A stretch of 64,000 nucleotides of DNA from Allomuricauda ruestringensis DSM 13258. Its GTDB lineage: Bacteria > Bacteroidota > Bacteroidia > Flavobacteriales > Flavobacteriaceae. The notes under the pieces were generated by a model. The model had not been told where the DNA came from. It made no database searches and saw nothing but the letters and a program-made list of their open reading frames with translations. This document shows positions 1 through 64,000 of this stretch, in pieces. The stretch is from the NCBI RefSeq assembly GCF_000224085.1, contig NC_015945.1:3030501-3094500 (forward strand), given 5' to 3'. Both the position numbers and the translations under genes were made by a program. Within the stretch, counting starts at the first letter, position 1, and each line of letters starts with the position of its first letter.

Positions 1-2
1 AA

Positions 3-662
3 TTTTTTACCCAAGAAGACCTTGAAAACGGCAAGCTCACCAAGCATTTGGACAATAAATATGGGCAGCACAAAGAATTTAAAAAGAAAACCAAAGCCCT
101 GGCAAAGAAAATGAAAGACATAAAGAGCACTTTGGAAAGTATTGTAAACCTATACAAAAGCTACAAGGGGCTGGCCGATTGTATCAACTCGACACCGCCT
201 TCCAATGCGCCGCGTATTCCCTCTTTTTGCACCATAGTTTATGAATATACCATTGCGGGCGAGACAGGGCAAGAAGAATACGAAAAAGAAGGCTGTGCCG
301 AGTGTTTTTTGGAGGCCAGAAAGCAATTTAATACGGTGCGCTATCTTTTTGAACAGTTGGCCACCATTTACAAATGCAACAAAACCTTTAGCGATGCAGC
401 CATTGCATTTGGCGATAATGTTTCGGGTTACCACGGAGTGTCGGGTATGGCCTGGCAGACACAAAAATTGAATATTGAAAAATCAGTTCGGGATTTGCAG
501 GCCGCCTATGACAAAAAATATGGCGAATTACTGCAAAGCCTGGCCGACTCAATGTACGAACTCAGCGAGTGCGAAGCCCGCTACGGCGTAGAAGATTGGT
601 TCGACCGCTTTGGCTATATGTACTTTGAATTCATAAAGGACAAATACCAACGTAAAGATTAA
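3..662 (+). CDS. Unrecognised protein, 5' end outside the window
   Basis: The reading frame is open from the first bases of the window, so the TTG at 48 is unlikely to be the true start; this is the C-terminal part (at least 219 residues) of a longer protein. The visible part is rich in Lys/Glu and predicted helical, with a Lys-rich stretch early and likely coiled-coil segments near the end (around LQAAYDKKYGELLQSLADSM). No signal peptide is visible, as expected for an internal fragment. I recognise no family. One base separates its stop from the ATG of the lipoprotein gene at 664, so the two are probably co-transcribed. Confidence 0.7.
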   Translation, partial: FFTQEDLENGKLTKHLDNKYGQHKEFKKKTKALAKKMKDIKSTLESIVNLYKSYKGLADCINSTPPSNAPRIPSFCTIVYEYTIAGETGQEEYEKEGCAECFLEARKQFNTVRYLFEQLATIYKCNKTFSDAAIAFGDNVSGYHGVSGMAWQTQKLNIEKSVRDLQAAYDKKYGELLQSLADSMYELSECEARYGVEDWFDRFGYMYFEFIKDKYQRKD

Positions 663-663
663 A

Positions 664-1071
664 ATGAAAACACTAAAACGTATCATACTTGCGATTTTCG
701 CAACCTTTTTTGCAGGTTGCAAAGTCACCTCAGTCGAGCCGATGATTTCCACGCCTTCTATTGATAGGAACATTATCGGTTCTTGGGAAGGTTGCGACGG
801 ACGCGTAATTACCTTCACCAATGAAAACAACGAAATAATAGGGCGTTATACCAAATTGGGCGGGCTGGAAAGATATATGTTCAACATAGATGAAATAGGC
901 TATAAACTTACAGAACAAAAGCCCGGAACTTACTTCGGAACGGTTAAATGGCAGAGCCTATCGGGCAATGAAACTTGGAAAAAGGTAACCGTAACCATTG
1001 AAAACAATGTTTATACAGACAATCAGTCTGATGCTTGCAGCAAAGAAATGGAACGGGTAAAAAATCCATAG
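664..1071 (+). CDS. Small predicted lipoprotein
   Basis: 135 residues. The N-terminus is a lipoprotein signal: MKTLKR, a hydrophobic stretch, then FAGC with the lipidated Cys at residue 19. The mature part is a small, mostly beta-type domain with a WxGCDGRxITF segment and a repeated pattern of short strands, like lipocalin-type periplasmic proteins, but I cannot assign a family. It begins one base after the preceding stop and probably shares its transcript. Envelope location is supported by the lipobox; function is unknown. Confidence 0.8.
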   Translation: MKTLKRIILAIFATFFAGCKVTSVEPMISTPSIDRNIIGSWEGCDGRVITFTNENNEIIGRYTKLGGLERYMFNIDEIGYKLTEQKPGTYFGTVKWQSLSGNETWKKVTVTIENNVYTDNQSDACSKEMERVKNP

Positions 1072-1359
1072 TCAAATAAAAGCAATAAAAAAGACTTTAG
1101 CGCAGACGCAAAATATGGTATCTCATTCGTAATGTGCAAAAACGGGCATAGTATGCCATTTTCACCGAAAAAAATGAGGACAGTAAAAGAACCAAAAAGA
1201 TACTGATCTTCAATTTATCACAACAAAATGTTGGGTGGTTCAAATCTGCCGTTTTCAGAGGTTCCCATTCTCCGCCCATCCAATGTAGGAATATTTGATG
1301 TGATATAATTGAGGAAATATATAACACTTCGTTCCTAAAAAAATCTTGTTTTGTTTTAA

Positions 1360-1890
1360 ATGGAGTTCGTGCATTTAGTAGATCAGTATAGCCAAAGATT
1401 GTTCGGTTATGCCCTTACCTTGACAAACAATCATGAAATGGCCGAAGATGTGCTCCAGAACGTATTTTTGAAAACTTGGGAAAAACGGAGAAAACTTCGA
1501 ATTGAGTCTTCCCTTCAGAACTATTTGTTCAAATCCGTTTACAACGAATTCATCAATCAATACAAAAAGAAACGATCGACCATGATTTTGGAACAAAAGT
1601 ATTTTCAGGCTCTGGAAAAGTCTGTTACCCTGCATGACGATGCTTCTTGGGAAAAGATTATGGCCAAAGTCACGGAAGAAATACAGCGCCTACCTCCCAA
1701 ATGTCGGGAAGTATTTCTTTTGAGTAGAAAGGAAGGACTCACAAACCTTGAAATATCCGAATATCTCAATATTTCGATCAAGACAGTGGAAGCACAGATT
1801 ACCAAAGCCTTCAATAGACTAAAACAAGGACTGGGAAACAACTACAAAGCTATGTTGTTCCTTTTGTTTAAAACAAAATACAGCACTTAA
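1360..1890 (+). CDS. ECF-type RNA polymerase sigma factor (orphan)
   Basis: 176 residues with the two ECF sigma domains. Region 2 is near the N-terminus (AEDVLQNVFLKTWEKR, then QNYLFKSVYNEFINQYKKKR). Region 4 is C-terminal (LPPKCREVFLLSRKEGLTNLEISEYLNISIKTVEAQI, a helix-turn-helix). This is the SusC/FecR-linked sigma type of Bacteroidota. The ATG at 1360 directly follows an in-frame TAA, so the start cannot lie further upstream in this frame, although the N-terminus is a few residues shorter than usual. No fecR or susC follows; the next gene is on the other strand. It is therefore an orphan sigma factor, or its partner has been lost or lies elsewhere. Confidence 0.85.
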   Translation: MEFVHLVDQYSQRLFGYALTLTNNHEMAEDVLQNVFLKTWEKRRKLRIESSLQNYLFKSVYNEFINQYKKKRSTMILEQKYFQALEKSVTLHDDASWEKIMAKVTEEIQRLPPKCREVFLLSRKEGLTNLEISEYLNISIKTVEAQITKAFNRLKQGLGNNYKAMLFLLFKTKYST

Positions 1891-1915
1891 GAATTGATTA
1901 TGACATAGCCCTCCA

Positions 1916-2584
1916 TTATTTTAACCTGTACAAATACGGCCCTCCCTTAACACCCTGCTTTTTTTTCTCGGTGTTCACCAAAACATCCATTTGGAATATA
2001 CGCTTTCTAAAATTCCTTCTATCCAGTTCAACATTCAAAATATCCTCGTATAAATTCTGAAGTTCTTGTAAGGTAAATTCCTTTGGAAGAAGTTCGCCAA
2101 CGATAAGCCTATGCCTTAAATTGTTCTGTACAAATGAGTACGCTTCGCTGATCAGTTTTTCATGGTCGTAACCGAGATTTTTGGGAATAGCGTCCACATC
2201 GAACCAGTCAATGCTCGTAATATTGTCCCTTAGTGCCAAAGGGTGGTTCTCGGGTTTGACCAAAGCATAAAAGCACACCGTAATAACTCGCTTTAAAGGG
2301 TGCCTGTCCAAGGCGGTATAGGTCTTGACCTGTTCAAAGTGTATGTCCCTAAAGCCTGTCAGGGAAAAAAGGACCTTTGCTGCACAGTCCTCAATGGTTT
2401 CATGTTCCTCCATTACCCCTCCAGGAACATGCCATTGGTTTTTAAAATGTCCCAACGACCTTTTTATAAGAAGGATTTTTAGTTTACCGTCAACATATCC
2501 AAAAACCGTTATGTCAGCTGTGACAGAACATTCGAACGAGTCCGGTTTTACTTGAATATCCTGGAGTTTTTCTTGAGTCTTCAT
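1916..2584 (-). CDS. Nudix-related transcriptional regulator (NrtR/AraR-like), divergent from hexuronate operon
   Basis: 222 residues from the ATG at 2584; a longer frame reaches 2662, but MKTQEKLQ is the more natural start. An N-terminal Nudix fold (about residues 15-150) is followed by a winged helix (about 160-222) that contains LPKEFTLQELQNLYE and ends in PYLYRL. The Nudix box keeps GG and the first Glu (GGVMEEHE), but the REUXEE core is replaced by KVLFSL, so hydrolase activity is probably lost and the domain is a ligand sensor. This architecture is known from NrtR and from the Bacteroides arabinose regulator AraR. Its position divergent from uxuB makes it the likely hexuronate-pathway repressor; the ligand is inferred to be a pathway intermediate. 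Confidence 0.85.
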   Translation of the reverse strand: MKTQEKLQDIQVKPDSFECSVTADITVFGYVDGKLKILLIKRSLGHFKNQWHVPGGVMEEHETIEDCAAKVLFSLTGFRDIHFEQVKTYTALDRHPLKRVITVCFYALVKPENHPLALRDNITSIDWFDVDAIPKNLGYDHEKLISEAYSFVQNNLRHRLIVGELLPKEFTLQELQNLYEDILNVELDRRNFRKRIFQMDVLVNTEKKKQGVKGGPYLYRLK

Positions 2585-2611
2585 TTTTTTGTGTAAAATT
2601 TTGGTTTTTTC

Positions 2612-2661
2612 TCTGAATGGATGGTAAAAATTTATATATTTGAAACCATGTAAAAAGTACA
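2612..2661 (+). promoter_or_regulatory. Candidate promoter and operator of the hexuronate operon
   Basis: TCTG (2612-2615) and TATATTTG (2635-2642) are separated by 19 bases, which fits the Bacteroidota consensus TTTG-N19-TAnnTTTG with one mismatch in the upstream box. Just downstream, where transcription should begin, TGTAAAAAGTACA (2649-2661) has TGTA/TACA arms. A repressor there would block initiation. The arms are only 4 bp, so the operator is tentative; the -7 box is the stronger part. Confidence 0.5.
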
Positions 2662-2713
2662 CAGAATAAATTTTAACCTAATACAATACCTTGTTCAAAG
2701 AAAAATAATAGCA

Positions 2714-3568
2714 ATGGATAATCCCAAATATAAAGAATTGAAAGGCAAAGTTGTGGCAATAACAGGTGGTGGAGGTATTTTATGTAGTACCATAGCCCTT
2801 GCTTTTGCTGATCAAGGCGCAAAGGTCTGCGTTATGGATTTGAATATGAAGTCGGCCGAGGCCGTTTCGGAAAAAATCATTAATGCTGGCGGGGTCGCAA
2901 TTGCAGTTCAGGCAGATGTTCTTGATCGGGAAAGCCTACAGGCGGCCAAAAAGGAGATTGCGGAAAAATTTGGCTTTTGCGATATTCTGATCAATGGAGC
3001 AGGGGGAAACCACCCTTTGGGAACGACCAGTGAGTCCTATTTGCTCAAGAAAGACATGGAAAGGACAGCAGAGGATTTTAAAACATTCTTTGATTTGGAT
3101 ATGGAAGGGATTCAATTTGTGTTCAACTTAAATTTCATTGGAACCCTTTTGCCCACACAAATTTTTTCCAGGGAAATGGTAGGTCGCACAGGATGCAGTG
3201 TTCTGAACATCTCATCAATGAACGCCTTTACCCCACTTACAAAAATACCGGCCTATAGTGGTGCAAAGGCTGCCGTTTCAAATTTTACCCAATGGCTTGC
3301 GGTCCATTTTTCCAAAGTAGGCATTAGGGTCAACGCTTTGGCCCCAGGTTTTTTTCTAACGGATCAGAACAGAAGTTTATTGACCAAAGAAGATGGTGGT
3401 TTGACCCCAAGGGGGACTACGATAATCGATCAAACCCCCATGGGACGCTTTGGTGAACCGGAGGATTTGGTGGGCACCACTTTATGGTTGAGCAGTGAAC
3501 AGTCTAAATTTATAACGGGCATTGTGGTTCCCATCGATGGTGGGTTCAGTGCATTTAGCGGAGTTTAA
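2714..3568 (+). CDS. uxuB: D-mannonate oxidoreductase (fructuronate reductase), SDR family
   Basis: 284 residues, a short-chain dehydrogenase. The NAD(P)-binding motif TGGGGIL is at 17-23, an NGAGG segment near residue 100, Ser around 168 (NISSMN) and the catalytic YSGAK with Tyr181 and Lys185. It matches the SDR-type D-mannonate oxidoreductase found in Bacillus and Bacteroidota instead of the E. coli UxuB family. It interconverts D-fructuronate and D-mannonate in the cytoplasm. As first gene of the operon, 36 bases before uxuA, the assignment is strongly supported by context. Cofactor preference cannot be read reliably from sequence. Confidence 0.88.
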   Translation: MDNPKYKELKGKVVAITGGGGILCSTIALAFADQGAKVCVMDLNMKSAEAVSEKIINAGGVAIAVQADVLDRESLQAAKKEIAEKFGFCDILINGAGGNHPLGTTSESYLLKKDMERTAEDFKTFFDLDMEGIQFVFNLNFIGTLLPTQIFSREMVGRTGCSVLNISSMNAFTPLTKIPAYSGAKAAVSNFTQWLAVHFSKVGIRVNALAPGFFLTDQNRSLLTKEDGGLTPRGTTIIDQTPMGRFGEPEDLVGTTLWLSSEQSKFITGIVVPIDGGFSAFSGV

Positions 3569-3604
3569 GAAAAGAAATTAAGAAGTGATAAAAATTCAAT
3601 ATTC

Positions 3605-4789
3605 ATGGGTCTAGAACAAACATGGCGATGGTACGGACCAAAAGATCCTGTTTCCCTTGCAGATATCAGACAGGCCGGGGCAACTGGGGTTGTAACGGCA
3701 TTGCACCATATTCCAAATGGTGATGTGTGGCCCATTGCTGAAATCAATGAAAGAAAAAAAGAAGTAGAAGCTTCGGGTCTTATATGGTCGGTTGTAGAGA
3801 GTATCCCTGTTCATGAAGACATAAAAAAAAGAACAGGTAATTATAAAGAGTTTATAGCCAATTACAAACAAAGCATTGAAAATCTTGGCTCATGCGGAAT
3901 AGATACGGTGTGTTATAATTTTATGCCCATTTTGGATTGGACCCGAACCGATCTTTCTTATAAAATGCCGGATGGTTCCTATGCACTTCGGTTTGATGCC
4001 ATTGAATTTGCAGCATTTGAACTCTTTATCCTGAATCGTGAAAAGGCCTTTGACCATTATTCCAAGGATACCATTCAAATGGCCAAGGCAACATTCGATG
4101 TGATGGAAGATGATGCCAAGAAGCGTTTGGTCCAGAATATAATTGCTGGTCTTCCAGGTGCTGAGGAAGGTTATACGTTGGAACAGTTTCAACAGGCTTT
4201 GGATATGTATCAGGACATTGGGGAAGAGGAACTAAGAGAAAACCTATACAACTTTATCAAGGAAATTGGACCGACCGCTGAAAAGTCCGGGGTCTTTTTG
4301 GCAATCCACCCGGATGACCCTCCATATCCCATTCTGGGGCTCCCAAGAGTGGTGAGTACGGAAGAAGATGCCAATAAACTGCTCGCTGCCTATGATAGTC
4401 CCCATAACGGACTCTGTTTTTGCACGGGATCTTATGGGGTTAGGGCGGACAATGATTTGGCGGGCATGGCCGATCGTTTATCCAAAAAAATCAATTTTAT
4501 ACATCTGAGAAGTACGAAAAGAGATTCGCTGGGCAATTTCCATGAAGCGGACCATTTGGATGGTGATGTGGATATGTATGGAGTGATGCATGCATTGCTT
4601 AAAGAACAGCATATCCGCAAGAAAAAAAATGTAAAGAACCAACGCATGCCCATGAGGCCCGACCATGGACACCAAATGTTGGACGATATCAACAAAAAAA
4701 CAAATCCTGGATATTCCGCGATAGGACGCTTACGGGGTCTTGCAGAATTAAGGGGACTCATGTATGGTATTGAAAAATCCTTACGCTAA
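3605..4789 (+). CDS. uxuA: Mannonate dehydratase
   Basis: 394 residues, the same length as E. coli UxuA. The N-terminus carries [20 protein letters not shown] and TALHHIP-GDVWP, highly characteristic of the family. Other family segments are AIHPDDPP around residue 237 and the C-terminal [10 protein letters not shown]. It dehydrates D-mannonate to 2-keto-3-deoxygluconate (KDG) in the cytoplasm; a TIM-barrel enzyme needing a divalent metal. Its TAA overlaps the ATG of uxaC by one base (TAATG), which indicates translational coupling. The identification is secure. Confidence 0.96.
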
Positions 4790-6216
4790 TGGCATTTATA
4801 AAAGATAACTTTTTACTGGAAATCCCACAAGCTGAGGAATTGTATCACGGCTATGCGAAGGAAATGCCCATAATTGACTACCACAACCACTTATCGCCCG
4901 AATATGTTGCAAACAATCACCAGTTCAAAAATTTAACGGAAGCTTGGTTGACGGATGATCACTATAAATGGCGGGCGATGCGAACTTTTGGAATTGATGA
5001 GCAGTACATTACCGGAGATGCATCCGACGAAGAAAAGTTTCAAAAATGGGCCGAAACCGTCCCTCACACGCTTAGGAACCCACTGTACCATTGGACACAT
5101 TTGGAATTACAACGTTATTTCGGTATAGAAGATTTGCTTACGGGCAACAATGCCGAACGTATTTATGAGGATACCAAAGAGCAACTACAAGAGAAAAGCC
5201 ATAGTACAATTGGACTGTTACAACAGTTCAACGTAGAAGTTATCTGTACCACGGATGATCCTACAGACACTTTAGCGCATCATCGTAGTATGGCAAAGAA
5301 AGAAATTTCGCCAAAAATGTTACCAACGTTCAGGCCAGATAAGGTATATGCTATTGAGGACAATAGCGCTTACAGAACATATTTGGAAAAGTTGGGTGAG
5401 GTATCCGGAATCCAGATATTAACCTATCAGGATTTGATCATGGCCCTTAAAAAAAGGATGGTATATTTCCATGAAAATGGTTGCCGCCTTTCCGACCATG
5501 GTCTGGAACAATTGTATCATTTTGAGATAAACAACTATGATGTAGAGGTCATCTTTGGAAAGCTATTGAACGACCTTCCCTTGGAAAGAGAAGAGAAACA
5601 ATACTTTACCTTTGAGACCTTGATCCATCTTTGCCGTGAATACCATAAACTGGGATGGGTACAGCAATTCCATTTGGGGGCACTGCGCAACACGAACAAA
5701 GGAAAATTGGCCCAGTTAGGGCCTGATACCGGGTTTGATTCGATTGGCGATTTTCCGCAGGCCATCAATCTTGCTAAATTCTTGAACACCCTTGAAAATA
5801 CAGGACAGCTTGGTAAGACCATTCTATATAATCTTAATCCTGCCCTTAATGAAGTTTTTGCAACCATGGCAGGAAACTTCAATGATGGCAGTGTTCGGGG
5901 AAAGATACAAATGGGCTCGGGATGGTGGTACAATGATCAACTGGACGGCATGGAAAGGCAATTAAATGCCATATCGAATATGGGATTGCTCAGTTGTTTT
6001 GTGGGCATGCTCACCGATTCCCGGAGCTTTCTATCCTTTCCCAGGCACGAATATTTTAGGAGATTGTTGTGTAATATATTGGGGAACGATATAAAAAAAG
6101 GTCTTGTGCCGAATGACCTATCTTACATAGGTGGTATGGTTCAGGATATTTGTTACAGAAATGCCAAGGCCTATTTTAATTTAGGATATAATCAAAAAAT
6201 AGAGATAACGGAATGA
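4789..6216 (+). CDS. uxaC: Glucuronate (uronate) isomerase
   Basis: 475 residues, the usual length for UxaC, an amidohydrolase-superfamily enzyme. The metal-binding HNH is at residues 32-34 (DYHNHLSP), followed by LTEAWLTDDHYKWRAMR, FHLGALRNTN and the C-terminal GGMVQDICYRNA. It isomerises D-glucuronate to D-fructuronate (and galacturonate to tagaturonate) in the cytoplasm. As the operon has uxuA and uxuB but no uxaA or uxaB, glucuronate is the expected substrate. The ATGA overlap with kdgK (6213-6216) supports one transcript with coupled translation. Confidence 0.96.
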   Translation: MAFIKDNFLLEIPQAEELYHGYAKEMPIIDYHNHLSPEYVANNHQFKNLTEAWLTDDHYKWRAMRTFGIDEQYITGDASDEEKFQKWAETVPHTLRNPLYHWTHLELQRYFGIEDLLTGNNAERIYEDTKEQLQEKSHSTIGLLQQFNVEVICTTDDPTDTLAHHRSMAKKEISPKMLPTFRPDKVYAIEDNSAYRTYLEKLGEVSGIQILTYQDLIMALKKRMVYFHENGCRLSDHGLEQLYHFEINNYDVEVIFGKLLNDLPLEREEKQYFTFETLIHLCREYHKLGWVQQFHLGALRNTNKGKLAQLGPDTGFDSIGDFPQAINLAKFLNTLENTGQLGKTILYNLNPALNEVFATMAGNFNDGSVRGKIQMGSGWWYNDQLDGMERQLNAISNMGLLSCFVGMLTDSRSFLSFPRHEYFRRLLCNILGNDIKKGLVPNDLSYIGGMVQDICYRNAKAYFNLGYNQKIEITE

Positions 6217-7259
6217 AAAAAGTGGTAACGTTTGGAGAAATTATGTTGAGACTCTCCCCTCAAGGTTTTCTAAGGTTTTCACAGGCCAATAATTTTGATG
6301 TGGTCTACGGAGGTGGCGAATCCAATGTCGCCGTTTCATTGGCTAACTATGGCGTACCCGTGGATTTTGTGACCCGCCTTCCCAAGAACGACATCGGGGA
6401 ATGTGCACTGATGGAAATGAGAAAGCGTGGTGTTGGCACTGATCATATCATTTATGGCGGTGACCGTTTGGGCATCTATTTCTTGGAAACTGGTGCCGTA
6501 AGCCGCGGTAGCAAAGTGGTCTACGATAGAGCACATTCTGCCATGGCAGAGATAGAGCCTGGTATGGTAGATTGGGACAGTGTCTTCACAGATGTGGAGT
6601 GGTTCCATTGGACCGGAATTACGCCAGCTATTTCTCAAGGAGCTGCCGATGCGTGCTTAGAGGCTGTAAAGGTTGCCAGTGATATGGGAGTTACCATATC
6701 CACGGATCTGAACTACCGGGCCAAGCTTTGGAAATACTGCGATGATGCAAAGCGGGAGGAAATCATGTCCGAACTAACTTCGTACTGCGACATTGTCTTG
6801 GGCAATGAGGAGGACGCGGAAAAACACTTTGGTATCAAACCGGAAGGTTTGGACATTACGAAACAAGGGGAACATGTCAAGGCCGAAGCATTTTTGTCCG
6901 TGTGCCAGCAGATGATGAAACGATTTCCCAACGCCAAAAAGGTAATAACCACACTACGGGGATCTATATCTGCATCGCACAATACATGGGCAGGAGTGTT
7001 GTATGATGGCAAGACCATGTTCAAATCGCCCCAGTACCAAATTACACATATTGTAGATCGGGTCGGTGGAGGAGATTCCTTTATGGGGGGATTGATTTAT
7101 GGACTGTTGACCTATCCGAACCATGATCAAAAGGCATTGGACTTTGCCGTTGCGGCTTCTTGTTTAAAGCACACTATAAAAGGGGATGCCAATTTGGCTA
7201 CCGTTTCAGAAGTAGAAAAGTTAATGGGAGGTGATGCCTCTGGAAGAGTATCTCGATAA
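6213..7259 (+). CDS. kdgK: 2-dehydro-3-deoxygluconokinase (PfkB family)
   Basis: 348 residues, ribokinase/PfkB fold. The N-terminus VVTFGEIMLRLSP and the YGGGESNVAVSLA substrate loop are typical of KDG kinases. The C-terminal signature DRVGGGDSF contains the catalytic base Asp288. It phosphorylates KDG with ATP to KDPG. It overlaps uxaC by four bases. A strong hairpin with a short T-run follows its stop before the aldolase gene, so downstream expression may be partly attenuated. Confidence 0.95.
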   Translation: MKKVVTFGEIMLRLSPQGFLRFSQANNFDVVYGGGESNVAVSLANYGVPVDFVTRLPKNDIGECALMEMRKRGVGTDHIIYGGDRLGIYFLETGAVSRGSKVVYDRAHSAMAEIEPGMVDWDSVFTDVEWFHWTGITPAISQGAADACLEAVKVASDMGVTISTDLNYRAKLWKYCDDAKREEIMSELTSYCDIVLGNEEDAEKHFGIKPEGLDITKQGEHVKAEAFLSVCQQMMKRFPNAKKVITTLRGSISASHNTWAGVLYDGKTMFKSPQYQITHIVDRVGGGDSFMGGLIYGLLTYPNHDQKALDFAVAASCLKHTIKGDANLATVSEVEKLMGGDASGRVSR

Positions 7260-7280
7260 TATTCGAGTTAGTTAAATTCC

Positions 7281-7312
7281 CATGGAACCGGGTGTTCCGG
7301 TTCCATGTTTTT
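7281..7312 (+). terminator. Strong hairpin with T-run inside the hexuronate operon
   Basis: CATGGAACCGG (7281-7291) pairs perfectly with CCGGTTCCATG (7297-7307) across a 5-base loop, followed by five T. It has the form of an intrinsic terminator, placed between kdgK and the KDPG aldolase gene although the pathway continues beyond it. It is probably a partial terminator or a processing/stability element. Confidence 0.75.
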
Positions 7313-7323
7313 AATCAAAAATT

Positions 7324-7998
7324 ATGGCAACATATACAAGGTTGGAAGTAGTGCGGGTGATGCAGGAAACAGGTATGGTTCCCTTGTTCTATCATTCCGA
7401 TATCGAATTGGGCAAAAAGGTGCTCAAGGCTTGCTACGATGGCGGTGCCCGCTTGATGGAGTTCACGGCCCGTGGCGATTTTGCCTTTGAGGTTTTTTTA
7501 GCATTGAACAAATATTCCCTGAAAGAACTTCCGGGGATGATCATGGGGGTTGGATCCATTACGGATGCATCGGCAGCATCCTTTTATATGCAAATGGGAG
7601 CAAACTTTGTGGTAACCCCATCTTTAAGGGAAGACATCGCCATAGTTTGTAATCGTAGAAAAATACTATGGTCGCCGGGCTGTGGCTCTTTGACCGAAAT
7701 CAATAAAGCCGAAGAATTAGGTTGTGAATTGATCAAGCTCTTTCCGGGGTCTACCTATGGACCAGGATTTGTAAAGGCCATTAAAGGGCCCCAACCTTGG
7801 ACAAGCATTATGCCAACAGGTGGGGTAAGTACAGAAGAAGCAAATCTCAAAGCTTGGTTTGATGCGGGAGTAACCTGCGTGGGAATGGGTTCAAAATTGA
7901 TTTCCAAAGATATTTTGGAAGGTAAAGATTTTGAAGGGCTACAGAAAAAAGTAGCAGAGACCATAAAATTGATCGAAACTATCAGAAGGAAAAAATAA
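7324..7998 (+). CDS. eda: KDPG/KHG aldolase
   Basis: 224 residues, class I aldolase of the Eda family. The catalytic Glu46 lies in LMEFTARG, GVGSI is a phosphate-loop-type segment, and the Schiff-base Lys138 lies in ELIKLFPGS; MPTGGV and GMGSKL complete the barrel. It cleaves 2-keto-3-deoxy-6-phosphogluconate into pyruvate and glyceraldehyde-3-phosphate, the last step of the pathway encoded upstream. The start follows the hairpin at 7281. The stop overlaps the dctP start (TAATG), tying the transporter to the catabolic genes. Confidence 0.95.
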   Translation: MATYTRLEVVRVMQETGMVPLFYHSDIELGKKVLKACYDGGARLMEFTARGDFAFEVFLALNKYSLKELPGMIMGVGSITDASAASFYMQMGANFVVTPSLREDIAIVCNRRKILWSPGCGSLTEINKAEELGCELIKLFPGSTYGPGFVKAIKGPQPWTSIMPTGGVSTEEANLKAWFDAGVTCVGMGSKLISKDILEGKDFEGLQKKVAETIKLIETIRRKK

Positions 7999-8978
7999 TG
8001 AAGCACGTTCCTACCATTTTTTTATTGTACGCTTTGCTTTTCGCCACTAGTTGTGAAGAGGTCAGTAGTATCAAGACGATAAGGTTGGCTCATGGTTTGG
8101 ATATCAACCATTCCGTACACAGGGCTATGGTAAAAATGGGGGAAGATCTTGATAGTGTTTCCAAGGGCAGACTTCGTGTAGAGATCTATCCCAATCAACA
8201 ATTGGGCACCGAACGTGAAATCCTGGAGTTGATTCAATTGGGAAGTCTGGATATGACCAAGGTATCGGTTGCCACCTTGGAGAATTTTGCTCCAAAGACA
8301 AGAATATTGGGATTGCCCTATCTTTTTGAGAGCAGGGAACATGCCTTTGAAGTTCTGGATGGCACTATTGGGCAAACATTGTTGGACAATGCCAAACAAT
8401 TTCGATTAAAAGGTCTGGGTTATTACGATGCCGGATTTAGAAGTTTTTATACCGAACACGAGCCCATAAATACTCCAGATGATTTAAAAGGACTCAAAAT
8501 CAGGGTAATGGAAAGTGTTACGGCCATAGATATGGTCAAAAGTCTTGGAGGTTCGCCCACGCCTATTTCATGGGGAGAGCTCTATACATCCCTGCAACAG
8601 GGCGTGGTGGATGGAGCGGAGAACAATCCCCCCAGTTTTTACCTTTCCAAGCATTATGAGGTGTGCCCTTATTATTCGTTGGACGAACATACCTTTTCCC
8701 CGGACGTTTTGATCGTTGGTACCCAATTTTGGGATACCCTTTCGGAACAGGAACAGGGATGGGTTCAACAAGCAGTAAAAGAATCATTGGCACACCAAAG
8801 AAAATTGTGGGCCATATCGGAAGCCGAGGCACTGGAAAAAGTCCAGAAAGCAGGGGTAAAGATTTCATATCCAGATAAAACGCCATTCATCCAAATGACA
8901 AAGGAAATGTACCGGGCGTATGAAGATGATACGGAATTGAACAGCATGATACAACAAATCAAATCATTGGCAAAGTGA
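7998..8978 (+). CDS. dctP: TRAP transporter solute-binding lipoprotein (DctP family)
   Basis: 326 residues. A lipoprotein signal ends at ATSC (Cys19), so the binding protein is membrane-anchored instead of freely periplasmic. The DctP fold is evident: IRLAHGLD at the start of the mature part, PNQQLGTEREILELIQLG, and LKGLKIRVMES with Arg169 in the place of the conserved carboxylate-binding Arg, then GELYTSLQQGVVDGAENN. It captures an organic acid and delivers it to DctQM. Placement directly after eda makes a hexuronate (glucuronate) the likely ligand. One-base overlap with eda. Confidence 0.93.
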   Translation: MKHVPTIFLLYALLFATSCEEVSSIKTIRLAHGLDINHSVHRAMVKMGEDLDSVSKGRLRVEIYPNQQLGTEREILELIQLGSLDMTKVSVATLENFAPKTRILGLPYLFESREHAFEVLDGTIGQTLLDNAKQFRLKGLGYYDAGFRSFYTEHEPINTPDDLKGLKIRVMESVTAIDMVKSLGGSPTPISWGELYTSLQQGVVDGAENNPPSFYLSKHYEVCPYYSLDEHTFSPDVLIVGTQFWDTLSEQEQGWVQQAVKESLAHQRKLWAISEAEALEKVQKAGVKISYPDKTPFIQMTKEMYRAYEDDTELNSMIQQIKSLAK

Positions 8979-9436
8979 TGGGACTCAAAAGGGCATTGGA
9001 AAATATTTTGGCGCATTTGCTGGTAGTACTGATGGGCCTCATGGTGCTGAATGTACTTTGGCAGGTGTTCAGTAGGTATGTAATAGGAGAACCAAGTGCA
9101 TTTACGGATGAACTCGCCCGATTTCTTATGATTTGGTTGGGATTGCTGGGAGCGGCCTACGTATCTGGAAAAAATGGTCATGTGGCAATAGATGTTCTGG
9201 CTAAACGTGCCAATGCCAAAAACCAAAAAGTATTGAAAGGATTGGTGTCTGGTTTCATCATCCTGTTCTGTCTGGCGGCAATGGTAACAGGTGGCGGATG
9301 GTTGGTGTACACTACCTATGAACTCAAACAGCTTTCCCCTGCATTGGGGTTGCCCTTGGCATACGTATATATCGTGATTCCCTTGAGCGGACTGATAGTG
9401 GTTTATAATAAAGTTGTGGACATAATAACGGATTGA
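8978..9436 (+). CDS. dctQ: TRAP transporter small permease (DctQ family)
   Basis: 152 residues from the ATG at 8978, which overlaps the dctP stop (TGATG); a GTG at 8975 would add one residue. Four transmembrane segments are predicted. The family motif around FSRYVIGEPSAFTDELARFLMIWLG and KNGHVAIDVL is present. It is the small membrane subunit of the Na+-dependent TRAP complex with DctM. It overlaps the next gene by four bases if that begins at TTG 9433. Confidence 0.92.
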   Translation: MGLKRALENILAHLLVVLMGLMVLNVLWQVFSRYVIGEPSAFTDELARFLMIWLGLLGAAYVSGKNGHVAIDVLAKRANAKNQKVLKGLVSGFIILFCLAAMVTGGGWLVYTTYELKQLSPALGLPLAYVYIVIPLSGLIVVYNKVVDIITD

Positions 9437-10737
9437 GCCTTATGGATTATATACCCTTACTTGTTTTGATCATTAGTTTTGTGGGTCTTTTGGCCATAGG
9501 TACTCCTGTGGCGTGGAGCATAGCTATTTCATCTATGTTGACCTTATTGGTCAGTGTTCCCTCCTTGCCCGCATTGGCGACCATATCACAGCGTATGGCC
9601 ACAGGCTTGGATAGTTTTGCACTGCTGGCCATCCCATTTTTTATATTGTCAGGGGAATTGATGAACCATGGAGGAATTGCCCACCGTTTGATAGCTTTTG
9701 CCAAAACCTTGGTCGGTGCCTTGCCCGGAGGACTCGCCCTAATCAATATTATATCGGCGATGTTCATGGGCGCCATTGCAGGCTCGGCCATGGCCTCGGC
9801 TTCGGCCATGGGGAGCATTCTCGGACCAGAAATGGAAAAAGAGGGCTATGACAAAGGATTCTCCACTGCTGTTAACATTACCTCGGCCACTACGGGATTG
9901 GTGATTCCCCCAAGTAACATTTTGATCGTGTATTCCTTGGCAAGCGGCGGGGCATCGATTGCCGCACTTTTCTTGGCCGGATATATTCCTGGTTTGATTA
10001 CCGGGTTGCTTTTGATGGTGGTCGCCATGTTTTGGGCGAAAAAGAAAGGATATGGTACCGGAGAGCGAAGTACTTTAGGTCAGGTTTTTAAAACCTTTGT
10101 TGATGCCGTTCCAAGCCTATTCTTATTGGTTTTGGTCATTGGGGGCATCGTAGCAGGAATATTTACAGCTACCGAAGCTTCGGCCATTGCTGTGCTCTAT
10201 AGTTTGGTCTTAGGTTTTATCTATAAGCAGATAACGTTTAAAAAACTGCCCAATATTTTTTTAAACGCCTCGGCCACTACCGCTGTTGTCATGCTATTGA
10301 TTGCCGCCTCCATGAGTATGTCTTGGGCACTCTCCTTTGAGCACATCCCACAGGACATCAGTGCAGGGCTTTTGTCCATAACCGATAACAAGGTAGCTCT
10401 ACTGCTCATCATAAATGTAATATTGTTGCTAGTCGGTGTTTTTATGGACATCACTCCGGCCGTGCTCATATTTACCCCCATATTTTTGCCTGTTGTAACA
10501 AAATTGGGGATAGATCCGGTACATTTCGGCATCATCATGATCTTGAACCTTTGCATTGGACTGTGCACACCACCTGTGGGTTCGGTACTCTTTGTGGGAA
10601 TAGGTGTAGCCAAAACATCCATTGAAAAAGTGATAAAGCCCCTGTTGCCTTTGTTTGTAGCTATGATCGTGGCCTTGTTCCTGATTACGTACATTCCAGC
10701 ATTGGCCTTGTGGTTGCCCGGCCTATTTGGCCTTTAA
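9433..10737 (+). CDS. dctM: TRAP transporter large permease (DctM family)
   Basis: 434 residues and about 12 membrane segments. Family motifs include FFILSGELMNHGGIA, GSAMASASAMGSIL, SATTGLVIPPSN and the late LCIGLCTPPVG. It forms the transport channel of the TRAP system. The TTG at 9433 gives a TTGA overlap with dctQ; an ATG at 9442 is the alternative start and would leave five bases between the genes. Together with dctP and dctQ it completes an uptake system for hexuronate across the inner membrane; there is no SusC/SusD in this operon. Confidence 0.94.
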   Translation: MSLMDYIPLLVLIISFVGLLAIGTPVAWSIAISSMLTLLVSVPSLPALATISQRMATGLDSFALLAIPFFILSGELMNHGGIAHRLIAFAKTLVGALPGGLALINIISAMFMGAIAGSAMASASAMGSILGPEMEKEGYDKGFSTAVNITSATTGLVIPPSNILIVYSLASGGASIAALFLAGYIPGLITGLLLMVVAMFWAKKKGYGTGERSTLGQVFKTFVDAVPSLFLLVLVIGGIVAGIFTATEASAIAVLYSLVLGFIYKQITFKKLPNIFLNASATTAVVMLLIAASMSMSWALSFEHIPQDISAGLLSITDNKVALLLIINVILLLVGVFMDITPAVLIFTPIFLPVVTKLGIDPVHFGIIMILNLCIGLCTPPVGSVLFVGIGVAKTSIEKVIKPLLPLFVAMIVALFLITYIPALALWLPGLFGL

Positions 10738-10765
10738 TCGAATTGTAGAATATAATTTTTAACTA

Positions 10766-12142
10766 ATGATACATAAAATGAACAAATTAAAATTCGGAAC
10801 ATTGGCACTCCTGCTGTGTTGGGGGTGTGCTGAAGCTCCCAAAGATGACACACCATGGATTGACCTATTTGATGGGACCCTCAACGGATGGAACCAAAAG
10901 GGCGGTGAGGCCAATTATACGGTAAAAGATGACATGATCGTGGGTTCCACGGTGCATGATACGCCCAATTCCTTTTTGACAACAGATCAGATGTACGACG
11001 ATTTTATCTTGGAATTGGAATACAAAGTGGATCCAACGATGAACTCGGGAATCCAAATACGAAGCAATAGCTTTCCTTATTATCAAAATGGAAGGGTGCA
11101 CGGCTACCAAATTGAAATAGATCCATCAGAAAGGGCATGGAGCGCTGGAATCTATGACGAAGGCCGTAGAGGTTGGCTCGTTAGTTTGGAAAATAATCCG
11201 GCTGCCCAAAAAGCCTTCAAACAAAATGATTGGAACCACTATCGCATCGAGGCGATCGCAGATACGATCCAAACCTGGATCAATGGAGTACCTGCTGCAC
11301 ATTTGATTGATGACAAAACGGCGAGTGGCTTTATTGCGCTTCAAGTGCACAGTATCGGAAAAGATCAAAAGGAAGGAACGGAGATTGCCTGGAAAAATAT
11401 CAAAATTTTGACCGACAGTCTTTCAAAATACAGTAAAGAAATGCCCTTAGCCCCAGTGATGACCAAAAACCAGCTTACCCTCGATGAGGAAAAGAACGGA
11501 TGGAAATTGTTATGGGACGGAGAGACCACTGTGGGATGGCGTGGAGCACGTCTTGATGATTTTCCAGAGAAAGGATGGGAAATTAAGGATGGCGTATTGA
11601 CCGTTCTGTCCTCCGGGGGCGAAGAATCGGCCGCTGGTGGCGATATTGTTACAACTGAGCTATATGGAGATTTTGAGCTCAAAGTGGATTTCAAATTGAC
11701 AGAGGGTGCCAACAGTGGCATCAAATACTATGTGGACACCGATTTGAACAAAGGGCCAGGCTCGTCCATCGGATTGGAATATCAAATTTTGGATGACGAA
11801 CGACATCCAGATGCTAAACTGGGTAACCATGAAGGTAGCCGTACGGTGTCATCTTTGTACGACCTTATACAGGCAGATGTCAATAAACCCATCAATCCTA
11901 TTGGAGAATGGAATACTGCCAGAATCGTTTCAAAAGACAAGCATGTGGAGCATTGGTTGAATGGTACAAAAGTTTTAGAATACGAGCGAAAAAGCGAAGC
12001 ATACCGCAAACTGGTCTCCGAAAGCAAGTATGTGAAATGGCCCAACTTTGGAGAGGTCGACAGGGGACACATATTGTTACAAGACCATGGAGATCATGTA
12101 AGTTTTAAAAACATCAAGATAAAACCTATTAAAAAGCAGTAA
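10766..12142 (+). CDS. Lipoprotein with two DUF1080 (3-keto-glycoside hydrolase/lyase type) domains
   Basis: 458 residues. The lipobox is CWGC with Cys21 (Cys17 if translation begins at the second Met, 10778). Two DUF1080 jelly-roll domains follow: about 28-215 (WIDLFDGTLNGWNQKGG, MNSGIQIRS, HGYQIEID) and about 240-456 (WKLLWDGETTVGWRGA, ANSGIKYYVD, LEYQILDD). Members of this Pfam family are known to act on 3-keto-glycosides, and laminarinase-like folds are typical. Beginning 28 bases after dctM and followed at 3 bases by a Gfo/Idh/MocA gene, it probably belongs to the same operon and acts in the periplasm on an oxidised glycoside. Whether both domains are catalytic is not clear. Confidence 0.85.
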   Translation: MIHKMNKLKFGTLALLLCWGCAEAPKDDTPWIDLFDGTLNGWNQKGGEANYTVKDDMIVGSTVHDTPNSFLTTDQMYDDFILELEYKVDPTMNSGIQIRSNSFPYYQNGRVHGYQIEIDPSERAWSAGIYDEGRRGWLVSLENNPAAQKAFKQNDWNHYRIEAIADTIQTWINGVPAAHLIDDKTASGFIALQVHSIGKDQKEGTEIAWKNIKILTDSLSKYSKEMPLAPVMTKNQLTLDEEKNGWKLLWDGETTVGWRGARLDDFPEKGWEIKDGVLTVLSSGGEESAAGGDIVTTELYGDFELKVDFKLTEGANSGIKYYVDTDLNKGPGSSIGLEYQILDDERHPDAKLGNHEGSRTVSSLYDLIQADVNKPINPIGEWNTARIVSKDKHVEHWLNGTKVLEYERKSEAYRKLVSESKYVKWPNFGEVDRGHILLQDHGDHVSFKNIKIKPIKKQ

Positions 12143-12145
12143 ACC

Positions 12146-13474
12146 ATGACTACAAGACGCGATTTCATAAAAAAAACAACTACAGGTACCGCTGCTGTTA
12201 CCTTGGGCGCTGCAGTATTTCCTTCTTGGGCGAATGCCCGAATTCTTGGAGCCAACGATCATATCAATTGTGCGGTAATCGGTGTAAGGAGCCGAGCCAA
12301 AGCACATGTGTTGGCGATTCACCAAGATGTCAACGCCAAGATTTTATACAGTTGTGATGTGGACGATACCATTCTGGAAGAACACAATGCTTGGTGCCAA
12401 GAGCGCATAGGATATGTACCGAAGGTAGAAAAGGATTTCCGTAAAATATTAGAGGATAAGGACGTGGATGCCATCTTTATTGCTACACCCGAACATTGGC
12501 ATGCTCCCATGGCCATTATGGGCCTACAGGCAGGAAAACACGTTTATGTAGAGAAGCCCTGTAGCCATAACCCTTATGAAAATGATTTGTTGGTTGCAGC
12601 TCAAAAGAAGTATGGAAAAAAAGTTCAGATGGGCAACCAACAGCGCTCGGCCAAAACTTCCATGTCGGCAGTGGAAGACATCAAAAAAGGTGTGATCGGA
12701 GACGTTTTCAAAGGAGAGGCTTATTATTCCAATAACCGCGGTTCCATTGGGCACGGAAAGGCAATTGAAGTACCCCAGACCTTAAACTGGGATATGTGGC
12801 AAGGTCCAGCGCCCCGAGAAAATTATCGGGATAACATCCACCCCTATAACTGGCATTGGTTCCGGAATTGGGGCACGGGAGAAATCCATAACAACGGTAC
12901 CCACGAGATTGATATTTGCCGCTGGGCTCTGGGCGTGGATCTGCCCGAAACGGTAACAGCGTTTGGGGGAAAGTACACTTATGATGATGACTGGGAATTC
13001 CCAGACAACCAGCAAGTGACTTATACATTCCCAGGAGATAAATTCATTACATGGACTTCCCACAGCCGTGGTATAATGAAGCCAGAGCGACCTGGACGTG
13101 GAATCACTATTTATGGAAGCAAAGGAGTAATCGAGCTGAGTCGAAATTTTTACAAGTTGTACGATCTTGGAGGTAATCCAATCAAAATTGAGTTTGAGAA
13201 AGAACTCAGTGCCACCACCAATACCCAAGGTATCGGCGGGCTGGATGTTGATCATGTGTCCAACTTCTTTAATGCTATCCGAAAAGATAACTCTCTAAAT
13301 TCTGATATAAGAGATGCAAGCGTTTCCACCATGCTCTGCCACTTGGGAAATATGGCCCACGATGCCGGGCATACCATCGAAGTAAATACCCAAACAGGCA
13401 AGGTCTTGAACAGTGAAAAAGCCATGCAGGGTTGGAAAAGGGAGTACGAAAAAGGCTGGGAACCTAAACTTTAA
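12146..13474 (+). CDS. Tat-exported Gfo/Idh/MocA family oxidoreductase
   Basis: 442 residues. A twin-arginine signal (TTRRDFIKK, hydrophobic stretch, then SWANA) precedes a Rossmann domain with a VIGVRSRAKAH dinucleotide loop, ATPEHWHAPMA and VEKPCSHN. The C-terminal domain has NWHWFRNWGTGEIHNNGTHEIDICRWAL, whose His residues are typical of this family. Tat export implies folding with bound NAD(P) before export, so the cofactor may be recycled on the enzyme. Such proteins paired with DUF1080 are known from 3-keto-glycoside pathways in Bacteroides. Substrate is unknown; a glucuronide or product of glucuronan breakdown would fit the operon. Confidence 0.88.
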   Translation: MTTRRDFIKKTTTGTAAVTLGAAVFPSWANARILGANDHINCAVIGVRSRAKAHVLAIHQDVNAKILYSCDVDDTILEEHNAWCQERIGYVPKVEKDFRKILEDKDVDAIFIATPEHWHAPMAIMGLQAGKHVYVEKPCSHNPYENDLLVAAQKKYGKKVQMGNQQRSAKTSMSAVEDIKKGVIGDVFKGEAYYSNNRGSIGHGKAIEVPQTLNWDMWQGPAPRENYRDNIHPYNWHWFRNWGTGEIHNNGTHEIDICRWALGVDLPETVTAFGGKYTYDDDWEFPDNQQVTYTFPGDKFITWTSHSRGIMKPERPGRGITIYGSKGVIELSRNFYKLYDLGGNPIKIEFEKELSATTNTQGIGGLDVDHVSNFFNAIRKDNSLNSDIRDASVSTMLCHLGNMAHDAGHTIEVNTQTGKVLNSEKAMQGWKREYEKGWEPKL

Positions 13475-13479
13475 ATGGT

Positions 13480-14655
13480 ATGAAGCGACGAGACTTTATG
13501 GTTAAAGGTAGTTTGGCCGGTTCCGCAGTCTTATATGCTCCAACAGTGCTGGGGTACGGAACCCACAGTCCAAACGAAACCATAAATGTTGGTATTGTTG
13601 GAACAGGGGACCGGGGCGGTGGACTTATCCCTTTCATCAACCAGATTCCCAATATGAGGGTAGTCGCCTGTTGTGACATCATTCCCTTTAGACTTAGCTC
13701 GGGACTTTCAAAAGTAGAAGGCAAGGCCAAAGGATATTCTGACTACAAAAAAATGTTGGAGGACAAGGATGTGGATGCCGTTTTGGTGGCAACTCCGTTC
13801 AGTACACATTCCAAAATCGTTGTCGATGCTTTACAGGCAGGAAAGCATGTGTACGGAGAAAAGACCATGGCAAAGGGATATGAGGGCATCAAGGAATTGG
13901 TAGCGGCGACCGATGCATCCAAGAGCATATTTCAAGCAGGTCACCAATATCATAGCTCCCGTTTATATTCACATATCGTGGACGAAATCAAACAAGGGAA
14001 AATAGGCAAGATAACAGCCTTTGAGTGCCAATGGAACCGAAATGGAAATTGGCGCCGTCCTGTACCCGACCCAAAATGGGAGCGCATGATCAACTGGCGA
14101 ATGTACCGCGAATATTCAGGTGGTCTTTTGGCCGAACTCTGTTCGCACCAACTGGATTTTGCCAATTGGGTATTGGATGCCACACCCGAAAAGGTCATGG
14201 GCATAGGGGGCATCGATTACTGGAAAGATGGCAGGGAAACCTATGACAATATACACCTTATCTACAGCTACCCCGAAGGGGTGCGGGCATCATTTACCTG
14301 CCTTACCAGTAATGCGATGGGCGATTACAAGGTCAAGGTAATGGGGGATAAAGGAACGTATATTTTGGATTATGTCAAGGCTTGGTACTATCCCGAGGGA
14401 AGTTACCAAAAAGAGATCGGTGAGGTCGATGGCGTTTCAGGGGCCACCTTAAATTGGGATCAAGGCCGGGGGATTCCATTGGAGTTTGACCATGAAGACC
14501 CCAGTAAGCAGGCTTTGATTGACTTCAGAGACAATATCATAAACAATACGCTGCCCGTTTCCAACGCCAAAACAGGTGCCATGGCCGCAGCTTGTGTGCA
14601 AATGGGACTGGACGCCATGTATAACGATAAAATTGTGGTCGATGCACGGATTTGA
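13480..14655 (+). CDS. Second Tat-exported Gfo/Idh/MocA family oxidoreductase
   Basis: 391 residues. It begins with KRRDFMVKGSLAG, a Tat-type signal, followed by a Rossmann motif (VGIVGTGDRGGG), VATPFSTHSK and GEKTMAKGYEG, where the usual EKP is replaced by EKT. The C-terminal domain has YREYSGGLLAELCSHQLDFANWVL. It starts five bases after the preceding paralogue and is the last gene of the operon. The pair may catalyse oxidation and back-reduction of a glycoside and its product, or may act on different substrates; sequence alone does not decide. It is clearly diverged from its neighbour, so the two are not a recent duplication. Confidence 0.88.
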   Translation: MKRRDFMVKGSLAGSAVLYAPTVLGYGTHSPNETINVGIVGTGDRGGGLIPFINQIPNMRVVACCDIIPFRLSSGLSKVEGKAKGYSDYKKMLEDKDVDAVLVATPFSTHSKIVVDALQAGKHVYGEKTMAKGYEGIKELVAATDASKSIFQAGHQYHSSRLYSHIVDEIKQGKIGKITAFECQWNRNGNWRRPVPDPKWERMINWRMYREYSGGLLAELCSHQLDFANWVLDATPEKVMGIGGIDYWKDGRETYDNIHLIYSYPEGVRASFTCLTSNAMGDYKVKVMGDKGTYILDYVKAWYYPEGSYQKEIGEVDGVSGATLNWDQGRGIPLEFDHEDPSKQALIDFRDNIINNTLPVSNAKTGAMAAACVQMGLDAMYNDKIVVDARI

Positions 14656-15102
14656 TGATAGGTATGATCTGCCCCATATTATTGCTAAATAATCAGTTAG
14701 TCCCTCAATTTTAACCCATTGGTAAAATATACGGAATTATTTTCTTGAGCTTGTAACTGTCCGATAAATATTGAAAAAGCTACTAAGATTAAAACTCGTG
14801 ATGTCATTGTATTTGGTTTACTTTTTATTCTAATAGATGCTCCATATAGAATGACAATGCTTATTTTCAATACCCTGACTTATTTGCAGTTTTTTTCAAC
14901 TTTGTATGATTAAGCTTTCTTTTTTATTTGCGGATATTTTTGATGCAATAGATATTGAAATCCACTATAATCGGATAATTGTCCTATTGTCTCAACTGGC
15001 TGATAGGGGGCAGGACAAACTACTTCAAATTGGCATCCATCCGAGGAAAGCTAAAGAGGCTGGACGAATGGTTACCCAACAGGATTTGGTCTTATTCTTT
15101 GT
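14656..15102. other. Intergenic region after the hexuronate operon, no gene recognised
   Basis: 447 bases between convergent transcripts. It is AT-rich, and an imperfect palindrome (TTTTAA...TAAAA around 14709-14728) is the only structure seen. A plus-strand frame from 14906 runs into the MarR gene on the other strand; it has no recognisable similarity and is not called. Confidence 0.5.
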
Positions 15103-15708
15103 TTACGTAATCCTTTCGTGTTCAGGGCAGTCCAAACGAATTTCAGATTCAGTAAGTTTTGTTTTCAGTAGATTACAATAATGATTTCCGTTTTCACCAT
15201 TGTAAAAAGAGCAGGTAAAACACATGCGTTGAATGGTAATGACACCAGACTTGTTTAGGTCATAAATCAATTTCAGCAACCCGTTAAGCATTGTTGTTTT
15301 CTGTTCTTGTGTTAGTTTTTCAATCGGTTGTTCGATGGAAGAAGCAAAGAATGATGCTTTTTTAGCAATATTTTTTCCTTCGTCAGTAAGTGAAAGGGAA
15401 TAGCTTCTTGTGTCGGTAGGGTCTGTTTCTTTGGTAACCAATTCTTTGGAGAGTAAAACCCTAACACTATCGCTAATAGTGGCTTTTGTCATATTGAACT
15501 CGTCTGCCAAATATCCCACTTTACATTTTTCCAAGGAATGGAAAGAGATGAATATCAAAATTTGAATTTGTATCGGGCTTAATGAGTTTTCTTTACTTTC
15601 GTTCCAAAGCAATACCCTGAATGCTTCCGAAATACGTTCCAAAGCAACCACAATTCGGCTTTCTATTTTTTGGTTTTGTTCGTTTAAATTGAATGATGGA
15701 TATTTCAT
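15103..15708 (-). CDS. MarR-family regulator with C-terminal Cys/His cluster
   Basis: 201 residues from the ATG at 15708, which overlaps the upstream gene's stop (ATGA); a longer frame to 15738 is less likely. The winged helix covers about residues 45-125 (LSPIQIQILIFIS, GYLADEFNMTKATISDSVRVLLSKELV, DPTDTRSYSLSLTDEGK). After about residue 155 an unusual tail holds Cys163, Cys166, Cys178 and Cys194, with His176 and His197, suggesting a metal, Fe-S or thiol-redox sensor. It is last in a four-gene operon, and palindromes near TTAGGAnTCCTAA lie before the operon and before the CPVC gene, so it probably autoregulates. Confidence 0.88.
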   Translation of the reverse strand: MKYPSFNLNEQNQKIESRIVVALERISEAFRVLLWNESKENSLSPIQIQILIFISFHSLEKCKVGYLADEFNMTKATISDSVRVLLSKELVTKETDPTDTRSYSLSLTDEGKNIAKKASFFASSIEQPIEKLTQEQKTTMLNGLLKLIYDLNKSGVITIQRMCFTCSFYNGENGNHYCNLLKTKLTESEIRLDCPEHERIT

Positions 15709-16061
15709 AGTGTCATATTTTTGCCCACATAGACCCAAGCCTTTTTTCCTGATTCAAAAGTTTCAAGTATTCTATGGTATTCACTTACTTCATAGTTGTC
15801 GGTTTCAGCAAGCTCGGTGTTCGTAATTTCAAATAGCATGCCTTCAATAAAATCACTTTCGTGTGCGGATTTTACGGCAATTGGGTGATGTTCCAGCTGA
15901 CTTTTAGCAAGGACTGTTGTATCTGTAATTTGTATTTTTTCAGTTTTATACCCGATCAATCTATCTCGCTCTCCTTTTAAGGTCCGACCGTAATTTTCAA
16001 TTTGTACCTTCTCTAACTGTAAGGTGCCGTAAGAGAATAATAAATGTGTTGTCCCTTTCAT
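15705..16061 (-). CDS. Gamma-glutamylcyclotransferase-like (AIG2/GGCT) protein
   Basis: 118 residues from the ATG at 16061 (ATGA overlap with the DUF2024 gene). The N-terminal LFSYGTLQLEKVQ is the substrate-loop motif (YGTL) of the GGCT/AIG2 fold. EGMLFEI and the late KAWVYVG also fit. The catalytic Glu of GGCT enzymes may be the Glu in ETDNYE around residue 92, but this was not verified by alignment. A role in cleaving gamma-glutamyl amides or glutathione-like compounds would suit a thiol-stress operon; the true substrate is unknown. Confidence 0.85.
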   Translation of the reverse strand: MKGTTHLLFSYGTLQLEKVQIENYGRTLKGERDRLIGYKTEKIQITDTTVLAKSQLEHHPIAVKSAHESDFIEGMLFEITNTELAETDNYEVSEYHRILETFESGKKAWVYVGKNMTL

Positions 16062-16321
16062 CTGCAATTTTCCATTTCAACGATAAAATACCCTTTTTGC
16101 TTAATCTCAGCTTCCCATTGGGGCCGTACTGTTTCCATGTGGCAGAACCTACATTCTTTTGATGTTAAAGCTCGTCCTTCTTGAGCTTTGGTTTTTAAAT
16201 ATTCTTTACCATAACCGTAAATTAAGGCTGTATCCCTAATTTCTTCAGGAGCAATAATGTCAAAGTGCATTACGCTACCGTCTTTTTTGGTTACATAGGT
16301 GTCCCAAACTGCTACTTTCAT
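16058..16321 (-). CDS. DUF2024 family protein
   Basis: 87 residues from the ATG at 16321; an upstream extension of the frame to 16426 would overlap the preceding gene and is rejected. MKVAVWDTYVTKKDGSVMHFDIIAPEE is the typical DUF2024 opening; the later part contains CRFCH (Cys-x2-Cys-His), a possible metal or redox site. No enzymatic function is known to me. It is the second gene of the MarR operon and is preceded by a 35-base palindrome that separates it from the exported protein gene. Confidence 0.88.
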   Translation of the reverse strand: MKVAVWDTYVTKKDGSVMHFDIIAPEEIRDTALIYGYGKEYLKTKAQEGRALTSKECRFCHMETVRPQWEAEIKQKGYFIVEMENCR

Positions 16322-16348
16322 TTTTGTTTCATTTTGATAAAAAGGAAA

Positions 16349-16383
16349 GCCCTGTAAAGATAGGAATCCTAACTTTACAGGGC
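16349..16383. promoter_or_regulatory. 35-base near-perfect palindrome: hairpin with an embedded MarR-type operator
   Basis: GCCCTGTAAAG (16349-16359) and CTTTACAGGGC (16373-16383) are perfect 11-bp arms, and the spacer itself contains TAGGAATCCTA (16361-16371). On the minus strand it follows the stop of the exported-protein gene and is followed by TTTCCTTTTT, so it can act as a leaky terminator. Its core matches the TTAGGAnTCCTAA motif found before the operon and before the thioredoxin-like gene. Confidence 0.65.
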
Positions 16384-16391
16384 AAAAAATA

Positions 16392-17120
16392 TTACTTGAC
16401 TTTATAGGGTAGCGACAGGTCGCCACTTGCTACTGAATACACTTTGTAAACACCAAGCATTGGCTTGTCTCCCCCAACTTCTCCGCTTGTATTGACTTGC
16501 ATAAAGGCTGTAACTCCATCATAGGAAAAATTCGTTTTGTTGTTCATTCGATAATCGGGAACAACTACTCGTATTGTATTCTTGTTTGTGATGACTTGAA
16601 AACCTGGTGAGTCCATATACATGGGCATTCCCGGATTGGTCGGCGGTAAAACCACACTAGTGTCTTTTGGGTCAAATTGCTTTACGGCCAAACCGCCTTC
16701 CACACGGTTGTCATCGGTTAAGACCACCCAATGCGGATGCCAAACAATGCCGTCATTGACAAAATTTAGGTCAGCATTTTCGTCCCAAAGTGGCGTGTCA
16801 TCAAAGTCGGGATGTGAGGTCAAGGCAAGTGCCACAATGCCTTCGGTATCGCCAAAGCCAACATCGGTAGATTTTAAAGTAGTTGGAAATACGTAACCTA
16901 AAACAGGTGCTCCATTCATTTGACCTGCTGGTGTTGGCGTTGTTTTCCCTGCTGTTCCTTTTACGGTAATTTCCCAAATGGTAGCTGCAATGTCATCCGA
17001 GTGCTTTACGCTCACATTTTTAATTTGGAAATCGTCATTGTCGTAGTCTTTGCATTTGTCGCAGGCATAACTCTTAACAGCGAAAAGGGAAACTCCAAGA
17101 AGAAAGAATAATTGTTTCAT
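16392..17120 (-). CDS. Exported protein of unknown function with N-terminal CxxC
   Basis: 242 residues. A Sec signal peptide is followed by ACDKCKDYDND, so the mature protein begins close to a CxxC pair. The body looks like a secreted beta-rich domain with GYVFPTTLKSTDVGFG, an HPHW segment that could bind metal, and VVVPDYRMNNKTNF. I do not recognise a family. It is first in the operon with DUF2024, GGCT and MarR, preceded by candidate MarR operators at 17147-17180. Exported and redox-related is the most that can be inferred. Confidence 0.75.
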   Translation of the reverse strand: MKQLFFLLGVSLFAVKSYACDKCKDYDNDDFQIKNVSVKHSDDIAATIWEITVKGTAGKTTPTPAGQMNGAPVLGYVFPTTLKSTDVGFGDTEGIVALALTSHPDFDDTPLWDENADLNFVNDGIVWHPHWVVLTDDNRVEGGLAVKQFDPKDTSVVLPPTNPGMPMYMDSPGFQVITNKNTIRVVVPDYRMNNKTNFSYDGVTAFMQVNTSGEVGGDKPMLGVYKVYSVASGDLSLPYKVK

Positions 17121-17146
17121 TATTTATTGAATTTAAATTGTTAAAA

Positions 17147-17180
17147 GTTAGGAGCCTTACAATAAATTAGGACTCCTAAC
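17147..17180 (-). promoter_or_regulatory. Candidate MarR operators upstream of the exported-protein operon
   Basis: TTAGGACTCCTAA (17167-17179) is a perfect 13-bp palindrome around one central base. About 20 bases nearer the gene, TTAGGAGCCTTA (17148-17159) is a degenerate copy. The outer GTTAGGAG (17147-17154) and CTCCTAAC (17173-17180) also form perfect 8-bp arms. The spacing, about two helical turns, suits two dimers on one face. Confidence 0.6.
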
Positions 17181-17197
17181 TTATTGATATAAATTTT

Positions 17198-17431
17198 TTA
17201 GCCTTTTACATCGGCCACAGATGCGCCAAAATTGATGTGCAATACATTCCCATTTGGTGTTAGCAAAGCTGGAACAGAGTTTACTCCTGCTTTTTCTGCT
17301 TCTGCGATTCGGTCGCGGTCTTCGCCAATGTGAACAAGTTCAACATTTTCCACACCAATTAGATTAACGATGTCGTGCTCTGCACTCACGCATACTGGAC
17401 ATCCTGCGTGATAGAAAATTGATTTAGCCAT
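17198..17431 (-). CDS. Thioredoxin/glutaredoxin-like protein with CPVC motif
   Basis: 77 residues from MAKSIFYHAGCPVCVSAE; the upstream extension of the frame to 17497 runs through the candidate promoter and is rejected. The fold is that of a minimal thioredoxin: CPVC active site early, then HIGEDRDRIAEAEKAGVNSVPALL with the cis-Pro, then a final strand. It probably performs thiol-disulfide exchange in the cytoplasm. It is a separate transcript from the following operon, but shares the AGGAnTCCT motif in its promoter, so the MarR protein probably controls it. Confidence 0.85.
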   Translation of the reverse strand: MAKSIFYHAGCPVCVSAEHDIVNLIGVENVELVHIGEDRDRIAEAEKAGVNSVPALLTPNGNVLHINFGASVADVKG

Positions 17432-17478
17432 TTGATTAAGGTTTAAATTGTGTTTTGGCACTATTGCCGATGTAAATA

Positions 17479-17502
17479 TAGTAAGGAATCCTAACAAAAT
17501 AA
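17479..17502 (-). promoter_or_regulatory. Candidate MarR operator in the promoter of the CPVC gene
   Basis: AGGAATCCT (17484-17492) is a palindrome around one base within TAAGGAATCCTAAC. Read on the minus strand, a TTTTG precedes it and TATATTTA follows it about 16 bases later, resembling the -33 and -7 elements of Bacteroidota. The operator would thus sit between the promoter boxes, which suits repression. Confidence 0.5.
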
Positions 17503-17663
17503 ATTATTTAAAGAATTTATTTCTGGTTACGTATATAGATACCTCAAAATTCAAATTGCAAAGACTGGCCTAAAAACAGAAAGCTCCTAAAAAGGGCTTA
17601 AACAGGTCTCTTTTCCACTGTTCAAGGGCTTGTACAACGGTTACTGTCGTTATAGTAAGTGGT

Positions 17664-19340
17664 TTACTTTTTCTCATTAATAGTGTCCTTTGCTTTTTTT
17701 AATGCGTCATCAATGTTGTCACAAATGTTGTGTTTTCCCAAGTCTTCATAAACTTTCATCTTGAGAAATTCTCTTTTAATTTCATCATTGGCTCCTGAAA
17801 TAATTATTGTTGTTCCATGGGATTGTAGGTACTTGTATATTTCTTTCAGTCGGTTTATACCTGTCGCATCTATGAATGGAACGTGTCTTACTCTTAAAAT
17901 TAAAATTTCTGGCTCTTGCTTCAAGTCTTTAATTACTTCTTGAAACTTTTGAGACGCACCAAAAAACAAAGGGCCGTTGATTTCATAAATCAAGACACCT
18001 TTCGGAATCTCAGGTATTTCTTCGTCAAAAAGTCGTTCGCCATTTTCATCTTCAGTTTTGAAATAACTCATTGCGTTTTGGATAGATGTTGATTCGCTCA
18101 TTCGTTTCATAAATATAAAACTGGACAAAATCATTCCTACTTCAATAGCAATAATCAAGTCGAAAAATACAGTTAAGAAAAAGGTTGTGAGCAACACAAT
18201 TACGTCCATTCTGTTGCTTTTTAGTAAAGCCTTAAAGTGGTGCCATTCACCCATATGCCAAGCAACTACTACCAAAATACCTGCTAAACAGGATAATGGA
18301 ATTAATTTTGCCACAGGTGCAAAAAGTAACATAATCAATAATAAAACAATAGCGTGAACAATTCCTGAAATGGGTGTTCTACCGCCATTTTTAATGTTTG
18401 TTGCTGTACGAGCAATCGCACCTGTTGCAGGTATTCCCCCAAAAAGTCCTGAAAAGATATTGGCTGTTCCTTGTGCCACCAATTCCATATTAGAACGGTG
18501 TCTGCCTCCCATCATGCCATCAGCCACGACAGCAGAAAGTAGTGATTCGATACTACCCAATAATGCAATGGCAATAGCGGGTTGAATTAGTTGTTGGATG
18601 GTAGCAAAGTCTATGTTAGGAAATGTAGGTAAACTAATCTGGTTAGGTATTTCACCAAATTTTGTTTCAATGGTTTCAACGGGAAGTTCGAAGAAATAAA
18701 CAGCTATTGTGCTTAATGAGATAGCTACAATAGAACCTGGGATTTTTGATGTGATTTTATTGAAATTTAGAGATATCAAGACCGTTCCAACAGCAATTGA
18801 AAAAGCTATCCAATTTATTCTTTGGAAATTTAGAAAATAGGCTCTCCATTTTTCAATGAAATCGGCAGGGACTTCGCCCATTTCTAATCCGAAAAAGTCT
18901 TTCATTTGAGATGAAAAAATTATAATGGCAATACCACTTGTAAAGCCAACAATTAACGGATAAGGAATAAATTTTAAATAATTGCCAAGCCGAGCCAATC
19001 CAAGACCAATAATGAGAAACCCTGCCATAAATGTGGCTATCGTTAGTCCACCTATTCCGTGAGTTTGAACAATTCCGTAAACAATAACGATAAATGCACC
19101 TGTTGGTCCTCCAATTTGTACACGACTACCACTCAGCGCAGAAATTGTCAAACCCGCAATTACTGCCGTTATAAGTCCTTTTTCCGGTGATACTCCTGAT
19201 GCAATGGCAAAAGCAATAGCCAATGGTAATGCTACTATTCCTACAATTATTCCGGCAATTACGTCTTTAGTAATTTGTTTTTTGCTGATGCCTTCTTTGA
19301 GAAGGGTTAAAAGTTTAGGGGTGAATTCATTGTTTTTCAT
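17664..19340 (-). CDS. SulP family anion transporter with STAS domain
   Basis: 558 residues from the ATG at 19340 (MKNNEFTPKLL); the frame extends to 19427, but that segment runs into transposase debris. The SulP core has 10-14 membrane segments, with AGIIVGIVALPLAIAFAIASG, SGSRVQIGGPTGAF and the GFTSGIAIIIF segment. The C-terminal STAS domain (about 430-550) has RVRHVPFIDATGINRLKEI. Transports sulfate, bicarbonate or similar anions across the inner membrane. Sulfate supply would fit the neighbouring thiol genes, but no MarR-type palindrome was seen upstream, so co-regulation is not supported. Confidence 0.93.
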   Translation of the reverse strand: MKNNEFTPKLLTLLKEGISKKQITKDVIAGIIVGIVALPLAIAFAIASGVSPEKGLITAVIAGLTISALSGSRVQIGGPTGAFIVIVYGIVQTHGIGGLTIATFMAGFLIIGLGLARLGNYLKFIPYPLIVGFTSGIAIIIFSSQMKDFFGLEMGEVPADFIEKWRAYFLNFQRINWIAFSIAVGTVLISLNFNKITSKIPGSIVAISLSTIAVYFFELPVETIETKFGEIPNQISLPTFPNIDFATIQQLIQPAIAIALLGSIESLLSAVVADGMMGGRHRSNMELVAQGTANIFSGLFGGIPATGAIARTATNIKNGGRTPISGIVHAIVLLLIMLLFAPVAKLIPLSCLAGILVVVAWHMGEWHHFKALLKSNRMDVIVLLTTFFLTVFFDLIIAIEVGMILSSFIFMKRMSESTSIQNAMSYFKTEDENGERLFDEEIPEIPKGVLIYEINGPLFFGASQKFQEVIKDLKQEPEILILRVRHVPFIDATGINRLKEIYKYLQSHGTTIIISGANDEIKREFLKMKVYEDLGKHNICDNIDDALKKAKDTINEKK

Positions 19341-19432
19341 CTTTTTAGATAGTGAAGTGATTTTTAGACTTTTTTTGGATCGAAAGAGAGGGCTACGGAT
19401 ATTTGTGTTGCGCCACCCAAATTCCATAGCCC

Positions 19433-20127
19433 ATCTACAAAGTACTTGACAAAGATATCATAGAAACGGAAATAGTACCCAACATCCCGATGCCCAGGCG
19501 CGGTTTTTCCCCGAGGGTGGAGCTGTCCGAAATCGTCATTGCCGTTCTTTACAAGATGAAGACAGGTGTGCAGTGGGAATATTTGCCCGTAACTGCTCTA
19601 TTTTCCCAAAGGGCATTGGCCTGACAGGGCGTTTACTGCCATTTAGGGAAATGGTGCCTATCGGGTACCCTTTACCCATGTTGGACGGAAATACTTGAAA
19701 AATACAGGGACAGGCTCGACCTCTCCGGCATGGACCTTGACAGGAGCCACTCCTGCCCTAAGGGGCGGACAGGGCGTGGAGTACCAAGGTCGCGGCAACA
19801 CTTGAGAATGCCAAGATAGATGTCAACGGTCTGTTCCTCAATGCGGATGCAGGTTTTGATCCCAAGGACTTCAGGTCGACCTGTGCAGCCAAGGAAATCA
19901 ACGCCAACGTCTGTTTCAATAAAAGGAACGGGAACTTGGAGAGGGACGAATATTTTGATCAGGAACTATATGATGAAAGATATATAGAGCGCACCAATGT
20001 ATGGATGGACAGCTTCCGCTCACTGCTCAACAGGTTCGATACCACCAGGGAAAACTGGAAAGGGTTCAACTACCCCTCCTTCATCGTGCTGGCCCTGAAA
20101 AAATTCAAAATCGAAAAGTCTAAATGA
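19433..20127 (+). pseudogene. Decayed IS4/IS5-type transposase
   Basis: Translation in pieces gives transposase text in at least three frames: YKVLDKDIIETEIVPNIP and VELSEIVIAVLYKMKTG from 19436 to a TGA near 19624; then QGVYCHLGKWCLSGTLYPCW and SGMDLDRSHS in a shifted frame; then ATLENAKIDVNGLFLNADAG through to ERTNVWMDSFRSLL and NWKGFN at the end. The central part carrying much of the catalytic core is shortened (jump near 19795), and the start codon position now reads ATC. A dead copy, possibly with part of the element lost; no clear terminal repeats were identified. Confidence 0.85.
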
Positions 20128-20464
20128 GTTCAATTTATGGTTCAGTACAGTTTTCTTATTGTTCAATAAATCTTTTGGGAGCACAAAAGCTTAAATGTAA
20201 GAATTTTGCAGAAGACTTGTGTGGTATAAAAGGAAGGTTGTATGTCGACTTAAAATAAAAAGTCAGATGTAGTTTTTTGCTCTCTCCAACAAGCTGTCTA
20301 TTCAAAAAAGTGGGGCAAGTTACTTTCAAAAATCACCTATGGGGCAGAAAATTCAAGTAAATAGGTAGAAATAAATTATAAGGTAGAATAATTGTATTTG
20401 ATGGATTGTCAGTAATTAAACGACATATTCTTTTCTTTTTCAAAACCAACTTTGTTATGTCGAC
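20128..20464. other. Intergenic, AT-rich, nothing recognised
   Basis: 337 bases between the dead transposase and the Nudix-type regulator. No ORF, RNA gene or notable hairpin was seen; it may contain the right end of the decayed element. Confidence 0.5.
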
Positions 20465-21232
20465 TCACCTTAATTCACTTTTGTCACCTATATATGGTTT
20501 TAGCCGATTGTCGAATGGATTGGGTTTAAAACTGTACAGATAGGGAGCTTTATGGGAGTTTCCGGAAAACCTCTTTTCATGGCGCAACAAGGTATTTGCA
20601 CTCAACATTTTTCGTTGGAAACCGCTACGGTTAAAGGAGGTGCCGGTAATGGCCTCATATACCTGTTGTAGTTCTTTCATGGTAAATTTTTTGGGAAGCA
20701 AATTCATGCCCAGTAGTTTTTTGTCCAGATTTTCTCGAAGGGTTTCAAGTGCTTTTTCAATAATTTGTTGGTGGTCCATCATCAAGGGTGGTAGCTCATC
20801 TAACGAATACCAATCGATTCCATCGGATAATGGGTCTGGTTTGGGTATCACTTTTTCAAAGTTGATCAGGGCATAATAGGCAACGGTGATAAACCGGTCC
20901 AATAACCAACCATGCGATGCTATGTCCAGCCCGTTCATTTCCAAAATCCGTTTCATGGGCTCAGGGTCAAACCTTTTCACATCACCAAAAGTTTGAAATT
21001 GTTCCAAATAGATGTTCTTGAGCCCTGTCCTCTCGCTCACCCCTTTTTTAACAGCTTCTTCTAAATTCTCATTGCGTCTAACAAAACCGCCGGGAAGCGC
21101 ATAAAGTCCAGTATTTCGATATTCCAGTACAAGTATTTTCAATTTCTTGCCGTTAAAACCAAAAATAACTGAATCAAATGCTAGATTTGGAATGTAGTCT
21201 TCTTTGTTAAGGTTCTTTTTTTTTAGGGTCAA
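20465..21232 (-). CDS. Second Nudix-related transcriptional regulator (NrtR/AraR-like)
   Basis: 255 residues. The Nudix domain (about 15-150) begins NLAFDSVIFGF and has ALPGGFVRRNENLEEAV, but the REUXEE core reads KGVSER, so catalysis is doubtful. The winged helix (about 165-235) contains LLPKKFTMKELQQVYEAITG, NRSGFQRKML and PYLYSF, closely parallel to the regulator at 1916-2584. It is divergent from a carboxylesterase gene with a near-perfect palindrome between them, so it most likely controls that gene and itself. The ligand is unknown; related proteins sense sugars or ADP-ribose-like molecules. Confidence 0.86.
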   Translation of the reverse strand: MTLKKKNLNKEDYIPNLAFDSVIFGFNGKKLKILVLEYRNTGLYALPGGFVRRNENLEEAVKKGVSERTGLKNIYLEQFQTFGDVKRFDPEPMKRILEMNGLDIASHGWLLDRFITVAYYALINFEKVIPKPDPLSDGIDWYSLDELPPLMMDHQQIIEKALETLRENLDKKLLGMNLLPKKFTMKELQQVYEAITGTSFNRSGFQRKMLSANTLLRHEKRFSGNSHKAPYLYSFKPNPFDNRLKPYIGDKSELR

Positions 21233-21274
21233 AATGTAATTTTTTTCTAAATAAAGTATATTTTCTCATAAAAA

Positions 21275-21306
21275 CAAAGTACTATTGTGACAACATGTAA
21301 CAATAG
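21275..21306. promoter_or_regulatory. 25-bp near-perfect palindromic operator between regulator and esterase
   Basis: CTATTGT (21282-21288) and ACAATAG (21300-21306) are perfect arms; inside them ACA and TGT also pair, leaving only one mismatched pair and a 3-base centre. On the minus strand, TTG (21301-21303), 18 bases and GTACTTTG (21275-21282) resemble a Bacteroidota promoter for the regulator, so the palindrome would cover it. Confidence 0.7.
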
Positions 21307-21320
21307 AAAAACAAGTTATA

Positions 21321-22949
21321 ATGAAAAAGCGATTACTTTCCGTGGCGTTGGTTCTCTTTGTAATGTCGGAACTGACCTCACAACAGAAAAACGCCTTTCC
21401 TGTTCAAGCCAAACTCAAGAATGGTGTTATTGAGGGGCTTTACGATACTCATACGGGTATCCAAAAATATTTTGGAATACCTTTTGCAAAACCACCGATT
21501 GGTGAATTACGATGGAAGGCCCCTCAGCCCTTGGACCCTTGGGAGGGTGTGGTAGAGACAAAGCGTTTTGGTCCAAGGCCTATGCAAGCTATGGTGTTCG
21601 GCGATATGAAATCCCGCTCCGATGGCGTAAGCGAGGATTGTCTTTACCTTAACGTTTGGACACCTGCCAAGCGTAACGATAAAAACCTTCCCGTTCTGGT
21701 ATACTTTTACGGGGGCGGAAACGTTGCGGGGGATGCATCGGAATATCGATATGACGGTGAAAGTATGGCGAAAAAGGGAATTGTGGTGGTTACCACCAAT
21801 TATCGCCTGAATATTTTTGGGAATCTGGCTCATCCAGAGCTGTCCTCCGAGGCTCCTTACAAGGCATCGGGAAATTATGGACAGTTAGATCAAAATATGG
21901 CCCTTCAATGGGTACAGGAAAACATAGCTGCCTTTGGCGGAGACCCAAATCAGGTGACCATAGCAGGGGAATCGGCCGGATCTATTGGGGTTAGTGTACA
22001 GATGGCATCCCCATTGTCCAAAGACCTGATTGCAGGAGCTATTGGGGAAAGTGGAGCTGCCATTCCGCCAACTATGGCACCAATTCCTTTAGCAGAGGCG
22101 GAAAAGCAAGGTGTACAATTTTTGGAAAATGCCGATATCGAGAACATTTCTCAATTGAGAAAATTGAGTACACGCGAGCTGTACGAGATTTATAATGAAT
22201 CCAAGAAATTTGGCTTTCCTATGGTTATTGACGGGTATTTACTTACCAAGTCCTTGCCCGAAACCTTTGCCTCACAGGAACAGGCACAGGTTCCATTATT
22301 GGTTGGATGGAATTCTGCCGAGATACCTGGCATGGCCTTTACCCAGGGCCCCATTACAAAAGAGGTGTTTGTAGCCAAAGTGAAGGAGGCCTATCCAGAG
22401 AATTATCAAACTGTATTGAATCTGTATCCACATAGTACGGAAGAAGAACTTCAATGGGCAGCAACGAACCTTGCTTCCGACCGTTTTATAGCCTATAGTA
22501 CATGGAAGTGGTTCGACTTACACCGTAAGAACAGTGATCAACCCGTATATCGCTATCTATACAGTAAAATCAGACCCCCATTAAAGAACAAAAACCTGGC
22601 ATCTGGATTGGCGGGTGGTACCGTGGAAAAAAATTCCAATGCCCCACAAATGCCCAAGCCCATCGGCGCGCCACATGCAGCTGAAATCGAATACGCTATG
22701 GGTAATCTGCACCTTGTGGATGATTATGCCTGGACCGCCGAGGATTACAAGGCTTCCGAAACCATGCAGCAGTTTTTTGCCAATTTTATTAAGAGTGGAA
22801 ATCCCAATGGAAAAGACTTGCCCAATTGGGAAGCAGTAGAGCCAAAAGAAAATGAACCCCCCGTGATGATCATAGATACGGAGAGCAAATTGACCAAGGC
22901 CGTAGATGATGTACGTTACGAGTTTTTGGACAAGGATTACAAAAATTAA
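21321..22949 (+). CDS. Secreted type-B carboxylesterase
   Basis: 542 residues. An N-terminal signal peptide is followed by the carboxylesterase/cholinesterase fold: KYFGIPFAKPP, SEDCLYLNVWTP, an oxyanion segment FYGGGN (usually HGGGF) and the nucleophile elbow GESAGS with Ser218. The later Glu and His of the triad should lie around residues 330 and 445 (PHAAEIEYAMG), positions estimated by eye. It hydrolyses carboxylic esters in the periplasm or outside the cell. The single-gene unit divergent from a Nudix regulator suggests substrate-induced expression, possibly for an acylated sugar or plant/algal ester. Confidence 0.92.
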   Translation: MKKRLLSVALVLFVMSELTSQQKNAFPVQAKLKNGVIEGLYDTHTGIQKYFGIPFAKPPIGELRWKAPQPLDPWEGVVETKRFGPRPMQAMVFGDMKSRSDGVSEDCLYLNVWTPAKRNDKNLPVLVYFYGGGNVAGDASEYRYDGESMAKKGIVVVTTNYRLNIFGNLAHPELSSEAPYKASGNYGQLDQNMALQWVQENIAAFGGDPNQVTIAGESAGSIGVSVQMASPLSKDLIAGAIGESGAAIPPTMAPIPLAEAEKQGVQFLENADIENISQLRKLSTRELYEIYNESKKFGFPMVIDGYLLTKSLPETFASQEQAQVPLLVGWNSAEIPGMAFTQGPITKEVFVAKVKEAYPENYQTVLNLYPHSTEEELQWAATNLASDRFIAYSTWKWFDLHRKNSDQPVYRYLYSKIRPPLKNKNLASGLAGGTVEKNSNAPQMPKPIGAPHAAEIEYAMGNLHLVDDYAWTAEDYKASETMQQFFANFIKSGNPNGKDLPNWEAVEPKENEPPVMIIDTESKLTKAVDDVRYEFLDKDYKN

Positions 22950-23003
22950 TCCTACTTGTTAGAAAAACAGCGATAAGGTGCCTTTGTTGTCGCGCATCTT
23001 TTC

Positions 23004-23040
23004 TACAGGGGGCAATGCCTTTTAGGCATTGCCCCCTGTA
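23004..23040. terminator. Perfect 16-bp stem-loop between convergent genes
   Basis: TACAGGGGGCAATGCC (23004-23019) pairs without mismatch to GGCATTGCCCCCTGTA (23025-23040) over the loop TTTTA. It lies 54 bases past the esterase stop and 52 bases past the end of the convergent Xre gene, the position of a bidirectional terminator. Neither flank has a clear T-run, which is unusual for an intrinsic terminator. Confidence 0.65.
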
Positions 23041-23092
23041 CCCATTATAGGTACAATATCGAAAACAAACATGCATTTTAAGCAGGTCGCAG

Positions 23093-23320
23093 TTATCTAG
23101 CAATTGTGCTTTGTTGGTCATCGACATATTCCAAGATGTCGCCTGGTTGGCATTCCAATACATTGCAAATAGATTCCAGCGTACTGAACCTAATTGCTTT
23201 GGCCTTGCCCGTTTTAAGTATTGAAAGATTTGCCAGTGTCAACCCTACTTTCTCGGAAAGTTCATTTAGGGACATCTTCCTCTTGGCCATTACCACATTC
23301 AAATTTACTATAATAGCCAT
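23093..23320 (-). CDS. Xre/Cro-CI type HTH regulator (YozG-like)
   Basis: 75 residues, essentially one helix-turn-helix domain: MAKRKMSLNELSEKVGLTLANLSILKTGKAKAIRFSTLESICNVLEC, then PGDILEY. This minimal type is widespread next to DUF2975 membrane proteins, as here, where it starts three bases after the DUF2975 stop. It probably binds its own promoter; the membrane partner may modulate it. The first Met gives MAIIVNLNVVMAK; translation from the second Met would still keep the whole domain. Confidence 0.9.
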   Translation of the reverse strand: MAIIVNLNVVMAKRKMSLNELSEKVGLTLANLSILKTGKAKAIRFSTLESICNVLECQPGDILEYVDDQQSTIAR

Positions 23321-23323
23321 ATA

Positions 23324-23812
23324 TTAAACGGTTAGATCATTTTCAGATTTGATATTCAAACCATTTTGAAACAGTTTGAGTAAAACTGCAGCAAATACAG
23401 CCACTATAAATGGAACAACTGCCAATATTAACCCCATTAATATAATGCCTGGCGCATCATCAACCTCTCCCACGTAATAGATATACGGCATCCCTCCAGT
23501 GTACAACAAACTTATTGTAAAGGCACTTAACTTAATTTTATTTAAGGCCTTGATCGATGCATTTGAAAATGCTTTGTTCCTATCAATATAAAGCAGTAGC
23601 CTGTGGGCCTGGTAGAGTGCATACAGGAAAGGAATTTCAGTCACACATATCCCCAATAAAATTGGCCTAAATATCCCCATGCTATCAGCGGCAATGGATA
23701 CATACAATAAAAAGCCAAACAAACAGATTGCTGCGATAGCTAAAAATAAAACAACAAATTTTAGTAAGAGGGTGGAGCCTCGATCTGTAATTTGTGATTT
23801 GATGTTTTTCAT
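23324..23812 (-). CDS. DUF2975 membrane protein
   Basis: 162 residues with four predicted membrane segments: about 17-40, 50-70 (PILLGICVTEIPFLYALYQ), 95-115 and 125-150. LLLYIDRNKAFSNASIKALNKIK between segments two and three is the typical DUF2975 signature. Function is unknown; the constant pairing with a YozG-like Xre protein suggests a two-gene regulatory or stress unit. Upstream of 23812 the DNA is very AT-rich. Confidence 0.88.
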   Translation of the reverse strand: MKNIKSQITDRGSTLLLKFVVLFLAIAAICLFGFLLYVSIAADSMGIFRPILLGICVTEIPFLYALYQAHRLLLYIDRNKAFSNASIKALNKIKLSAFTISLLYTGGMPYIYYVGEVDDAPGIILMGLILAVVPFIVAVFAAVLLKLFQNGLNIKSENDLTV

Positions 23813-24114
23813 TTATCTCAAATTTTGAATACAGAGGCAAATAAAATAAAAATTTATTGAAAAACAACAAAAAATTATCGAATAAAACAAAAAGTTGATG
23901 AGGATTGAAAATATGTCAGTTTCTATTAGGAAATTTTTAAGAACCTCTGCCTTTCTTTTCATTATTTAACCAATGAAAGTGAGTTTAAATTGCCACTTTG
24001 ACATTTCAAAAACTATTTTTATGAGAATAATGTATGATTCATGGTTTGGAATGCATTTTGACTGATTATCAATCGGTATGTTCCAATAGTTTAACATTTA
24101 AAAAATTTTAGATT
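23813..24114. other. AT-rich divergent intergenic region
   Basis: 302 bases between the DUF2975 gene and the small ORF at 24115. It must contain promoters in both directions, but no consensus pair stood out, and no RNA gene was recognised. Confidence 0.5.
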
Positions 24115-24300
24115 ATGGAGAAGAAACCGGTCAAAGTCAGATTAGTGGGTAGAAATGGGAGAAACTACGACATCCAATTTCCTTATCTACATATACCCGT
24201 TACAGTCAACGAAACTCTTTATCGTAGAATGTTGAAAAGTGCGGAGTACCAGTTCGATAGTAGTACAGAGAGGCTTAAAGAACAGGGTACCGCGAATTGA
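24115..24300 (+). CDS. Small protein of unknown function
   Basis: 61 residues, MEKKPVKVRLVGRNGRNYD..., basic at the start and ending in a short amphipathic helix (LYRRMLKSAEYQFDSSTERLKEQ). It has a plausible start after an AT-rich leader with AAAAATTTTAGATT, ordinary codon use and no overlapping gene on either strand, so it looks real. I do not recognise a family. It sits between the DUF2975 pair and a transposase remnant, in accessory-looking DNA. Confidence 0.5.
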   Translation: MEKKPVKVRLVGRNGRNYDIQFPYLHIPVTVNETLYRRMLKSAEYQFDSSTERLKEQGTAN

Positions 24301-24517
24301 ACTAAAGTCTATGCCTATTGGTTGACATAGGTGAATAATTTGAAGATTGTTTCCGACCTTCGGACTTGAATAGGTTCCATGTCGTTTGGGCAGAACCAAA
24401 GTTGTACATGATAAATGTATTGTCTTTGTCGCAATTTACAGATGTTTAAAGAGTTGAAAACACTTTCTTCTTTGACCAATCAAAGTATGTGCTAATATTT
24501 ATTCTTTTTTACTGTAG

Positions 24518-24919
24518 GGCAAGACCTTGGGGCCGGCAGAAACCATAATTCCCGCTTGGAAGATGGCGGCAAGGTCGAACAATATCACGGACAGGCTTAT
24601 TTTCCATTCCGATAGGGGCTCACAATATGCCAGTTACGAGTTTACCGATATCCTTAAAGGACATAATGGCCTGGTTGTACAATCAATGAGCAGAAAAGGG
24701 AATTGCTGGGACAATGCAATGGAGGAATCCTTCTTCAAGAGCTTGAAGGTCGTCGAATAGGTGTACCATCAAAATTATAGCTTCAGGTCCGAAGCGGAAC
24801 TATCGATATTCCAATGGATAGAGACTTTGTACAATAGGAGGAGGATACACTCGACATTGCACTATAAAACCATAGCGAAATTTGAAAACGAAATGTATAA
24901 CCAAAAATCAGATGCATGA
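24518..24919 (+). pseudogene. IS3-type transposase (OrfB) remnant with in-frame stop
   Basis: Only the C-terminal third is present. [11 protein letters not shown] contains the second Asp and [12 protein letters not shown] the Glu of the DDE integrase core. An amber codon (24758-24760) interrupts the frame after KVVE; beyond it the same frame continues with FRSEAELSIFQWIETLYN and RRRIHSTLHYKT to a TGA at 24917-24919, which is the normal end of this family. The 5' part is missing from 24517 on, where a TAG precedes the first homologous residues. Dead element. Confidence 0.88.
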
Positions 24920-25000
24920 CCCTTATCTAATCGTCACTTTTTTGTTGCAAATCCATTTCCCTCAAGAAATCGTTGGTGGATTGGAAGCTGGGAGTAAGGC

Positions 25001-25597
25001 TTAAATTCTTTCTTTCATAAGTCTGGATAAAGTCTCCGGTCTTATGGCGAGATAAGATGCCAAATGCTTTCGAGGAATTCGTTCCACAATCTGGGGTTTC
25101 ATATATTGCATATAAAAGGCCAACCGCTTTCGGGCATTCGGAATTCTTGCCAAATAAACCCTGTGTTCGGCCAGAATGTAATATTCTTCGAGTAATATAC
25201 GGTTAATGTGTCGCATTTCGGGAAAATGGTTCAAACAGTATTTGTAGTCCTCATATTCCAAATAATCGCAATGGGTCTTTTCCAAACTTTCAATATATTC
25301 TTCGCTCTTTTGATTTCTAAAAAAGCCGGTAATAGAGGTGAAAACTTCATTTTCAGTATCTATCCATGTTGTTATTTCTGAAGAATCACAAACAAAATAT
25401 CCTCTTACCATTCCTTTTTTAATAAGATAAAGTCGGTTGCAAACCTCCCCGGCTTTGCTAATAAGTTCGTTTTTCTCGAAGGAACCACTTTTTATATGCT
25501 GAACAAGATAATTTTTTAAACTGGGGCTTAAGGGATAGATTGAGTCGAGAAATAAAATGATAAATAGATTTTTCTCTGTATTCTTTTTGGACAACAT
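25001..25597 (-). CDS. Crp/Fnr family cyclic-nucleotide-binding-type regulator
   Basis: 198 residues. The N-terminal cNMP-binding-like beta roll has NELISKAGEVCNRLYLIKKGMVRGYF, and the C-terminal HTH has IPRKHLASYLAIRPETLSRLMKERI. The pattern is that of the many Bacteroidota Crp-like proteins that lack clear cAMP-binding residues. The C-terminus stops soon after the recognition helix, slightly short compared with relatives. It stands alone on the minus strand after the IS3 remnant; target genes are unknown. Confidence 0.88.
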   Translation of the reverse strand: MLSKKNTEKNLFIILFLDSIYPLSPSLKNYLVQHIKSGSFEKNELISKAGEVCNRLYLIKKGMVRGYFVCDSSEITTWIDTENEVFTSITGFFRNQKSEEYIESLEKTHCDYLEYEDYKYCLNHFPEMRHINRILLEEYYILAEHRVYLARIPNARKRLAFYMQYMKPQIVERIPRKHLASYLAIRPETLSRLMKERI

Positions 25598-26306
25598 GTA
25601 AAAAATTAGTTAGGTTTTTTGTTTGGTTCCCAAAAATACCAATTACAAAAGTTTTCTGTATGTTATAGACAATGTTTTTCAATTTGGTGAACAGATGCTT
25701 TTGGTTTATCAAATCTGCCCGTCTTTTAGATTACGGCAAAAGGGACTTTAAGAGCTTTTTCCACGTTTATGGCTAATTGTACACGACTGTTGAATTAGTT
25801 TATGATCAAACGATATGTATTTCTTGGAAAGCCTAGACATTCCGATAAGCTTTAACACGAAAAGAGATTAGCATTAGGTGCAGTGAATATGTGGGCCCCT
25901 CAAAAACTATTTTTGAAATTGTCCATAGCGGACAGGAAAGTAAAAGATAACAAGCCTGAGACTTGTTGATTATTCCAAGTTTAAGGAAAATAAACCTATT
26001 GCTCCCATCGTTTTCTATAAAAAACGTAAGAAAAAGAGATGGAATTCTTAATTTGACAGGGCTTTAACCAGCCAAACAAGACATCATTTGATGGTGCTTG
26101 ACAATAAATAAAAATTGATTTTGATATATAAAAAATCTTCATAATGGTATTGGTATCACTCTAAAGTGATGATTTAAAATGAATTGCCCGAAAAATAACT
26201 GTGTTACTGTATTTTCATGGATTTAATCTCCCTAGGGCATAAACTTTCACAAAAAATTATTGTTTATTTTACCATATCAAAAAAAACCTTAACCTACCAA
26301 AAGTAA
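25598..26306. other. Long non-coding stretch between Crp-like gene and giant kinase
   Basis: 709 bases without a convincing ORF. It is AT-rich with small inverted repeats such as AACAAG/CTTGTT near 25950-25970. It must contain the promoters of both flanking genes. No tRNA or known riboswitch form was seen; a decayed gene is possible but no recognisable peptide pieces were found. Confidence 0.5.
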
Positions 26307-29300
26307 ATGAAAGACTATAGCCCATTGTTCCATGATAACCCAAACCCCATTTGGGTCCATGAAATTGATAGTAAGATAATTTTGGAAGTGAACGAGGCGG
26401 CTTTGGACCTCTATGGATATTCCCGAAAAGAATTTCTATCTCTCTCATTTCAAGACCTTTTATCTGATGTTGGTGACCTTGGTTTATCAACATTGTTCAA
26501 TGAATTGGACACTAAGAAAACAGCTTGGCCTCAAAAGACAATTGTTTTTGGGAAGATGGGAAACCCCATAAAATGTAAATTCTCCTTTCAAAAAGTGTTT
26601 TTTCAGGACAGGGATTGTATAATGGTGATTGCTACAAATGTAGAACATGCAGAAGAGATGAATTCGGAGCAATCCCTTACCGATTACCTTCGAGTAAGGG
26701 CTTCGCAGATTGCCAAATTAGGATACTGGAAACTTGATATAGATACAGGAACATTAATATGGTCGGACGAAGTTTATCATATTTGGGGTGAGGAAAGGGA
26801 TAAGTTCAATGTCAATTTCGATTCTTTTTATAACAGCATTCATCCAGATGATAGGTTGCTTTTTGACCAAGAGCAGGGGAGTGCTTTGGAGGGTTTGCAG
26901 GAACTCGATTTTGTCCATAGGATAATTCGCAGCGATGGAAAAATTAAGTGGGTTCACGAAAAGGGTAGGTTAATTAAGAACAGTAAGGGCAAGCCACTCT
27001 CTTTTGAAGGAACCGCCCAGGATATTACAGCACAAATAGAGGAAGAACAGCGGCTTAAACTGTTGGAGAGCGTGGTGACCCACACCAACGATGCCGTTAT
27101 GATCACCGATTCGGGACCTTTGGAAGAAGAAGGCCCAAAAATAGTTTATGTAAACAGGGCTTTTACCCAAATGACAGGGTACACCCCCGAAGAAATCATT
27201 GGCAGAACCCCTGATATGTTAAGAGGTCCAAAGACCGACAGAAATGAATTGGAACGGTTCTACAAAACCTTGACCAAAGGTGAGCCCTGTGAGGTCATCA
27301 TCACCAATTATCGAAAAAATGGGTCGCCGTTCTGGATCAATATTGCAGCTTCGCCCGTTAAGGACGCCCAAGGGAGGGTCTCACATTATATTGCCATCCA
27401 AAGGGATGTTTCATCAAAAATCAATGCCCAGCTCGAAAGGGATTTTTTGGCCAAGATCAGTACCACCTTCAAGGAAAATGAAAATCTGGGCAGCTGCCTT
27501 GATCAGGTATGCAAACTGGTCACCCTTCACGGGGGGTTCACTTTTTGCGAGGTTTGGTTGCCCAGCACCCACAAAAACAGCCTTCGGTTCGCGGCCATGT
27601 ACGGGAAGGATGAAGCTGGGGAAACATTTTATGAACACTCCAAGAATACCAGGGAGATGGGATTTGGCGACGGGCTTCCCGGTACGGTATGGGAAACCGG
27701 ACAATCGGTGCTCTGGGGCAACATTGACCGGAACAGCCTCTTTATCAGAAAAAAGGCAGCACAACGATCGGGCATTAAGTCGGTGTTGGGCATTCCTTTA
27801 AAACACCGGGGCACTATCGTTGGAGTCTTGGCCGTTGGCACCCTGGAAAGGGAGAAACAGTTCAAGGCCCATTATCCCGTACTGTCCAAATTGGAGGATT
27901 ACTTGGGGTCCGAGATAAACCGCAAGCGTTTGGAGGAGGATCTGACGTACTTGTTCGAGACCCTCCCGGACCTTATTTGCCTGTTTGATTTCAACGGGAA
28001 TTTCCTTAAAATAAACAAGGCCGGGTGCGACATACTGGGCTACTCCGAAGCTGAGATCGTTGGTTCTCCCGCCCACAGGTTTATACATGTCGAGGACAGG
28101 GAAATTTCTGATGGACTGATCCAAAAGATACGGGACGGACAGGAAACCTTCGAGATTGAAAACCGCTACATCACCAAAACGGGCAAACCGGTCTGGCTCA
28201 GTTGGCACTGCAAGGTAGTGTTGGACGAAGGCGTGGTCTACGCCACGGCCAAAGATATCACGGAGTCCAAAAAATTACAGGAATTGGTCTCCGATGCATT
28301 CCGATTGGCCCGGATAGGTGGCTGGGAAATCGATATGATCCATGAAAAGTTGACATGGTCGGAAGGAGTACACCAAATTTATGAGACCGACCCATTGAAC
28401 TATGAGCCAGAGTTGGAAGGTGCCATCAATTTCTATAGGGAAGACCACAGGGAGATGGTAAAAGACGCTGTTAGTTCAGCAATGGAAAAAGGAGAGGCTT
28501 TTGAATATGAAGCTGCTTTTATCTCGGCAAAGGGCAACGAGAAGTGGGTCAGGGCAATGGGACAGGCCGAAATCGCCAATGGGAAATGTATTCGCCTATA
28601 TGGAAGTTTTCAGGATATTACCCAATTAAAGGAAGCCGAACATAGGCTTTTGGCCATCACCAACGACCTTCCCGGTGTAACTTTTCAATATTACCTATAT
28701 CCGGATGGAACCGACAAAATGCAGTCCGTTAGCCAAAAATCCCAAGCAATATGGAATCTTACCCCTGATGAATGCGAGAAACATTCTCAACTTATATGGG
28801 ATCAGATAAAAAAGGGAGGGGATTATGAAGCGTTGGTGCAAGAAATCCAAAACTCTGTTGAAACACTTCAACAGTGGCATAGCCGATGGCGATATATTAT
28901 GCCCAATGGTAAAATCCGTTGGCACGAAGGCTATGGTACACCTTATAAATTGGCCGATGGTACCGTTCTCTTCAACTCGATGGTCTTTGATATAACGGAC
29001 GAGATCAAATTGAAAAATCTCTTGGAGGAGACCTCGGAATTATCCAAGATCGGCAGTTGGGAAATGGAACTGCTTTCAGAGCCTAGAAGCGATACCATGT
29101 ACTGGTCGCCCATGGTCCGAAAAATAATAGAGGTGGACGGGGACTATGACGCCTCATTGAGCGGCGGCCTTGAATTCTATACCCCCGAAAGCAGGCCAAT
29201 TGTGGAAAAAAGGATAGAGGAACTTATTGAAAAGGGCACGGAATATGACCAAGAGGTACTGTTAAAAACCGGATCGGGAAAGGAAAAATGGGTACGGATT

Positions 29301-32069
29301 ATCGGAAAAAGCGAACGTGCCAATGGGGTGTGCACCAAAATATATGGAAGTATCCAAGACATACATGCAATGAAAACCACCCAGTTGCAGCTCCAGGAAA
29401 TTCTGGGCAGTATTTCGGATGCGTTCTATGCCGTGGACAAGGACTGGAACTTTACCTATTTCAACAAAGAGGCCGAAAATTTACTTGGTAAGAAAAGTGA
29501 TGAGGTACTGGGCAAAAACCTTTGGGAACTGTTTTCCCCTGTCCTGGGTACCGAACTGGAAACCGTGTACAGAAGGGTCGACAAGAAGGGCAGGGCAGAA
29601 AGCTTTGAATACCTATATCCTGGAAATGGTTCTTGGTACGAGATCAATACCTACCCTTCCAATGGCGGTGTTTCGGTCTATTTTAAAAACATAGATGAAA
29701 GGAAAAAGGCCTCAGAAGCCCTGGAATCGGCCTTTCGGGAAAAAAACATGATTCTGGAGAGTATCGGGGATGCCTTTTTTGCCATGAAGGAGGACTATAC
29801 GGTAACCTATTGGAACAAGACCGCGGAACGCTTGCTCGGGGTTAAAAGGGAAGACTTGATCGGCAAAAACCTTTGGGACATGTTCCCCGATGCAGTGGAC
29901 CTGCCCTCCTACACCAACTACAACAAGGTGCTCAAGACCCGTGAACCCATCTCCTTTGAGGACTATTATGGTATTTGGCTGGAAGTCAACGCATATCCAT
30001 CGGAAGAGGGCATCAGTGTGTTTTTTAGGGACATTACCCAAAAAAAGAAAGCAAACGAGAAAATTCTGCACAAGACAGAGCAGCTGGACATCATTGCCGA
30101 AATGAACACGGAGCTGCTCAATTATGACGACTGGTTCAAAGTAGTTGAAAAAGCGTTCGGGAAAGTAGGCAAGTGTATTAAAGCGGACCGGATATATTAT
30201 TTCCAAAACTCCCTCAATGAAAAAACGGGTGAACTAGAAACTAGCCAGCGCTTGGAATGGAATAATGAAGGGGTGCCTTCCCAGATAAATAACCCCATGC
30301 TCCAGAATCTTTCCTTTAGTATGGTACAGGATTTTATGCAACCACTGGCCCAAAACAAGGCTTTCAAGGCCATAGTCAGCGAGATGCCGGATACAGAGAC
30401 CAAAAGGCTCCTTCTTGAACAGGACATCAAATCCATTTTAGTATTCCCGTTATGGGTCAATAAAAAGTTTTGGGGCTTTATCGGTTTTGACGACTGTAAA
30501 AGCGAAAGAAATTGGAACCAAGATGATACTTCCTTTCTAAGGACCATAACAACCAACCTTTCCACGGCAATAGAAACCTCCATGACCAACCAAGAATTGG
30601 AACGCTCCTATAATGAAAAGGACCAGATCCTGGAAAGCATTGGGGATGCCTTCTTCGCTGTCGGTAGAGATTGGACAGTCACCTATTGGAACAAACAGGC
30701 CGAACAAGTGCTGGGAAGGAAAAGAAATGAGATTGTGGGCAAAAAGCTTTGGGACGAATATGCCGATGCCGTTGAGCTGGAGTTTTATGCACAGTACCAC
30801 AAGGCCATGGCCACCGGAAAAATGGTCACTTTTGAAGAATTCTACCCCACATTAAATATATGGTTCGAGGTATCGGCCTATCCTGGCAACGAAGGGCTAT
30901 CGGTCTATTTTAAGGACATCACCTTGCGCAAGGAGACCGATATCGAGATTCTCCGGGCCAACGAGCGCTTTGAAAAGGTGGCACAGGCGACCACGGATGC
31001 GATTTGGGACTGGGACATCGAAAACAAGATCTTCCACCGAAGCGATGGATTTGAAAAGCTGTTTGGGCACAGGGTCAAAAAGCGCCTGGATGAAAGCGAG
31101 GTATGGGAAGACAGCTTCCACGCGGACGACCTATCGGAGATCAAATCCAGTCTCAAGGAGAGCCTGCAAGACCCTTCCAAGGAATTTTGGAAGAAGGAAT
31201 ACAGGATCGTCCATGAAAACGGAGAAATCAAGACCGTGGTCGACAAAGGGGCCATCATCAGGAACGGGTCCGGGCAGGCCATCCGTATGGTGGGCGCCAT
31301 CACGGACATCAGCGAGCGCATCGAACACGAAAGGGAATTGGAAGAACTCAACGAAGCGCTCAAAAAAAACATCAAAGACCTGGAAATCACCAACGACCAG
31401 TTGGAGCAGTTTGCCTTTATAGCCTCGCACGACCTCCAGGAGCCGCTTCGGATGATTACCAGCTTTTTGAACCAGTTGCAACGAAAATATAGTGGCCAAT
31501 TGGACGAAAAGGCGGACCAGTACATCCATTTTGCTACCGATGGGGCCAAGAGAATGAAACAGATCATTCTGGACCTCCTCGAATATTCCCGTGCGGGAAG
31601 ATCTGAGGAGAGCCCCGAGACCATTGACCTGAACGAGCTGGTCGAAGAGTACGAAGTACTGCGGAGCAGGTTGATAAAAGAGAAATCAGTAAAGATCGTC
31701 AAGGGGAAATTTCCCAAGGTCACCTGTTATAAGGCGCCATTGACCCAGACCTTCCATTGTTTGATGGACAATGCCATCAAATATTCAAGGGAAGGCGTGC
31801 CCCCGCAGATCAAAATCACCGTATCCAACAAGAAAGATCACTGGCAAGTGAAAATCAAGGACAACGGTATTGGCATTGATCCCAGCTTTTATGACAAAGT
31901 TTTTATTATCTTTCAACGACTTCATGACAGAGATACCTATGGAGGTACAGGAATGGGGTTGGCCATATCCAAGAAAAATGTGGAATCTTGGGGAGGCAAG
32001 ATCTGGTTGGAGTCCAGACCAGGTAAAGGAAGTGCCTTTTATTTCACAATAAACAAGAACAAGTCATGA
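26307..32069 (+). CDS. Giant soluble multi-PAS/GAF sensor histidine kinase
   Basis: 1920 residues with no membrane segment or signal peptide. By reading, the order is PAS (5-110), PAS_3 (125-245), PAS (255-375), GAF (380-540), PAS (545-660), PAS_3 (665-780), PAS (785-900), PAS_3 (905-1025), PAS (1030-1135), PAS (1140-1250), GAF (1255-1425), PAS (1430-1545), PAS_3 (1550-1680). A coiled coil and HisKA (FIASHDLQEPLRM, His1708) follow, then HATPase_c with N box DNAIKYS and G boxes DNGIGID and GGTGMGLAIS. The PAS copies near 1040, 1145 and 1435 are close relatives (SIGDAFFA...TVTYWNK...LGxK). Stop overlaps the next gene (ATGA). A cytoplasmic integrator of redox or ligand signals is likely; ligands are unknown. 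Confidence 0.93.
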   Translation: MKDYSPLFHDNPNPIWVHEIDSKIILEVNEAALDLYGYSRKEFLSLSFQDLLSDVGDLGLSTLFNELDTKKTAWPQKTIVFGKMGNPIKCKFSFQKVFFQDRDCIMVIATNVEHAEEMNSEQSLTDYLRVRASQIAKLGYWKLDIDTGTLIWSDEVYHIWGEERDKFNVNFDSFYNSIHPDDRLLFDQEQGSALEGLQELDFVHRIIRSDGKIKWVHEKGRLIKNSKGKPLSFEGTAQDITAQIEEEQRLKLLESVVTHTNDAVMITDSGPLEEEGPKIVYVNRAFTQMTGYTPEEIIGRTPDMLRGPKTDRNELERFYKTLTKGEPCEVIITNYRKNGSPFWINIAASPVKDAQGRVSHYIAIQRDVSSKINAQLERDFLAKISTTFKENENLGSCLDQVCKLVTLHGGFTFCEVWLPSTHKNSLRFAAMYGKDEAGETFYEHSKNTREMGFGDGLPGTVWETGQSVLWGNIDRNSLFIRKKAAQRSGIKSVLGIPLKHRGTIVGVLAVGTLEREKQFKAHYPVLSKLEDYLGSEINRKRLEEDLTYLFETLPDLICLFDFNGNFLKINKAGCDILGYSEAEIVGSPAHRFIHVEDREISDGLIQKIRDGQETFEIENRYITKTGKPVWLSWHCKVVLDEGVVYATAKDITESKKLQELVSDAFRLARIGGWEIDMIHEKLTWSEGVHQIYETDPLNYEPELEGAINFYREDHREMVKDAVSSAMEKGEAFEYEAAFISAKGNEKWVRAMGQAEIANGKCIRLYGSFQDITQLKEAEHRLLAITNDLPGVTFQYYLYPDGTDKMQSVSQKSQAIWNLTPDECEKHSQLIWDQIKKGGDYEALVQEIQNSVETLQQWHSRWRYIMPNGKIRWHEGYGTPYKLADGTVLFNSMVFDITDEIKLKNLLEETSELSKIGSWEMELLSEPRSDTMYWSPMVRKIIEVDGDYDASLSGGLEFYTPESRPIVEKRIEELIEKGTEYDQEVLLKTGSGKEKWVRIIGKSERANGVCTKIYGSIQDIHAMKTTQLQLQEILGSISDAFYAVDKDWNFTYFNKEAENLLGKKSDEVLGKNLWELFSPVLGTELETVYRRVDKKGRAESFEYLYPGNGSWYEINTYPSNGGVSVYFKNIDERKKASEALESAFREKNMILESIGDAFFAMKEDYTVTYWNKTAERLLGVKREDLIGKNLWDMFPDAVDLPSYTNYNKVLKTREPISFEDYYGIWLEVNAYPSEEGISVFFRDITQKKKANEKILHKTEQLDIIAEMNTELLNYDDWFKVVEKAFGKVGKCIKADRIYYFQNSLNEKTGELETSQRLEWNNEGVPSQINNPMLQNLSFSMVQDFMQPLAQNKAFKAIVSEMPDTETKRLLLEQDIKSILVFPLWVNKKFWGFIGFDDCKSERNWNQDDTSFLRTITTNLSTAIETSMTNQELERSYNEKDQILESIGDAFFAVGRDWTVTYWNKQAEQVLGRKRNEIVGKKLWDEYADAVELEFYAQYHKAMATGKMVTFEEFYPTLNIWFEVSAYPGNEGLSVYFKDITLRKETDIEILRANERFEKVAQATTDAIWDWDIENKIFHRSDGFEKLFGHRVKKRLDESEVWEDSFHADDLSEIKSSLKESLQDPSKEFWKKEYRIVHENGEIKTVVDKGAIIRNGSGQAIRMVGAITDISERIEHERELEELNEALKKNIKDLEITNDQLEQFAFIASHDLQEPLRMITSFLNQLQRKYSGQLDEKADQYIHFATDGAKRMKQIILDLLEYSRAGRSEESPETIDLNELVEEYEVLRSRLIKEKSVKIVKGKFPKVTCYKAPLTQTFHCLMDNAIKYSREGVPPQIKITVSNKKDHWQVKIKDNGIGIDPSFYDKVFIIFQRLHDRDTYGGTGMGLAISKKNVESWGGKIWLESRPGKGSAFYFTINKNKS

Positions 32070-32491
32070 AAACTGTACACATATTATTGGTCGAGGACAA
32101 TGAGGGGGATATTGTACTAACCCTTGATGCCTTTGAGGAGAGCAAGATCAGGACCAATATCAGTATTGTAAAGAACGGTAACGACGCCCTGGACTTTCTT
32201 TTTAAAAGGAACAAGTTTGCCAATGCCCTGCGCCCCGATCTTATCCTTTTGGACATCAACCTGCCCATTTTCAACGGGCATGATGTGCTCAAGAGAATAA
32301 AGCAAGACCCTTCCTTGAAGAAGATTCCCGTGATCATGCTCACCACCTCATCCAACCAAAGGGACATCAATATGGCATACGAAAATCACACGAACAGTTA
32401 TGTGACCAAACCTATAGATATGGATGATTTTATGAAGGCTGTTTTAAAAATCGAGGAGTTTTGGTTACAACTCTCCAAATTGGCCGATTAA
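32066..32491 (+). CDS. Single-domain response regulator (Rcp1-like)
   Basis: 141 residues, a receiver domain only. The acidic pair is in LLVEDNEGD, the phosphoacceptor is Asp63 (LLLDINLP), Thr and Lys positions are in MLTTSS and YVTKPID. The extended loop around FLFKRNKFANALRPD is typical of the Rcp1 type that partners bacteriophytochrome-like PAS/GAF kinases. It overlaps the giant kinase gene by four bases, so it is very probably the direct phosphoacceptor. With no output domain it must signal through protein contacts or a phosphorelay. Confidence 0.93.
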   Translation: MKTVHILLVEDNEGDIVLTLDAFEESKIRTNISIVKNGNDALDFLFKRNKFANALRPDLILLDINLPIFNGHDVLKRIKQDPSLKKIPVIMLTTSSNQRDINMAYENHTNSYVTKPIDMDDFMKAVLKIEEFWLQLSKLAD

Positions 32492-32509
32492 TATTTAAAA
32501 AAATGACCA

Positions 32510-33556
32510 ATGACGAAGGATGACCAACCACTTTCCATACTGGCAATCGAGGACAATCCCGGTGACTTTATCTTGATCGACGATTATTTGCTCGAAAAAT
32601 TCAGTGCCATCAAGGTTATCCATCAGGAGACCTTTGAATCTGCCATAACGGAGCTCAAATCCTTTGAAAACATCGATATCATATTGCTGGACCTTATATT
32701 GCCCGATATGAAAGGGGAACAATTGGTGGAAAAAATCCAAGAAGTCAGTGGCAATATTCCTATCATTATTTTAACAGGCTACTCGGATATTGGCCTGGCC
32801 AGAAAAATATTGTCCAAGGGGGTGGCGGATTTTTTGATCAAGGACGAAATCAGCCCGGAGATCATTTACAAGTCCATTATCTATGCCCTTGAGCGAAAAA
32901 GTTACATCGCCAAATTGAACAAAAACAAAAAGATATATCAGGACCTGTTTGATTTCAGTCCCCAGCCTATGTGGATTTTTGACCCATCAACCCTCCGTTT
33001 TTTGAATGTCAACAAGGCGGCCATCGATAAATATGGCTATACATTGGAGGAGTTCAAGAGCATGACAATTAAGGACATTAGGCCAAAAAATCACATGGAG
33101 TTTTTGGAAAAAAGTTTGGAAGAACGCAAAAGAGAAGACCGGGACAGCTATGCGGGTGTGTTTTTCCATATTTTAAAGTCAGGTGAGACTATTTGTGTAG
33201 AGATCTATAGCAATAATATTGAATATGAAGGTAGAACAGTGCGATTGATACTGGCAAGCGACATTACCGAAAAACAGGAATATGTGAGCACAGTTGAAAC
33301 CCAGAACAAAAAACTTAGAGAGATTGCATGGACGCAATCACACGTAGTCAGGGCACCCTTGGCACGTATACTATCGGTAATCCATATACTGGAACAAGAT
33401 TTTGTGGAACCCCATGATTTTCCATTTCTGCTTGACCAAATAAAAATATCGGGAGATGAACTGGATAAAATTATCCAAAATATTGTTACTGAAACCAATA
33501 CAATGATGAATTTAAGTAACTTGAAAAATGGAAAAGACAATAATACTGGTGGATGA
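32510..33556 (+). CDS. REC-PAS protein with HisKA-like box but no ATPase domain
   Basis: 348 residues. A receiver domain (1-125; acidic residues in AIEDNPGD, Asp61 in LLDLILPD, Lys in FLIKDE) is followed by a PAS domain (about 145-255, IYQDLFDFSPQPMWIFD) and a C-terminal helical segment with TQSHVVRAPLARI, where His278 is in the position of the phosphorylated histidine. No HATPase_c follows: the protein ends about 70 residues later. It may be a phosphotransfer or dimerising adaptor that takes phosphate from its neighbours. It lies 18 bases after the Rcp1-like gene and overlaps the next receiver gene by 29 bases. Confidence 0.88.
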   Translation: MTKDDQPLSILAIEDNPGDFILIDDYLLEKFSAIKVIHQETFESAITELKSFENIDIILLDLILPDMKGEQLVEKIQEVSGNIPIIILTGYSDIGLARKILSKGVADFLIKDEISPEIIYKSIIYALERKSYIAKLNKNKKIYQDLFDFSPQPMWIFDPSTLRFLNVNKAAIDKYGYTLEEFKSMTIKDIRPKNHMEFLEKSLEERKREDRDSYAGVFFHILKSGETICVEIYSNNIEYEGRTVRLILASDITEKQEYVSTVETQNKKLREIAWTQSHVVRAPLARILSVIHILEQDFVEPHDFPFLLDQIKISGDELDKIIQNIVTETNTMMNLSNLKNGKDNNTGG

Positions 33557-33914
33557 TGACCCAACCTTTAACTGGGTATCATCAAAATTGATACAAAAGG
33601 TTTCTCCAGACCTCAAGGTAAAAGAGTTTTCCAATGGCCGGATGGCCTTGGATTTTTTACAGGATAATTTTAACGAAAAGGACCATTACACCATTTTGCT
33701 CGATATTAATATGCCAGAGATGAACGGATGGGAGTTTATGGATGCCATAGAGAAAAGTGATTGGGCCAACAGCAAATCAATATCAGTATATATAGTTTCC
33801 TCTTCCACGGATCCGAGCGATATGGAAACAGCAAGGACCTATGGATTGATCAAGGATTATCTACAAAAGCCACTGAACTTTGATGTAGTGACCGATATCG
33901 TTTCGCAACAATAA
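33528..33914 (+). CDS. Single-domain response regulator
   Basis: 128 residues, receiver domain only: ILVDDDPT acidic pocket, phosphoacceptor Asp59 in LLDINMPEMNGWEF, Ser/Thr in VSSSTD and Lys in YLQKPL. It overlaps the end of the REC-PAS-His gene by 29 bases in another frame, which indicates tight coupling. It is the last gene of this plus-strand signalling operon; the convergent gene on the other strand encodes a histidine kinase of a different type. Confidence 0.92.
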   Translation: MEKTIILVDDDPTFNWVSSKLIQKVSPDLKVKEFSNGRMALDFLQDNFNEKDHYTILLDINMPEMNGWEFMDAIEKSDWANSKSISVYIVSSSTDPSDMETARTYGLIKDYLQKPLNFDVVTDIVSQQ

Positions 33915-34030
33915 GAAGATTTCTGGTGATTTAAACAGCATTCCATAGGACGAATACCTTTCAAGAAAAAGAGTTGCCATTGTCGAAAAAAATACTATTC
34001 CTCCTTTGTGGCATCGGGGCCGGATACTTC

Positions 34031-35527
34031 TCAGTCCGGTGCATGGCCAATGGCAGTATCCTTAAATCGCAATATAAAGGTGGTACCTTTACCTATTTCG
34101 CTTTCACAGATCAGTTTGCCACCGTTCATTTCAACAAAATCCTTTGCAATGACCAAGCCAAAGCCAGTGCCCTTTTCTCCATGTGTTCCTGTTCTTATTT
34201 CTGGTCGGTCATCGTGCCCAAGTCTCTCGAACCAGTCACTTTGCATTCCCATACCAAAATCTTGCACACCTATTTCAATGCATGTGGCATTGCTTTGTGA
34301 CCATACGATCACTTTTTGGCCGTTCTGGGTAAACTTGATGGCGTTGGAAACCAAATTGCGGAGAACCACTTTGAGCATATTCACATCCATTAAAAGTGTT
34401 GGATGCAAAACCTGTAGCTCAATGGCAATATCCTTATCTTGGGCCATTCGTGCAAACTCATGCTTTATGGAGCTGAAAACAGATTTTAAATCACATAAAC
34501 TTTTATCCAATTCCATGCCATCCAATTGCTTATGGGACCATTGAAGTAAACCATTGACCATGGAAACCTTATCGGAAATTTCATTCTTCAATTTTTCTAA
34601 AATGGGTTGTAGTTCGCTGTCCGTTAAATCGGATTGGATCAATTCAATGATAGCGATGAAATTATTCAGAGGCGCCCTGACATCATGGGTAAGTAGCGAG
34701 AACAGCTTATTTTTGAGTTGATTGACCTTTTCAAGTTCCTCGTTTTGATCTTCAAGTGCTTTTTTGGCGAGTTGGAGATTTTTTGTTTGCTTGTCTACTT
34801 CATTTTTTAGCATTTGGTTTGCATTAAGCTGTAATTTCAAATGTTCAGATTCAATAGCTTTATACTTAAACCCAATAATCAGCGAAAAAAGAATTAACTG
34901 GATAGTTACTAAGATTGAAGTTGTAAGAATAATAGGGTAGGTATAAAAATCAAAATGTCTTTTCAAAAACCAAGTGCCTATGTATAATATTGCGGCCAGT
35001 AGAATGGGAGTGTAAGAATACAGATAGTAACGGTTCAATTTATGGGCATGGAACAATCGCAAACCTGAAAATATGTTCAGAAATATAGAAGCCATGGACA
35101 TAATGGCGGCGAACAGTACAAAAAAATCATTCAACCATTCAATCTTAGTTGTCAAATTATTTGTGATATGCAAAATGGGGAGGCTGCCAACGATACCAAC
35201 AAATACCTTATACGTCCTGCATAAATTAGGAAAGGTGTCCTTTTCTATACTTAGGTAATTTTTTGTAAAAAGCAATAATCCCAAAGTTGAGATCATGGCC
35301 GTGGTAAGGGAAGCCTTATCTGCGATTATTGAAGCCGTACTGCCAAAAGATCCATCTAAAAAAAAATATAGGCTCCAGTGTAGGGTCAACCCAAAGATGA
35401 GAATGGAGTAATAGAGCAAAACCTTATGCTTCAACACGAAAAAAGAGAGTAGGTGATAGATACCAAAAACACTAAAAATCGAAGTGAAGACAATGGTTTC
35501 TAGATGCCTAAAATCAAGAATGTCCAT
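34031..35527 (-). CDS. 7TM sensor histidine kinase
   Basis: 498 residues. About seven hydrophobic segments lie in residues 10-225 (7TMR-DISM-like membrane sensor), then a coiled coil (about 225-275), HisKA with LLTHDVRAPLNN (His281) and HATPase_c (about 375-495) with N box VSNAIKF, DFGMGM and GTGFGLVIAKDFVEMNGG. There is no extracytoplasmic domain, so the signal is probably sensed in or near the membrane. It converges on the receiver operon and may share its response regulators; this is inference from position. Confidence 0.92.
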   Translation of the reverse strand: MDILDFRHLETIVFTSIFSVFGIYHLLSFFVLKHKVLLYYSILIFGLTLHWSLYFFLDGSFGSTASIIADKASLTTAMISTLGLLLFTKNYLSIEKDTFPNLCRTYKVFVGIVGSLPILHITNNLTTKIEWLNDFFVLFAAIMSMASIFLNIFSGLRLFHAHKLNRYYLYSYTPILLAAILYIGTWFLKRHFDFYTYPIILTTSILVTIQLILFSLIIGFKYKAIESEHLKLQLNANQMLKNEVDKQTKNLQLAKKALEDQNEELEKVNQLKNKLFSLLTHDVRAPLNNFIAIIELIQSDLTDSELQPILEKLKNEISDKVSMVNGLLQWSHKQLDGMELDKSLCDLKSVFSSIKHEFARMAQDKDIAIELQVLHPTLLMDVNMLKVVLRNLVSNAIKFTQNGQKVIVWSQSNATCIEIGVQDFGMGMQSDWFERLGHDDRPEIRTGTHGEKGTGFGLVIAKDFVEMNGGKLICESEIGKGTTFILRFKDTAIGHAPD

Positions 35528-35980
35528 GTTGGGGAAAGTGATTGGTTAAGCACATATTTTGTTCGCAGGCCCAAAGGTGTTCTTTAGTATAAAGGAATCC
35601 AATATATATTTTTTTGGTATAAATAGCAAGAATCTGACTCTATTGATCATGTGTTTGTGGAATGGATAACAGAAACTTCAAGCAACAGGTAAATTTGTCC
35701 ATGCTAGTTTTTTTGCTTTGGGCAAAAGCACAATACTGTTTTTGTTCATAAACAAAATGGTCCGTTATTGGTTGGGAACCGATTTATTGAGGTAATCACC
35801 AACATCTACTTTAGAATACGAGCATAATTACGTAGTAACCATAATTTGGCTGCCAAGTTGGTGATTTCCCAACCAAAAAATTGCTTAGCTGCCTTTAAAT
35901 TTAATTTAAGCTTAGTACATATTTGATTGGAGTTCAACATCTTTTAATTTATTTTTGTCGGCCAAATAAGGATTAAGCTT
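35528..35980. other. Divergent intergenic region between two histidine kinase genes
   Basis: 453 bases, AT-rich. It must contain promoters for both kinases. A TTTAAATTTAATTTAAG tract (about 35894-35911) is weakly palindromic. No clear TTTG-N19-TAnnTTTG pair or RNA gene was recognised. Confidence 0.5.
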
Positions 35981-37168
35981 ATGGATGAGTTTGAGCGTAA
36001 GAATGCAGAATTTGAACGGATTAAAAAACTGAACGAATTTGACCTCGATTATAGGAATCTTCAGAACGAATTTCAAGGCTTGGTTCAGCTGGCCGCCAAT
36101 ATCACCGATACAGATTTGTCCTTAATCAACTTAATTGATAATTACTCTCAATGGACAGTAACATCAAATTCTTCGGAATTTATGCAAATTAATCGCGAGG
36201 ACTCTGTTTGTCAATATACGATTCATACCGAGGAATTAATGGAAATCCCACGTCTTGATGAAGACGCACGGTTCAGTGACAAGCCTTTTGTTAAAGGGAG
36301 TGATGGATTCAAGTACTATCTGGGGATTCCACTTAAAACGCAAACAGGCGAAAATATCGGAGCACTTTGCGTAATAGATTATAAAGAAAAGAACATCTCC
36401 TCCGAAAAGAAAAAGTTGTTAGGGCTTGTTGCCGACGAGGTCGTAAAGAGGCTCGAGTACAAAATGAAATTGGATTTACTGCAAGAACAACTTAACAAGG
36501 CCATTGTGCAACGCAATCAAATGGCGCACGACGTTAGAGGGCCTGTGGGGGGTATTCTTGGACTTACGTTAAGTGCCGAAAATGAAACGCTTGATGATGG
36601 GGAATTTGGGATGTACATGGAAATGATAAAGAGCTCGGCTTCCAAACTCATGGATTTTACCGATGATATATTGGATAAACAAAAAGAGCAACAGAAAGAA
36701 AATTATTTTAACCTCTCGGAATTAAAAAAACACCTTCACGATCTTTATGTGCTAGCAGCCCTTAACAAGCAGATAAAACTTGAGTTTATTTATAATGGAA
36801 CAAAAAACCATTATAGATTTTCAAGAAGAAAACTGCTCCCTATTGTTGGGAACCTTATCGCCAATTCCATAAAATTTACAGCACCAAAAGGGAAAATAGA
36901 GGTAAAGCTTGACATAATACAGAAAGAAGAAAGCGGAACGCTACAGATAGAGGTGAGGGATAATGGAAAGGGCATTTCAAAAGAAAAGCTCCAAAAACTG
37001 ACAAACTCGAATTTAGGAGAAGATAAGGGGACGAGTGGTGAAAAGGGATATGGTTTAGGCATTAGACTTGTTACGGATATGGTGGGCAGTATCGGGGGCA
37101 AGCTCGATATTATCTCAGAAGAAGGTAAAGGAACAACCGCCATTGTGGAAATACCTGTTGGTCTATAA
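35981..37168 (+). CDS. GAF-domain sensor histidine kinase
   Basis: 395 residues, soluble. A GAF domain (about 20-160) has DTDLSLINLID and LGIPLKTQTGENIGALCVID. HisKA carries QMAHDVRGPVGG with His183. HATPase_c (about 270-393) has IANSIKFT, DNGKGIS and GEKGYGLGIRLVTDMVG. The GAF type with an early short N-terminus resembles Bacteroidota light/redox-type GAF kinases, but no chromophore Cys could be assigned. It is the only gene of its transcript; a partner regulator may come from the receiver cluster. Confidence 0.92.
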   Translation: MDEFERKNAEFERIKKLNEFDLDYRNLQNEFQGLVQLAANITDTDLSLINLIDNYSQWTVTSNSSEFMQINREDSVCQYTIHTEELMEIPRLDEDARFSDKPFVKGSDGFKYYLGIPLKTQTGENIGALCVIDYKEKNISSEKKKLLGLVADEVVKRLEYKMKLDLLQEQLNKAIVQRNQMAHDVRGPVGGILGLTLSAENETLDDGEFGMYMEMIKSSASKLMDFTDDILDKQKEQQKENYFNLSELKKHLHDLYVLAALNKQIKLEFIYNGTKNHYRFSRRKLLPIVGNLIANSIKFTAPKGKIEVKLDIIQKEESGTLQIEVRDNGKGISKEKLQKLTNSNLGEDKGTSGEKGYGLGIRLVTDMVGSIGGKLDIISEEGKGTTAIVEIPVGL

Positions 37169-37652
37169 CCAAAAAAACGAGTAATTACCACCTTAAATTA
37201 TAACCTTAAAATTAATTCAGGCCAAAGATTTTTTGATGATTTGTCTTAGCCCTTTTTTGAGTTTGGGAGGTAACCTATTGCTGTTTTTTGTAATACTGCC
37301 CCGAGTCTGTTTTGGTTTGAATTAATCAAAAGTTGTATGTGAGAGCTGAATGAACGATAGCAAGAGTAGAACTGTCCGTCTTTTTAAGAACCAATCGGTC
37401 TATTCAATCGTATCATGTATTATCATGATCATTAAAATTTGAAATTCAATGCTTTTTCTTGTTTAGCTGCAACCAGGGTAACCTCTTGAATGAAACTTCT
37501 TTATTTTTCAAAGGGCCTAACCAGTTCCTCAACTTTATCATCTAAACTAATGGACCGTATTCTTTGGTTTATTAAAAATAGGGGTGAATGAAAATTTGCT
37601 GTTAATTCGAAATTTGTAAATTGCAGGGTCAAATATTTGCATTTCCCAACAA
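37169..37652. other. Intergenic region before the sigma/FecR/SusCD locus
   Basis: 484 bases, AT-rich. A possible promoter for the sigma gene is TTTG (about 37594) with TAAATTG some 18 bases downstream (about 37616). No gene or RNA was recognised. Confidence 0.45.
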
Positions 37653-38234
37653 ATGAAGCCAGAACATTTGCATAACCTCAAAATCAACTCTCTATCAGAT
37701 AATGGCACAGAGGACGATTTCAGTATAGTGTACGAGTTCTATAGGCCTAAGCTTGTTGTGATCGTAAACAGTTATATCCCTTCCCAAGAAGATGCCGAGG
37801 AAATCGTTCATGATGTTTTTATCAAATTATGGGAGAAATGGGAAACTTTGCAGATCACATCAAATTTTACGGGCTATATCTACAGTATGACTCGAAATGC
37901 ATGCTTGGACTATCTACGAACAAGAAAGAATAAGCTTACCAAAGATATGTCTGCCGAACAGCAGGAGTTTTGGTTGAACCATAGCGCTTTGGCAGATGAT
38001 ATGGCCTCGTCTATTTTGGCAAAAGAGTTACAAGCTCTGGTTGATGAAGCCATAGAGAAACTACCGGAAAAGTGCAAAAAAGTCTTCAAGAAAAGTCGCT
38101 TGGAAGGACTCTGTCATCAAGAAATTTCCAAAGAAATGGAGATTTCCCCAAAAACAGTCGAAAACCATATTACCAGAGCCTTACGGCAGCTTAGAGTAAC
38201 TTTGAGCGAGTATTTGCCCACCCTATTTTTTTAA
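37653..38234 (+). CDS. ECF sigma factor of the SusC/FecR-linked type
   Basis: 193 residues. Region 2 has FYRPKLVVIVNSYIPSQEDAEEIVHDVFIKLWEKW and YIYSMTRNACLDYLR; region 4 has LPEKCKKVFKKSRLEGLCHQEISKEMEISPKTVENHITRA. It should direct RNA polymerase to the susCD operon downstream when released by FecR. The gap to fecR (69 bases) holds TAGGGGATGTTTC followed by a T-tract and ACGTC, a kind of sequence often seen between these two genes in this phylum; its role is unknown to me. Confidence 0.93.
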   Translation: MKPEHLHNLKINSLSDNGTEDDFSIVYEFYRPKLVVIVNSYIPSQEDAEEIVHDVFIKLWEKWETLQITSNFTGYIYSMTRNACLDYLRTRKNKLTKDMSAEQQEFWLNHSALADDMASSILAKELQALVDEAIEKLPEKCKKVFKKSRLEGLCHQEISKEMEISPKTVENHITRALRQLRVTLSEYLPTLFF

Positions 38235-38303
38235 TTTTTGCATCCAGACTAGGGGATGTTTCTTTTTTTTACGTCCTGCTAATGAATACTGTTCCTGAAT
38301 ACA

Positions 38304-39248
38304 ATGAACAAAAAGGATATTATTGCATTGGTCGAAGGTCGTCTGACCAATGAAAGAAAGCAAGAAGTTGTCAAGTGGTTGCTCAAAAACCCAAAACAAC
38401 AACAGCGCTATCATATTTTAAAGGCAAAGCATGTGGCCAAATCACTGAAACAAAGTGAGTATGGCAATTCCAGCAGTCCAAAAAGGATATATGCGAAATG
38501 GTACAAATACGTGGGGTACGCAGCTTGTGCAGTCCTCATTTTTTCTCTCGCATATACATTGATGTTGCCTGCGAACCAAACGGAAATACAAGACAGTCCC
38601 CAAATTACATCGGTAACTTCAATTGGCGAGAATAAAACAATCGTGTTGTCCGATGGCACCAAAGTAACCCTTAATGCCAACACCACATTGTCTTACCCCA
38701 AGGAGTTTTCTGGTGAATTAAGAGAGGTAAGTTTAAAGGGCGAAGCATTTTTTGATGTGTCCCACAATCCCAAAAAACCCTTTATGGTAGCCACAGGAAA
38801 CGGGATGAAAATTCAGGTCTTGGGAACAGTTTTCAATGTAAAATCATACCCGGAAGACCTTAATGTGGAAACAACCTTGGTCTCAGGTAAGGTAAAGGTC
38901 GTTGAAGAACGGGACCAAAAAACAGTGGTGTTGAACCCATCCCAAAGGGCCACCTATGTTAAAGATGCCGATAAACTTATTGTAGATAATGTACAGACCG
39001 AAAATTTTACCGCATGGCGCCAGGGCAAACTTATTTATGATGAGACACCGATACGCCAGGTAATAAGCGATCTGAAAAGAAAGTACAAGGTTGACATATC
39101 CGTTGAGTCGCCAGGGATAATGGACTATAAATATACAGGGGAGTTCGATAACCTCGGTATAGAACAAATACTGGATCTTTTCGAAGTTTCCTCACCAATA
39201 CTGTATCAAATGAAAAATAACCAAATAACACTTTATATGAAGAAATGA
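38304..39248 (+). CDS. FecR-type anti-sigma factor
   Basis: 314 residues. An N-terminal cytoplasmic anti-sigma segment is followed by one membrane helix (about 67-88, YVGYAACAVLIFSLAYTLML) and the periplasmic FecR domain (GENKTIVLSDGTKVTLNANTTL, GEAFFDV, GTVFNVKSY, LVSGKV). The C-terminal DUF4974-like part has IRQVISDLKRKYKVDI and FDNLGIEQIL, which contacts the STN domain of the partner SusC. It holds the upstream sigma factor until the transporter signals substrate. A modest GGGTG/CACCC hairpin lies between it and susC (about 39265-39285). Confidence 0.94.
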   Translation: MNKKDIIALVEGRLTNERKQEVVKWLLKNPKQQQRYHILKAKHVAKSLKQSEYGNSSSPKRIYAKWYKYVGYAACAVLIFSLAYTLMLPANQTEIQDSPQITSVTSIGENKTIVLSDGTKVTLNANTTLSYPKEFSGELREVSLKGEAFFDVSHNPKKPFMVATGNGMKIQVLGTVFNVKSYPEDLNVETTLVSGKVKVVEERDQKTVVLNPSQRATYVKDADKLIVDNVQTENFTAWRQGKLIYDETPIRQVISDLKRKYKVDISVESPGIMDYKYTGEFDNLGIEQILDLFEVSSPILYQMKNNQITLYMKK

Positions 39249-39343
39249 CCCAAAAAAGAGAGGAGGGTGTTCCCGCACCCCCCTGCTCAATAATTATTTA
39301 ACCACATAGAAATGTAATTAAACATCGTAAACTCATCAAAATT

Positions 39344-42300
39344 ATGGAAAAAAAGGAACTTTTTTTACCAAAGGTCCCAATTATTAGGATAATGAAAATC
39401 TATTTAATCTTAGTGGCACTTACCCTGGCCAAGTTATTTGCTTCTGAGGCGAATGCCCAAAGTATTTCGTTAGAGGCAAATAATGTGAGATTAAAGAGGA
39501 TATTGAACGAAATTGAACGCAAGAGCGATTACAGCTTTTTCTACAACAACAGTATTGTAGATGTGTATTCCAAAAAATCACTCAAGGTAGAAAACAAGAC
39601 ATTGGATGCCGTATTGAACGAGCTGTTCTCGGAATCCGATATCGCCTTTAGCTTTGTTAGAGATCAAATCATTCTTTTTCCAAAAGACAACCCCGAAATT
39701 AAAAACAAAATAGAGCGTCTTTTAAACAAACATGTCGATAAAATGCCGACAGCCTTGAGTCCCGATAGGATCAATGAGCTTATCAGGACCACGGTACAGT
39801 TTACCGTTAATGGAAAGATTACCGACAACGCGGGCACCCCTATTCCGGGAGTATCTATTTTGGTAAAGGGTACCTCCAAGGGTACTACCACCGATTTTGA
39901 TGGTAATTACAGCATCATGGCAGATACTGGAGATGTTCTTATGTTTAGCTACATAGGCTTTGTAACCCAAGAAATTGAAGTCGGTGATCAACAGACCATA
40001 GATGTTGTTCTTAAAGAAAATGTGGCCGCGTTGGAAGAGGTTGTCGTTGTAGGTTACGGTACCCAAAAAAAATCGGACCTCACCGGAGCCGTTGGTGCCG
40101 TAGACAGCGAGACCCTCTTAAAAGCCCCAGTGAGCAACGCCCTCCAAGGGATGAGGGGCAAAGTAGCCGGTGTAAACGTGTTTTTGAACTCAGGCTCTCC
40201 AACAGGATCCCCTAGAATAGTGATTCGTGGTGTGGGTACCATCAATTCATCAACAGACCCTTTATATGTTGTAGATGGTGTGGTAATGGACGACATCCAA
40301 TTCATAAACCCCAACGATATTGAACGCATGGAAGTCCTCAAGGACGCATCTTCCGCTGCAATTTATGGTGCAAGAGGTGCCAATGGTGTAGTTTTGATCA
40401 CAACCAAAAGAGGCACCCAAGACGAGAAAATAACCATTGGCTACGATGGATTTTTAAGTGTGGGCCACCTTCGAAAAAAAATGGACCTGCTTGATGCAGA
40501 TGAGTGGTTGGAAGTGGTAAGAACAGGTATGGAAAATACGCCCAAATACCGCCCCAACGACCCAGCTCCGGTATTTACTGCAAACGACCCGAACCTTTTT
40601 GATGCGGAAGGAAACCCACTTTATGACACCGATTGGCAAGATGAAGCTACGCGCACTGCCTATTCCAACAATCACCAGTTGTCCATTCAGCAGGGGAGTG
40701 AAAAATCATCCATAGGGGTGTTTTTGAATTATTCCCACATAGAAGGAATAATGCTGAACAATGAATTGGATCGGATCAGTGGAAAAATCGCTTATGATGT
40801 TACTCCAAAAGATTGGCTAAAGTTGGGTGTGAACCTTATGGTGAACGATGTTAAGGATACCGAATTTGAAGAAGGAGGAGGAGGTCAGTCCCCAAGAAGG
40901 ACCATGATAGAAATGCCCCCTATTTTCCCTGTAAAATTTCCAGATGGAACGTGGAGCAATAGCCAAATGATCAGCGATGCCTACAATTTGGAATCCATGT
41001 CCAACCCGGTTCATGTATTGGAAACACAAGAAAGATTCTGGGAAAGAAACCAACTTTTCGGGAATTTCTATGCCAATTTCAATATTATGCCCGGTCTGGA
41101 ATTTAGAACGCAATTCGGTTTCGATAAAAACATCAGAAACAAAAAAGAATATTCCCCAAGAGATTTGGTGAACATTTCTGCTCCCGATGGCTATGCCAGA
41201 ATATTTAACGAAAGGAGTACCTACTGGCAACAAGAAAACTATCTTACTTACAATCAGGATTTTGGTGATCACAGCATCAATGCCATGTTAGGTTTGAGCT
41301 GGCAAGAACGAACCTACGAATCTTCCAACATTTTTGCGAGAGGGTTTAGTGACGATTTTTTCCGCTACAACAATATTGGGTCTGCCAGTAATCCAAGTGC
41401 ACCGGAATCTACCACTAACGAATGGGCACTTAATTCCTATTTTGTTCGTGCCAGCTATACCTATAAAGGTAAATATTTGCTGACTTTAACAGGCAGGGCG
41501 GACGGTTCCTCAAGATTTGGAGAGGACAATAAATATGGATTCTTCCCATCCATAGGTGCAGGTTGGAACATCAGTGAAGAAACCTTTATGGACAACGTTA
41601 CAGCTATCAACAGACTTAAGTTGCGTGGTAGCTACGGTATTACGGGTAACACGGAAATTGCCCCCTACAGCTCATTGGCAACAGTTTCTTCGGGAACGGT
41701 ACTGTTAAATGGCACAAGGGTTAGCTCAAGCTCTGTAAACCGTTTGGGAAACCCGGGATTGGAATGGGAAAAAACCAGTCAGTTTGATATTGGATTGGAT
41801 CTTGCCGCTTTTGATTATAGGTTGCGTTTGGAGTTCGACTACTACGATAAGTTGACCAAAGACCTTTTATTGGATAGACCAGTGCCCTATACTTCTGGAT
41901 TTACTTCGGTAAGGGATAATATCGGGTCTGTTTCCAATAAAGGTATTGAAGCCATGATTACTGGAGAGATAATTCGTAAAGCCGATTTCGGTTGGGAGAC
42001 TTCCTTCAACATGAACTATAATAAGAACAGAATTGAAAGTTTGGGTGAAAACGATGAAGACATCGAACCTGGGCCATTCTGGGTATCCGGTAGCCAGACG
42101 ATCTTACGTGTCGGAGAATCTTTGAGTTCTTTCTGGGGATACGAGCGTTTAGGCACATGGGGTACGGATGAAGCCGCCGAAGCTGCCGAAGTAGGAGCTG
42201 TTCCAGGAGAGGCCAAACGATCTGCAGAAAAGAAAATTCTCGGAAAAGGCCTGCCAGATATTACAGGAAGTTTCATCAACACCTTCAGATATAAAAACTT

Positions 42301-42766
42301 CGATTTCACTGCAGATATTCAATTTGTGGCCGGTGTGGAGATCATGCAACAATTCTATCACTCCACAGAAGACCGTTCCGGTATTGCCAACGGACTTGCT
42401 ACCATTCTTTATGATGGTTGGACCGAGAACAATCAGAACACCATGGTACAGGAAATCAGGAACCAAGCCTATGCAGGGCAGAATAGCCAAGTAGACAGCA
42501 GATGGGTGGTTGATGGTTCTTACATCAGAGGAAACCTATTCTCTTTGGGCTATAACTTCAACCAACAATTTTTGGATTTGATGGGCTTGAACCGTTTGAG
42601 GGTCTATGCCAGTTTGGAAAACGCTTTCGTGATCCATTCCAAAGACTTTCAAGGGTATGATCCCGAAGCAACTTCATGGGGTGGAAACCAATGGGGACAG
42701 AACATTTTCTTCTTCCAATACCCCAAGCCTAGGACTTTTACCATAGGATGTAGCCTCAAATTTTAA
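39344..42766 (+). CDS. SusC-like TonB-dependent transporter with STN signalling domain
   Basis: 1140 residues. Signal peptide (cleavage after ANAQ), STN domain (about 42-110, VRLKRILNEIERKSDYSFFYNN), carboxypeptidase-like domain (about 152-235, GKITDNAGTPIPGVSILVKGT), TonB-type box region VVVGYGTQKKSDLTGAV, plug with VLKDASSAAIYGARGANGV and a large beta-barrel ending in F. The STN domain is the hallmark of transporters that signal through FecR to an ECF sigma factor, both encoded upstream. It imports an unknown glycan or oligosaccharide with the SusD protein that follows 18 bases later. Confidence 0.95.
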   Translation: MEKKELFLPKVPIIRIMKIYLILVALTLAKLFASEANAQSISLEANNVRLKRILNEIERKSDYSFFYNNSIVDVYSKKSLKVENKTLDAVLNELFSESDIAFSFVRDQIILFPKDNPEIKNKIERLLNKHVDKMPTALSPDRINELIRTTVQFTVNGKITDNAGTPIPGVSILVKGTSKGTTTDFDGNYSIMADTGDVLMFSYIGFVTQEIEVGDQQTIDVVLKENVAALEEVVVVGYGTQKKSDLTGAVGAVDSETLLKAPVSNALQGMRGKVAGVNVFLNSGSPTGSPRIVIRGVGTINSSTDPLYVVDGVVMDDIQFINPNDIERMEVLKDASSAAIYGARGANGVVLITTKRGTQDEKITIGYDGFLSVGHLRKKMDLLDADEWLEVVRTGMENTPKYRPNDPAPVFTANDPNLFDAEGNPLYDTDWQDEATRTAYSNNHQLSIQQGSEKSSIGVFLNYSHIEGIMLNNELDRISGKIAYDVTPKDWLKLGVNLMVNDVKDTEFEEGGGGQSPRRTMIEMPPIFPVKFPDGTWSNSQMISDAYNLESMSNPVHVLETQERFWERNQLFGNFYANFNIMPGLEFRTQFGFDKNIRNKKEYSPRDLVNISAPDGYARIFNERSTYWQQENYLTYNQDFGDHSINAMLGLSWQERTYESSNIFARGFSDDFFRYNNIGSASNPSAPESTTNEWALNSYFVRASYTYKGKYLLTLTGRADGSSRFGEDNKYGFFPSIGAGWNISEETFMDNVTAINRLKLRGSYGITGNTEIAPYSSLATVSSGTVLLNGTRVSSSSVNRLGNPGLEWEKTSQFDIGLDLAAFDYRLRLEFDYYDKLTKDLLLDRPVPYTSGFTSVRDNIGSVSNKGIEAMITGEIIRKADFGWETSFNMNYNKNRIESLGENDEDIEPGPFWVSGSQTILRVGESLSSFWGYERLGTWGTDEAAEAAEVGAVPGEAKRSAEKKILGKGLPDITGSFINTFRYKNFDFTADIQFVAGVEIMQQFYHSTEDRSGIANGLATILYDGWTENNQNTMVQEIRNQAYAGQNSQVDSRWVVDGSYIRGNLFSLGYNFNQQFLDLMGLNRLRVYASLENAFVIHSKDFQGYDPEATSWGGNQWGQNIFFFQYPKPRTFTIGCSLKF

Positions 42767-42783
42767 TCCATAAAAAAAATATC

Positions 42784-44358
42784 ATGAAAATTAAATATAT
42801 AGTTTTTCTAATCGGAATAATTGTATTGGGGTCTTGTTCGGACTTTTTGGAAGAACAACCTCTTGCCGAACTTGATTCCAACCAGTTCTTTTCAGAACCA
42901 GATCAAGCATATAGTGCAGTAAATTCTTTATATAGAACAGGTGCTCCAAATATGACCGATGGCGGAGTTTATAGCGGAACTCCCCTAATGTTGGGCGGAT
43001 ACATGTCAGGCTATTTTTATAATGAGTACGCAGGTCAAGAGTTGCACGTGAGCAATACACAGGAACTCACCTTGAACGGTGATAATATTGGCGGGTATTT
43101 GCAAGACAGATGGAGGGAACTTTATTTGGGGATATCAAGAGCGAACAACGCTATCAAATATATTCCAGAAACACCCGAGCTGAGCGATTCCGAAAGAGCC
43201 CAGTTGTTGGCCGAAGCCAAATTTTTCAGAGCATTTGCCTACTATTATTTGGTAAGATGGTTCGGTCCGGTTCCATTGACAACGGAGCCCTATGAATCTT
43301 TGGACAACCTCTATCTGGAAAGAAGCCCGATAGCCGATGTCTATGCTTTGATAGAGCAGGATTTAAAGGATGCCCTTGATGGTGGCTTACCAACGGTAAG
43401 TATGGTGGACAATGGCAAACGCGTTACTGCTGGGGCAGTGGCAACCTTATTGGCCGATGTGTACCTGACAATGAGCGGAAACCCTTTGAATGCCGATCGT
43501 TACGCCGATGCAGCAGCATTATCTCAGGAAATCATCAACGGAACCTACGGTTCTTATGATTTGGTACAGCATGATGAAGTATCTCCGGGAGTAGTCGATG
43601 TTGAGAATTCAGCCTATAATAAAATCCGAAAAGGAGATGCATCATCCATAGAGCACATATATATCAAAGAATATGATCCAGAGATAGCTACTTCGGTATA
43701 TCCAAGATATTCCTATCCCGTGGCACTGGCTTCAGAAGTTCTTTATGACATTACCAACGGGGGATATTTACCTTCAGAAGGATTTATGGACCTGTATGAC
43801 TCTGATAATGACCTTCGAATTCAGGAAAAGCAGTTTTTCCATTCCAGTTTTGAAGATACAGAGCAGACTTTTTCAACAGCACCTTATATATGGCACGATG
43901 ATACAGCGGTATTTGAAACAGCAAACTCGGGAAAGGATTTTGCAGTTTACGGTTATGCCGATGTGCTTTTGATCGCTGCCGAAGCCATTGCAAGATCCAG
44001 TGGAGTAACTTCCGATGCCATTAACTATTTGGCCCAAGTACGCTCCAGAGCTTATTGGGAATCCGATTTGGCCACGGTTGAAGCAGACCTTGCCGGTTTG
44101 GGAACAGAAGCTTTTGTACAAGAGGTGTGGAAAGAAAGACACAAAGAATTGGTGTTCGAATTCAAAACTTGGTTCGATATTGTTCGTACAGGTCAGTTTC
44201 CGGTAGCGGATGCACCAGGTAGTATATCCTTTGTAAATGCAGTAGGACATACCACAGAAAGAGGCAAGCAAATTGAAGAAAAACACATGTTGTTGCCTTT
44301 GCCAGGGCCTGAGCTTCAGCGTAACCCGAATCTGGGTACCGATAATAATGGCTATTAA
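42784..44358 (+). CDS. SusD-like outer-membrane nutrient-binding lipoprotein
   Basis: 524 residues. Lipobox LGSC with Cys18, then SDFLEEQPLAELD. The tetratricopeptide-like SusD core has YLGISRANNAIKYIPE, LLAEAKFFRAFAYYYLVRWFGPVPL and the RagB/SusD C-terminal part EVWKERHKELVFEFKTWFDIVRTG. It forms the lid on the SusC channel and binds the glycan outside the cell. A terminator-like hairpin follows at 44378, so the oxidoreductase genes downstream may have their own promoter or depend on read-through. Confidence 0.95.
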   Translation: MKIKYIVFLIGIIVLGSCSDFLEEQPLAELDSNQFFSEPDQAYSAVNSLYRTGAPNMTDGGVYSGTPLMLGGYMSGYFYNEYAGQELHVSNTQELTLNGDNIGGYLQDRWRELYLGISRANNAIKYIPETPELSDSERAQLLAEAKFFRAFAYYYLVRWFGPVPLTTEPYESLDNLYLERSPIADVYALIEQDLKDALDGGLPTVSMVDNGKRVTAGAVATLLADVYLTMSGNPLNADRYADAAALSQEIINGTYGSYDLVQHDEVSPGVVDVENSAYNKIRKGDASSIEHIYIKEYDPEIATSVYPRYSYPVALASEVLYDITNGGYLPSEGFMDLYDSDNDLRIQEKQFFHSSFEDTEQTFSTAPYIWHDDTAVFETANSGKDFAVYGYADVLLIAAEAIARSSGVTSDAINYLAQVRSRAYWESDLATVEADLAGLGTEAFVQEVWKERHKELVFEFKTWFDIVRTGQFPVADAPGSISFVNAVGHTTERGKQIEEKHMLLPLPGPELQRNPNLGTDNNGY

Positions 44359-44377
44359 ACATATTTAAAATGTATAG

Positions 44378-44408
44378 GGCCCATGGAATCCTTTATGGAT
44401 GATGGGCC
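44378..44408 (+). terminator. Hairpin after the susCD pair
   Basis: GGCCCAT (44378-44384) pairs with ATGGGCC (44402-44408); within the loop ATCC and GGAT can also pair. TCAATTTT follows. This fits an intrinsic terminator or attenuator separating susCD from the GMC oxidoreductase gene. Confidence 0.65.
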
Positions 44409-44526
44409 TCAATTTTACCAATTAAGATATTTATGGCAATCCGTTGCAGACATGTTTATCTCAACATAGAGCAATGGTTGTCCGTTAAGCTTGATTCATT
44501 TACTCATAAAAACCAAACTTATATCC

Positions 44527-46251
44527 ATGCAGATTATAGAGAATTCCACGGTCTACGATGCCATTATTGTGGGCTCTGGAGCAGGTGGCGGTATGTCGGC
44601 GAAAGTTTTGTCGGAGGCCGGCCTAAAGGTTGCCGTAGTGGAGGCGGGTCCGTTTTTCGACCCTGCCATGCCAGAGCACCAAACCCAGTTGAAATGGCCC
44701 TACGAGAGTCCAAGGAGAGGTAAAAGCACAAAGTTCCGACCCTTTGGGGATTTTGATGCCGCTTACGGTGGTTGGGACATCGAAGGTGAGCCCTATACCC
44801 AGAAAGACGGTACCCAGTTTGAATGGTTCCGCTCCCGGATGCTCGGTGGGCGTACCAACCACTGGGGAAGGATATCGCTGAGGTTCGGTCCCAAGGACTT
44901 TAAGCATAAGGACGTTGACGGCCATGGGGACAACTGGCCCATAAGCTATGATGATGTAAAGCCGTATTACGATAAGGTGGACAAGATGATCGGGGTGTTC
45001 GGCACCAACGAAGGCCTTCCCAACGACCCGGACGGTTTTTTTCTGCCACCGCCCAAACCAAGATTGCACGAGCTTTTTTATATCAAAGGAGCACGCAAGA
45101 GCAACATTCCCGTGTATCCGTCGCGGATGTCCATGCTGACCAAGAAAATCAATAACGACCGCGGGGTGTGCTTCTACTGTGGGCAATGTAATAGAGCCTG
45201 CCAGGTATATGCTGATTTCTCTGCAGGGACATGTTTAATTTTTCCTGCGCAGAAAAATGGAGGACAAATCGATCTTTTTGTGAATTGCATGGTTCGTGAG
45301 GTCAATACCGATGAAGAAGGTAGAGCCACAGGAGTGTCCTACATTAACAAAGAAGATCGTAAAGAATATAAATTGAAAGGAAAAGTAGTGGTACTGGGTG
45401 CCTCGGCCTGTAGTTCTGCTCGTATCCTTCTCAATTCAAAAAGTAAGCAACACCCGAATGGATTAGGGAACAGCAGTGACGTTGTGGGTAGGTATCTGCA
45501 CGATTCAACGGGTGCTGATAGAGCTGCATTTATTCCCGATTTGATGAACCGAAAGGTTTCCTATAACGAAGATGGTGTAGGAGGTATGCATGTGTACTCA
45601 CCTTGGTGGGGTGATAATTCCAAGTTGGATTTTCCACGTGGTTACCACATTGAAGTTTGGGGCGGTATGGGTATGCCCAGTTACGGATTCGGTTTCAATG
45701 TGAACGAGTTCAATAAGTTCTTCGGGACCAAGGTGGGCGGCTATGGCGGCGTACTGCGCAGCGATGCCAAAAAATACTACGGTGCCGTAGTGGGCATGGC
45801 CGGTCGGGGAGAATCCATTGCAAGGAAGGAGAACTATTGTGAAATAGACCCGACCACGGTGGACGAGTTCGGTATCCCAGTGCTGCGGTTCAACTACAAA
45901 TGGAGCCAGTACGAAATCAACCAGGCCAAGCACATGCAAGATACTTTTGAGGAAATCTTGACCAATATGGGTGGTGAGTTTATGGGGGAAAAACCAGGTA
46001 AAGACATCAATTATGGTTTGCACAACCCTGGAAACATTATCCACGAGGTTGGAACAACTAGAATGGGAGATGACCCGAAAACATCAGTGACCAATAAATT
46101 TCAGCAGCTGCACGATGTAGACAATGTATTTATTGTTGATGCAGGACCATTTACTTCGCAAGCGGATAAGAACTGTACGTGGACTATTTTGGCGCTTTCC
46201 ATGAGGGCTTCGGAATATATCGTGGAGCAATTGAAACAACAAAACATTTAA
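44527..46251 (+). CDS. GMC-family FAD oxidoreductase with cysteine cluster (sugar/glycoside dehydrogenase large subunit type)
   Basis: 574 residues from ATG 44527; a TTG at 44491 would add 12 residues. N-terminal FAD site VYDAIIVGSGAGGGMSAKVL, then RMLGGRTNHWGRIS typical of GMC enzymes. Cys215, 218, 221 and 225 (CFYCGQCNRAC) include the C-x5-C-x3-C spacing known from the Fe-S cluster of Burkholderia-type FAD glucose dehydrogenase. The C-terminus has HEVGTTRMG and FTSQADKNCTW. The next gene encodes the small subunit of the same enzyme type. Such complexes include glucose and glucoside-3-dehydrogenases, so formation of a 3-keto-glycoside is a reasonable hypothesis. No secretion signal of its own; it would travel with the Tat-bearing small subunit. 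Confidence 0.88.
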   Translation: MQIIENSTVYDAIIVGSGAGGGMSAKVLSEAGLKVAVVEAGPFFDPAMPEHQTQLKWPYESPRRGKSTKFRPFGDFDAAYGGWDIEGEPYTQKDGTQFEWFRSRMLGGRTNHWGRISLRFGPKDFKHKDVDGHGDNWPISYDDVKPYYDKVDKMIGVFGTNEGLPNDPDGFFLPPPKPRLHELFYIKGARKSNIPVYPSRMSMLTKKINNDRGVCFYCGQCNRACQVYADFSAGTCLIFPAQKNGGQIDLFVNCMVREVNTDEEGRATGVSYINKEDRKEYKLKGKVVVLGASACSSARILLNSKSKQHPNGLGNSSDVVGRYLHDSTGADRAAFIPDLMNRKVSYNEDGVGGMHVYSPWWGDNSKLDFPRGYHIEVWGGMGMPSYGFGFNVNEFNKFFGTKVGGYGGVLRSDAKKYYGAVVGMAGRGESIARKENYCEIDPTTVDEFGIPVLRFNYKWSQYEINQAKHMQDTFEEILTNMGGEFMGEKPGKDINYGLHNPGNIIHEVGTTRMGDDPKTSVTNKFQQLHDVDNVFIVDAGPFTSQADKNCTWTILALSMRASEYIVEQLKQQNI

Positions 46252-46255
46252 GGAC

Positions 46256-46966
46256 ATGGACAGAAGAAAGAGTTTAAAATCGATAGTACTGGGCTCCGTG
46301 GCCGGTGGACTGGCCATACACGGATGCAAACCCGCTACGGAAGGGACAGAACTGACGGAAGCACCAAAGATCACCTACCCGGGAAGAGTGCCGCAGGAGA
46401 CCGAACTGATCGACGAACTACAGGACGAACAGTTTCTGAATCCCCATGAAGTGGAAACGCTTACCATATTGTGCGACCTTATCCTGCCCCCATCGGAGGA
46501 TTACAAAGGAGCATCGGATGCCGATGTGGTCGGCTTTATCGAGTTTATGTCCAAGGATGAGGAGACCTTACAGCCCGACATCCGCGGGGGGATCATGTGG
46601 TTGGACCACAAGGGCAACACGGAGTACGGAGCGGAGTTCAAAAAGGCGACCGAAGAACAGCAAAGGGCCATACTGGACGAAATCGCCTATTACGACCCGG
46701 AAGTCCCAAGCAACGAGCGCCCCTTTGAGGTGAACTTCTTCTCGTTGGTCAGGAACCTGACGATGACGGGCTTCTATACGAGTAAGATTGGGATAGAGGA
46801 GATCGGTTATAAAGGCAATCAGCCCAATGTATGGGACGGTGTTCCGGACGATGTACTGGAACAGCACGGGGTATCGTACGACGAGGAATGGCTCGCCAAA
46901 TGTGTGGACCAGAGCAAGCGTGGCATCATCGCAGAATGGGACGAGGATGGAAACCTCTTAACGTAA
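46256..46966 (+). CDS. Gluconate 2-dehydrogenase subunit 3-like protein (small subunit of GMC dehydrogenase)
   Basis: 236 residues. MDRRKSLKSIVLGSVAGGLAIHGC looks like a Tat signal that ends in a lipobox-like HGC (Cys24). The body matches the gluconate 2-dehydrogenase subunit 3 family: FLNPHEVETLTILCDLILPP, GASDADVVGFIEFM, FFSLVRNLTMTGFYTSKIGIEEIGYKGNQP. It starts four bases after the GMC gene. The small subunit is needed for folding and Tat export of the FAD subunit. The usual third partner, a cytochrome c, is not encoded nearby, so another electron acceptor must be used. Confidence 0.92.
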   Translation: MDRRKSLKSIVLGSVAGGLAIHGCKPATEGTELTEAPKITYPGRVPQETELIDELQDEQFLNPHEVETLTILCDLILPPSEDYKGASDADVVGFIEFMSKDEETLQPDIRGGIMWLDHKGNTEYGAEFKKATEEQQRAILDEIAYYDPEVPSNERPFEVNFFSLVRNLTMTGFYTSKIGIEEIGYKGNQPNVWDGVPDDVLEQHGVSYDEEWLAKCVDQSKRGIIAEWDEDGNLLT

Positions 46967-47041
46967 TGTAAATGGAATAACCAAAGCTTCTTTATGGAAA
47001 ATTCTGCCATAGATTGGATTTGAGTTAGTTTAGTTAATTTG

Positions 47042-47069
47042 ATACAGGCTCCTTTTTAGGGGCCTGTAT
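47042..47069 (+). terminator. Intrinsic terminator after the dehydrogenase genes
   Basis: ATACAGGCTCC (47042-47052) pairs with GGGGCCTGTAT (47059-47069), with one T-G wobble, over the loop TTTTTA; TCATTAATT follows. It separates the dehydrogenase genes from the next locus. Confidence 0.75.
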
Positions 47070-47165
47070 TCATTAATTAACACACTTTTGAAAATAAATT
47101 GAAAATTCCCATGGTTTTGTATATTCAAAGATTCGAAAGATCTTTATCATACATAACTATACAGC

Positions 47166-49922
47166 ATGCATTTCAGGCTTTTATCAATCGTATTATTATT
47201 GGTCTGTTTATCGGTTAACGGTCAACAATTATTACCCCCGATCCAAAATTATCAATTACTGGATTATAAGGGGGGTAGTAAAAACTGGGATGTTTCTGTA
47301 AATAACAAAGGAGAGCTTTTTGTGGCCAATAATAAAGGCTTGCTCCATTTTAATGGGGAGCAGTGGACTTTGAACAAATTGCCAAACAATACCATAATAC
47401 GTTCTGTAGAGAGTATTGGTGATAGAGTGTATACGGGTTCGTACGAGGAGTTTGGTTACTGGACCAAAAACAAGTTTGGAGAGTTGGGCTATACCTCTTT
47501 AACACACCTTATTAAAGACCATACTTTTACCAGTGAGGAATTTTGGGAAATTTTTCCATCTAAAGATGGAAAGGTAGTGTTCCGTTCTTTTTCAGCAATC
47601 TATTTCTATGATAACAATGATATATCCGTTGTAGATCCTCCAGATGTGGTCTCTGATTTTATTGAGTTCAATGATAGATTAATTGTGGCAGGGGGATCAG
47701 TAGGGCTTTTTGAGGTTAAAAATGAAGGGTTGGTGTCCCTGCCAAATCAAGATATTTTGTTGGGGAAGACAGTTAATGATATGGCCATTTTCCAAGATAA
47801 ACTTTTGATTGGGACTAAATTGCATGGTTGTTTTTTGTATGATGGCAGCACATTATCACCATGGTCCGCTCCTATGAATGAAGACCTTAAACAACATCAA
47901 CTAAATAAGATAACCGTTTTGGGTAACGGTCTTCTAGCTTTAGGAACCATTAAAAATGGAATGTACCTATACGATACGGTTTCGCAGCGTTACAGCGTAT
48001 TGAATAGGGAGTCCGGTCTTCAGAATAATACGGTACTATCCGCTTTATTGTTCAAAAATCAGTTGTGGTTAGGGTTGGATAACGGAATTGCCCGGGTAAA
48101 ACTGAACAATCCCATTTCATATTATACCGACTATACCGGTACACTGGGCATGGTCTACGATATGGCATGGTACAATGGTAAATTATTTTTAGGGAGTAAC
48201 ACAGGGGTCTTTTATTTTGAAGGGAACGAACTTAGGTTTGTAAGTGGTTCACAAGGCCATGTTTGGGACTTGGAGGTTATAGAGGGCGATTTGCTCTGTG
48301 GGCACAACACAGGTACCTATAAGGTAACCGAGAATAGCTTTGAACTTGTGGGAGCAATTGCGGGAGGTTATCAAATACTAAAAGTACCGGATGCGAGTTC
48401 AACCTATGTTCAGGGCACGTACAACGGACTCGCAAAGTTCAAAAAGCTGGATAACGGCCAATGGGAAGTGATAAAAATTGAAGGATTTGATGATCCCGTT
48501 AAGCAGCTGTGTTTTGAAACACCCAATATTCTTTGGGCAGCGCACCCCTACAAGGGTTTTTATAGGATTCATTTTGAAAAGGGAACATATAAAAAGGTTG
48601 ACAGGATTCAGGGTTTTGAAAACGAAGGCTCTCCGAGTGAATACAATGTAAAGCTCTATAATATCAAGAACAATATTGTACTCAACAGTGAGGGCACTTG
48701 GTTTACCTATAACCCTATTGTAGACCACATTGAAAAGTTTGATGCGTTCAAGAATTACCAGAACAAAGAGCTGTTGTTTTTTGATGAACAATATTTCTGG
48801 TTTGTCGATGATAAAGAGCAGAAGGCCGTTATCCATACCAATTTAAAAGGCGATAGTCTAATAATCACGGACCTTCCCTTACGGGAACGATTGGCACCGG
48901 ATTCACAGAACGTGGTAAGGGTGAACGATAGTGCATCCTACATTACTTTAACGGATGGATTTGCCAAGATAAACACCAATGGCCTGAAAAGTCTTTCCGA
49001 AAATCAGGAGCTTCCTGTGCCGAATTTTGTTGTGTTAAAGGATCAGAAAGTCAAATATTCCGTTTTAGGTGAATCCGTGGAAATACCTTTTGGGCGTTCC
49101 CAATCCTTGGCTATAGAGGTGGCATCACCAGAATATATATCGCCCCATTATTATTACAAGTTGGAAGGTCCTAAAGAATATTCGGAGTATGCGGAGACCG
49201 GGTTCATCAACTTTCAAAACCTGCCTTATGGCGCATACACCCTTAAAGTTGCTACCGTAGGTATGGGCAATGCCTTATCCAAATCCAATAGCTTGAACTT
49301 TGAAATCTTACCACCATGGTATTATTCGTGGTGGAGTCTTTTCCTTTATGCAGCATTAGGGGGCTTGGCAATTTATTTGGTAAGACGGTACAACAGAAAA
49401 AAACTGGAAAGAAAGCATAGGGAACTTATGGAGCGCATGGAACAGGAGCAACAGGAAAGAATGGCGAAATTGGAAAAGGAAGAGTTGGCCAAGGAAGTAA
49501 AGCTCAAACAAAATGAGTTGGCCAGTACAACACTGAATATCGCCAGGAAAAATGAAATGATATTGGAACTTAAGAACATGTTGGTGATGAACAAAGATAA
49601 ATTCCCCAATTCCCACCGATACAGGTCCTTCATTAAAAAACTGAACAGTTCCATCGAGGATACGGAAGATTGGAAACGTTTTGAGGTCAATTTTAAGGAA
49701 TTGCACGAAGATTTCTTTGAACGACTACTCAAATCATACCCGGTATTGACTCCAAAGGACCTTAAATTATGTGCATACCTAAAAATGAATCTTTCTACCA
49801 AGGAGATTGCACCTCTTATGGGGATAACAATTAGGGGGGTGGAAATACACCGATACCGACTGAGAAAGAAACTCGATATGGACAGTTCGGAGAACCTTTC
49901 CAATTTTCTTATCACTTTTTAA
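47166..49922 (+). CDS. Membrane-spanning propeller/Y_Y_Y regulator with LuxR-type HTH
   Basis: 918 residues. Signal peptide (to about residue 20), a long periplasmic beta-propeller of ligand-sensing repeats (about 25-640), Y_Y_Y domain (about 650-708, PHYYYKLEGP), one membrane helix (about 717-740, WYYSWWSLFLYAALGGLAIYL), coiled coil rich in Glu/Lys (about 742-815) and a cytoplasmic LuxR-type HTH at the end (LTPKDLKLCAYLKMNLSTKEIAPLMGITIRGVEIHRYRLRKKL). The layout resembles hybrid two-component sensors but with the kinase parts missing: DNA binding is directly coupled across the membrane. It most likely activates the susCD-GH operon that begins 233 bases downstream on detecting an oligosaccharide. 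Confidence 0.92.
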   Translation: MHFRLLSIVLLLVCLSVNGQQLLPPIQNYQLLDYKGGSKNWDVSVNNKGELFVANNKGLLHFNGEQWTLNKLPNNTIIRSVESIGDRVYTGSYEEFGYWTKNKFGELGYTSLTHLIKDHTFTSEEFWEIFPSKDGKVVFRSFSAIYFYDNNDISVVDPPDVVSDFIEFNDRLIVAGGSVGLFEVKNEGLVSLPNQDILLGKTVNDMAIFQDKLLIGTKLHGCFLYDGSTLSPWSAPMNEDLKQHQLNKITVLGNGLLALGTIKNGMYLYDTVSQRYSVLNRESGLQNNTVLSALLFKNQLWLGLDNGIARVKLNNPISYYTDYTGTLGMVYDMAWYNGKLFLGSNTGVFYFEGNELRFVSGSQGHVWDLEVIEGDLLCGHNTGTYKVTENSFELVGAIAGGYQILKVPDASSTYVQGTYNGLAKFKKLDNGQWEVIKIEGFDDPVKQLCFETPNILWAAHPYKGFYRIHFEKGTYKKVDRIQGFENEGSPSEYNVKLYNIKNNIVLNSEGTWFTYNPIVDHIEKFDAFKNYQNKELLFFDEQYFWFVDDKEQKAVIHTNLKGDSLIITDLPLRERLAPDSQNVVRVNDSASYITLTDGFAKINTNGLKSLSENQELPVPNFVVLKDQKVKYSVLGESVEIPFGRSQSLAIEVASPEYISPHYYYKLEGPKEYSEYAETGFINFQNLPYGAYTLKVATVGMGNALSKSNSLNFEILPPWYYSWWSLFLYAALGGLAIYLVRRYNRKKLERKHRELMERMEQEQQERMAKLEKEELAKEVKLKQNELASTTLNIARKNEMILELKNMLVMNKDKFPNSHRYRSFIKKLNSSIEDTEDWKRFEVNFKELHEDFFERLLKSYPVLTPKDLKLCAYLKMNLSTKEIAPLMGITIRGVEIHRYRLRKKLDMDSSENLSNFLITF

Positions 49923-50140
49923 AACCATAGAATCGCATGCTTAGATATGTTAAAAGTGGTTTAATAAACTACATCAACACTACATCATTGTGTTAAATCT
50001 TTTTACATCAAAACTGGGATTACTACTGCAAACACGGTGAAATAAGGCTTTTGAGCCCTTTGTTTGATGATGTATTTTTTATGTATTCCAACTAGCCCTT
50101 GAGTGTAAGCTTCTTTATTAATTTAGTAGAAATCTAACTC

Positions 50141-50148
50141 TATTTTTG
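50141..50148 (+). promoter_or_regulatory. Candidate -7 element of the glucan PUL promoter
   Basis: TATTTTTG matches TAnnTTTG and is followed by CACAATT and the ATG at 50156, implying a very short or absent leader. No clear TTTG lies 19 bases upstream, so an activator (the HTH protein upstream) may be required. Low to moderate confidence. Confidence 0.4.
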
Positions 50149-50155
50149 CACAATT

Positions 50156-53100
50156 ATGAAAATTAAAAGCAAACTATTGCTAATATCGTTTTTGTTGTTT
50201 CAAGCTGTACTTTTGGCTCAAAACAATATAACAATCTCGGGAACGGTCATGGATGACCAGGGACAACCGTTACCCGGGGCAAGCATAGTGCTACAAGGCA
50301 CTACTACAGGAACCCAAACGGACTTTGATGGCAATTATCGTTTGGAGAACATTCCGGGTAACGGAACATTGGTGTTCAGTTACGTCGGATTTACAACTCA
50401 AACTGTACCTATTAATAATAGGACAACCATTGATTTGACCATGCAGGAAGATACCCAAAACTTGGACGAAGTGGTCGTGGTAGGTTACGGTACCCAAAAG
50501 AAAGCCGATTTAACGGGTTCCATTGCCACAGTTGATGCAGAACAAATTGAAAAAACACCTTCCGCAAACCCGCTTCAGTCATTACAAGGTAAGGTGGCTG
50601 GTGTACAGATTGTTACTACTGGCTCGCCAGGTGCATCCCCCAATGTACGTATTAGGGGCCTCGGAACTTATGATTCCGAAGACTCGGCAGCAACAAAGGT
50701 ACTCTATGTGGTAGACGGCATGTTTTATAGTAATATAGATTTCTTAAACCCCAACGACATCAAATCTATGAATGTACTAAAGGATGCCTCCTCTTCGGCC
50801 ATTTACGGGGTAAGGGCGGCCAACGGTGTTATCATCATCGAAACTAAGTCCGGAGGAAAAAACAGAAAACCTACCATAGAGTATAATGGCTATACAGGTA
50901 TACAGCGGGCCCAGAATGTTTTACAAATGGCCAATGCAGAGCAGTTTGTGACCATGGCCGTAGAGTCTGGCTCAGAAGCCGATGTGCAATACGTATTGAA
51001 TGCCATGCAACGCTATGGCAGAAGTCGTATTAATCCGAATGTGCCCGATGTGAACACGGATTGGTACGATGAGATTATACGTGATGGACTCATTCAAAAC
51101 CACAGTTTAAGTGTTACCGGAGGCACCGATAATGTATCCTATTCCCTTGGTACAAACTACTTCTCCCAAGAAGGTCTGTTGGATATGAAAAACGAGTATG
51201 AACGGTTCAATATACGCTCCAAGCTGGATGTGGACGTTCTCGATAATTTAAAAATGGGGGTGAACACCGTTTTTAGTAATGCAACGCAGCAAACCCCTGA
51301 AAACTCAGCCTGGTTCAAAGCGTATTTTGCCGTTCCAATTCTTCCTGTTTTTGATGACTTGAACACCGAGGCAACACCGACACGCTATGCCAACGCCCAA
51401 GCATTGGGGTACAGGGGCACACAAAACCCTTTCCCAGACATGGACTACAACGATAATAGACTGAAGATACGTAAGCTGTTGGCCAATATTTATCTGGAAA
51501 CAGATTTGATAAAAGACAAGCTTACTTTCAAAACAACATATAATATAGACTTCTCCGCTTTGGAAGAACGCTATGTGAACCTACCTTACAATATGGGCTT
51601 TGGGGATCAGCGAATCTCGGATATCAATAGAAAGCAGAACAATTACTACAACCAAATTTGGGACAACGTTCTTACCTATTCCGATACCTATGCTGAAGAC
51701 CACAATGTTACGATTATGGCAGGTACATCCTTTAGGGACGAGGCATCCAATAGGTTTGAGGCCACTGGTAGCGATATTGCCGGAATCAACTATGAGACAT
51801 CTTGGTATTTGGATTTTGCCGATCCATTATCGTTTAATAACAATGTTGAAGAAGATAATAATAGAATCTACGGACAATCTTATTTTGGTAGGGTATCCTA
51901 TAATTATAAGAGCCGTTATCTGCTCTACGGAACATTTAGGGCAGATAGATCCTCGAAGTTTACCAAGGAACAGTGGGGATATTTCCCTTCCGTAGGTGCC
52001 GGTTGGGTAATTTCCCAAGAGCCATTTATGGAAAACGTGGGTTTCTTTGATTTCTTAAAATTAAGGGCCGCATGGGGGCGATTGGGTAATGATAATGTTC
52101 CTGCAAGTGCCGGAGCCAACACTATTGAAAATGAAACTGTTGATTTGGGGGATACTCCAAATACAGGGGTTACCGCTACAAGTACATACACCGATTTAAC
52201 TTGGGAGGTAGTGGAAGAGTTGGACTTTGGTTTCAACATGAATACCTTCAACAATCGTTTGTCGCTTGAGGCAGATTACTACATAAGGGATACTGAAGAT
52301 GCCATTATGCCCGTGTACATCCCCATTGCAGACCAAACAATCTTAAGAAACTCAGGGGTTATCCGCAACTCGGGAGTAGAGGTAGCATTAAATTGGAGTG
52401 ATGAAATTACCCCAGATTTCACCTATACTGTTGGAGCCAATTTTACCACGGTAAAAAATGAAGCCATTGAGATTGAGGACGAAAGAGGTTATATTGATTC
52501 CGGCTCTGCCGAGTTCAGACAGCGAACTATGGAGGGAGAACCATTGTATGCATTTTACGGATACGAAACCACTGGAGTTTATCAAAATCAAGCCCAAATT
52601 GATGCCGACCCTGTGGCACAGAGCGCCATTGCTGACGGACAGAATATTCAACCCGGTTACCTGATATTCAACGATAGGGATGGTGATGGCGCCATTACAG
52701 ACCAAGATAGAATGGTATTGGGATCTTTCCTTCCAAAATTTACCTACGGAGGTAATATTGGATTAAATTATAAAGACTTTGGTTTCTCCCTAAATTTTTA
52801 TGGTCAATCAGGAAACAAGATCTTGAATAGAAAGCGGGGTGAGGTCATCTTTACCAACGACACCAATATAGATGCCGATTTGGCCAAAAACCGTTGGCAT
52901 GGTGAAGGCACCAGCAACAGCTATCCTTCATCTGCAGGACTTAGAAATAGCTGGAACCAACGATTGAGCAATTTTTGGGTAGAGGATGGAGATTTCTTCA
53001 GAATCCAGAACATACAGTTGGCTTACACCCTACGTGGTGATAAACTTAAGGGCAACATGCCCGATTTTAAATTCACATTGACAGCCGAAAGACCTTTGAC

Positions 53101-53206
53101 CATCTTCAGTTACAATGGATTTAACCCAGAAGTATCCGATGGGGTTGATCGTCAGACCTATCCTGTTCCGGCGATTTACACAGTAGGTGTTAATGTTAAA
53201 CTATAA
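50156..53206 (+). CDS. SusC-like TonB-dependent transporter (no STN domain)
   Basis: 1016 residues. Signal peptide, carboxypeptidase-like domain (about 25-105, ISGTVMDDQGQPLPGASIVLQGT), EVVVVGYGTQKKADLTGSI, plug with QGKVAGVQI and VLKDASSSAIYGVRAANGV, then the 22-strand barrel. The lack of an STN domain agrees with control by the HTH regulator at 47166 in place of a sigma/FecR pair. It imports oligosaccharides across the outer membrane; given the GH144 genes downstream these are likely beta-1,2-gluco-oligosaccharides. Start of a long co-directional operon reaching past the window end. Confidence 0.95.
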   Translation: MKIKSKLLLISFLLFQAVLLAQNNITISGTVMDDQGQPLPGASIVLQGTTTGTQTDFDGNYRLENIPGNGTLVFSYVGFTTQTVPINNRTTIDLTMQEDTQNLDEVVVVGYGTQKKADLTGSIATVDAEQIEKTPSANPLQSLQGKVAGVQIVTTGSPGASPNVRIRGLGTYDSEDSAATKVLYVVDGMFYSNIDFLNPNDIKSMNVLKDASSSAIYGVRAANGVIIIETKSGGKNRKPTIEYNGYTGIQRAQNVLQMANAEQFVTMAVESGSEADVQYVLNAMQRYGRSRINPNVPDVNTDWYDEIIRDGLIQNHSLSVTGGTDNVSYSLGTNYFSQEGLLDMKNEYERFNIRSKLDVDVLDNLKMGVNTVFSNATQQTPENSAWFKAYFAVPILPVFDDLNTEATPTRYANAQALGYRGTQNPFPDMDYNDNRLKIRKLLANIYLETDLIKDKLTFKTTYNIDFSALEERYVNLPYNMGFGDQRISDINRKQNNYYNQIWDNVLTYSDTYAEDHNVTIMAGTSFRDEASNRFEATGSDIAGINYETSWYLDFADPLSFNNNVEEDNNRIYGQSYFGRVSYNYKSRYLLYGTFRADRSSKFTKEQWGYFPSVGAGWVISQEPFMENVGFFDFLKLRAAWGRLGNDNVPASAGANTIENETVDLGDTPNTGVTATSTYTDLTWEVVEELDFGFNMNTFNNRLSLEADYYIRDTEDAIMPVYIPIADQTILRNSGVIRNSGVEVALNWSDEITPDFTYTVGANFTTVKNEAIEIEDERGYIDSGSAEFRQRTMEGEPLYAFYGYETTGVYQNQAQIDADPVAQSAIADGQNIQPGYLIFNDRDGDGAITDQDRMVLGSFLPKFTYGGNIGLNYKDFGFSLNFYGQSGNKILNRKRGEVIFTNDTNIDADLAKNRWHGEGTSNSYPSSAGLRNSWNQRLSNFWVEDGDFFRIQNIQLAYTLRGDKLKGNMPDFKFTLTAERPLTIFSYNGFNPEVSDGVDRQTYPVPAIYTVGVNVKL

Positions 53207-53219
53207 AAAGAAAATTGAG

Positions 53220-54770
53220 ATGAAGAATAGTAATAACCCAGTATATAAAATAGTATTTGTCTTGATTGCGATACTCTTTGTCCAATCATGCTCCGACAAA
53301 TTTGAAGATAGGGAAGGTCAGCTCAATGCAGATGACCTGGATTACACCGCAACCGAGGATATGGTTCAAGCGTTGATCGGCTCCTATTATGTAATTGCTA
53401 CAAGAGGATGGGAAGAACCTTTATTGCTTTCCGTTCGTGGAGATGATGTAAATGCAGGGGGCCTCGGAGATCAACAACCTTTTGCGGACACCGATAATTT
53501 TGTTTATGACCAAGGTTATTGGATGTACAATTCACTTTGGAATGTCCACTATGGTGACATAGTCGAATTGAACACCCAGATAGCGCTGATAGAAAATTTC
53601 AAAGACTTCGCCGATGAAAGCGAGAAGGCAACGGCAGACCAATACATTGCAGAGATAAAAGTGATGAGGGCGTGGTTGCATTTCAATCTGGCAAGGGTTT
53701 GGAGCGATGTTTTTATCATCGAGTCCACACAGCCTGATGCTGAAATAGCCAACGGACCTGCCACCAAGCAAGAGATGATGCAATATATCTCCGACCAAAT
53801 GGAGGAGGCCATTCCTGTATTGCCCAACTTAAGGCCAAATGAAAGAACGGACATACCCGGGGGTGTAACACGCTATACGGCTTATGCATTAAAAGCCATG
53901 GCACACATGGAAATGGAAGATTATCAAGGTATGGCAGATGCCTGTGCCGCGATAATCAACTCCAATAAATTTTCTTTGTACCCAGATTTTTATAGCCTTT
54001 TCAAAAAACCTGGCGAATTGAGCGACGAAAGCCTGTTCGAGCTACAGTTTTCCGATTACGGTTCCAGTACAAGTGATGAGTTTTACCACCTTTATGCACC
54101 TTTTGGTCCCCAAGGTTGGACCCCTGCAAGGGAAAACGCATCCGATGGGTGGGGCTTTTACGAACCAAGCATGAAGTTTATCAAATTTATGTTGGACAGG
54201 GACGAAGCTGTTCGTTTGGAGACCAGTGTATTGTGGACAGACCGTGGCATTGCAGAATTACAAACAGACCCCAATTATGCCACCCTTCCTTCTTTTGTAA
54301 ATAACACCACAAGAGATGGCGATGTGATCAATGACTACGCAAGGGCCTTGTTCGCCAGTGGTAAGCACTACTTACCATCCGTACAATTAACAAACCAGAG
54401 GAATAACTATGGTGGCGGTAAAAACATGATTGTGATGCGTTATGCAGAAATATTGTTGATGTATGCCGAAGCCTTGACCCGTGGTGCAAGCGGTTCTGGA
54501 ATGACAGCAGACCAAGCTGTAAACCTGGTTCGTAACAGAGCGGGAATGCCTTCGTTGTCGGGAGTTTCTTCCAGTGACGTAATGGACGAAAAATTCGCCG
54601 AGTTAGGTATGGAATGGGGAATCCGCTATTACGATATGATTCGCTTGGATAACTACTCCGAACTGAGCTATGATGGTAGAACCTTTACGGCAAATAAAGA
54701 ACTATTGCCATATCCACAAGCCCAATTGGATGCACTTCCGACCTTGGGTGGAGGGAGTAGCGATGATTAA
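53220..54770 (+). CDS. SusD-like nutrient-binding lipoprotein
   Basis: 516 residues from the ATG at 53220, which gives a proper lipoprotein signal (FVQSC, Cys24); an upstream frame start at 53187 inside susC is rejected. SusD features include YIAEIKVMRAWLHFNLARVWSDV, GGVTRYTAYALKAMAHMEMEDY and the C-terminal NLVRNRAGMPSL. It pairs with the preceding SusC, 13 bases upstream. Binding specificity cannot be read directly. Confidence 0.95.
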   Translation: MKNSNNPVYKIVFVLIAILFVQSCSDKFEDREGQLNADDLDYTATEDMVQALIGSYYVIATRGWEEPLLLSVRGDDVNAGGLGDQQPFADTDNFVYDQGYWMYNSLWNVHYGDIVELNTQIALIENFKDFADESEKATADQYIAEIKVMRAWLHFNLARVWSDVFIIESTQPDAEIANGPATKQEMMQYISDQMEEAIPVLPNLRPNERTDIPGGVTRYTAYALKAMAHMEMEDYQGMADACAAIINSNKFSLYPDFYSLFKKPGELSDESLFELQFSDYGSSTSDEFYHLYAPFGPQGWTPARENASDGWGFYEPSMKFIKFMLDRDEAVRLETSVLWTDRGIAELQTDPNYATLPSFVNNTTRDGDVINDYARALFASGKHYLPSVQLTNQRNNYGGGKNMIVMRYAEILLMYAEALTRGASGSGMTADQAVNLVRNRAGMPSLSGVSSSDVMDEKFAELGMEWGIRYYDMIRLDNYSELSYDGRTFTANKELLPYPQAQLDALPTLGGGSSDD

Positions 54771-54794
54771 TACTAACTAAATAAACAACACAAG

Positions 54795-57167
54795 ATGAAA
54801 TATATAGTTAAATCCATAACGATGCTCTTGGGCCTTCTGGTGGTTTCTTGTAATGAGGGAATCGACCCTATAACGGCAGTCGATGCCGGGGTGGATGAAA
54901 CAGCACCGCAGGTTACCATAACCTATCCTACCGAAGGAGTGGAACTCATGCCCTTCGAAGAAGAAACATCAATAGATATATCATTCGAAGTTACGGATGA
55001 TATTGAGGTAGCGAATATCACCGTTTCCATGGATGGGTCACAAATAGCTGCATACAACTCTTTCAAGGATTATAGAATTGTTATGGAAGAAGTAACTTAT
55101 GAAGGCTTGGGAAATGGCGATCATACGGTCACCGTATCAGCAACCGATATAGAGGGTAAAACAACCACACAAGAAGCAAACTTTGCCAAACTGGCACCAT
55201 ATAGCGCTCAATTTGATGGAGAGGTCCTTTATATGCCTTTCAATGCAGATTATATGGACTTTATCAGTTTCCAAGAGGCAGAGGAAGTAGGTAATCCAGG
55301 TTTTGCTGGAGATGCCTTTTTGGGTGCAGATGCTTTTCAGGGGGCCACAGATTCATACTTGACTTTCCCGATGGATAACCTAAAAAGCACAGAATTTAGT
55401 GCCGCATTCTGGTACAAGGTCAACCCAACGCCAGATAGAGCCGGAATTTTAGTGGTTGGCGACGATGCAGAAGACAGAAACCAAGGCTTCCGTTTGTTCC
55501 GCGAAGGAAACGCCGACGAACAGCGAATCAAATTAAATGTAGGCACCGGTTCTGGCGAAAGTTGGAACGATGGCGGTGTGATCGATGTAACCGCAGGGGA
55601 GTGGGTTCACGTAGCCATTTCAATTTCCCAGACCCAGAGTACAATATACTTTAACGGAATCGAAATGTTAACCTCCGATATGGCAGCACCAATAGATTGG
55701 ACAGATTGTGAGGAATTGCATATTGGTGCCGGGGGTCCAACTTTTGACTATTGGGACCATGGCTATGATGCCAGTCAAATGGACGAACTACGCATTTTTG
55801 ACAAAGCATTGACGCAAAGCGATGTTCAAATCATGATAAATGCCGCCAATCCATACATCCCTCAATACGATGGCGAATCATTGTATATGCCATTCGATGG
55901 AGATTACATCGATCTAATGGGAAGCAAAGCTGCCACCCAAATAGGTTCGCCAAGTTTCACCGATGAAAGTCAAGTAGGGGAACAAGCGTATTTGGGCGCC
56001 ACCGATTCCTATATCAACTATCCAGCAGAAGGATTGAAGTCTTCAGAGTTCAGTGGGTCCTTCTGGTATAAAGTGGATGCCAACCCGGATAGGGCGGGAA
56101 TCATAACAATTGGAGATGACGAAGTAGATCGTTTCCAAGGTTTCCGATTGTTCCGCGAGGGAAGTGCAGATGAACAGCGAATCAAATTAAATGTAGGAAC
56201 AGGAAGCGGCGAAAGTTGGAACGATGGAGGTGTTATAGATGTAACCGCAGGTGAATGGGTACACGTTGCCTTTACCATAGCCAGTGATGAAAGCGTTATT
56301 TATTTCAATGGGACCGAAGTATTATCCTCCGCTATGTCAGCACCAATCGATTGGACCGGTTGCGATACCTTCACTATAGGTGCAGGTGGACCAACGTTCG
56401 ATTATTGGGGTCATGCATCGGATAACAGTATCATTGATGACCTAAGATTCTACAACAAGGCCCTATCTCCGGAAGAAGTAGCTGAAGTTTTTGGAGGTGA
56501 GGTCACACCAAAAAACTACGGCTCCACACTTTACATGTCTTTTGACGGATCTAATATTGATGACAACTCCGGCGAAGAAGCTACAGTGGTAGGTACGCCT
56601 AGTTTTGCAGGTGAAAGTGCCGTAGGTAGCGATGCTTATGCAGGTGCTGCAGATTCTTATCTCACCTTCCCAATTGATGGATTGTTCAATAATCAATTTA
56701 GTGGAGCTTTCTGGTACAAGGTAAATGCTGACCCGGATAGGGCTGGAATCCTAACGGTAAGCCCTCCAATGAACGGAACAGATAATGATCTTTCAGCTGG
56801 CTTTAGGCTAATAAGGGAAGGCGATGCATCGGAGCAACGAATAAAACTTCATTTGGGAACCGATGCAGGAGACGTTTGGAACGACGGAGAAGTTATTGAT
56901 GCCACCGCAGATGTGTGGGTGCACGTAGCTTTTACCGTTACCGAAACGGAAACCTTGATTTACTTGAATGGAGAACCTGTTGTAAACACAGGGGATATGG
57001 CTGGAAAAACCATAAGTTGGGAAAACTGCTCAATTCTTTCAATAGGTTCTGGCGCACCAAATTTTATTGGTTGGAACCACTTATCCGATTTGAGTTACAT
57101 CGATGATCTATACCTTTTCGATAAGTCGCTGACCCAAGAGGAAATCCAAGAAATTATGAACAATTAG
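54795..57167 (+). CDS. Surface glycan-binding lipoprotein with Ig-like and three LamG-type domains
   Basis: 790 residues. Lipobox VVSC (Cys19), an Ig-like domain (about 38-135, APQVTITYPTEGV...HTVTVSATDIEG) and three tandem concanavalin/LamG domains (about 140-350, 355-568, 573-790). Each carries SAAFWYKV-like, GFRLFREG, WVHVA and FNG motifs, and ends with a LRIFDKALT-type segment. Repeats one and two are nearly the same in parts. Its position as third gene after susCD is that of a SusE/F-like surface binding protein. No catalytic residues of glycosidases are apparent, so it is called a binder; a role as an enzyme cannot be excluded. Confidence 0.85.
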   Translation: MKYIVKSITMLLGLLVVSCNEGIDPITAVDAGVDETAPQVTITYPTEGVELMPFEEETSIDISFEVTDDIEVANITVSMDGSQIAAYNSFKDYRIVMEEVTYEGLGNGDHTVTVSATDIEGKTTTQEANFAKLAPYSAQFDGEVLYMPFNADYMDFISFQEAEEVGNPGFAGDAFLGADAFQGATDSYLTFPMDNLKSTEFSAAFWYKVNPTPDRAGILVVGDDAEDRNQGFRLFREGNADEQRIKLNVGTGSGESWNDGGVIDVTAGEWVHVAISISQTQSTIYFNGIEMLTSDMAAPIDWTDCEELHIGAGGPTFDYWDHGYDASQMDELRIFDKALTQSDVQIMINAANPYIPQYDGESLYMPFDGDYIDLMGSKAATQIGSPSFTDESQVGEQAYLGATDSYINYPAEGLKSSEFSGSFWYKVDANPDRAGIITIGDDEVDRFQGFRLFREGSADEQRIKLNVGTGSGESWNDGGVIDVTAGEWVHVAFTIASDESVIYFNGTEVLSSAMSAPIDWTGCDTFTIGAGGPTFDYWGHASDNSIIDDLRFYNKALSPEEVAEVFGGEVTPKNYGSTLYMSFDGSNIDDNSGEEATVVGTPSFAGESAVGSDAYAGAADSYLTFPIDGLFNNQFSGAFWYKVNADPDRAGILTVSPPMNGTDNDLSAGFRLIREGDASEQRIKLHLGTDAGDVWNDGEVIDATADVWVHVAFTVTETETLIYLNGEPVVNTGDMAGKTISWENCSILSIGSGAPNFIGWNHLSDLSYIDDLYLFDKSLTQEEIQEIMNN
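55497..56270 (+). repeat. Tandem LamG duplication retained at DNA level
   Basis: The 120-base segments 55497-55616 and 56151-56270 are aligned without gaps and share long identical runs such as CAGCGAATCAAATTAAATGT; the offset is 654 bases (218 codons). The third domain has the corresponding segment from 56811, much more diverged (offset 660). Confidence 0.85.
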
Positions 57168-57221
57168 GGTGCTTTTACTATTTAGCACTTAAAAATATTT
57201 GAGTTAGTTAGTTTAGTTTAT

Positions 57222-58598
57222 ATGAAGTTAATTTTAAGAACATTGGCCATTGTTACTTTACTTGTAGGGTGCAATGGCCAAAAAACTAAAGAAGAGGCTA
57301 AAAAATCAACCGGAATAGATGCGGATAGTCTTGCTATTGCTGATGAGGCAATGTTGGACTCCGTACAGTACCAAACCTTCAATTACTTTTGGGAAGGTGC
57401 GGAACCTGTTTCAGGATTGGCCAGAGAGCGGATGCACATGGACGGGGTCTATCCCAACCACGATAAGGATATCATAACCACAGGAGGATCAGGTTTTGGC
57501 CTCATGGCTATCCTGGTCGGGGTGGAAAGAGGGTTTATTTCCCGTGAACAGGCTCTTGAGCGCTACGAACGTATCGTTGGTTTTCTGGAAAAAGCAGATC
57601 GCTTTCACGGAGCGTGGCCACATTGGTTATTGCCATCCGGAAAAGTAACCCCTTTCAGTAAAAAGGACAACGGAGGAGATTTGGTGGAGACCGCTTTTTT
57701 GGTTCAAGGTCTTTTAACGGTCAAGGAGTATTTTAAAAATGGCAACGAACGCGAAAAGCAACTGGCCCAAAACATACAACAGCTTTGGGAAGGCGTTGAG
57801 TGGGACTGGTACACCAAAAACGGTGAAGATGTATTGTACTGGCATTGGAGCCCAGAGTATAAATGGGAAATGAATTTTCCCGTGGGTGGCTATAACGAAG
57901 CACTCATCATGTACATTTTGGCGGCAGCTTCCCCAACACACCCGATTGATAAATCCGTTTATGAAATTGGTTGGGCCGGTGAGGGTGAAATCTCACAAGA
58001 CACCACCTACTACGGCTTGGAAACAGAACTGAACCACTATGAACATAGCGATGCTCCCGTAGGTCCACTTTTCTGGGCACATTATTCCTATTTGGGACTT
58101 AACCCGAAAGGACTAAAAGATCAGTTTGGGGATTATTGGAAGTTGAACCAGAACCATGCTTTAATTCATTATAAATATTGTGTGGACAATCCAAAGGACT
58201 ATGAAGGATATGGAGAGGATTGCTGGGGGTTGACATCAAGTTATTCCATTAAAGGGTATGCTGGGCATCGCCCAGAGGCAGATTTAGGAGTGATTTCGCC
58301 CACGGCAGCACTCTCATCCATGCCATATACCCCAGAGGAGAGCAAACAGTTTTTGAGGTTCATGTACAACCAACAAGATAGTCTTATTGGAAAATACGGA
58401 CCTTACGATGCCTTTAGTCTGGAGGATAATTGGTACCTCCCAAGATATTTAGCCATAGACCAAGGCCCCATTCCGGTTATGATTGAAAATTACCGAAGCG
58501 GTCTGTTTTGGAAATTGTTCATGGCAAATGAAGAGGTGCAAAACGGACTCAAAAAATTGGGTTTTGAAAGCCAAAATATCGAAAAAGCAAATGATTAA
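57222..58598 (+). CDS. GH144-type glycoside hydrolase lipoprotein (endo-beta-1,2-glucanase family), copy 1
   Basis: 458 residues. Lipobox LVGC (Cys17), then the (alpha/alpha)6-type Glycoamylase (PF10091) domain with TFNYFWEGAEPVSGLARER, TTGGSGFGLMAILVGVERGF, EKADRFHGAWPHWL, GGDLVETAFLVQGLL, VLYWHWSP and GEDCWGLTSSYS. The characterised member of this family from Chitinophaga is an endo-beta-1,2-glucanase (GH144), and related Bacteroides loci pair it with GH3. As a lipoprotein it may act on the surface or in the periplasm. It overlaps the paralogue that follows by 8 bases. Family membership is strong; exact linkage is inferred. Confidence 0.9.
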   Translation: MKLILRTLAIVTLLVGCNGQKTKEEAKKSTGIDADSLAIADEAMLDSVQYQTFNYFWEGAEPVSGLARERMHMDGVYPNHDKDIITTGGSGFGLMAILVGVERGFISREQALERYERIVGFLEKADRFHGAWPHWLLPSGKVTPFSKKDNGGDLVETAFLVQGLLTVKEYFKNGNEREKQLAQNIQQLWEGVEWDWYTKNGEDVLYWHWSPEYKWEMNFPVGGYNEALIMYILAAASPTHPIDKSVYEIGWAGEGEISQDTTYYGLETELNHYEHSDAPVGPLFWAHYSYLGLNPKGLKDQFGDYWKLNQNHALIHYKYCVDNPKDYEGYGEDCWGLTSSYSIKGYAGHRPEADLGVISPTAALSSMPYTPEESKQFLRFMYNQQDSLIGKYGPYDAFSLEDNWYLPRYLAIDQGPIPVMIENYRSGLFWKLFMANEEVQNGLKKLGFESQNIEKAND

Positions 58599-59970
58599 AA
58601 CCACGATATCCCTTTTTCTTGTTTCCATAGTGATGGTATCTTGTGGGGGAGGAGATGATTATACCTATGTTCCCACAGAGCCAGAACTTCCGGGCAAAGG
58701 TTCCGATGATGATGATGATGAGGTGCCCACCATCTCTGATGAAGCATTGTTGGATTTGACCCAAGAAACCACCTTTAAATATTTTTGGGACTTTGCCGAT
58801 GTCAACTCGGGAGGGGCGAGAGAAAGGTATCACCCGAATGACCCTGCTAACAGTGAAGGAGTCGTGACCGCTGGAGGCACAGGATTTGGGTTGATGGCCA
58901 TTTTGGTCGGAATCGAAAGAGGGTTTATCTCCAGAACCGAAGGGTTGGAGCGATTGAATACTTTGTTGGATTTCCTCGAAAATGCCGACCGCTTTCATGG
59001 AGCTTGGTCCCATTGGATCAATGGTTCCAGCGGAGCCGTGATTCCTTTTAGCGATTTGGATGATGGTGGTGATCTAGTGGAAACCGCTTTTTTGGCTCAA
59101 GGACTTATCTGTGTAAAGGAATATTTCAAAAACGGTACAGATGCCGAACAAGCTTTGGCACAACAAGCCGATGAGCTTTGGAAAGGTGTTGAATGGGATT
59201 GGTACACGCAAAATCAAGATGTACTGTATTGGCACTGGAGTCCCAACCACGGTTTCGATATCAATCTTCAACTTAAGGGTTATAATGAGGTGTTGATCAC
59301 CTACATTATGGCCGCAGCATCACCCAATTTTGGAATCGAAAAACAGGTATATTCCAACGGATGGGCCTCAAGTGGGGGTATCAAATCAGCAAATACCCAA
59401 TACGGTTATCCACTTTTGGTTAGGCATAATGGCTCCGAGCAATTTGGAGGCCCTTTGTTTTGGGCACACTATTCCTATTTGGGGTTAGATCCAAGAAATC
59501 TGTCTGATGAGTATGTGGATTATTGGGACGTTAATGTAAATCACACCATGATCAATTACGAATATTGTGTCAAAAACCCGGACAACTACGAAGATTATGG
59601 AGAAGATTGTTGGGGACTGACAGCCAGTTATTCAAGAAATAATGATGGAAGCATGGGTTACAATGCCCATAGCCCAAGCAACGATACAGGAATTATATCC
59701 CCAACAGCGGCAATAAGCTCAATTCCTTACGCACCAGACAAATCTTTGGATGCGATGCATTACTTTTATAGGAATAGAGATGATTTATTGGGTCCGGCAG
59801 GGTTTTATGATGCCTTTAGTCCAGAATACAACTGGGTGGCAGAAGCTTATTTGGCCATAGACCAAGGTCCACAAATCATCATGATTGAAAATTACCGAAC
59901 TGGTTTGCTTTGGGATTTGTTTATGGCAAATGAAGATGTTCAGGCCGGTTTGACCAAACTCGGATTCTGA
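58591..59970 (+). CDS. GH144-type glycoside hydrolase lipoprotein, copy 2
   Basis: 459 residues from the ATG at 58591, which restores a lipoprotein signal (MVSCGGGDD, Cys18); an upstream extension in frame is an artefact. A spacer rich in Asp/Gly after the lipid Cys (SDDDDDE) resembles a surface-export signal of Bacteroidota lipoproteins, so this copy may be the outer-surface enzyme. The catalytic domain parallels copy 1: TFKYFWDFADVNSGGARER, TAGGTGFGLMAILVGIERGF, NADRFHGAWSHWI and GEDCWGLTASYS. The two are old paralogues by inspection, perhaps acting on polymer and oligomer. Confidence 0.9.
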   Translation: MIKTTISLFLVSIVMVSCGGGDDYTYVPTEPELPGKGSDDDDDEVPTISDEALLDLTQETTFKYFWDFADVNSGGARERYHPNDPANSEGVVTAGGTGFGLMAILVGIERGFISRTEGLERLNTLLDFLENADRFHGAWSHWINGSSGAVIPFSDLDDGGDLVETAFLAQGLICVKEYFKNGTDAEQALAQQADELWKGVEWDWYTQNQDVLYWHWSPNHGFDINLQLKGYNEVLITYIMAAASPNFGIEKQVYSNGWASSGGIKSANTQYGYPLLVRHNGSEQFGGPLFWAHYSYLGLDPRNLSDEYVDYWDVNVNHTMINYEYCVKNPDNYEDYGEDCWGLTASYSRNNDGSMGYNAHSPSNDTGIISPTAAISSIPYAPDKSLDAMHYFYRNRDDLLGPAGFYDAFSPEYNWVAEAYLAIDQGPQIIMIENYRTGLLWDLFMANEDVQAGLTKLGF

Positions 59971-59971
59971 T

Positions 59972-60778
59972 ATGACAACAAGACAATTATCATTTTTTAT
60001 TTTGTTCCTCGCTTGTAATTTGGTCGCTGCACAATGGCAATCAAAATACGAAGCCAAAATGCTTATTGATGGGAATGATACCTTACGATATCGTATTATG
60101 TATCCCAAGAACTTTAATGAGGATAGAAACTATCCCGTGGTGCTGTTTCTCCATGGAGCCGGAGAACGCGGAAATGATAATGAAACCCAATTGATGAACG
60201 GAGCAAAATTGTTTGCCACCGATTATTTACAGGAGCGATATCCTGCAATTGTAATATTTCCGCAGTGCCCAAAAGATAGTTACTGGGCCAGTGTAGATGT
60301 TGACAGAAGCTCATACCCAATCAATTTGGATTTTAAATATAGCGAAGGACCGACCAATCCCTTGAAAATGGTGATGGATTTGTTGGAAACCACTATTCAG
60401 GAGTCCTACACCAACGACAATCAAATTTATTTGATGGGTCTTTCTATGGGAGGAATGGGAACTTTTGAATTGTTGAGTAGAAAACCTGAGACATTTGCTG
60501 CCGCAATTCCAATTTGTGGAGGGGGCGAACCTGAATCCGTTTCAGTTTATGTCAAAAACACACCATTGTGGGTTTTTCATGGAGCACAGGATAATGTGGT
60601 AAACCCCTTGCAGTCTATGGAAATGGTTTCCGCTTTATTAAAAGCAGGTGTTCACCCAAAATTCACCATATACGATTTTGCTAATCATAATAGTTGGGAC
60701 CCTGCATTCGCCGAACCAGATTTGTTACCATGGTTGTTTTCGCACAAGAAAAGAACTGCGGGCGTGACATCAGAATAG
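59972..60778 (+). CDS. Exported alpha/beta-hydrolase (esterase/phospholipase-carboxylesterase type)
   Basis: 268 residues. Sec signal peptide ending near VAAQ. The fold is that of the esterase/PHB-depolymerase group: YPVVLFLHGAGERGNDN, MGLSMGGMGTFELL with nucleophile Ser158, FHGAQDNVV for the acid, and a final His in FANHNSWDPAF. It follows the second GH144 gene by one base. In a glycan locus it most likely removes an ester substituent (acetyl, succinyl or similar) from the polysaccharide; this is inference. Confidence 0.85.
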   Translation: MTTRQLSFFILFLACNLVAAQWQSKYEAKMLIDGNDTLRYRIMYPKNFNEDRNYPVVLFLHGAGERGNDNETQLMNGAKLFATDYLQERYPAIVIFPQCPKDSYWASVDVDRSSYPINLDFKYSEGPTNPLKMVMDLLETTIQESYTNDNQIYLMGLSMGGMGTFELLSRKPETFAAAIPICGGGEPESVSVYVKNTPLWVFHGAQDNVVNPLQSMEMVSALLKAGVHPKFTIYDFANHNSWDPAFAEPDLLPWLFSHKKRTAGVTSE

Positions 60779-60804
60779 AATATTAAAGTCAAAACAACCT
60801 GACC

Positions 60805-63072
60805 ATGCACTATAAAACATTACTTGTCGCCTTTATGGGGTTAGCTTTTTTTTGGGGCAATGCCCAAAAACAAATACCTGAAGTAGAGCAACTACTACAA
60901 AAAATGACCATTGAAGAAAAAATCGGTCAGTTAAACTTGTTAACTCCAGGTGGAGGAGTTGCTACGGGCGAAGTAGTGAGTGAAAATGTAGGGGCGAAAA
61001 TCAAGACGGGACAAGTAGGCGGACTTTTTGGCGTAGCAGGTCCGGACAGAGTAAGAAAAGCCCAAGAATTGGCTGTTAAAGAGAGCCGATTGGGTATCCC
61101 ATTATTAATTGGTTCCGATGTGATTCATGGGTACAAGACCACATATCCAATTCCCTTGGGTCTATCATCCACCTGGGATATGGATTTGGTAAGACAAGCC
61201 GCTCAAATGGCAGCAAGGGAGGCAACTGCAGATGGAATCAACTGGAATTTTTCACCTATGGTGGATATTGCCCGCGACCCACGTTGGGGGCGTATTTCCG
61301 AAGGAGCGGGCGAAGACCCGTATCTTGGTTCCAAAATTGCCGAGGCCATGGTGAAAGGTTACCAAGGAGAGGATTTGGCAGCAGTACATACCATGTTGGC
61401 CTGTGTAAAGCACTTAGCGCTCTATGGCGCCGCCGAGGCTGGTCGTGATTATCATACGGTGGACATGGGCAAGATCAAAATGTTCAACCAATATCTGCCG
61501 CCCTACAAAGCTGCCATCGATGCCGGGGCAGCCAGCGTTATGAGTTCGTTTAATGATGTGGATGGTGTGCCAGCAACTGGTAACAAATGGTTGCTCACCG
61601 ACTTGCTTCGCACACAATGGGGTTTTGATGGTTTCGTGGTTTCGGATTACACATCGCTCAACGAAATGGTCCCACACGGATTGGGAGACCTTCAGGCCGT
61701 TTCGGCATTGGCGTTAAAAGCTGGTTTGGATATGGATATGGTGGGTGAAGGTTTTCTGACCACTTTGAAAAAATCTTTGGATGAAGGAAAAATCACCGCA
61801 GAAGATATTACCAAGGCTTGTAGAAGGGTGTTGGAGGCCAAGTATATATCTGGACTTTTTGAAGACCCATACAAATATTTGGATTCCAAACGCCCCAAAA
61901 ACGATATTCTGACAAAGGAAAACAGGGCATTGGCGCGCAAATTGGCAACTCGTTCCTTCGTTTTGTTGAAAAACCACAACAACCTACTTCCTTTGGAAAA
62001 GAAAGGAAAAATCGCCCTGATTGGCCCACTGGCCGATAGTAGGGAAAATATGTTAGGGACTTGGGCACCAACGGGTGATTTTAACCTGGCCGTTACCATT
62101 TTGGAAGGCTTTAATAATGTGGCATCAAATGCAGACATCAAATATGCAAAAGGCGCCAACATTTCTGACGATGTCGATTTTGCCAAGAATGTAAATGCTT
62201 TAGGTCGAAGGATAACAATGGATGAACGCTCACCAGAAGCCATGTTGAAAGAGGCCGTGGATCTAGCCAAAACTTCGGATGTTGTGGTGGCCGTAGTGGG
62301 TGAAGCCACCGAAATGAGCGGGGAGTCTTCCAGCCGTACCGATATTTCAATCCCGGACATTCAAAAGAAATTGATCAAAGCATTGGTAGAAACAGGAAAA
62401 CCTGTTGCATTGGTGTTGATGAGCGGTAGGCCGCTGACCATTCCAGAAGAGTTCGACCTGCCCGTGTCCATTTTACAAGTTTGGCACCCCGGTGTGGAAG
62501 CAGGGAACGCTATCGCCGATGTGGTTTTTGGAGATTATAATCCCTCTGGAAAATTAACGGCTACTTGGCCTGTGAATGTGGGACAGATACCTATTTACCA
62601 CAGTACAAAAGTCACTGGTAGGCCGGCACCGGAAAGCGGAGAGTTCCAAAAGTTCAGGTCAAACTATCTGGATGCACCCAATGCGCCTTTGTTGCCTTTT
62701 GGATATGGTTTGAGCTATACCACATTTGACTATTCCAATCTGCGGTTGAACAAAAAAGAGATCCATCAAGGTGAAGCTATTTCTGCTACTGTGACAATTA
62801 CTAATACAGGTAATTATGACGGGGAAGAAGTAGTACAATTGTACCTTCGGGATGTGGTGAGGAGCATTACACCACCAAAACGCCAGTTAAAAGGTTTTCA
62901 AAAGGTGATGCTGAAGAAAGGGGAGCGTAAGGAGGTAACCATCACTTTGTCACCAGATGATCTGAAATTCTACAACGCCCAACTGGAATTTGTGTCGGAA
63001 CCAGGAGAATTTGAAGTGTTTGTAGGAACTAATTCCGATGCCGAACTATCAGAAACATTTACGCTTAAATAA
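60805..63072 (+). CDS. GH3 beta-glucosidase (BglX-like)
   Basis: 755 residues. Signal peptide (GNAQ), GH3 N-terminal barrel (about 35-340; EKIGQLNLLTPGG, LLIGSDVIHG, ISEGAGEDPYLGS, KHLALYGAAEAGRDY, nucleophile Asp281 in FVVSDYTSL), GH3 C-terminal domain (about 380-620; SFVLLKNHNNLLPL) and a fibronectin-III-like domain (about 655-750; VTITNTGNYDGEEVVQLYLRD). It is the usual partner that trims oligosaccharides to glucose in the periplasm; relatives in Bacteroides act on sophoro-oligosaccharides next to GH144. Confidence 0.94.
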   Translation: MHYKTLLVAFMGLAFFWGNAQKQIPEVEQLLQKMTIEEKIGQLNLLTPGGGVATGEVVSENVGAKIKTGQVGGLFGVAGPDRVRKAQELAVKESRLGIPLLIGSDVIHGYKTTYPIPLGLSSTWDMDLVRQAAQMAAREATADGINWNFSPMVDIARDPRWGRISEGAGEDPYLGSKIAEAMVKGYQGEDLAAVHTMLACVKHLALYGAAEAGRDYHTVDMGKIKMFNQYLPPYKAAIDAGAASVMSSFNDVDGVPATGNKWLLTDLLRTQWGFDGFVVSDYTSLNEMVPHGLGDLQAVSALALKAGLDMDMVGEGFLTTLKKSLDEGKITAEDITKACRRVLEAKYISGLFEDPYKYLDSKRPKNDILTKENRALARKLATRSFVLLKNHNNLLPLEKKGKIALIGPLADSRENMLGTWAPTGDFNLAVTILEGFNNVASNADIKYAKGANISDDVDFAKNVNALGRRITMDERSPEAMLKEAVDLAKTSDVVVAVVGEATEMSGESSSRTDISIPDIQKKLIKALVETGKPVALVLMSGRPLTIPEEFDLPVSILQVWHPGVEAGNAIADVVFGDYNPSGKLTATWPVNVGQIPIYHSTKVTGRPAPESGEFQKFRSNYLDAPNAPLLPFGYGLSYTTFDYSNLRLNKKEIHQGEAISATVTITNTGNYDGEEVVQLYLRDVVRSITPPKRQLKGFQKVMLKKGERKEVTITLSPDDLKFYNAQLEFVSEPGEFEVFVGTNSDAELSETFTLK

Positions 63073-63079
63073 ATTTAGC

Positions 63080-64000
63080 ATGCGAATAGGATTAGGCCTT
63101 GTCGGTTTACTTTTAATTGTTTCATGTAAACAACAAGAAAAACCAAAGGATCAAGTCGCTAAAGGCCCACCGAACATCATTTTTATTATGTCCGACGATC
63201 ATGCCTTTCAGGCCATTAGCGCCTATGGACATGAGTTGGGGAAATTGGCTCCGACCCCAAATATTGACCGCATCGCCAAGAATGGAGCCATTTTTCAGAA
63301 TAACTTTTGCACCAATTCCATTTGTGGACCCAGCAGGGCGGTGATTTTAACGGGAAAACATAGTCACATCAATGGTTTTCGGATGAACGGGGAACGGTTT
63401 GATAACAGTCAGCCCACATTACCGAAGCATTTGAAAAAATTGGGTTATGAAACCGCCATTGTCGGAAAGTGGCATTTGCACGGTAAACCAACAGGATTTG
63501 ATTATTGGGATGTTCTGAACGATCAAGGAAACTATTATAATCCTGAATTTATTCAAGGTGAGGATACCACCGTGGTCGAAGGCTATGCCACCGATTTGAT
63601 AACGGACAAGAGTTTGGAATGGCTGAAGCAACGGGAGGGAAACCAAAAGCCTTTCTATTTAATGGTGCACCACAAGGCCCCGCATCGTAATTGGATGCCG
63701 GCACTACGTCATTTAAATGTTTATGATTCGATTACATTTCCCTTGCCCGACACCTATTTTCCGGAATTTAAGAATCAGCGGGCCGCTGCCGAACAACAAC
63801 AGACCATTTACAAAGACATGTACGAGGGTCATGACCTAAAAATGAGCGATGGCTACGGAAGCACAGATTTGGCCCATAATCCATGGACTAAGGATTTTGA
63901 CCGAATGACCCCAGAGCAACGTAACATTTGGGACGAAGCCTATCTTCCAAAGAACAATGCTTTTTATGAGGCCGACCTGCATGGTAAGGAACTGGCAGAA
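63080..64000 (+). CDS. Lipoprotein sulfatase (S1 type), 3' end outside window
   Basis: 307 codons to the window end with no stop. Lipobox IVSC (Cys16), then NIIFIMSDDHAFQA metal ligands, the formylglycine motif SICGPSR with Cys82, VILTGKHSHINGF, AIVGKWHLHGKPTGFDYW and HHKAPHRNW. The pattern recalls 6-O-sulfatases active on GlcNAc-type residues (S1_11-like by memory, not by alignment). It starts seven bases after the GH3 stop and probably removes sulfate, or another acid ester, from the glucan degraded by this locus. An activating formylglycine enzyme is not encoded in the window. Confidence 0.9.
   Translation, partial: MRIGLGLVGLLLIVSCKQQEKPKDQVAKGPPNIIFIMSDDHAFQAISAYGHELGKLAPTPNIDRIAKNGAIFQNNFCTNSICGPSRAVILTGKHSHINGFRMNGERFDNSQPTLPKHLKKLGYETAIVGKWHLHGKPTGFDYWDVLNDQGNYYNPEFIQGEDTTVVEGYATDLITDKSLEWLKQREGNQKPFYLMVHHKAPHRNWMPALRHLNVYDSITFPLPDTYFPEFKNQRAAAEQQQTIYKDMYEGHDLKMSDGYGSTDLAHNPWTKDFDRMTPEQRNIWDEAYLPKNNAFYEADLHGKELAE

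Follow-up and report, generated by a model that had tools for sequence, protein, structure and literature searches.

At the locus described here, within a window of 64 kb (the whole stretch of DNA that was analysed), five genes run head to tail on the minus strand from 17431 to 15103, in the order thioredoxin-like protein, exported protein, DUF2024 protein, GGCT-like protein and MarR-family regulator, with overlaps among the last three. For the small proteins, start codons were set by conservation among relatives. The genes and associated features are as follows.

17198..17431, minus strand: thioredoxin-like protein, 77 aa, with a CPVC motif; related to PDB 2k8s
16392..17120, minus strand: exported CxxC protein, 242 aa, predicted to be beta-rich; without a Pfam family
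16058..16321, minus strand: DUF2024 protein, 87 aa, with a CxxCH motif; PF09630 at E 4.2e-36, PDB 2hfq at E 2.1e-20
15705..16061, minus strand: GGCT/AIG2-like protein; PF06094 at E 1.2e-8; overlaps both neighbours
15103..15708, minus strand: MarR-family regulator, 201 aa from its ATG; Pfam MarR_2
15127..15222, minus strand: C-terminal cysteine domain of MarR (CxxC, 11 residues, C, 15 residues, C; C163, C166, C178 and C194 from the ATG)
17482..17494, no strand assigned: putative operator 1, TTAGGATTCCTTA on the minus strand, before the thioredoxin-like gene; one mismatch
17473..17480, minus strand: TATATTTA, a TAnnTTTG-like element one base after operator 1; one letter off TAnnTTTG
17167..17179, no strand assigned: putative operator 2, TTAGGACTCCTAA, before the exported-protein gene; perfect, 0 mismatches
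17148..17160, no strand assigned: degenerate copy of the palindrome; three mismatches, weak on its own
16360..16372, no strand assigned: putative operator 3, TTAGGATTCCTAT on the minus strand, before DUF2024; one mismatch, at the top of a hairpin
16348..16384, minus strand: 37-nt inverted repeat (hairpin) closely following the stop codon of the exported-protein gene and topped by operator 3; from RNA folding and covariation

Pfam assigned MarR_2, GGACT and DUF2024 to the operon proteins. The Pfam thioredoxin matches of the first protein were all sub-threshold, and it is the relationship to the PDB entry 2k8s, "Thioredoxin" (E 2.8e-25), together with the CPVC motif, that identifies it as thioredoxin-like. 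These assignments agree with an earlier note on this DNA that described the same five genes with MarR last. The exported protein carries its CxxC close to the N-terminal start and has 6,410 homologues at E 1e-3 or better; among the 120 matches listed, none bears a Pfam domain or functional name. DUF2024 is described in one paper as metal-binding. The earlier note also held that each protein has a cysteine motif or a glutathione/gamma-glutamyl connection, and this part needs correction for the GGCT-like protein, which at our locus has no cysteine. Its glutathione/gamma-glutamyl link is weak, because only 9 of 81 loci (comprising the best 80 of 89 MarR relatives plus our own, referred to here as the close loci) proved to contain the gene and in others a globin takes its slot.

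The palindrome at all three putative operators is of the type TTAGGAnTCCTAA, and it stands before the three genes at the positions where it had been noted earlier (0–1 mismatches); the degenerate copy at 17148 is likewise borne out, with its three mismatches. Because the window holds fewer matches at three mismatches than its shuffles (22 versus a mean of 34), only sites with 0–1 mismatches are meaningful. At one mismatch or fewer there are nine sites in the 3.84-Mb genome, and three of these fall within 1.1 kb at this locus, a length in which the background of 6 in 3.84 Mb elsewhere in the genome predicts about 0.002. Three of the other six lie well inside long reading frames, one lies 12 nt ahead of a 165-aa ORF, and a pair of SusC-like genes with near-identical leaders account for the last two, each about 135 nt upstream of the likely ATG. 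In this genome the system thus looks like mainly one local operon, with the one-mismatch sites at the 165-aa ORF and the two SusC-like leaders as possible further members.

Conservation of the palindrome upstream of orthologues, on which the earlier note had staked its proposal, is seen in the close loci, in independent samples and in other phyla. The close MarR loci (best 80 of 89) come, to judge by their record titles, from Bacteroidota, Balneolaceae, Ignavibacteria and Acidobacteria, and the 870,655 bases around their 80 MarR genes contain 120 sites at one mismatch or fewer, versus three for the reversed pattern. When up to two mismatches are allowed among the 81 close loci, a site precedes the thioredoxin-like gene in 73 of the 74 loci that have it (usually 45–53 nt from the start codon), the exported-protein gene in 24 of 29 and DUF2024 in 31 of 58, our own locus included each time; in the remaining 27 of the 58 no such site occurs within 130 nt ahead of DUF2024. 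Counting our own, 45 of 199 Flavobacteriaceae genomes have MarR, as do 28 of 395 genomes sampled across the phylum. From these, independent whole-genome samples were picked by protein rather than motif, and sites were counted up to 1.5 kb upstream of MarR; the Flavobacteriaceae sample comprised 29 of 44 non-own matches (those given as loci) and the phylum-wide sample all 28 non-own matches, with two genomes (G032 and G125) common to both. A site at one mismatch or fewer was found in 23 of the 29 loci (89 permuted half-sites: mean 0.17, maximum 5) and in 18 of the 28 (mean 0.10, maximum 1).

Exact sites number 30 in the 44 MarR-bearing genomes, and 19 of these lie within 2.1 kb upstream of MarR. 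Another (locus L125) heads a thioredoxin–exported protein–DUF2024 set that has no adjoining MarR, the MarR gene being 26 kb away, suggesting that MarR can act at a distance. The other 10 are the same in number as the 10 sites in 44 genomes without a match to this MarR, taken from 154 MarR-negative genomes. Many Flavobacteriaceae loci have further sites about 40–60 nt ahead of the MarR gene itself, suggesting self-control.

The position of the first site is informative as to how it may work. TAnnTTTG is the −7 promoter element of Bacteroidota, and it directly follows the thioredoxin-leader site in 61 of 74 loci (within the best 80 of 89 plus our own), versus 0.33% of random positions. A protein bound at this position would block RNA polymerase, and repression is therefore the simplest reading; the overlap of site and promoter suggests that the regulator acts in this way.

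The third site is embedded in an RNA structure. The hairpin folds at −23.3 kcal/mol (z −6.48), and across loci the upstream stop codon precedes the start of the site by 14–20 nt. Over 31 loci, 26 of them distinct, standard pairs make up 95.1% of pair cells, with slid controls reaching at most 54.4%; cells changed on both sides number 32 versus 9.4 in shuffles, and the covariation score is 0.301 versus 0.169. In two other measures these loci are not set apart from shuffles, namely pairs with a change on both sides (6 versus 4.2, with 30 of 500 shuffles doing as well) and further pair types (12 versus 12.3), and a consensus terminator scan did not list the hairpin at 16348–16384. We read the third site as an operator within a selectively maintained hairpin, which may terminate transcription of the genes upstream. 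A covarying hairpin in this position also lends something to a different explanation, in which MarR is a bystander and the palindromes act as RNA hairpins or belong to some unrelated regulator. However, site 1 adjoins a promoter element; in site 3 the arms change in compensating pairs, yet the 13-mer is preserved at most of its letters; and the motif accompanies MarR in other phyla and also occurs at a gene set that lacks an adjoining MarR. We regard this explanation as very improbable.

The reach of the MarR-linked palindrome extends to distant relatives. MarR relatives aligned from outside the Bacteroidota are 24–31% identical to our protein, and the palindrome lies ahead of such relatives in Nostoc, in Alphaproteobacteria and, with one mismatch, in Deinococcus; Nostoc has two exact copies, one before a thioredoxin gene and one between tpx and MarR. 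On plasmids, the pattern [AT]TAGGAnTCCTA[AT] was scored from 400 nt upstream to 60 nt inside the MarR match in 22 loci out of 33 records, with L159 and L160, which had been obtained via the exported protein, left out. It is present in 14 of the 22 loci, several rhizobial ones being near-identical, and in none for each of 29 permuted cores. In L157 and L173 sites head gene sets instead; in L173 one precedes a TlpA-SOD-MarR set and the other an exported protein with an AhpD-like gene. A clear site was not found in five of the 22 (four Paraburkholderia and Hymenobacter), and in Phaeobacter, also without a clear site, a different palindrome occupies the same gap; a reading of the L159 locus likewise gave no site. 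MarR directly adjoins a homologue of the exported protein (E 3e-41 or better) in Rhizobium SL42, Sinorhizobium fredii, Shinella, Pararhizobium, Defluviimonas, Phaeobacter and Deinococcus. Few MarR proteins are known to keep their operator so nearly unchanged from one phylum to another.

The regulator possesses the MarR winged-helix domain and belongs to the MarR family, although its named members do not accommodate it: all NCBIfam MarR equivalogs fall below cut-off, the best being BilQ at 39.9 bits versus 125. Its four C-terminal cysteines are invariant in all 81 close loci (best 80 of 89 plus our own) and kept in 17 of 17 sequences of a wider alignment that includes distant plasmid relatives. 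A pattern search for this Cys4 motif found it in 21 of 24 plasmid loci; the other three are L162, L177 and L178, and the translations of L162 and L177 contain it with a changed last residue. The structural model of the domain has modest confidence (pLDDT about 60–70, and about 40 for the last residues), and our guess is that the Cys4 site could be a metal-thiolate or iron-sulfur centre. A metal or iron-sulfur centre of this kind is not known in MarR proteins.

It is worth considering this protein in light of known regulators. Its profile matches include the organic hydroperoxide regulator 1z91 and MgrA 2bv6, and with OhrR, MgrA and SarZ, which are repressors of antioxidant genes with cysteine-based sensing, it shares the MarR fold. 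However, OhrR-type proteins have their reactive cysteine in an N-terminal helix, whereas our MarR has no cysteine in its first 60 residues from the ATG, where the OhrR cysteine sits; its first is C62, a position with a cysteine in only 49 of the 81 close loci (best 80 of 89 plus our own). OhrR-type genes also lie next to ohr/osmC; no such gene is among the five operon genes at our locus, and an OsmC-fusion protein adjoins the Sphingopyxis MarR copy. The four cysteines in an added C-terminal domain and the different operator set our protein apart from OhrR, MgrA and SarZ alike. SlyA and RovA resemble it in half-sites of the type TTAG...CTAA but differ in having a 12-bp operator with another centre and no Cys4 domain. 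BmoR of Bacteroides fragilis is a Bacteroidota MarR repressor tied to thiol/disulfide genes; its description gives an operator of inverted repeats with TTTCC and repression of an oxidoreductase gene (PMC6158253). The OsbR literature gives an operator or cysteines other than those of our MarR. A full-text literature search, covering few subscription papers, did not find the operator in any of six spellings; an earlier description is possible.

Structural comparison of the MarR domain places AdcR and ZitR among its top matches, and the regulator might be a metal-responsive protein of their kind, with zinc or copper bound at its Cys4 site and handled by DUF2024 and the exported His/Met-rich protein. 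FabT, MepR and many other MarR proteins tie with these two, however; AdcR and ZitR bind zinc within the core fold, whereas the cysteines here are in an extra domain, and the protein scores 33 bits against the NCBIfam AdcR cut-off of 175. In addition, the Met residues of the exported protein are replaced in its Phaeobacter and Deinococcus homologues, no metal transporter is named among the annotated neighbours of the plasmid loci, and oxidants better fit the SOD, catalase and redoxins found there. We consider a metal response of this type quite unlikely.

These neighbours bear on function. As a raw count, ten of 16 annotated plasmid loci have peroxide, superoxide, thiol or heme genes within 4 kb. 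Hymenobacter has catalase, HTHP and a protoglobin; the others have, per locus, catalase with a truncated hemoglobin; tpx with thioredoxin and a globin; catalase with an AhpD-like gene; SOD with TlpA and an AhpD-like gene; a redoxin; an AhpD-like "peroxidase-related enzyme"; or TlpA. The other six (Spirosoma, Phaeobacter, Sinorhizobium fredii and three Paraburkholderia) have no antioxidant, thiol or heme genes within 4 kb. Around the 81 close loci (best 80 of 89 plus our own), catalase, tpx, MOSC and AhpD-like references gave no ORF match, and HTHP and redoxin references one each. The thiol/redox theme that the earlier note proposed draws its support from gene neighbours, and the antioxidant genes of the plasmid loci are nearly absent from the close loci.

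Gene order in the close loci varies: 25 of the 81 are Trx-DUF2024-MarR, 15 are Trx-Exp-DUF2024-MarR and six have all five genes. Globins occur in several of the orders; in some loci a truncated globin (PF01152) fills the GGCT slot, and in some an exported protoglobin (PF11563) fills that of the thioredoxin or exported protein. Such globins could point to a specific response to nitric oxide or nitrosative stress, in which NO would destroy an iron-sulfur cluster at the Cys4 site and globins and other heme proteins would remove NO. RIC-like genes within 6 kb in 5 of 80 loci (best 80 of 89; L017, L018, L023, L050 and L051, with Pfam run on L017 only), an HPP transmembrane gene within the L017 operon and NnrS adjoining the Defluviimonas copy are consistent with this, as are the solved relatives 2k8s and 2hfq, which we take to be proteins of the ammonia oxidiser Nitrosomonas europaea. 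However, in a comparison of 40 of 44 MarR-positive with 40 of 154 MarR-negative Flavobacteriaceae genomes, neither RIC (22 versus 22) nor nirK above cut-off (14 versus 12) is linked to MarR, and the SOD, catalase and tpx neighbours point to oxygen species. In the same comparison DUF2024 occurs in 21 of 40 MarR-bearing genomes and 1 of 40 lacking it. On the strength of the neighbour genes, and since RIC and nirK show no link, we favour a general oxidant/thiol stress role with moderate confidence; a specifically nitrosative response seems doubtful, if less so than a metal response.

The operon also appears to be a unit of transfer. In a search with positions 9001–24000, DNA matches longer than 150 bases, outside two Muricauda/Allomuricauda loci, are restricted to the operon, with identities of about 66% to 86%, and a Balneolaceae MAG has 83% identity over 614 nt of MarR; this confinement suggests that the operon moves as a unit.

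Taken as an oxidant/thiol stress system, the operon could work as follows. At rest, a MarR dimer would sit on TTAGGAnTCCTAA directly upstream of the −7 element and block the promoters of the thioredoxin-like, exported and DUF2024 genes, and hence expression of its own gene. A reactive oxidant or related thiol-reactive species would alter the Cys4 site, and the DNA would be released. The induced CPVC protein would then reduce disulfides, and the exported and cytosolic metal or heme proteins would bind or detoxify the reactive species, with different lineages swapping in globins, catalase, HTHP, superoxide dismutase, AhpD-like proteins or redoxins. That the operon is under the local control of a MarR-family repressor with an added Cys4 domain, and serves in oxidant/thiol stress in this manner, we consider fairly likely. 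A broader proposal is put forward tentatively, as somewhat short of probable: that the Cys4-MarR proteins are a previously undescribed family whose near-universal operator, [AT]TAGGAnTCCTA[AT], is shared by Bacteroidota, Acidobacteriota, Cyanobacteria and Pseudomonadota at the least, Deinococcota having it with one mismatch. Members of this family would sense reactive species via a metal or iron-sulfur centre, and under their control would be DUF2024, interchangeable globins and a new exported defence protein that binds metal or heme.

The presence of the palindrome ahead of the same MarR family in several phyla suggests a widespread switch that seems not to have been described and that probably protects against oxidants or reactive chemicals related to them. 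Such a switch would give a testable function to three groups without one, namely DUF2024, the exported family and the MarR subfamily with the added cysteine domain, and an operator kept nearly letter for letter across phyla would allow its regulons to be predicted from sequence alone.

The window carries a five-gene minus-strand operon (thioredoxin-like, exported CxxC protein, DUF2024, GGCT-like and MarR). The roughly 425 bp that separate the oxidoreductase cluster from the operon (14657-15081) found no match when compared at the DNA level with the Allomuricauda locus L037, in which the two blocks matching either side of this stretch lie only 8 nt apart. Upstream of the operon and on the same strand, a gene for a STAS-domain-containing SulP-type transporter (17664-19427) falls outside the segment that matches Muricauda relatives.

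Beyond these relatives, the four-cysteine motif of the MarR family is present in a Vibrio campbellii record (L160), in an 8.6-kb stretch that surrounds a Vibrio homologue of the exported protein and carries no annotation in the record. In Phaeobacter, the gap between the genes for the four-cysteine MarR and the exported protein contains a different palindrome, TAGCGACTCGCTA (L159:4734-4746), which may be a changed form of the putative operator.

Two further one-mismatch copies of the operator-like palindrome in the same genome as the window (L009:2389-2401 and L010:2556-2568) each lie about 135 nt 5′ of the likely ATG of a SusC-like gene; the leaders of these two genes are nearly identical. 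An exact copy at L139:1501-1513 tops a hairpin-like repeat (AGCCGC...GCGGCT) and adjoins a chaperonin-like gene, apart from the MarR locus. A second thioredoxin-exported protein-DUF2024 set (L125:58-1513) has its own exact palindrome without an adjoining MarR gene, and its exported protein has a lipoprotein-like start. In another locus, an HPP transmembrane gene (L017:5036-5665) interrupts the operon, separating the thioredoxin-like gene from DUF2024; immediately upstream are genes for RIC, a hemerythrin-like protein and a 2Fe-2S ferredoxin.

In the window, the leader of the thioredoxin-like gene carries, downstream of the TAnnTTTG-like promoter element, a GGCA-n4-TGCC inverted repeat (17457-17468). 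Among the 74 loci with this gene, 34 leaders contain GGCA(n3-5)TGCC, as compared with 0.5% of random places; the repeat may form an RNA hairpin or serve as a second protein site.
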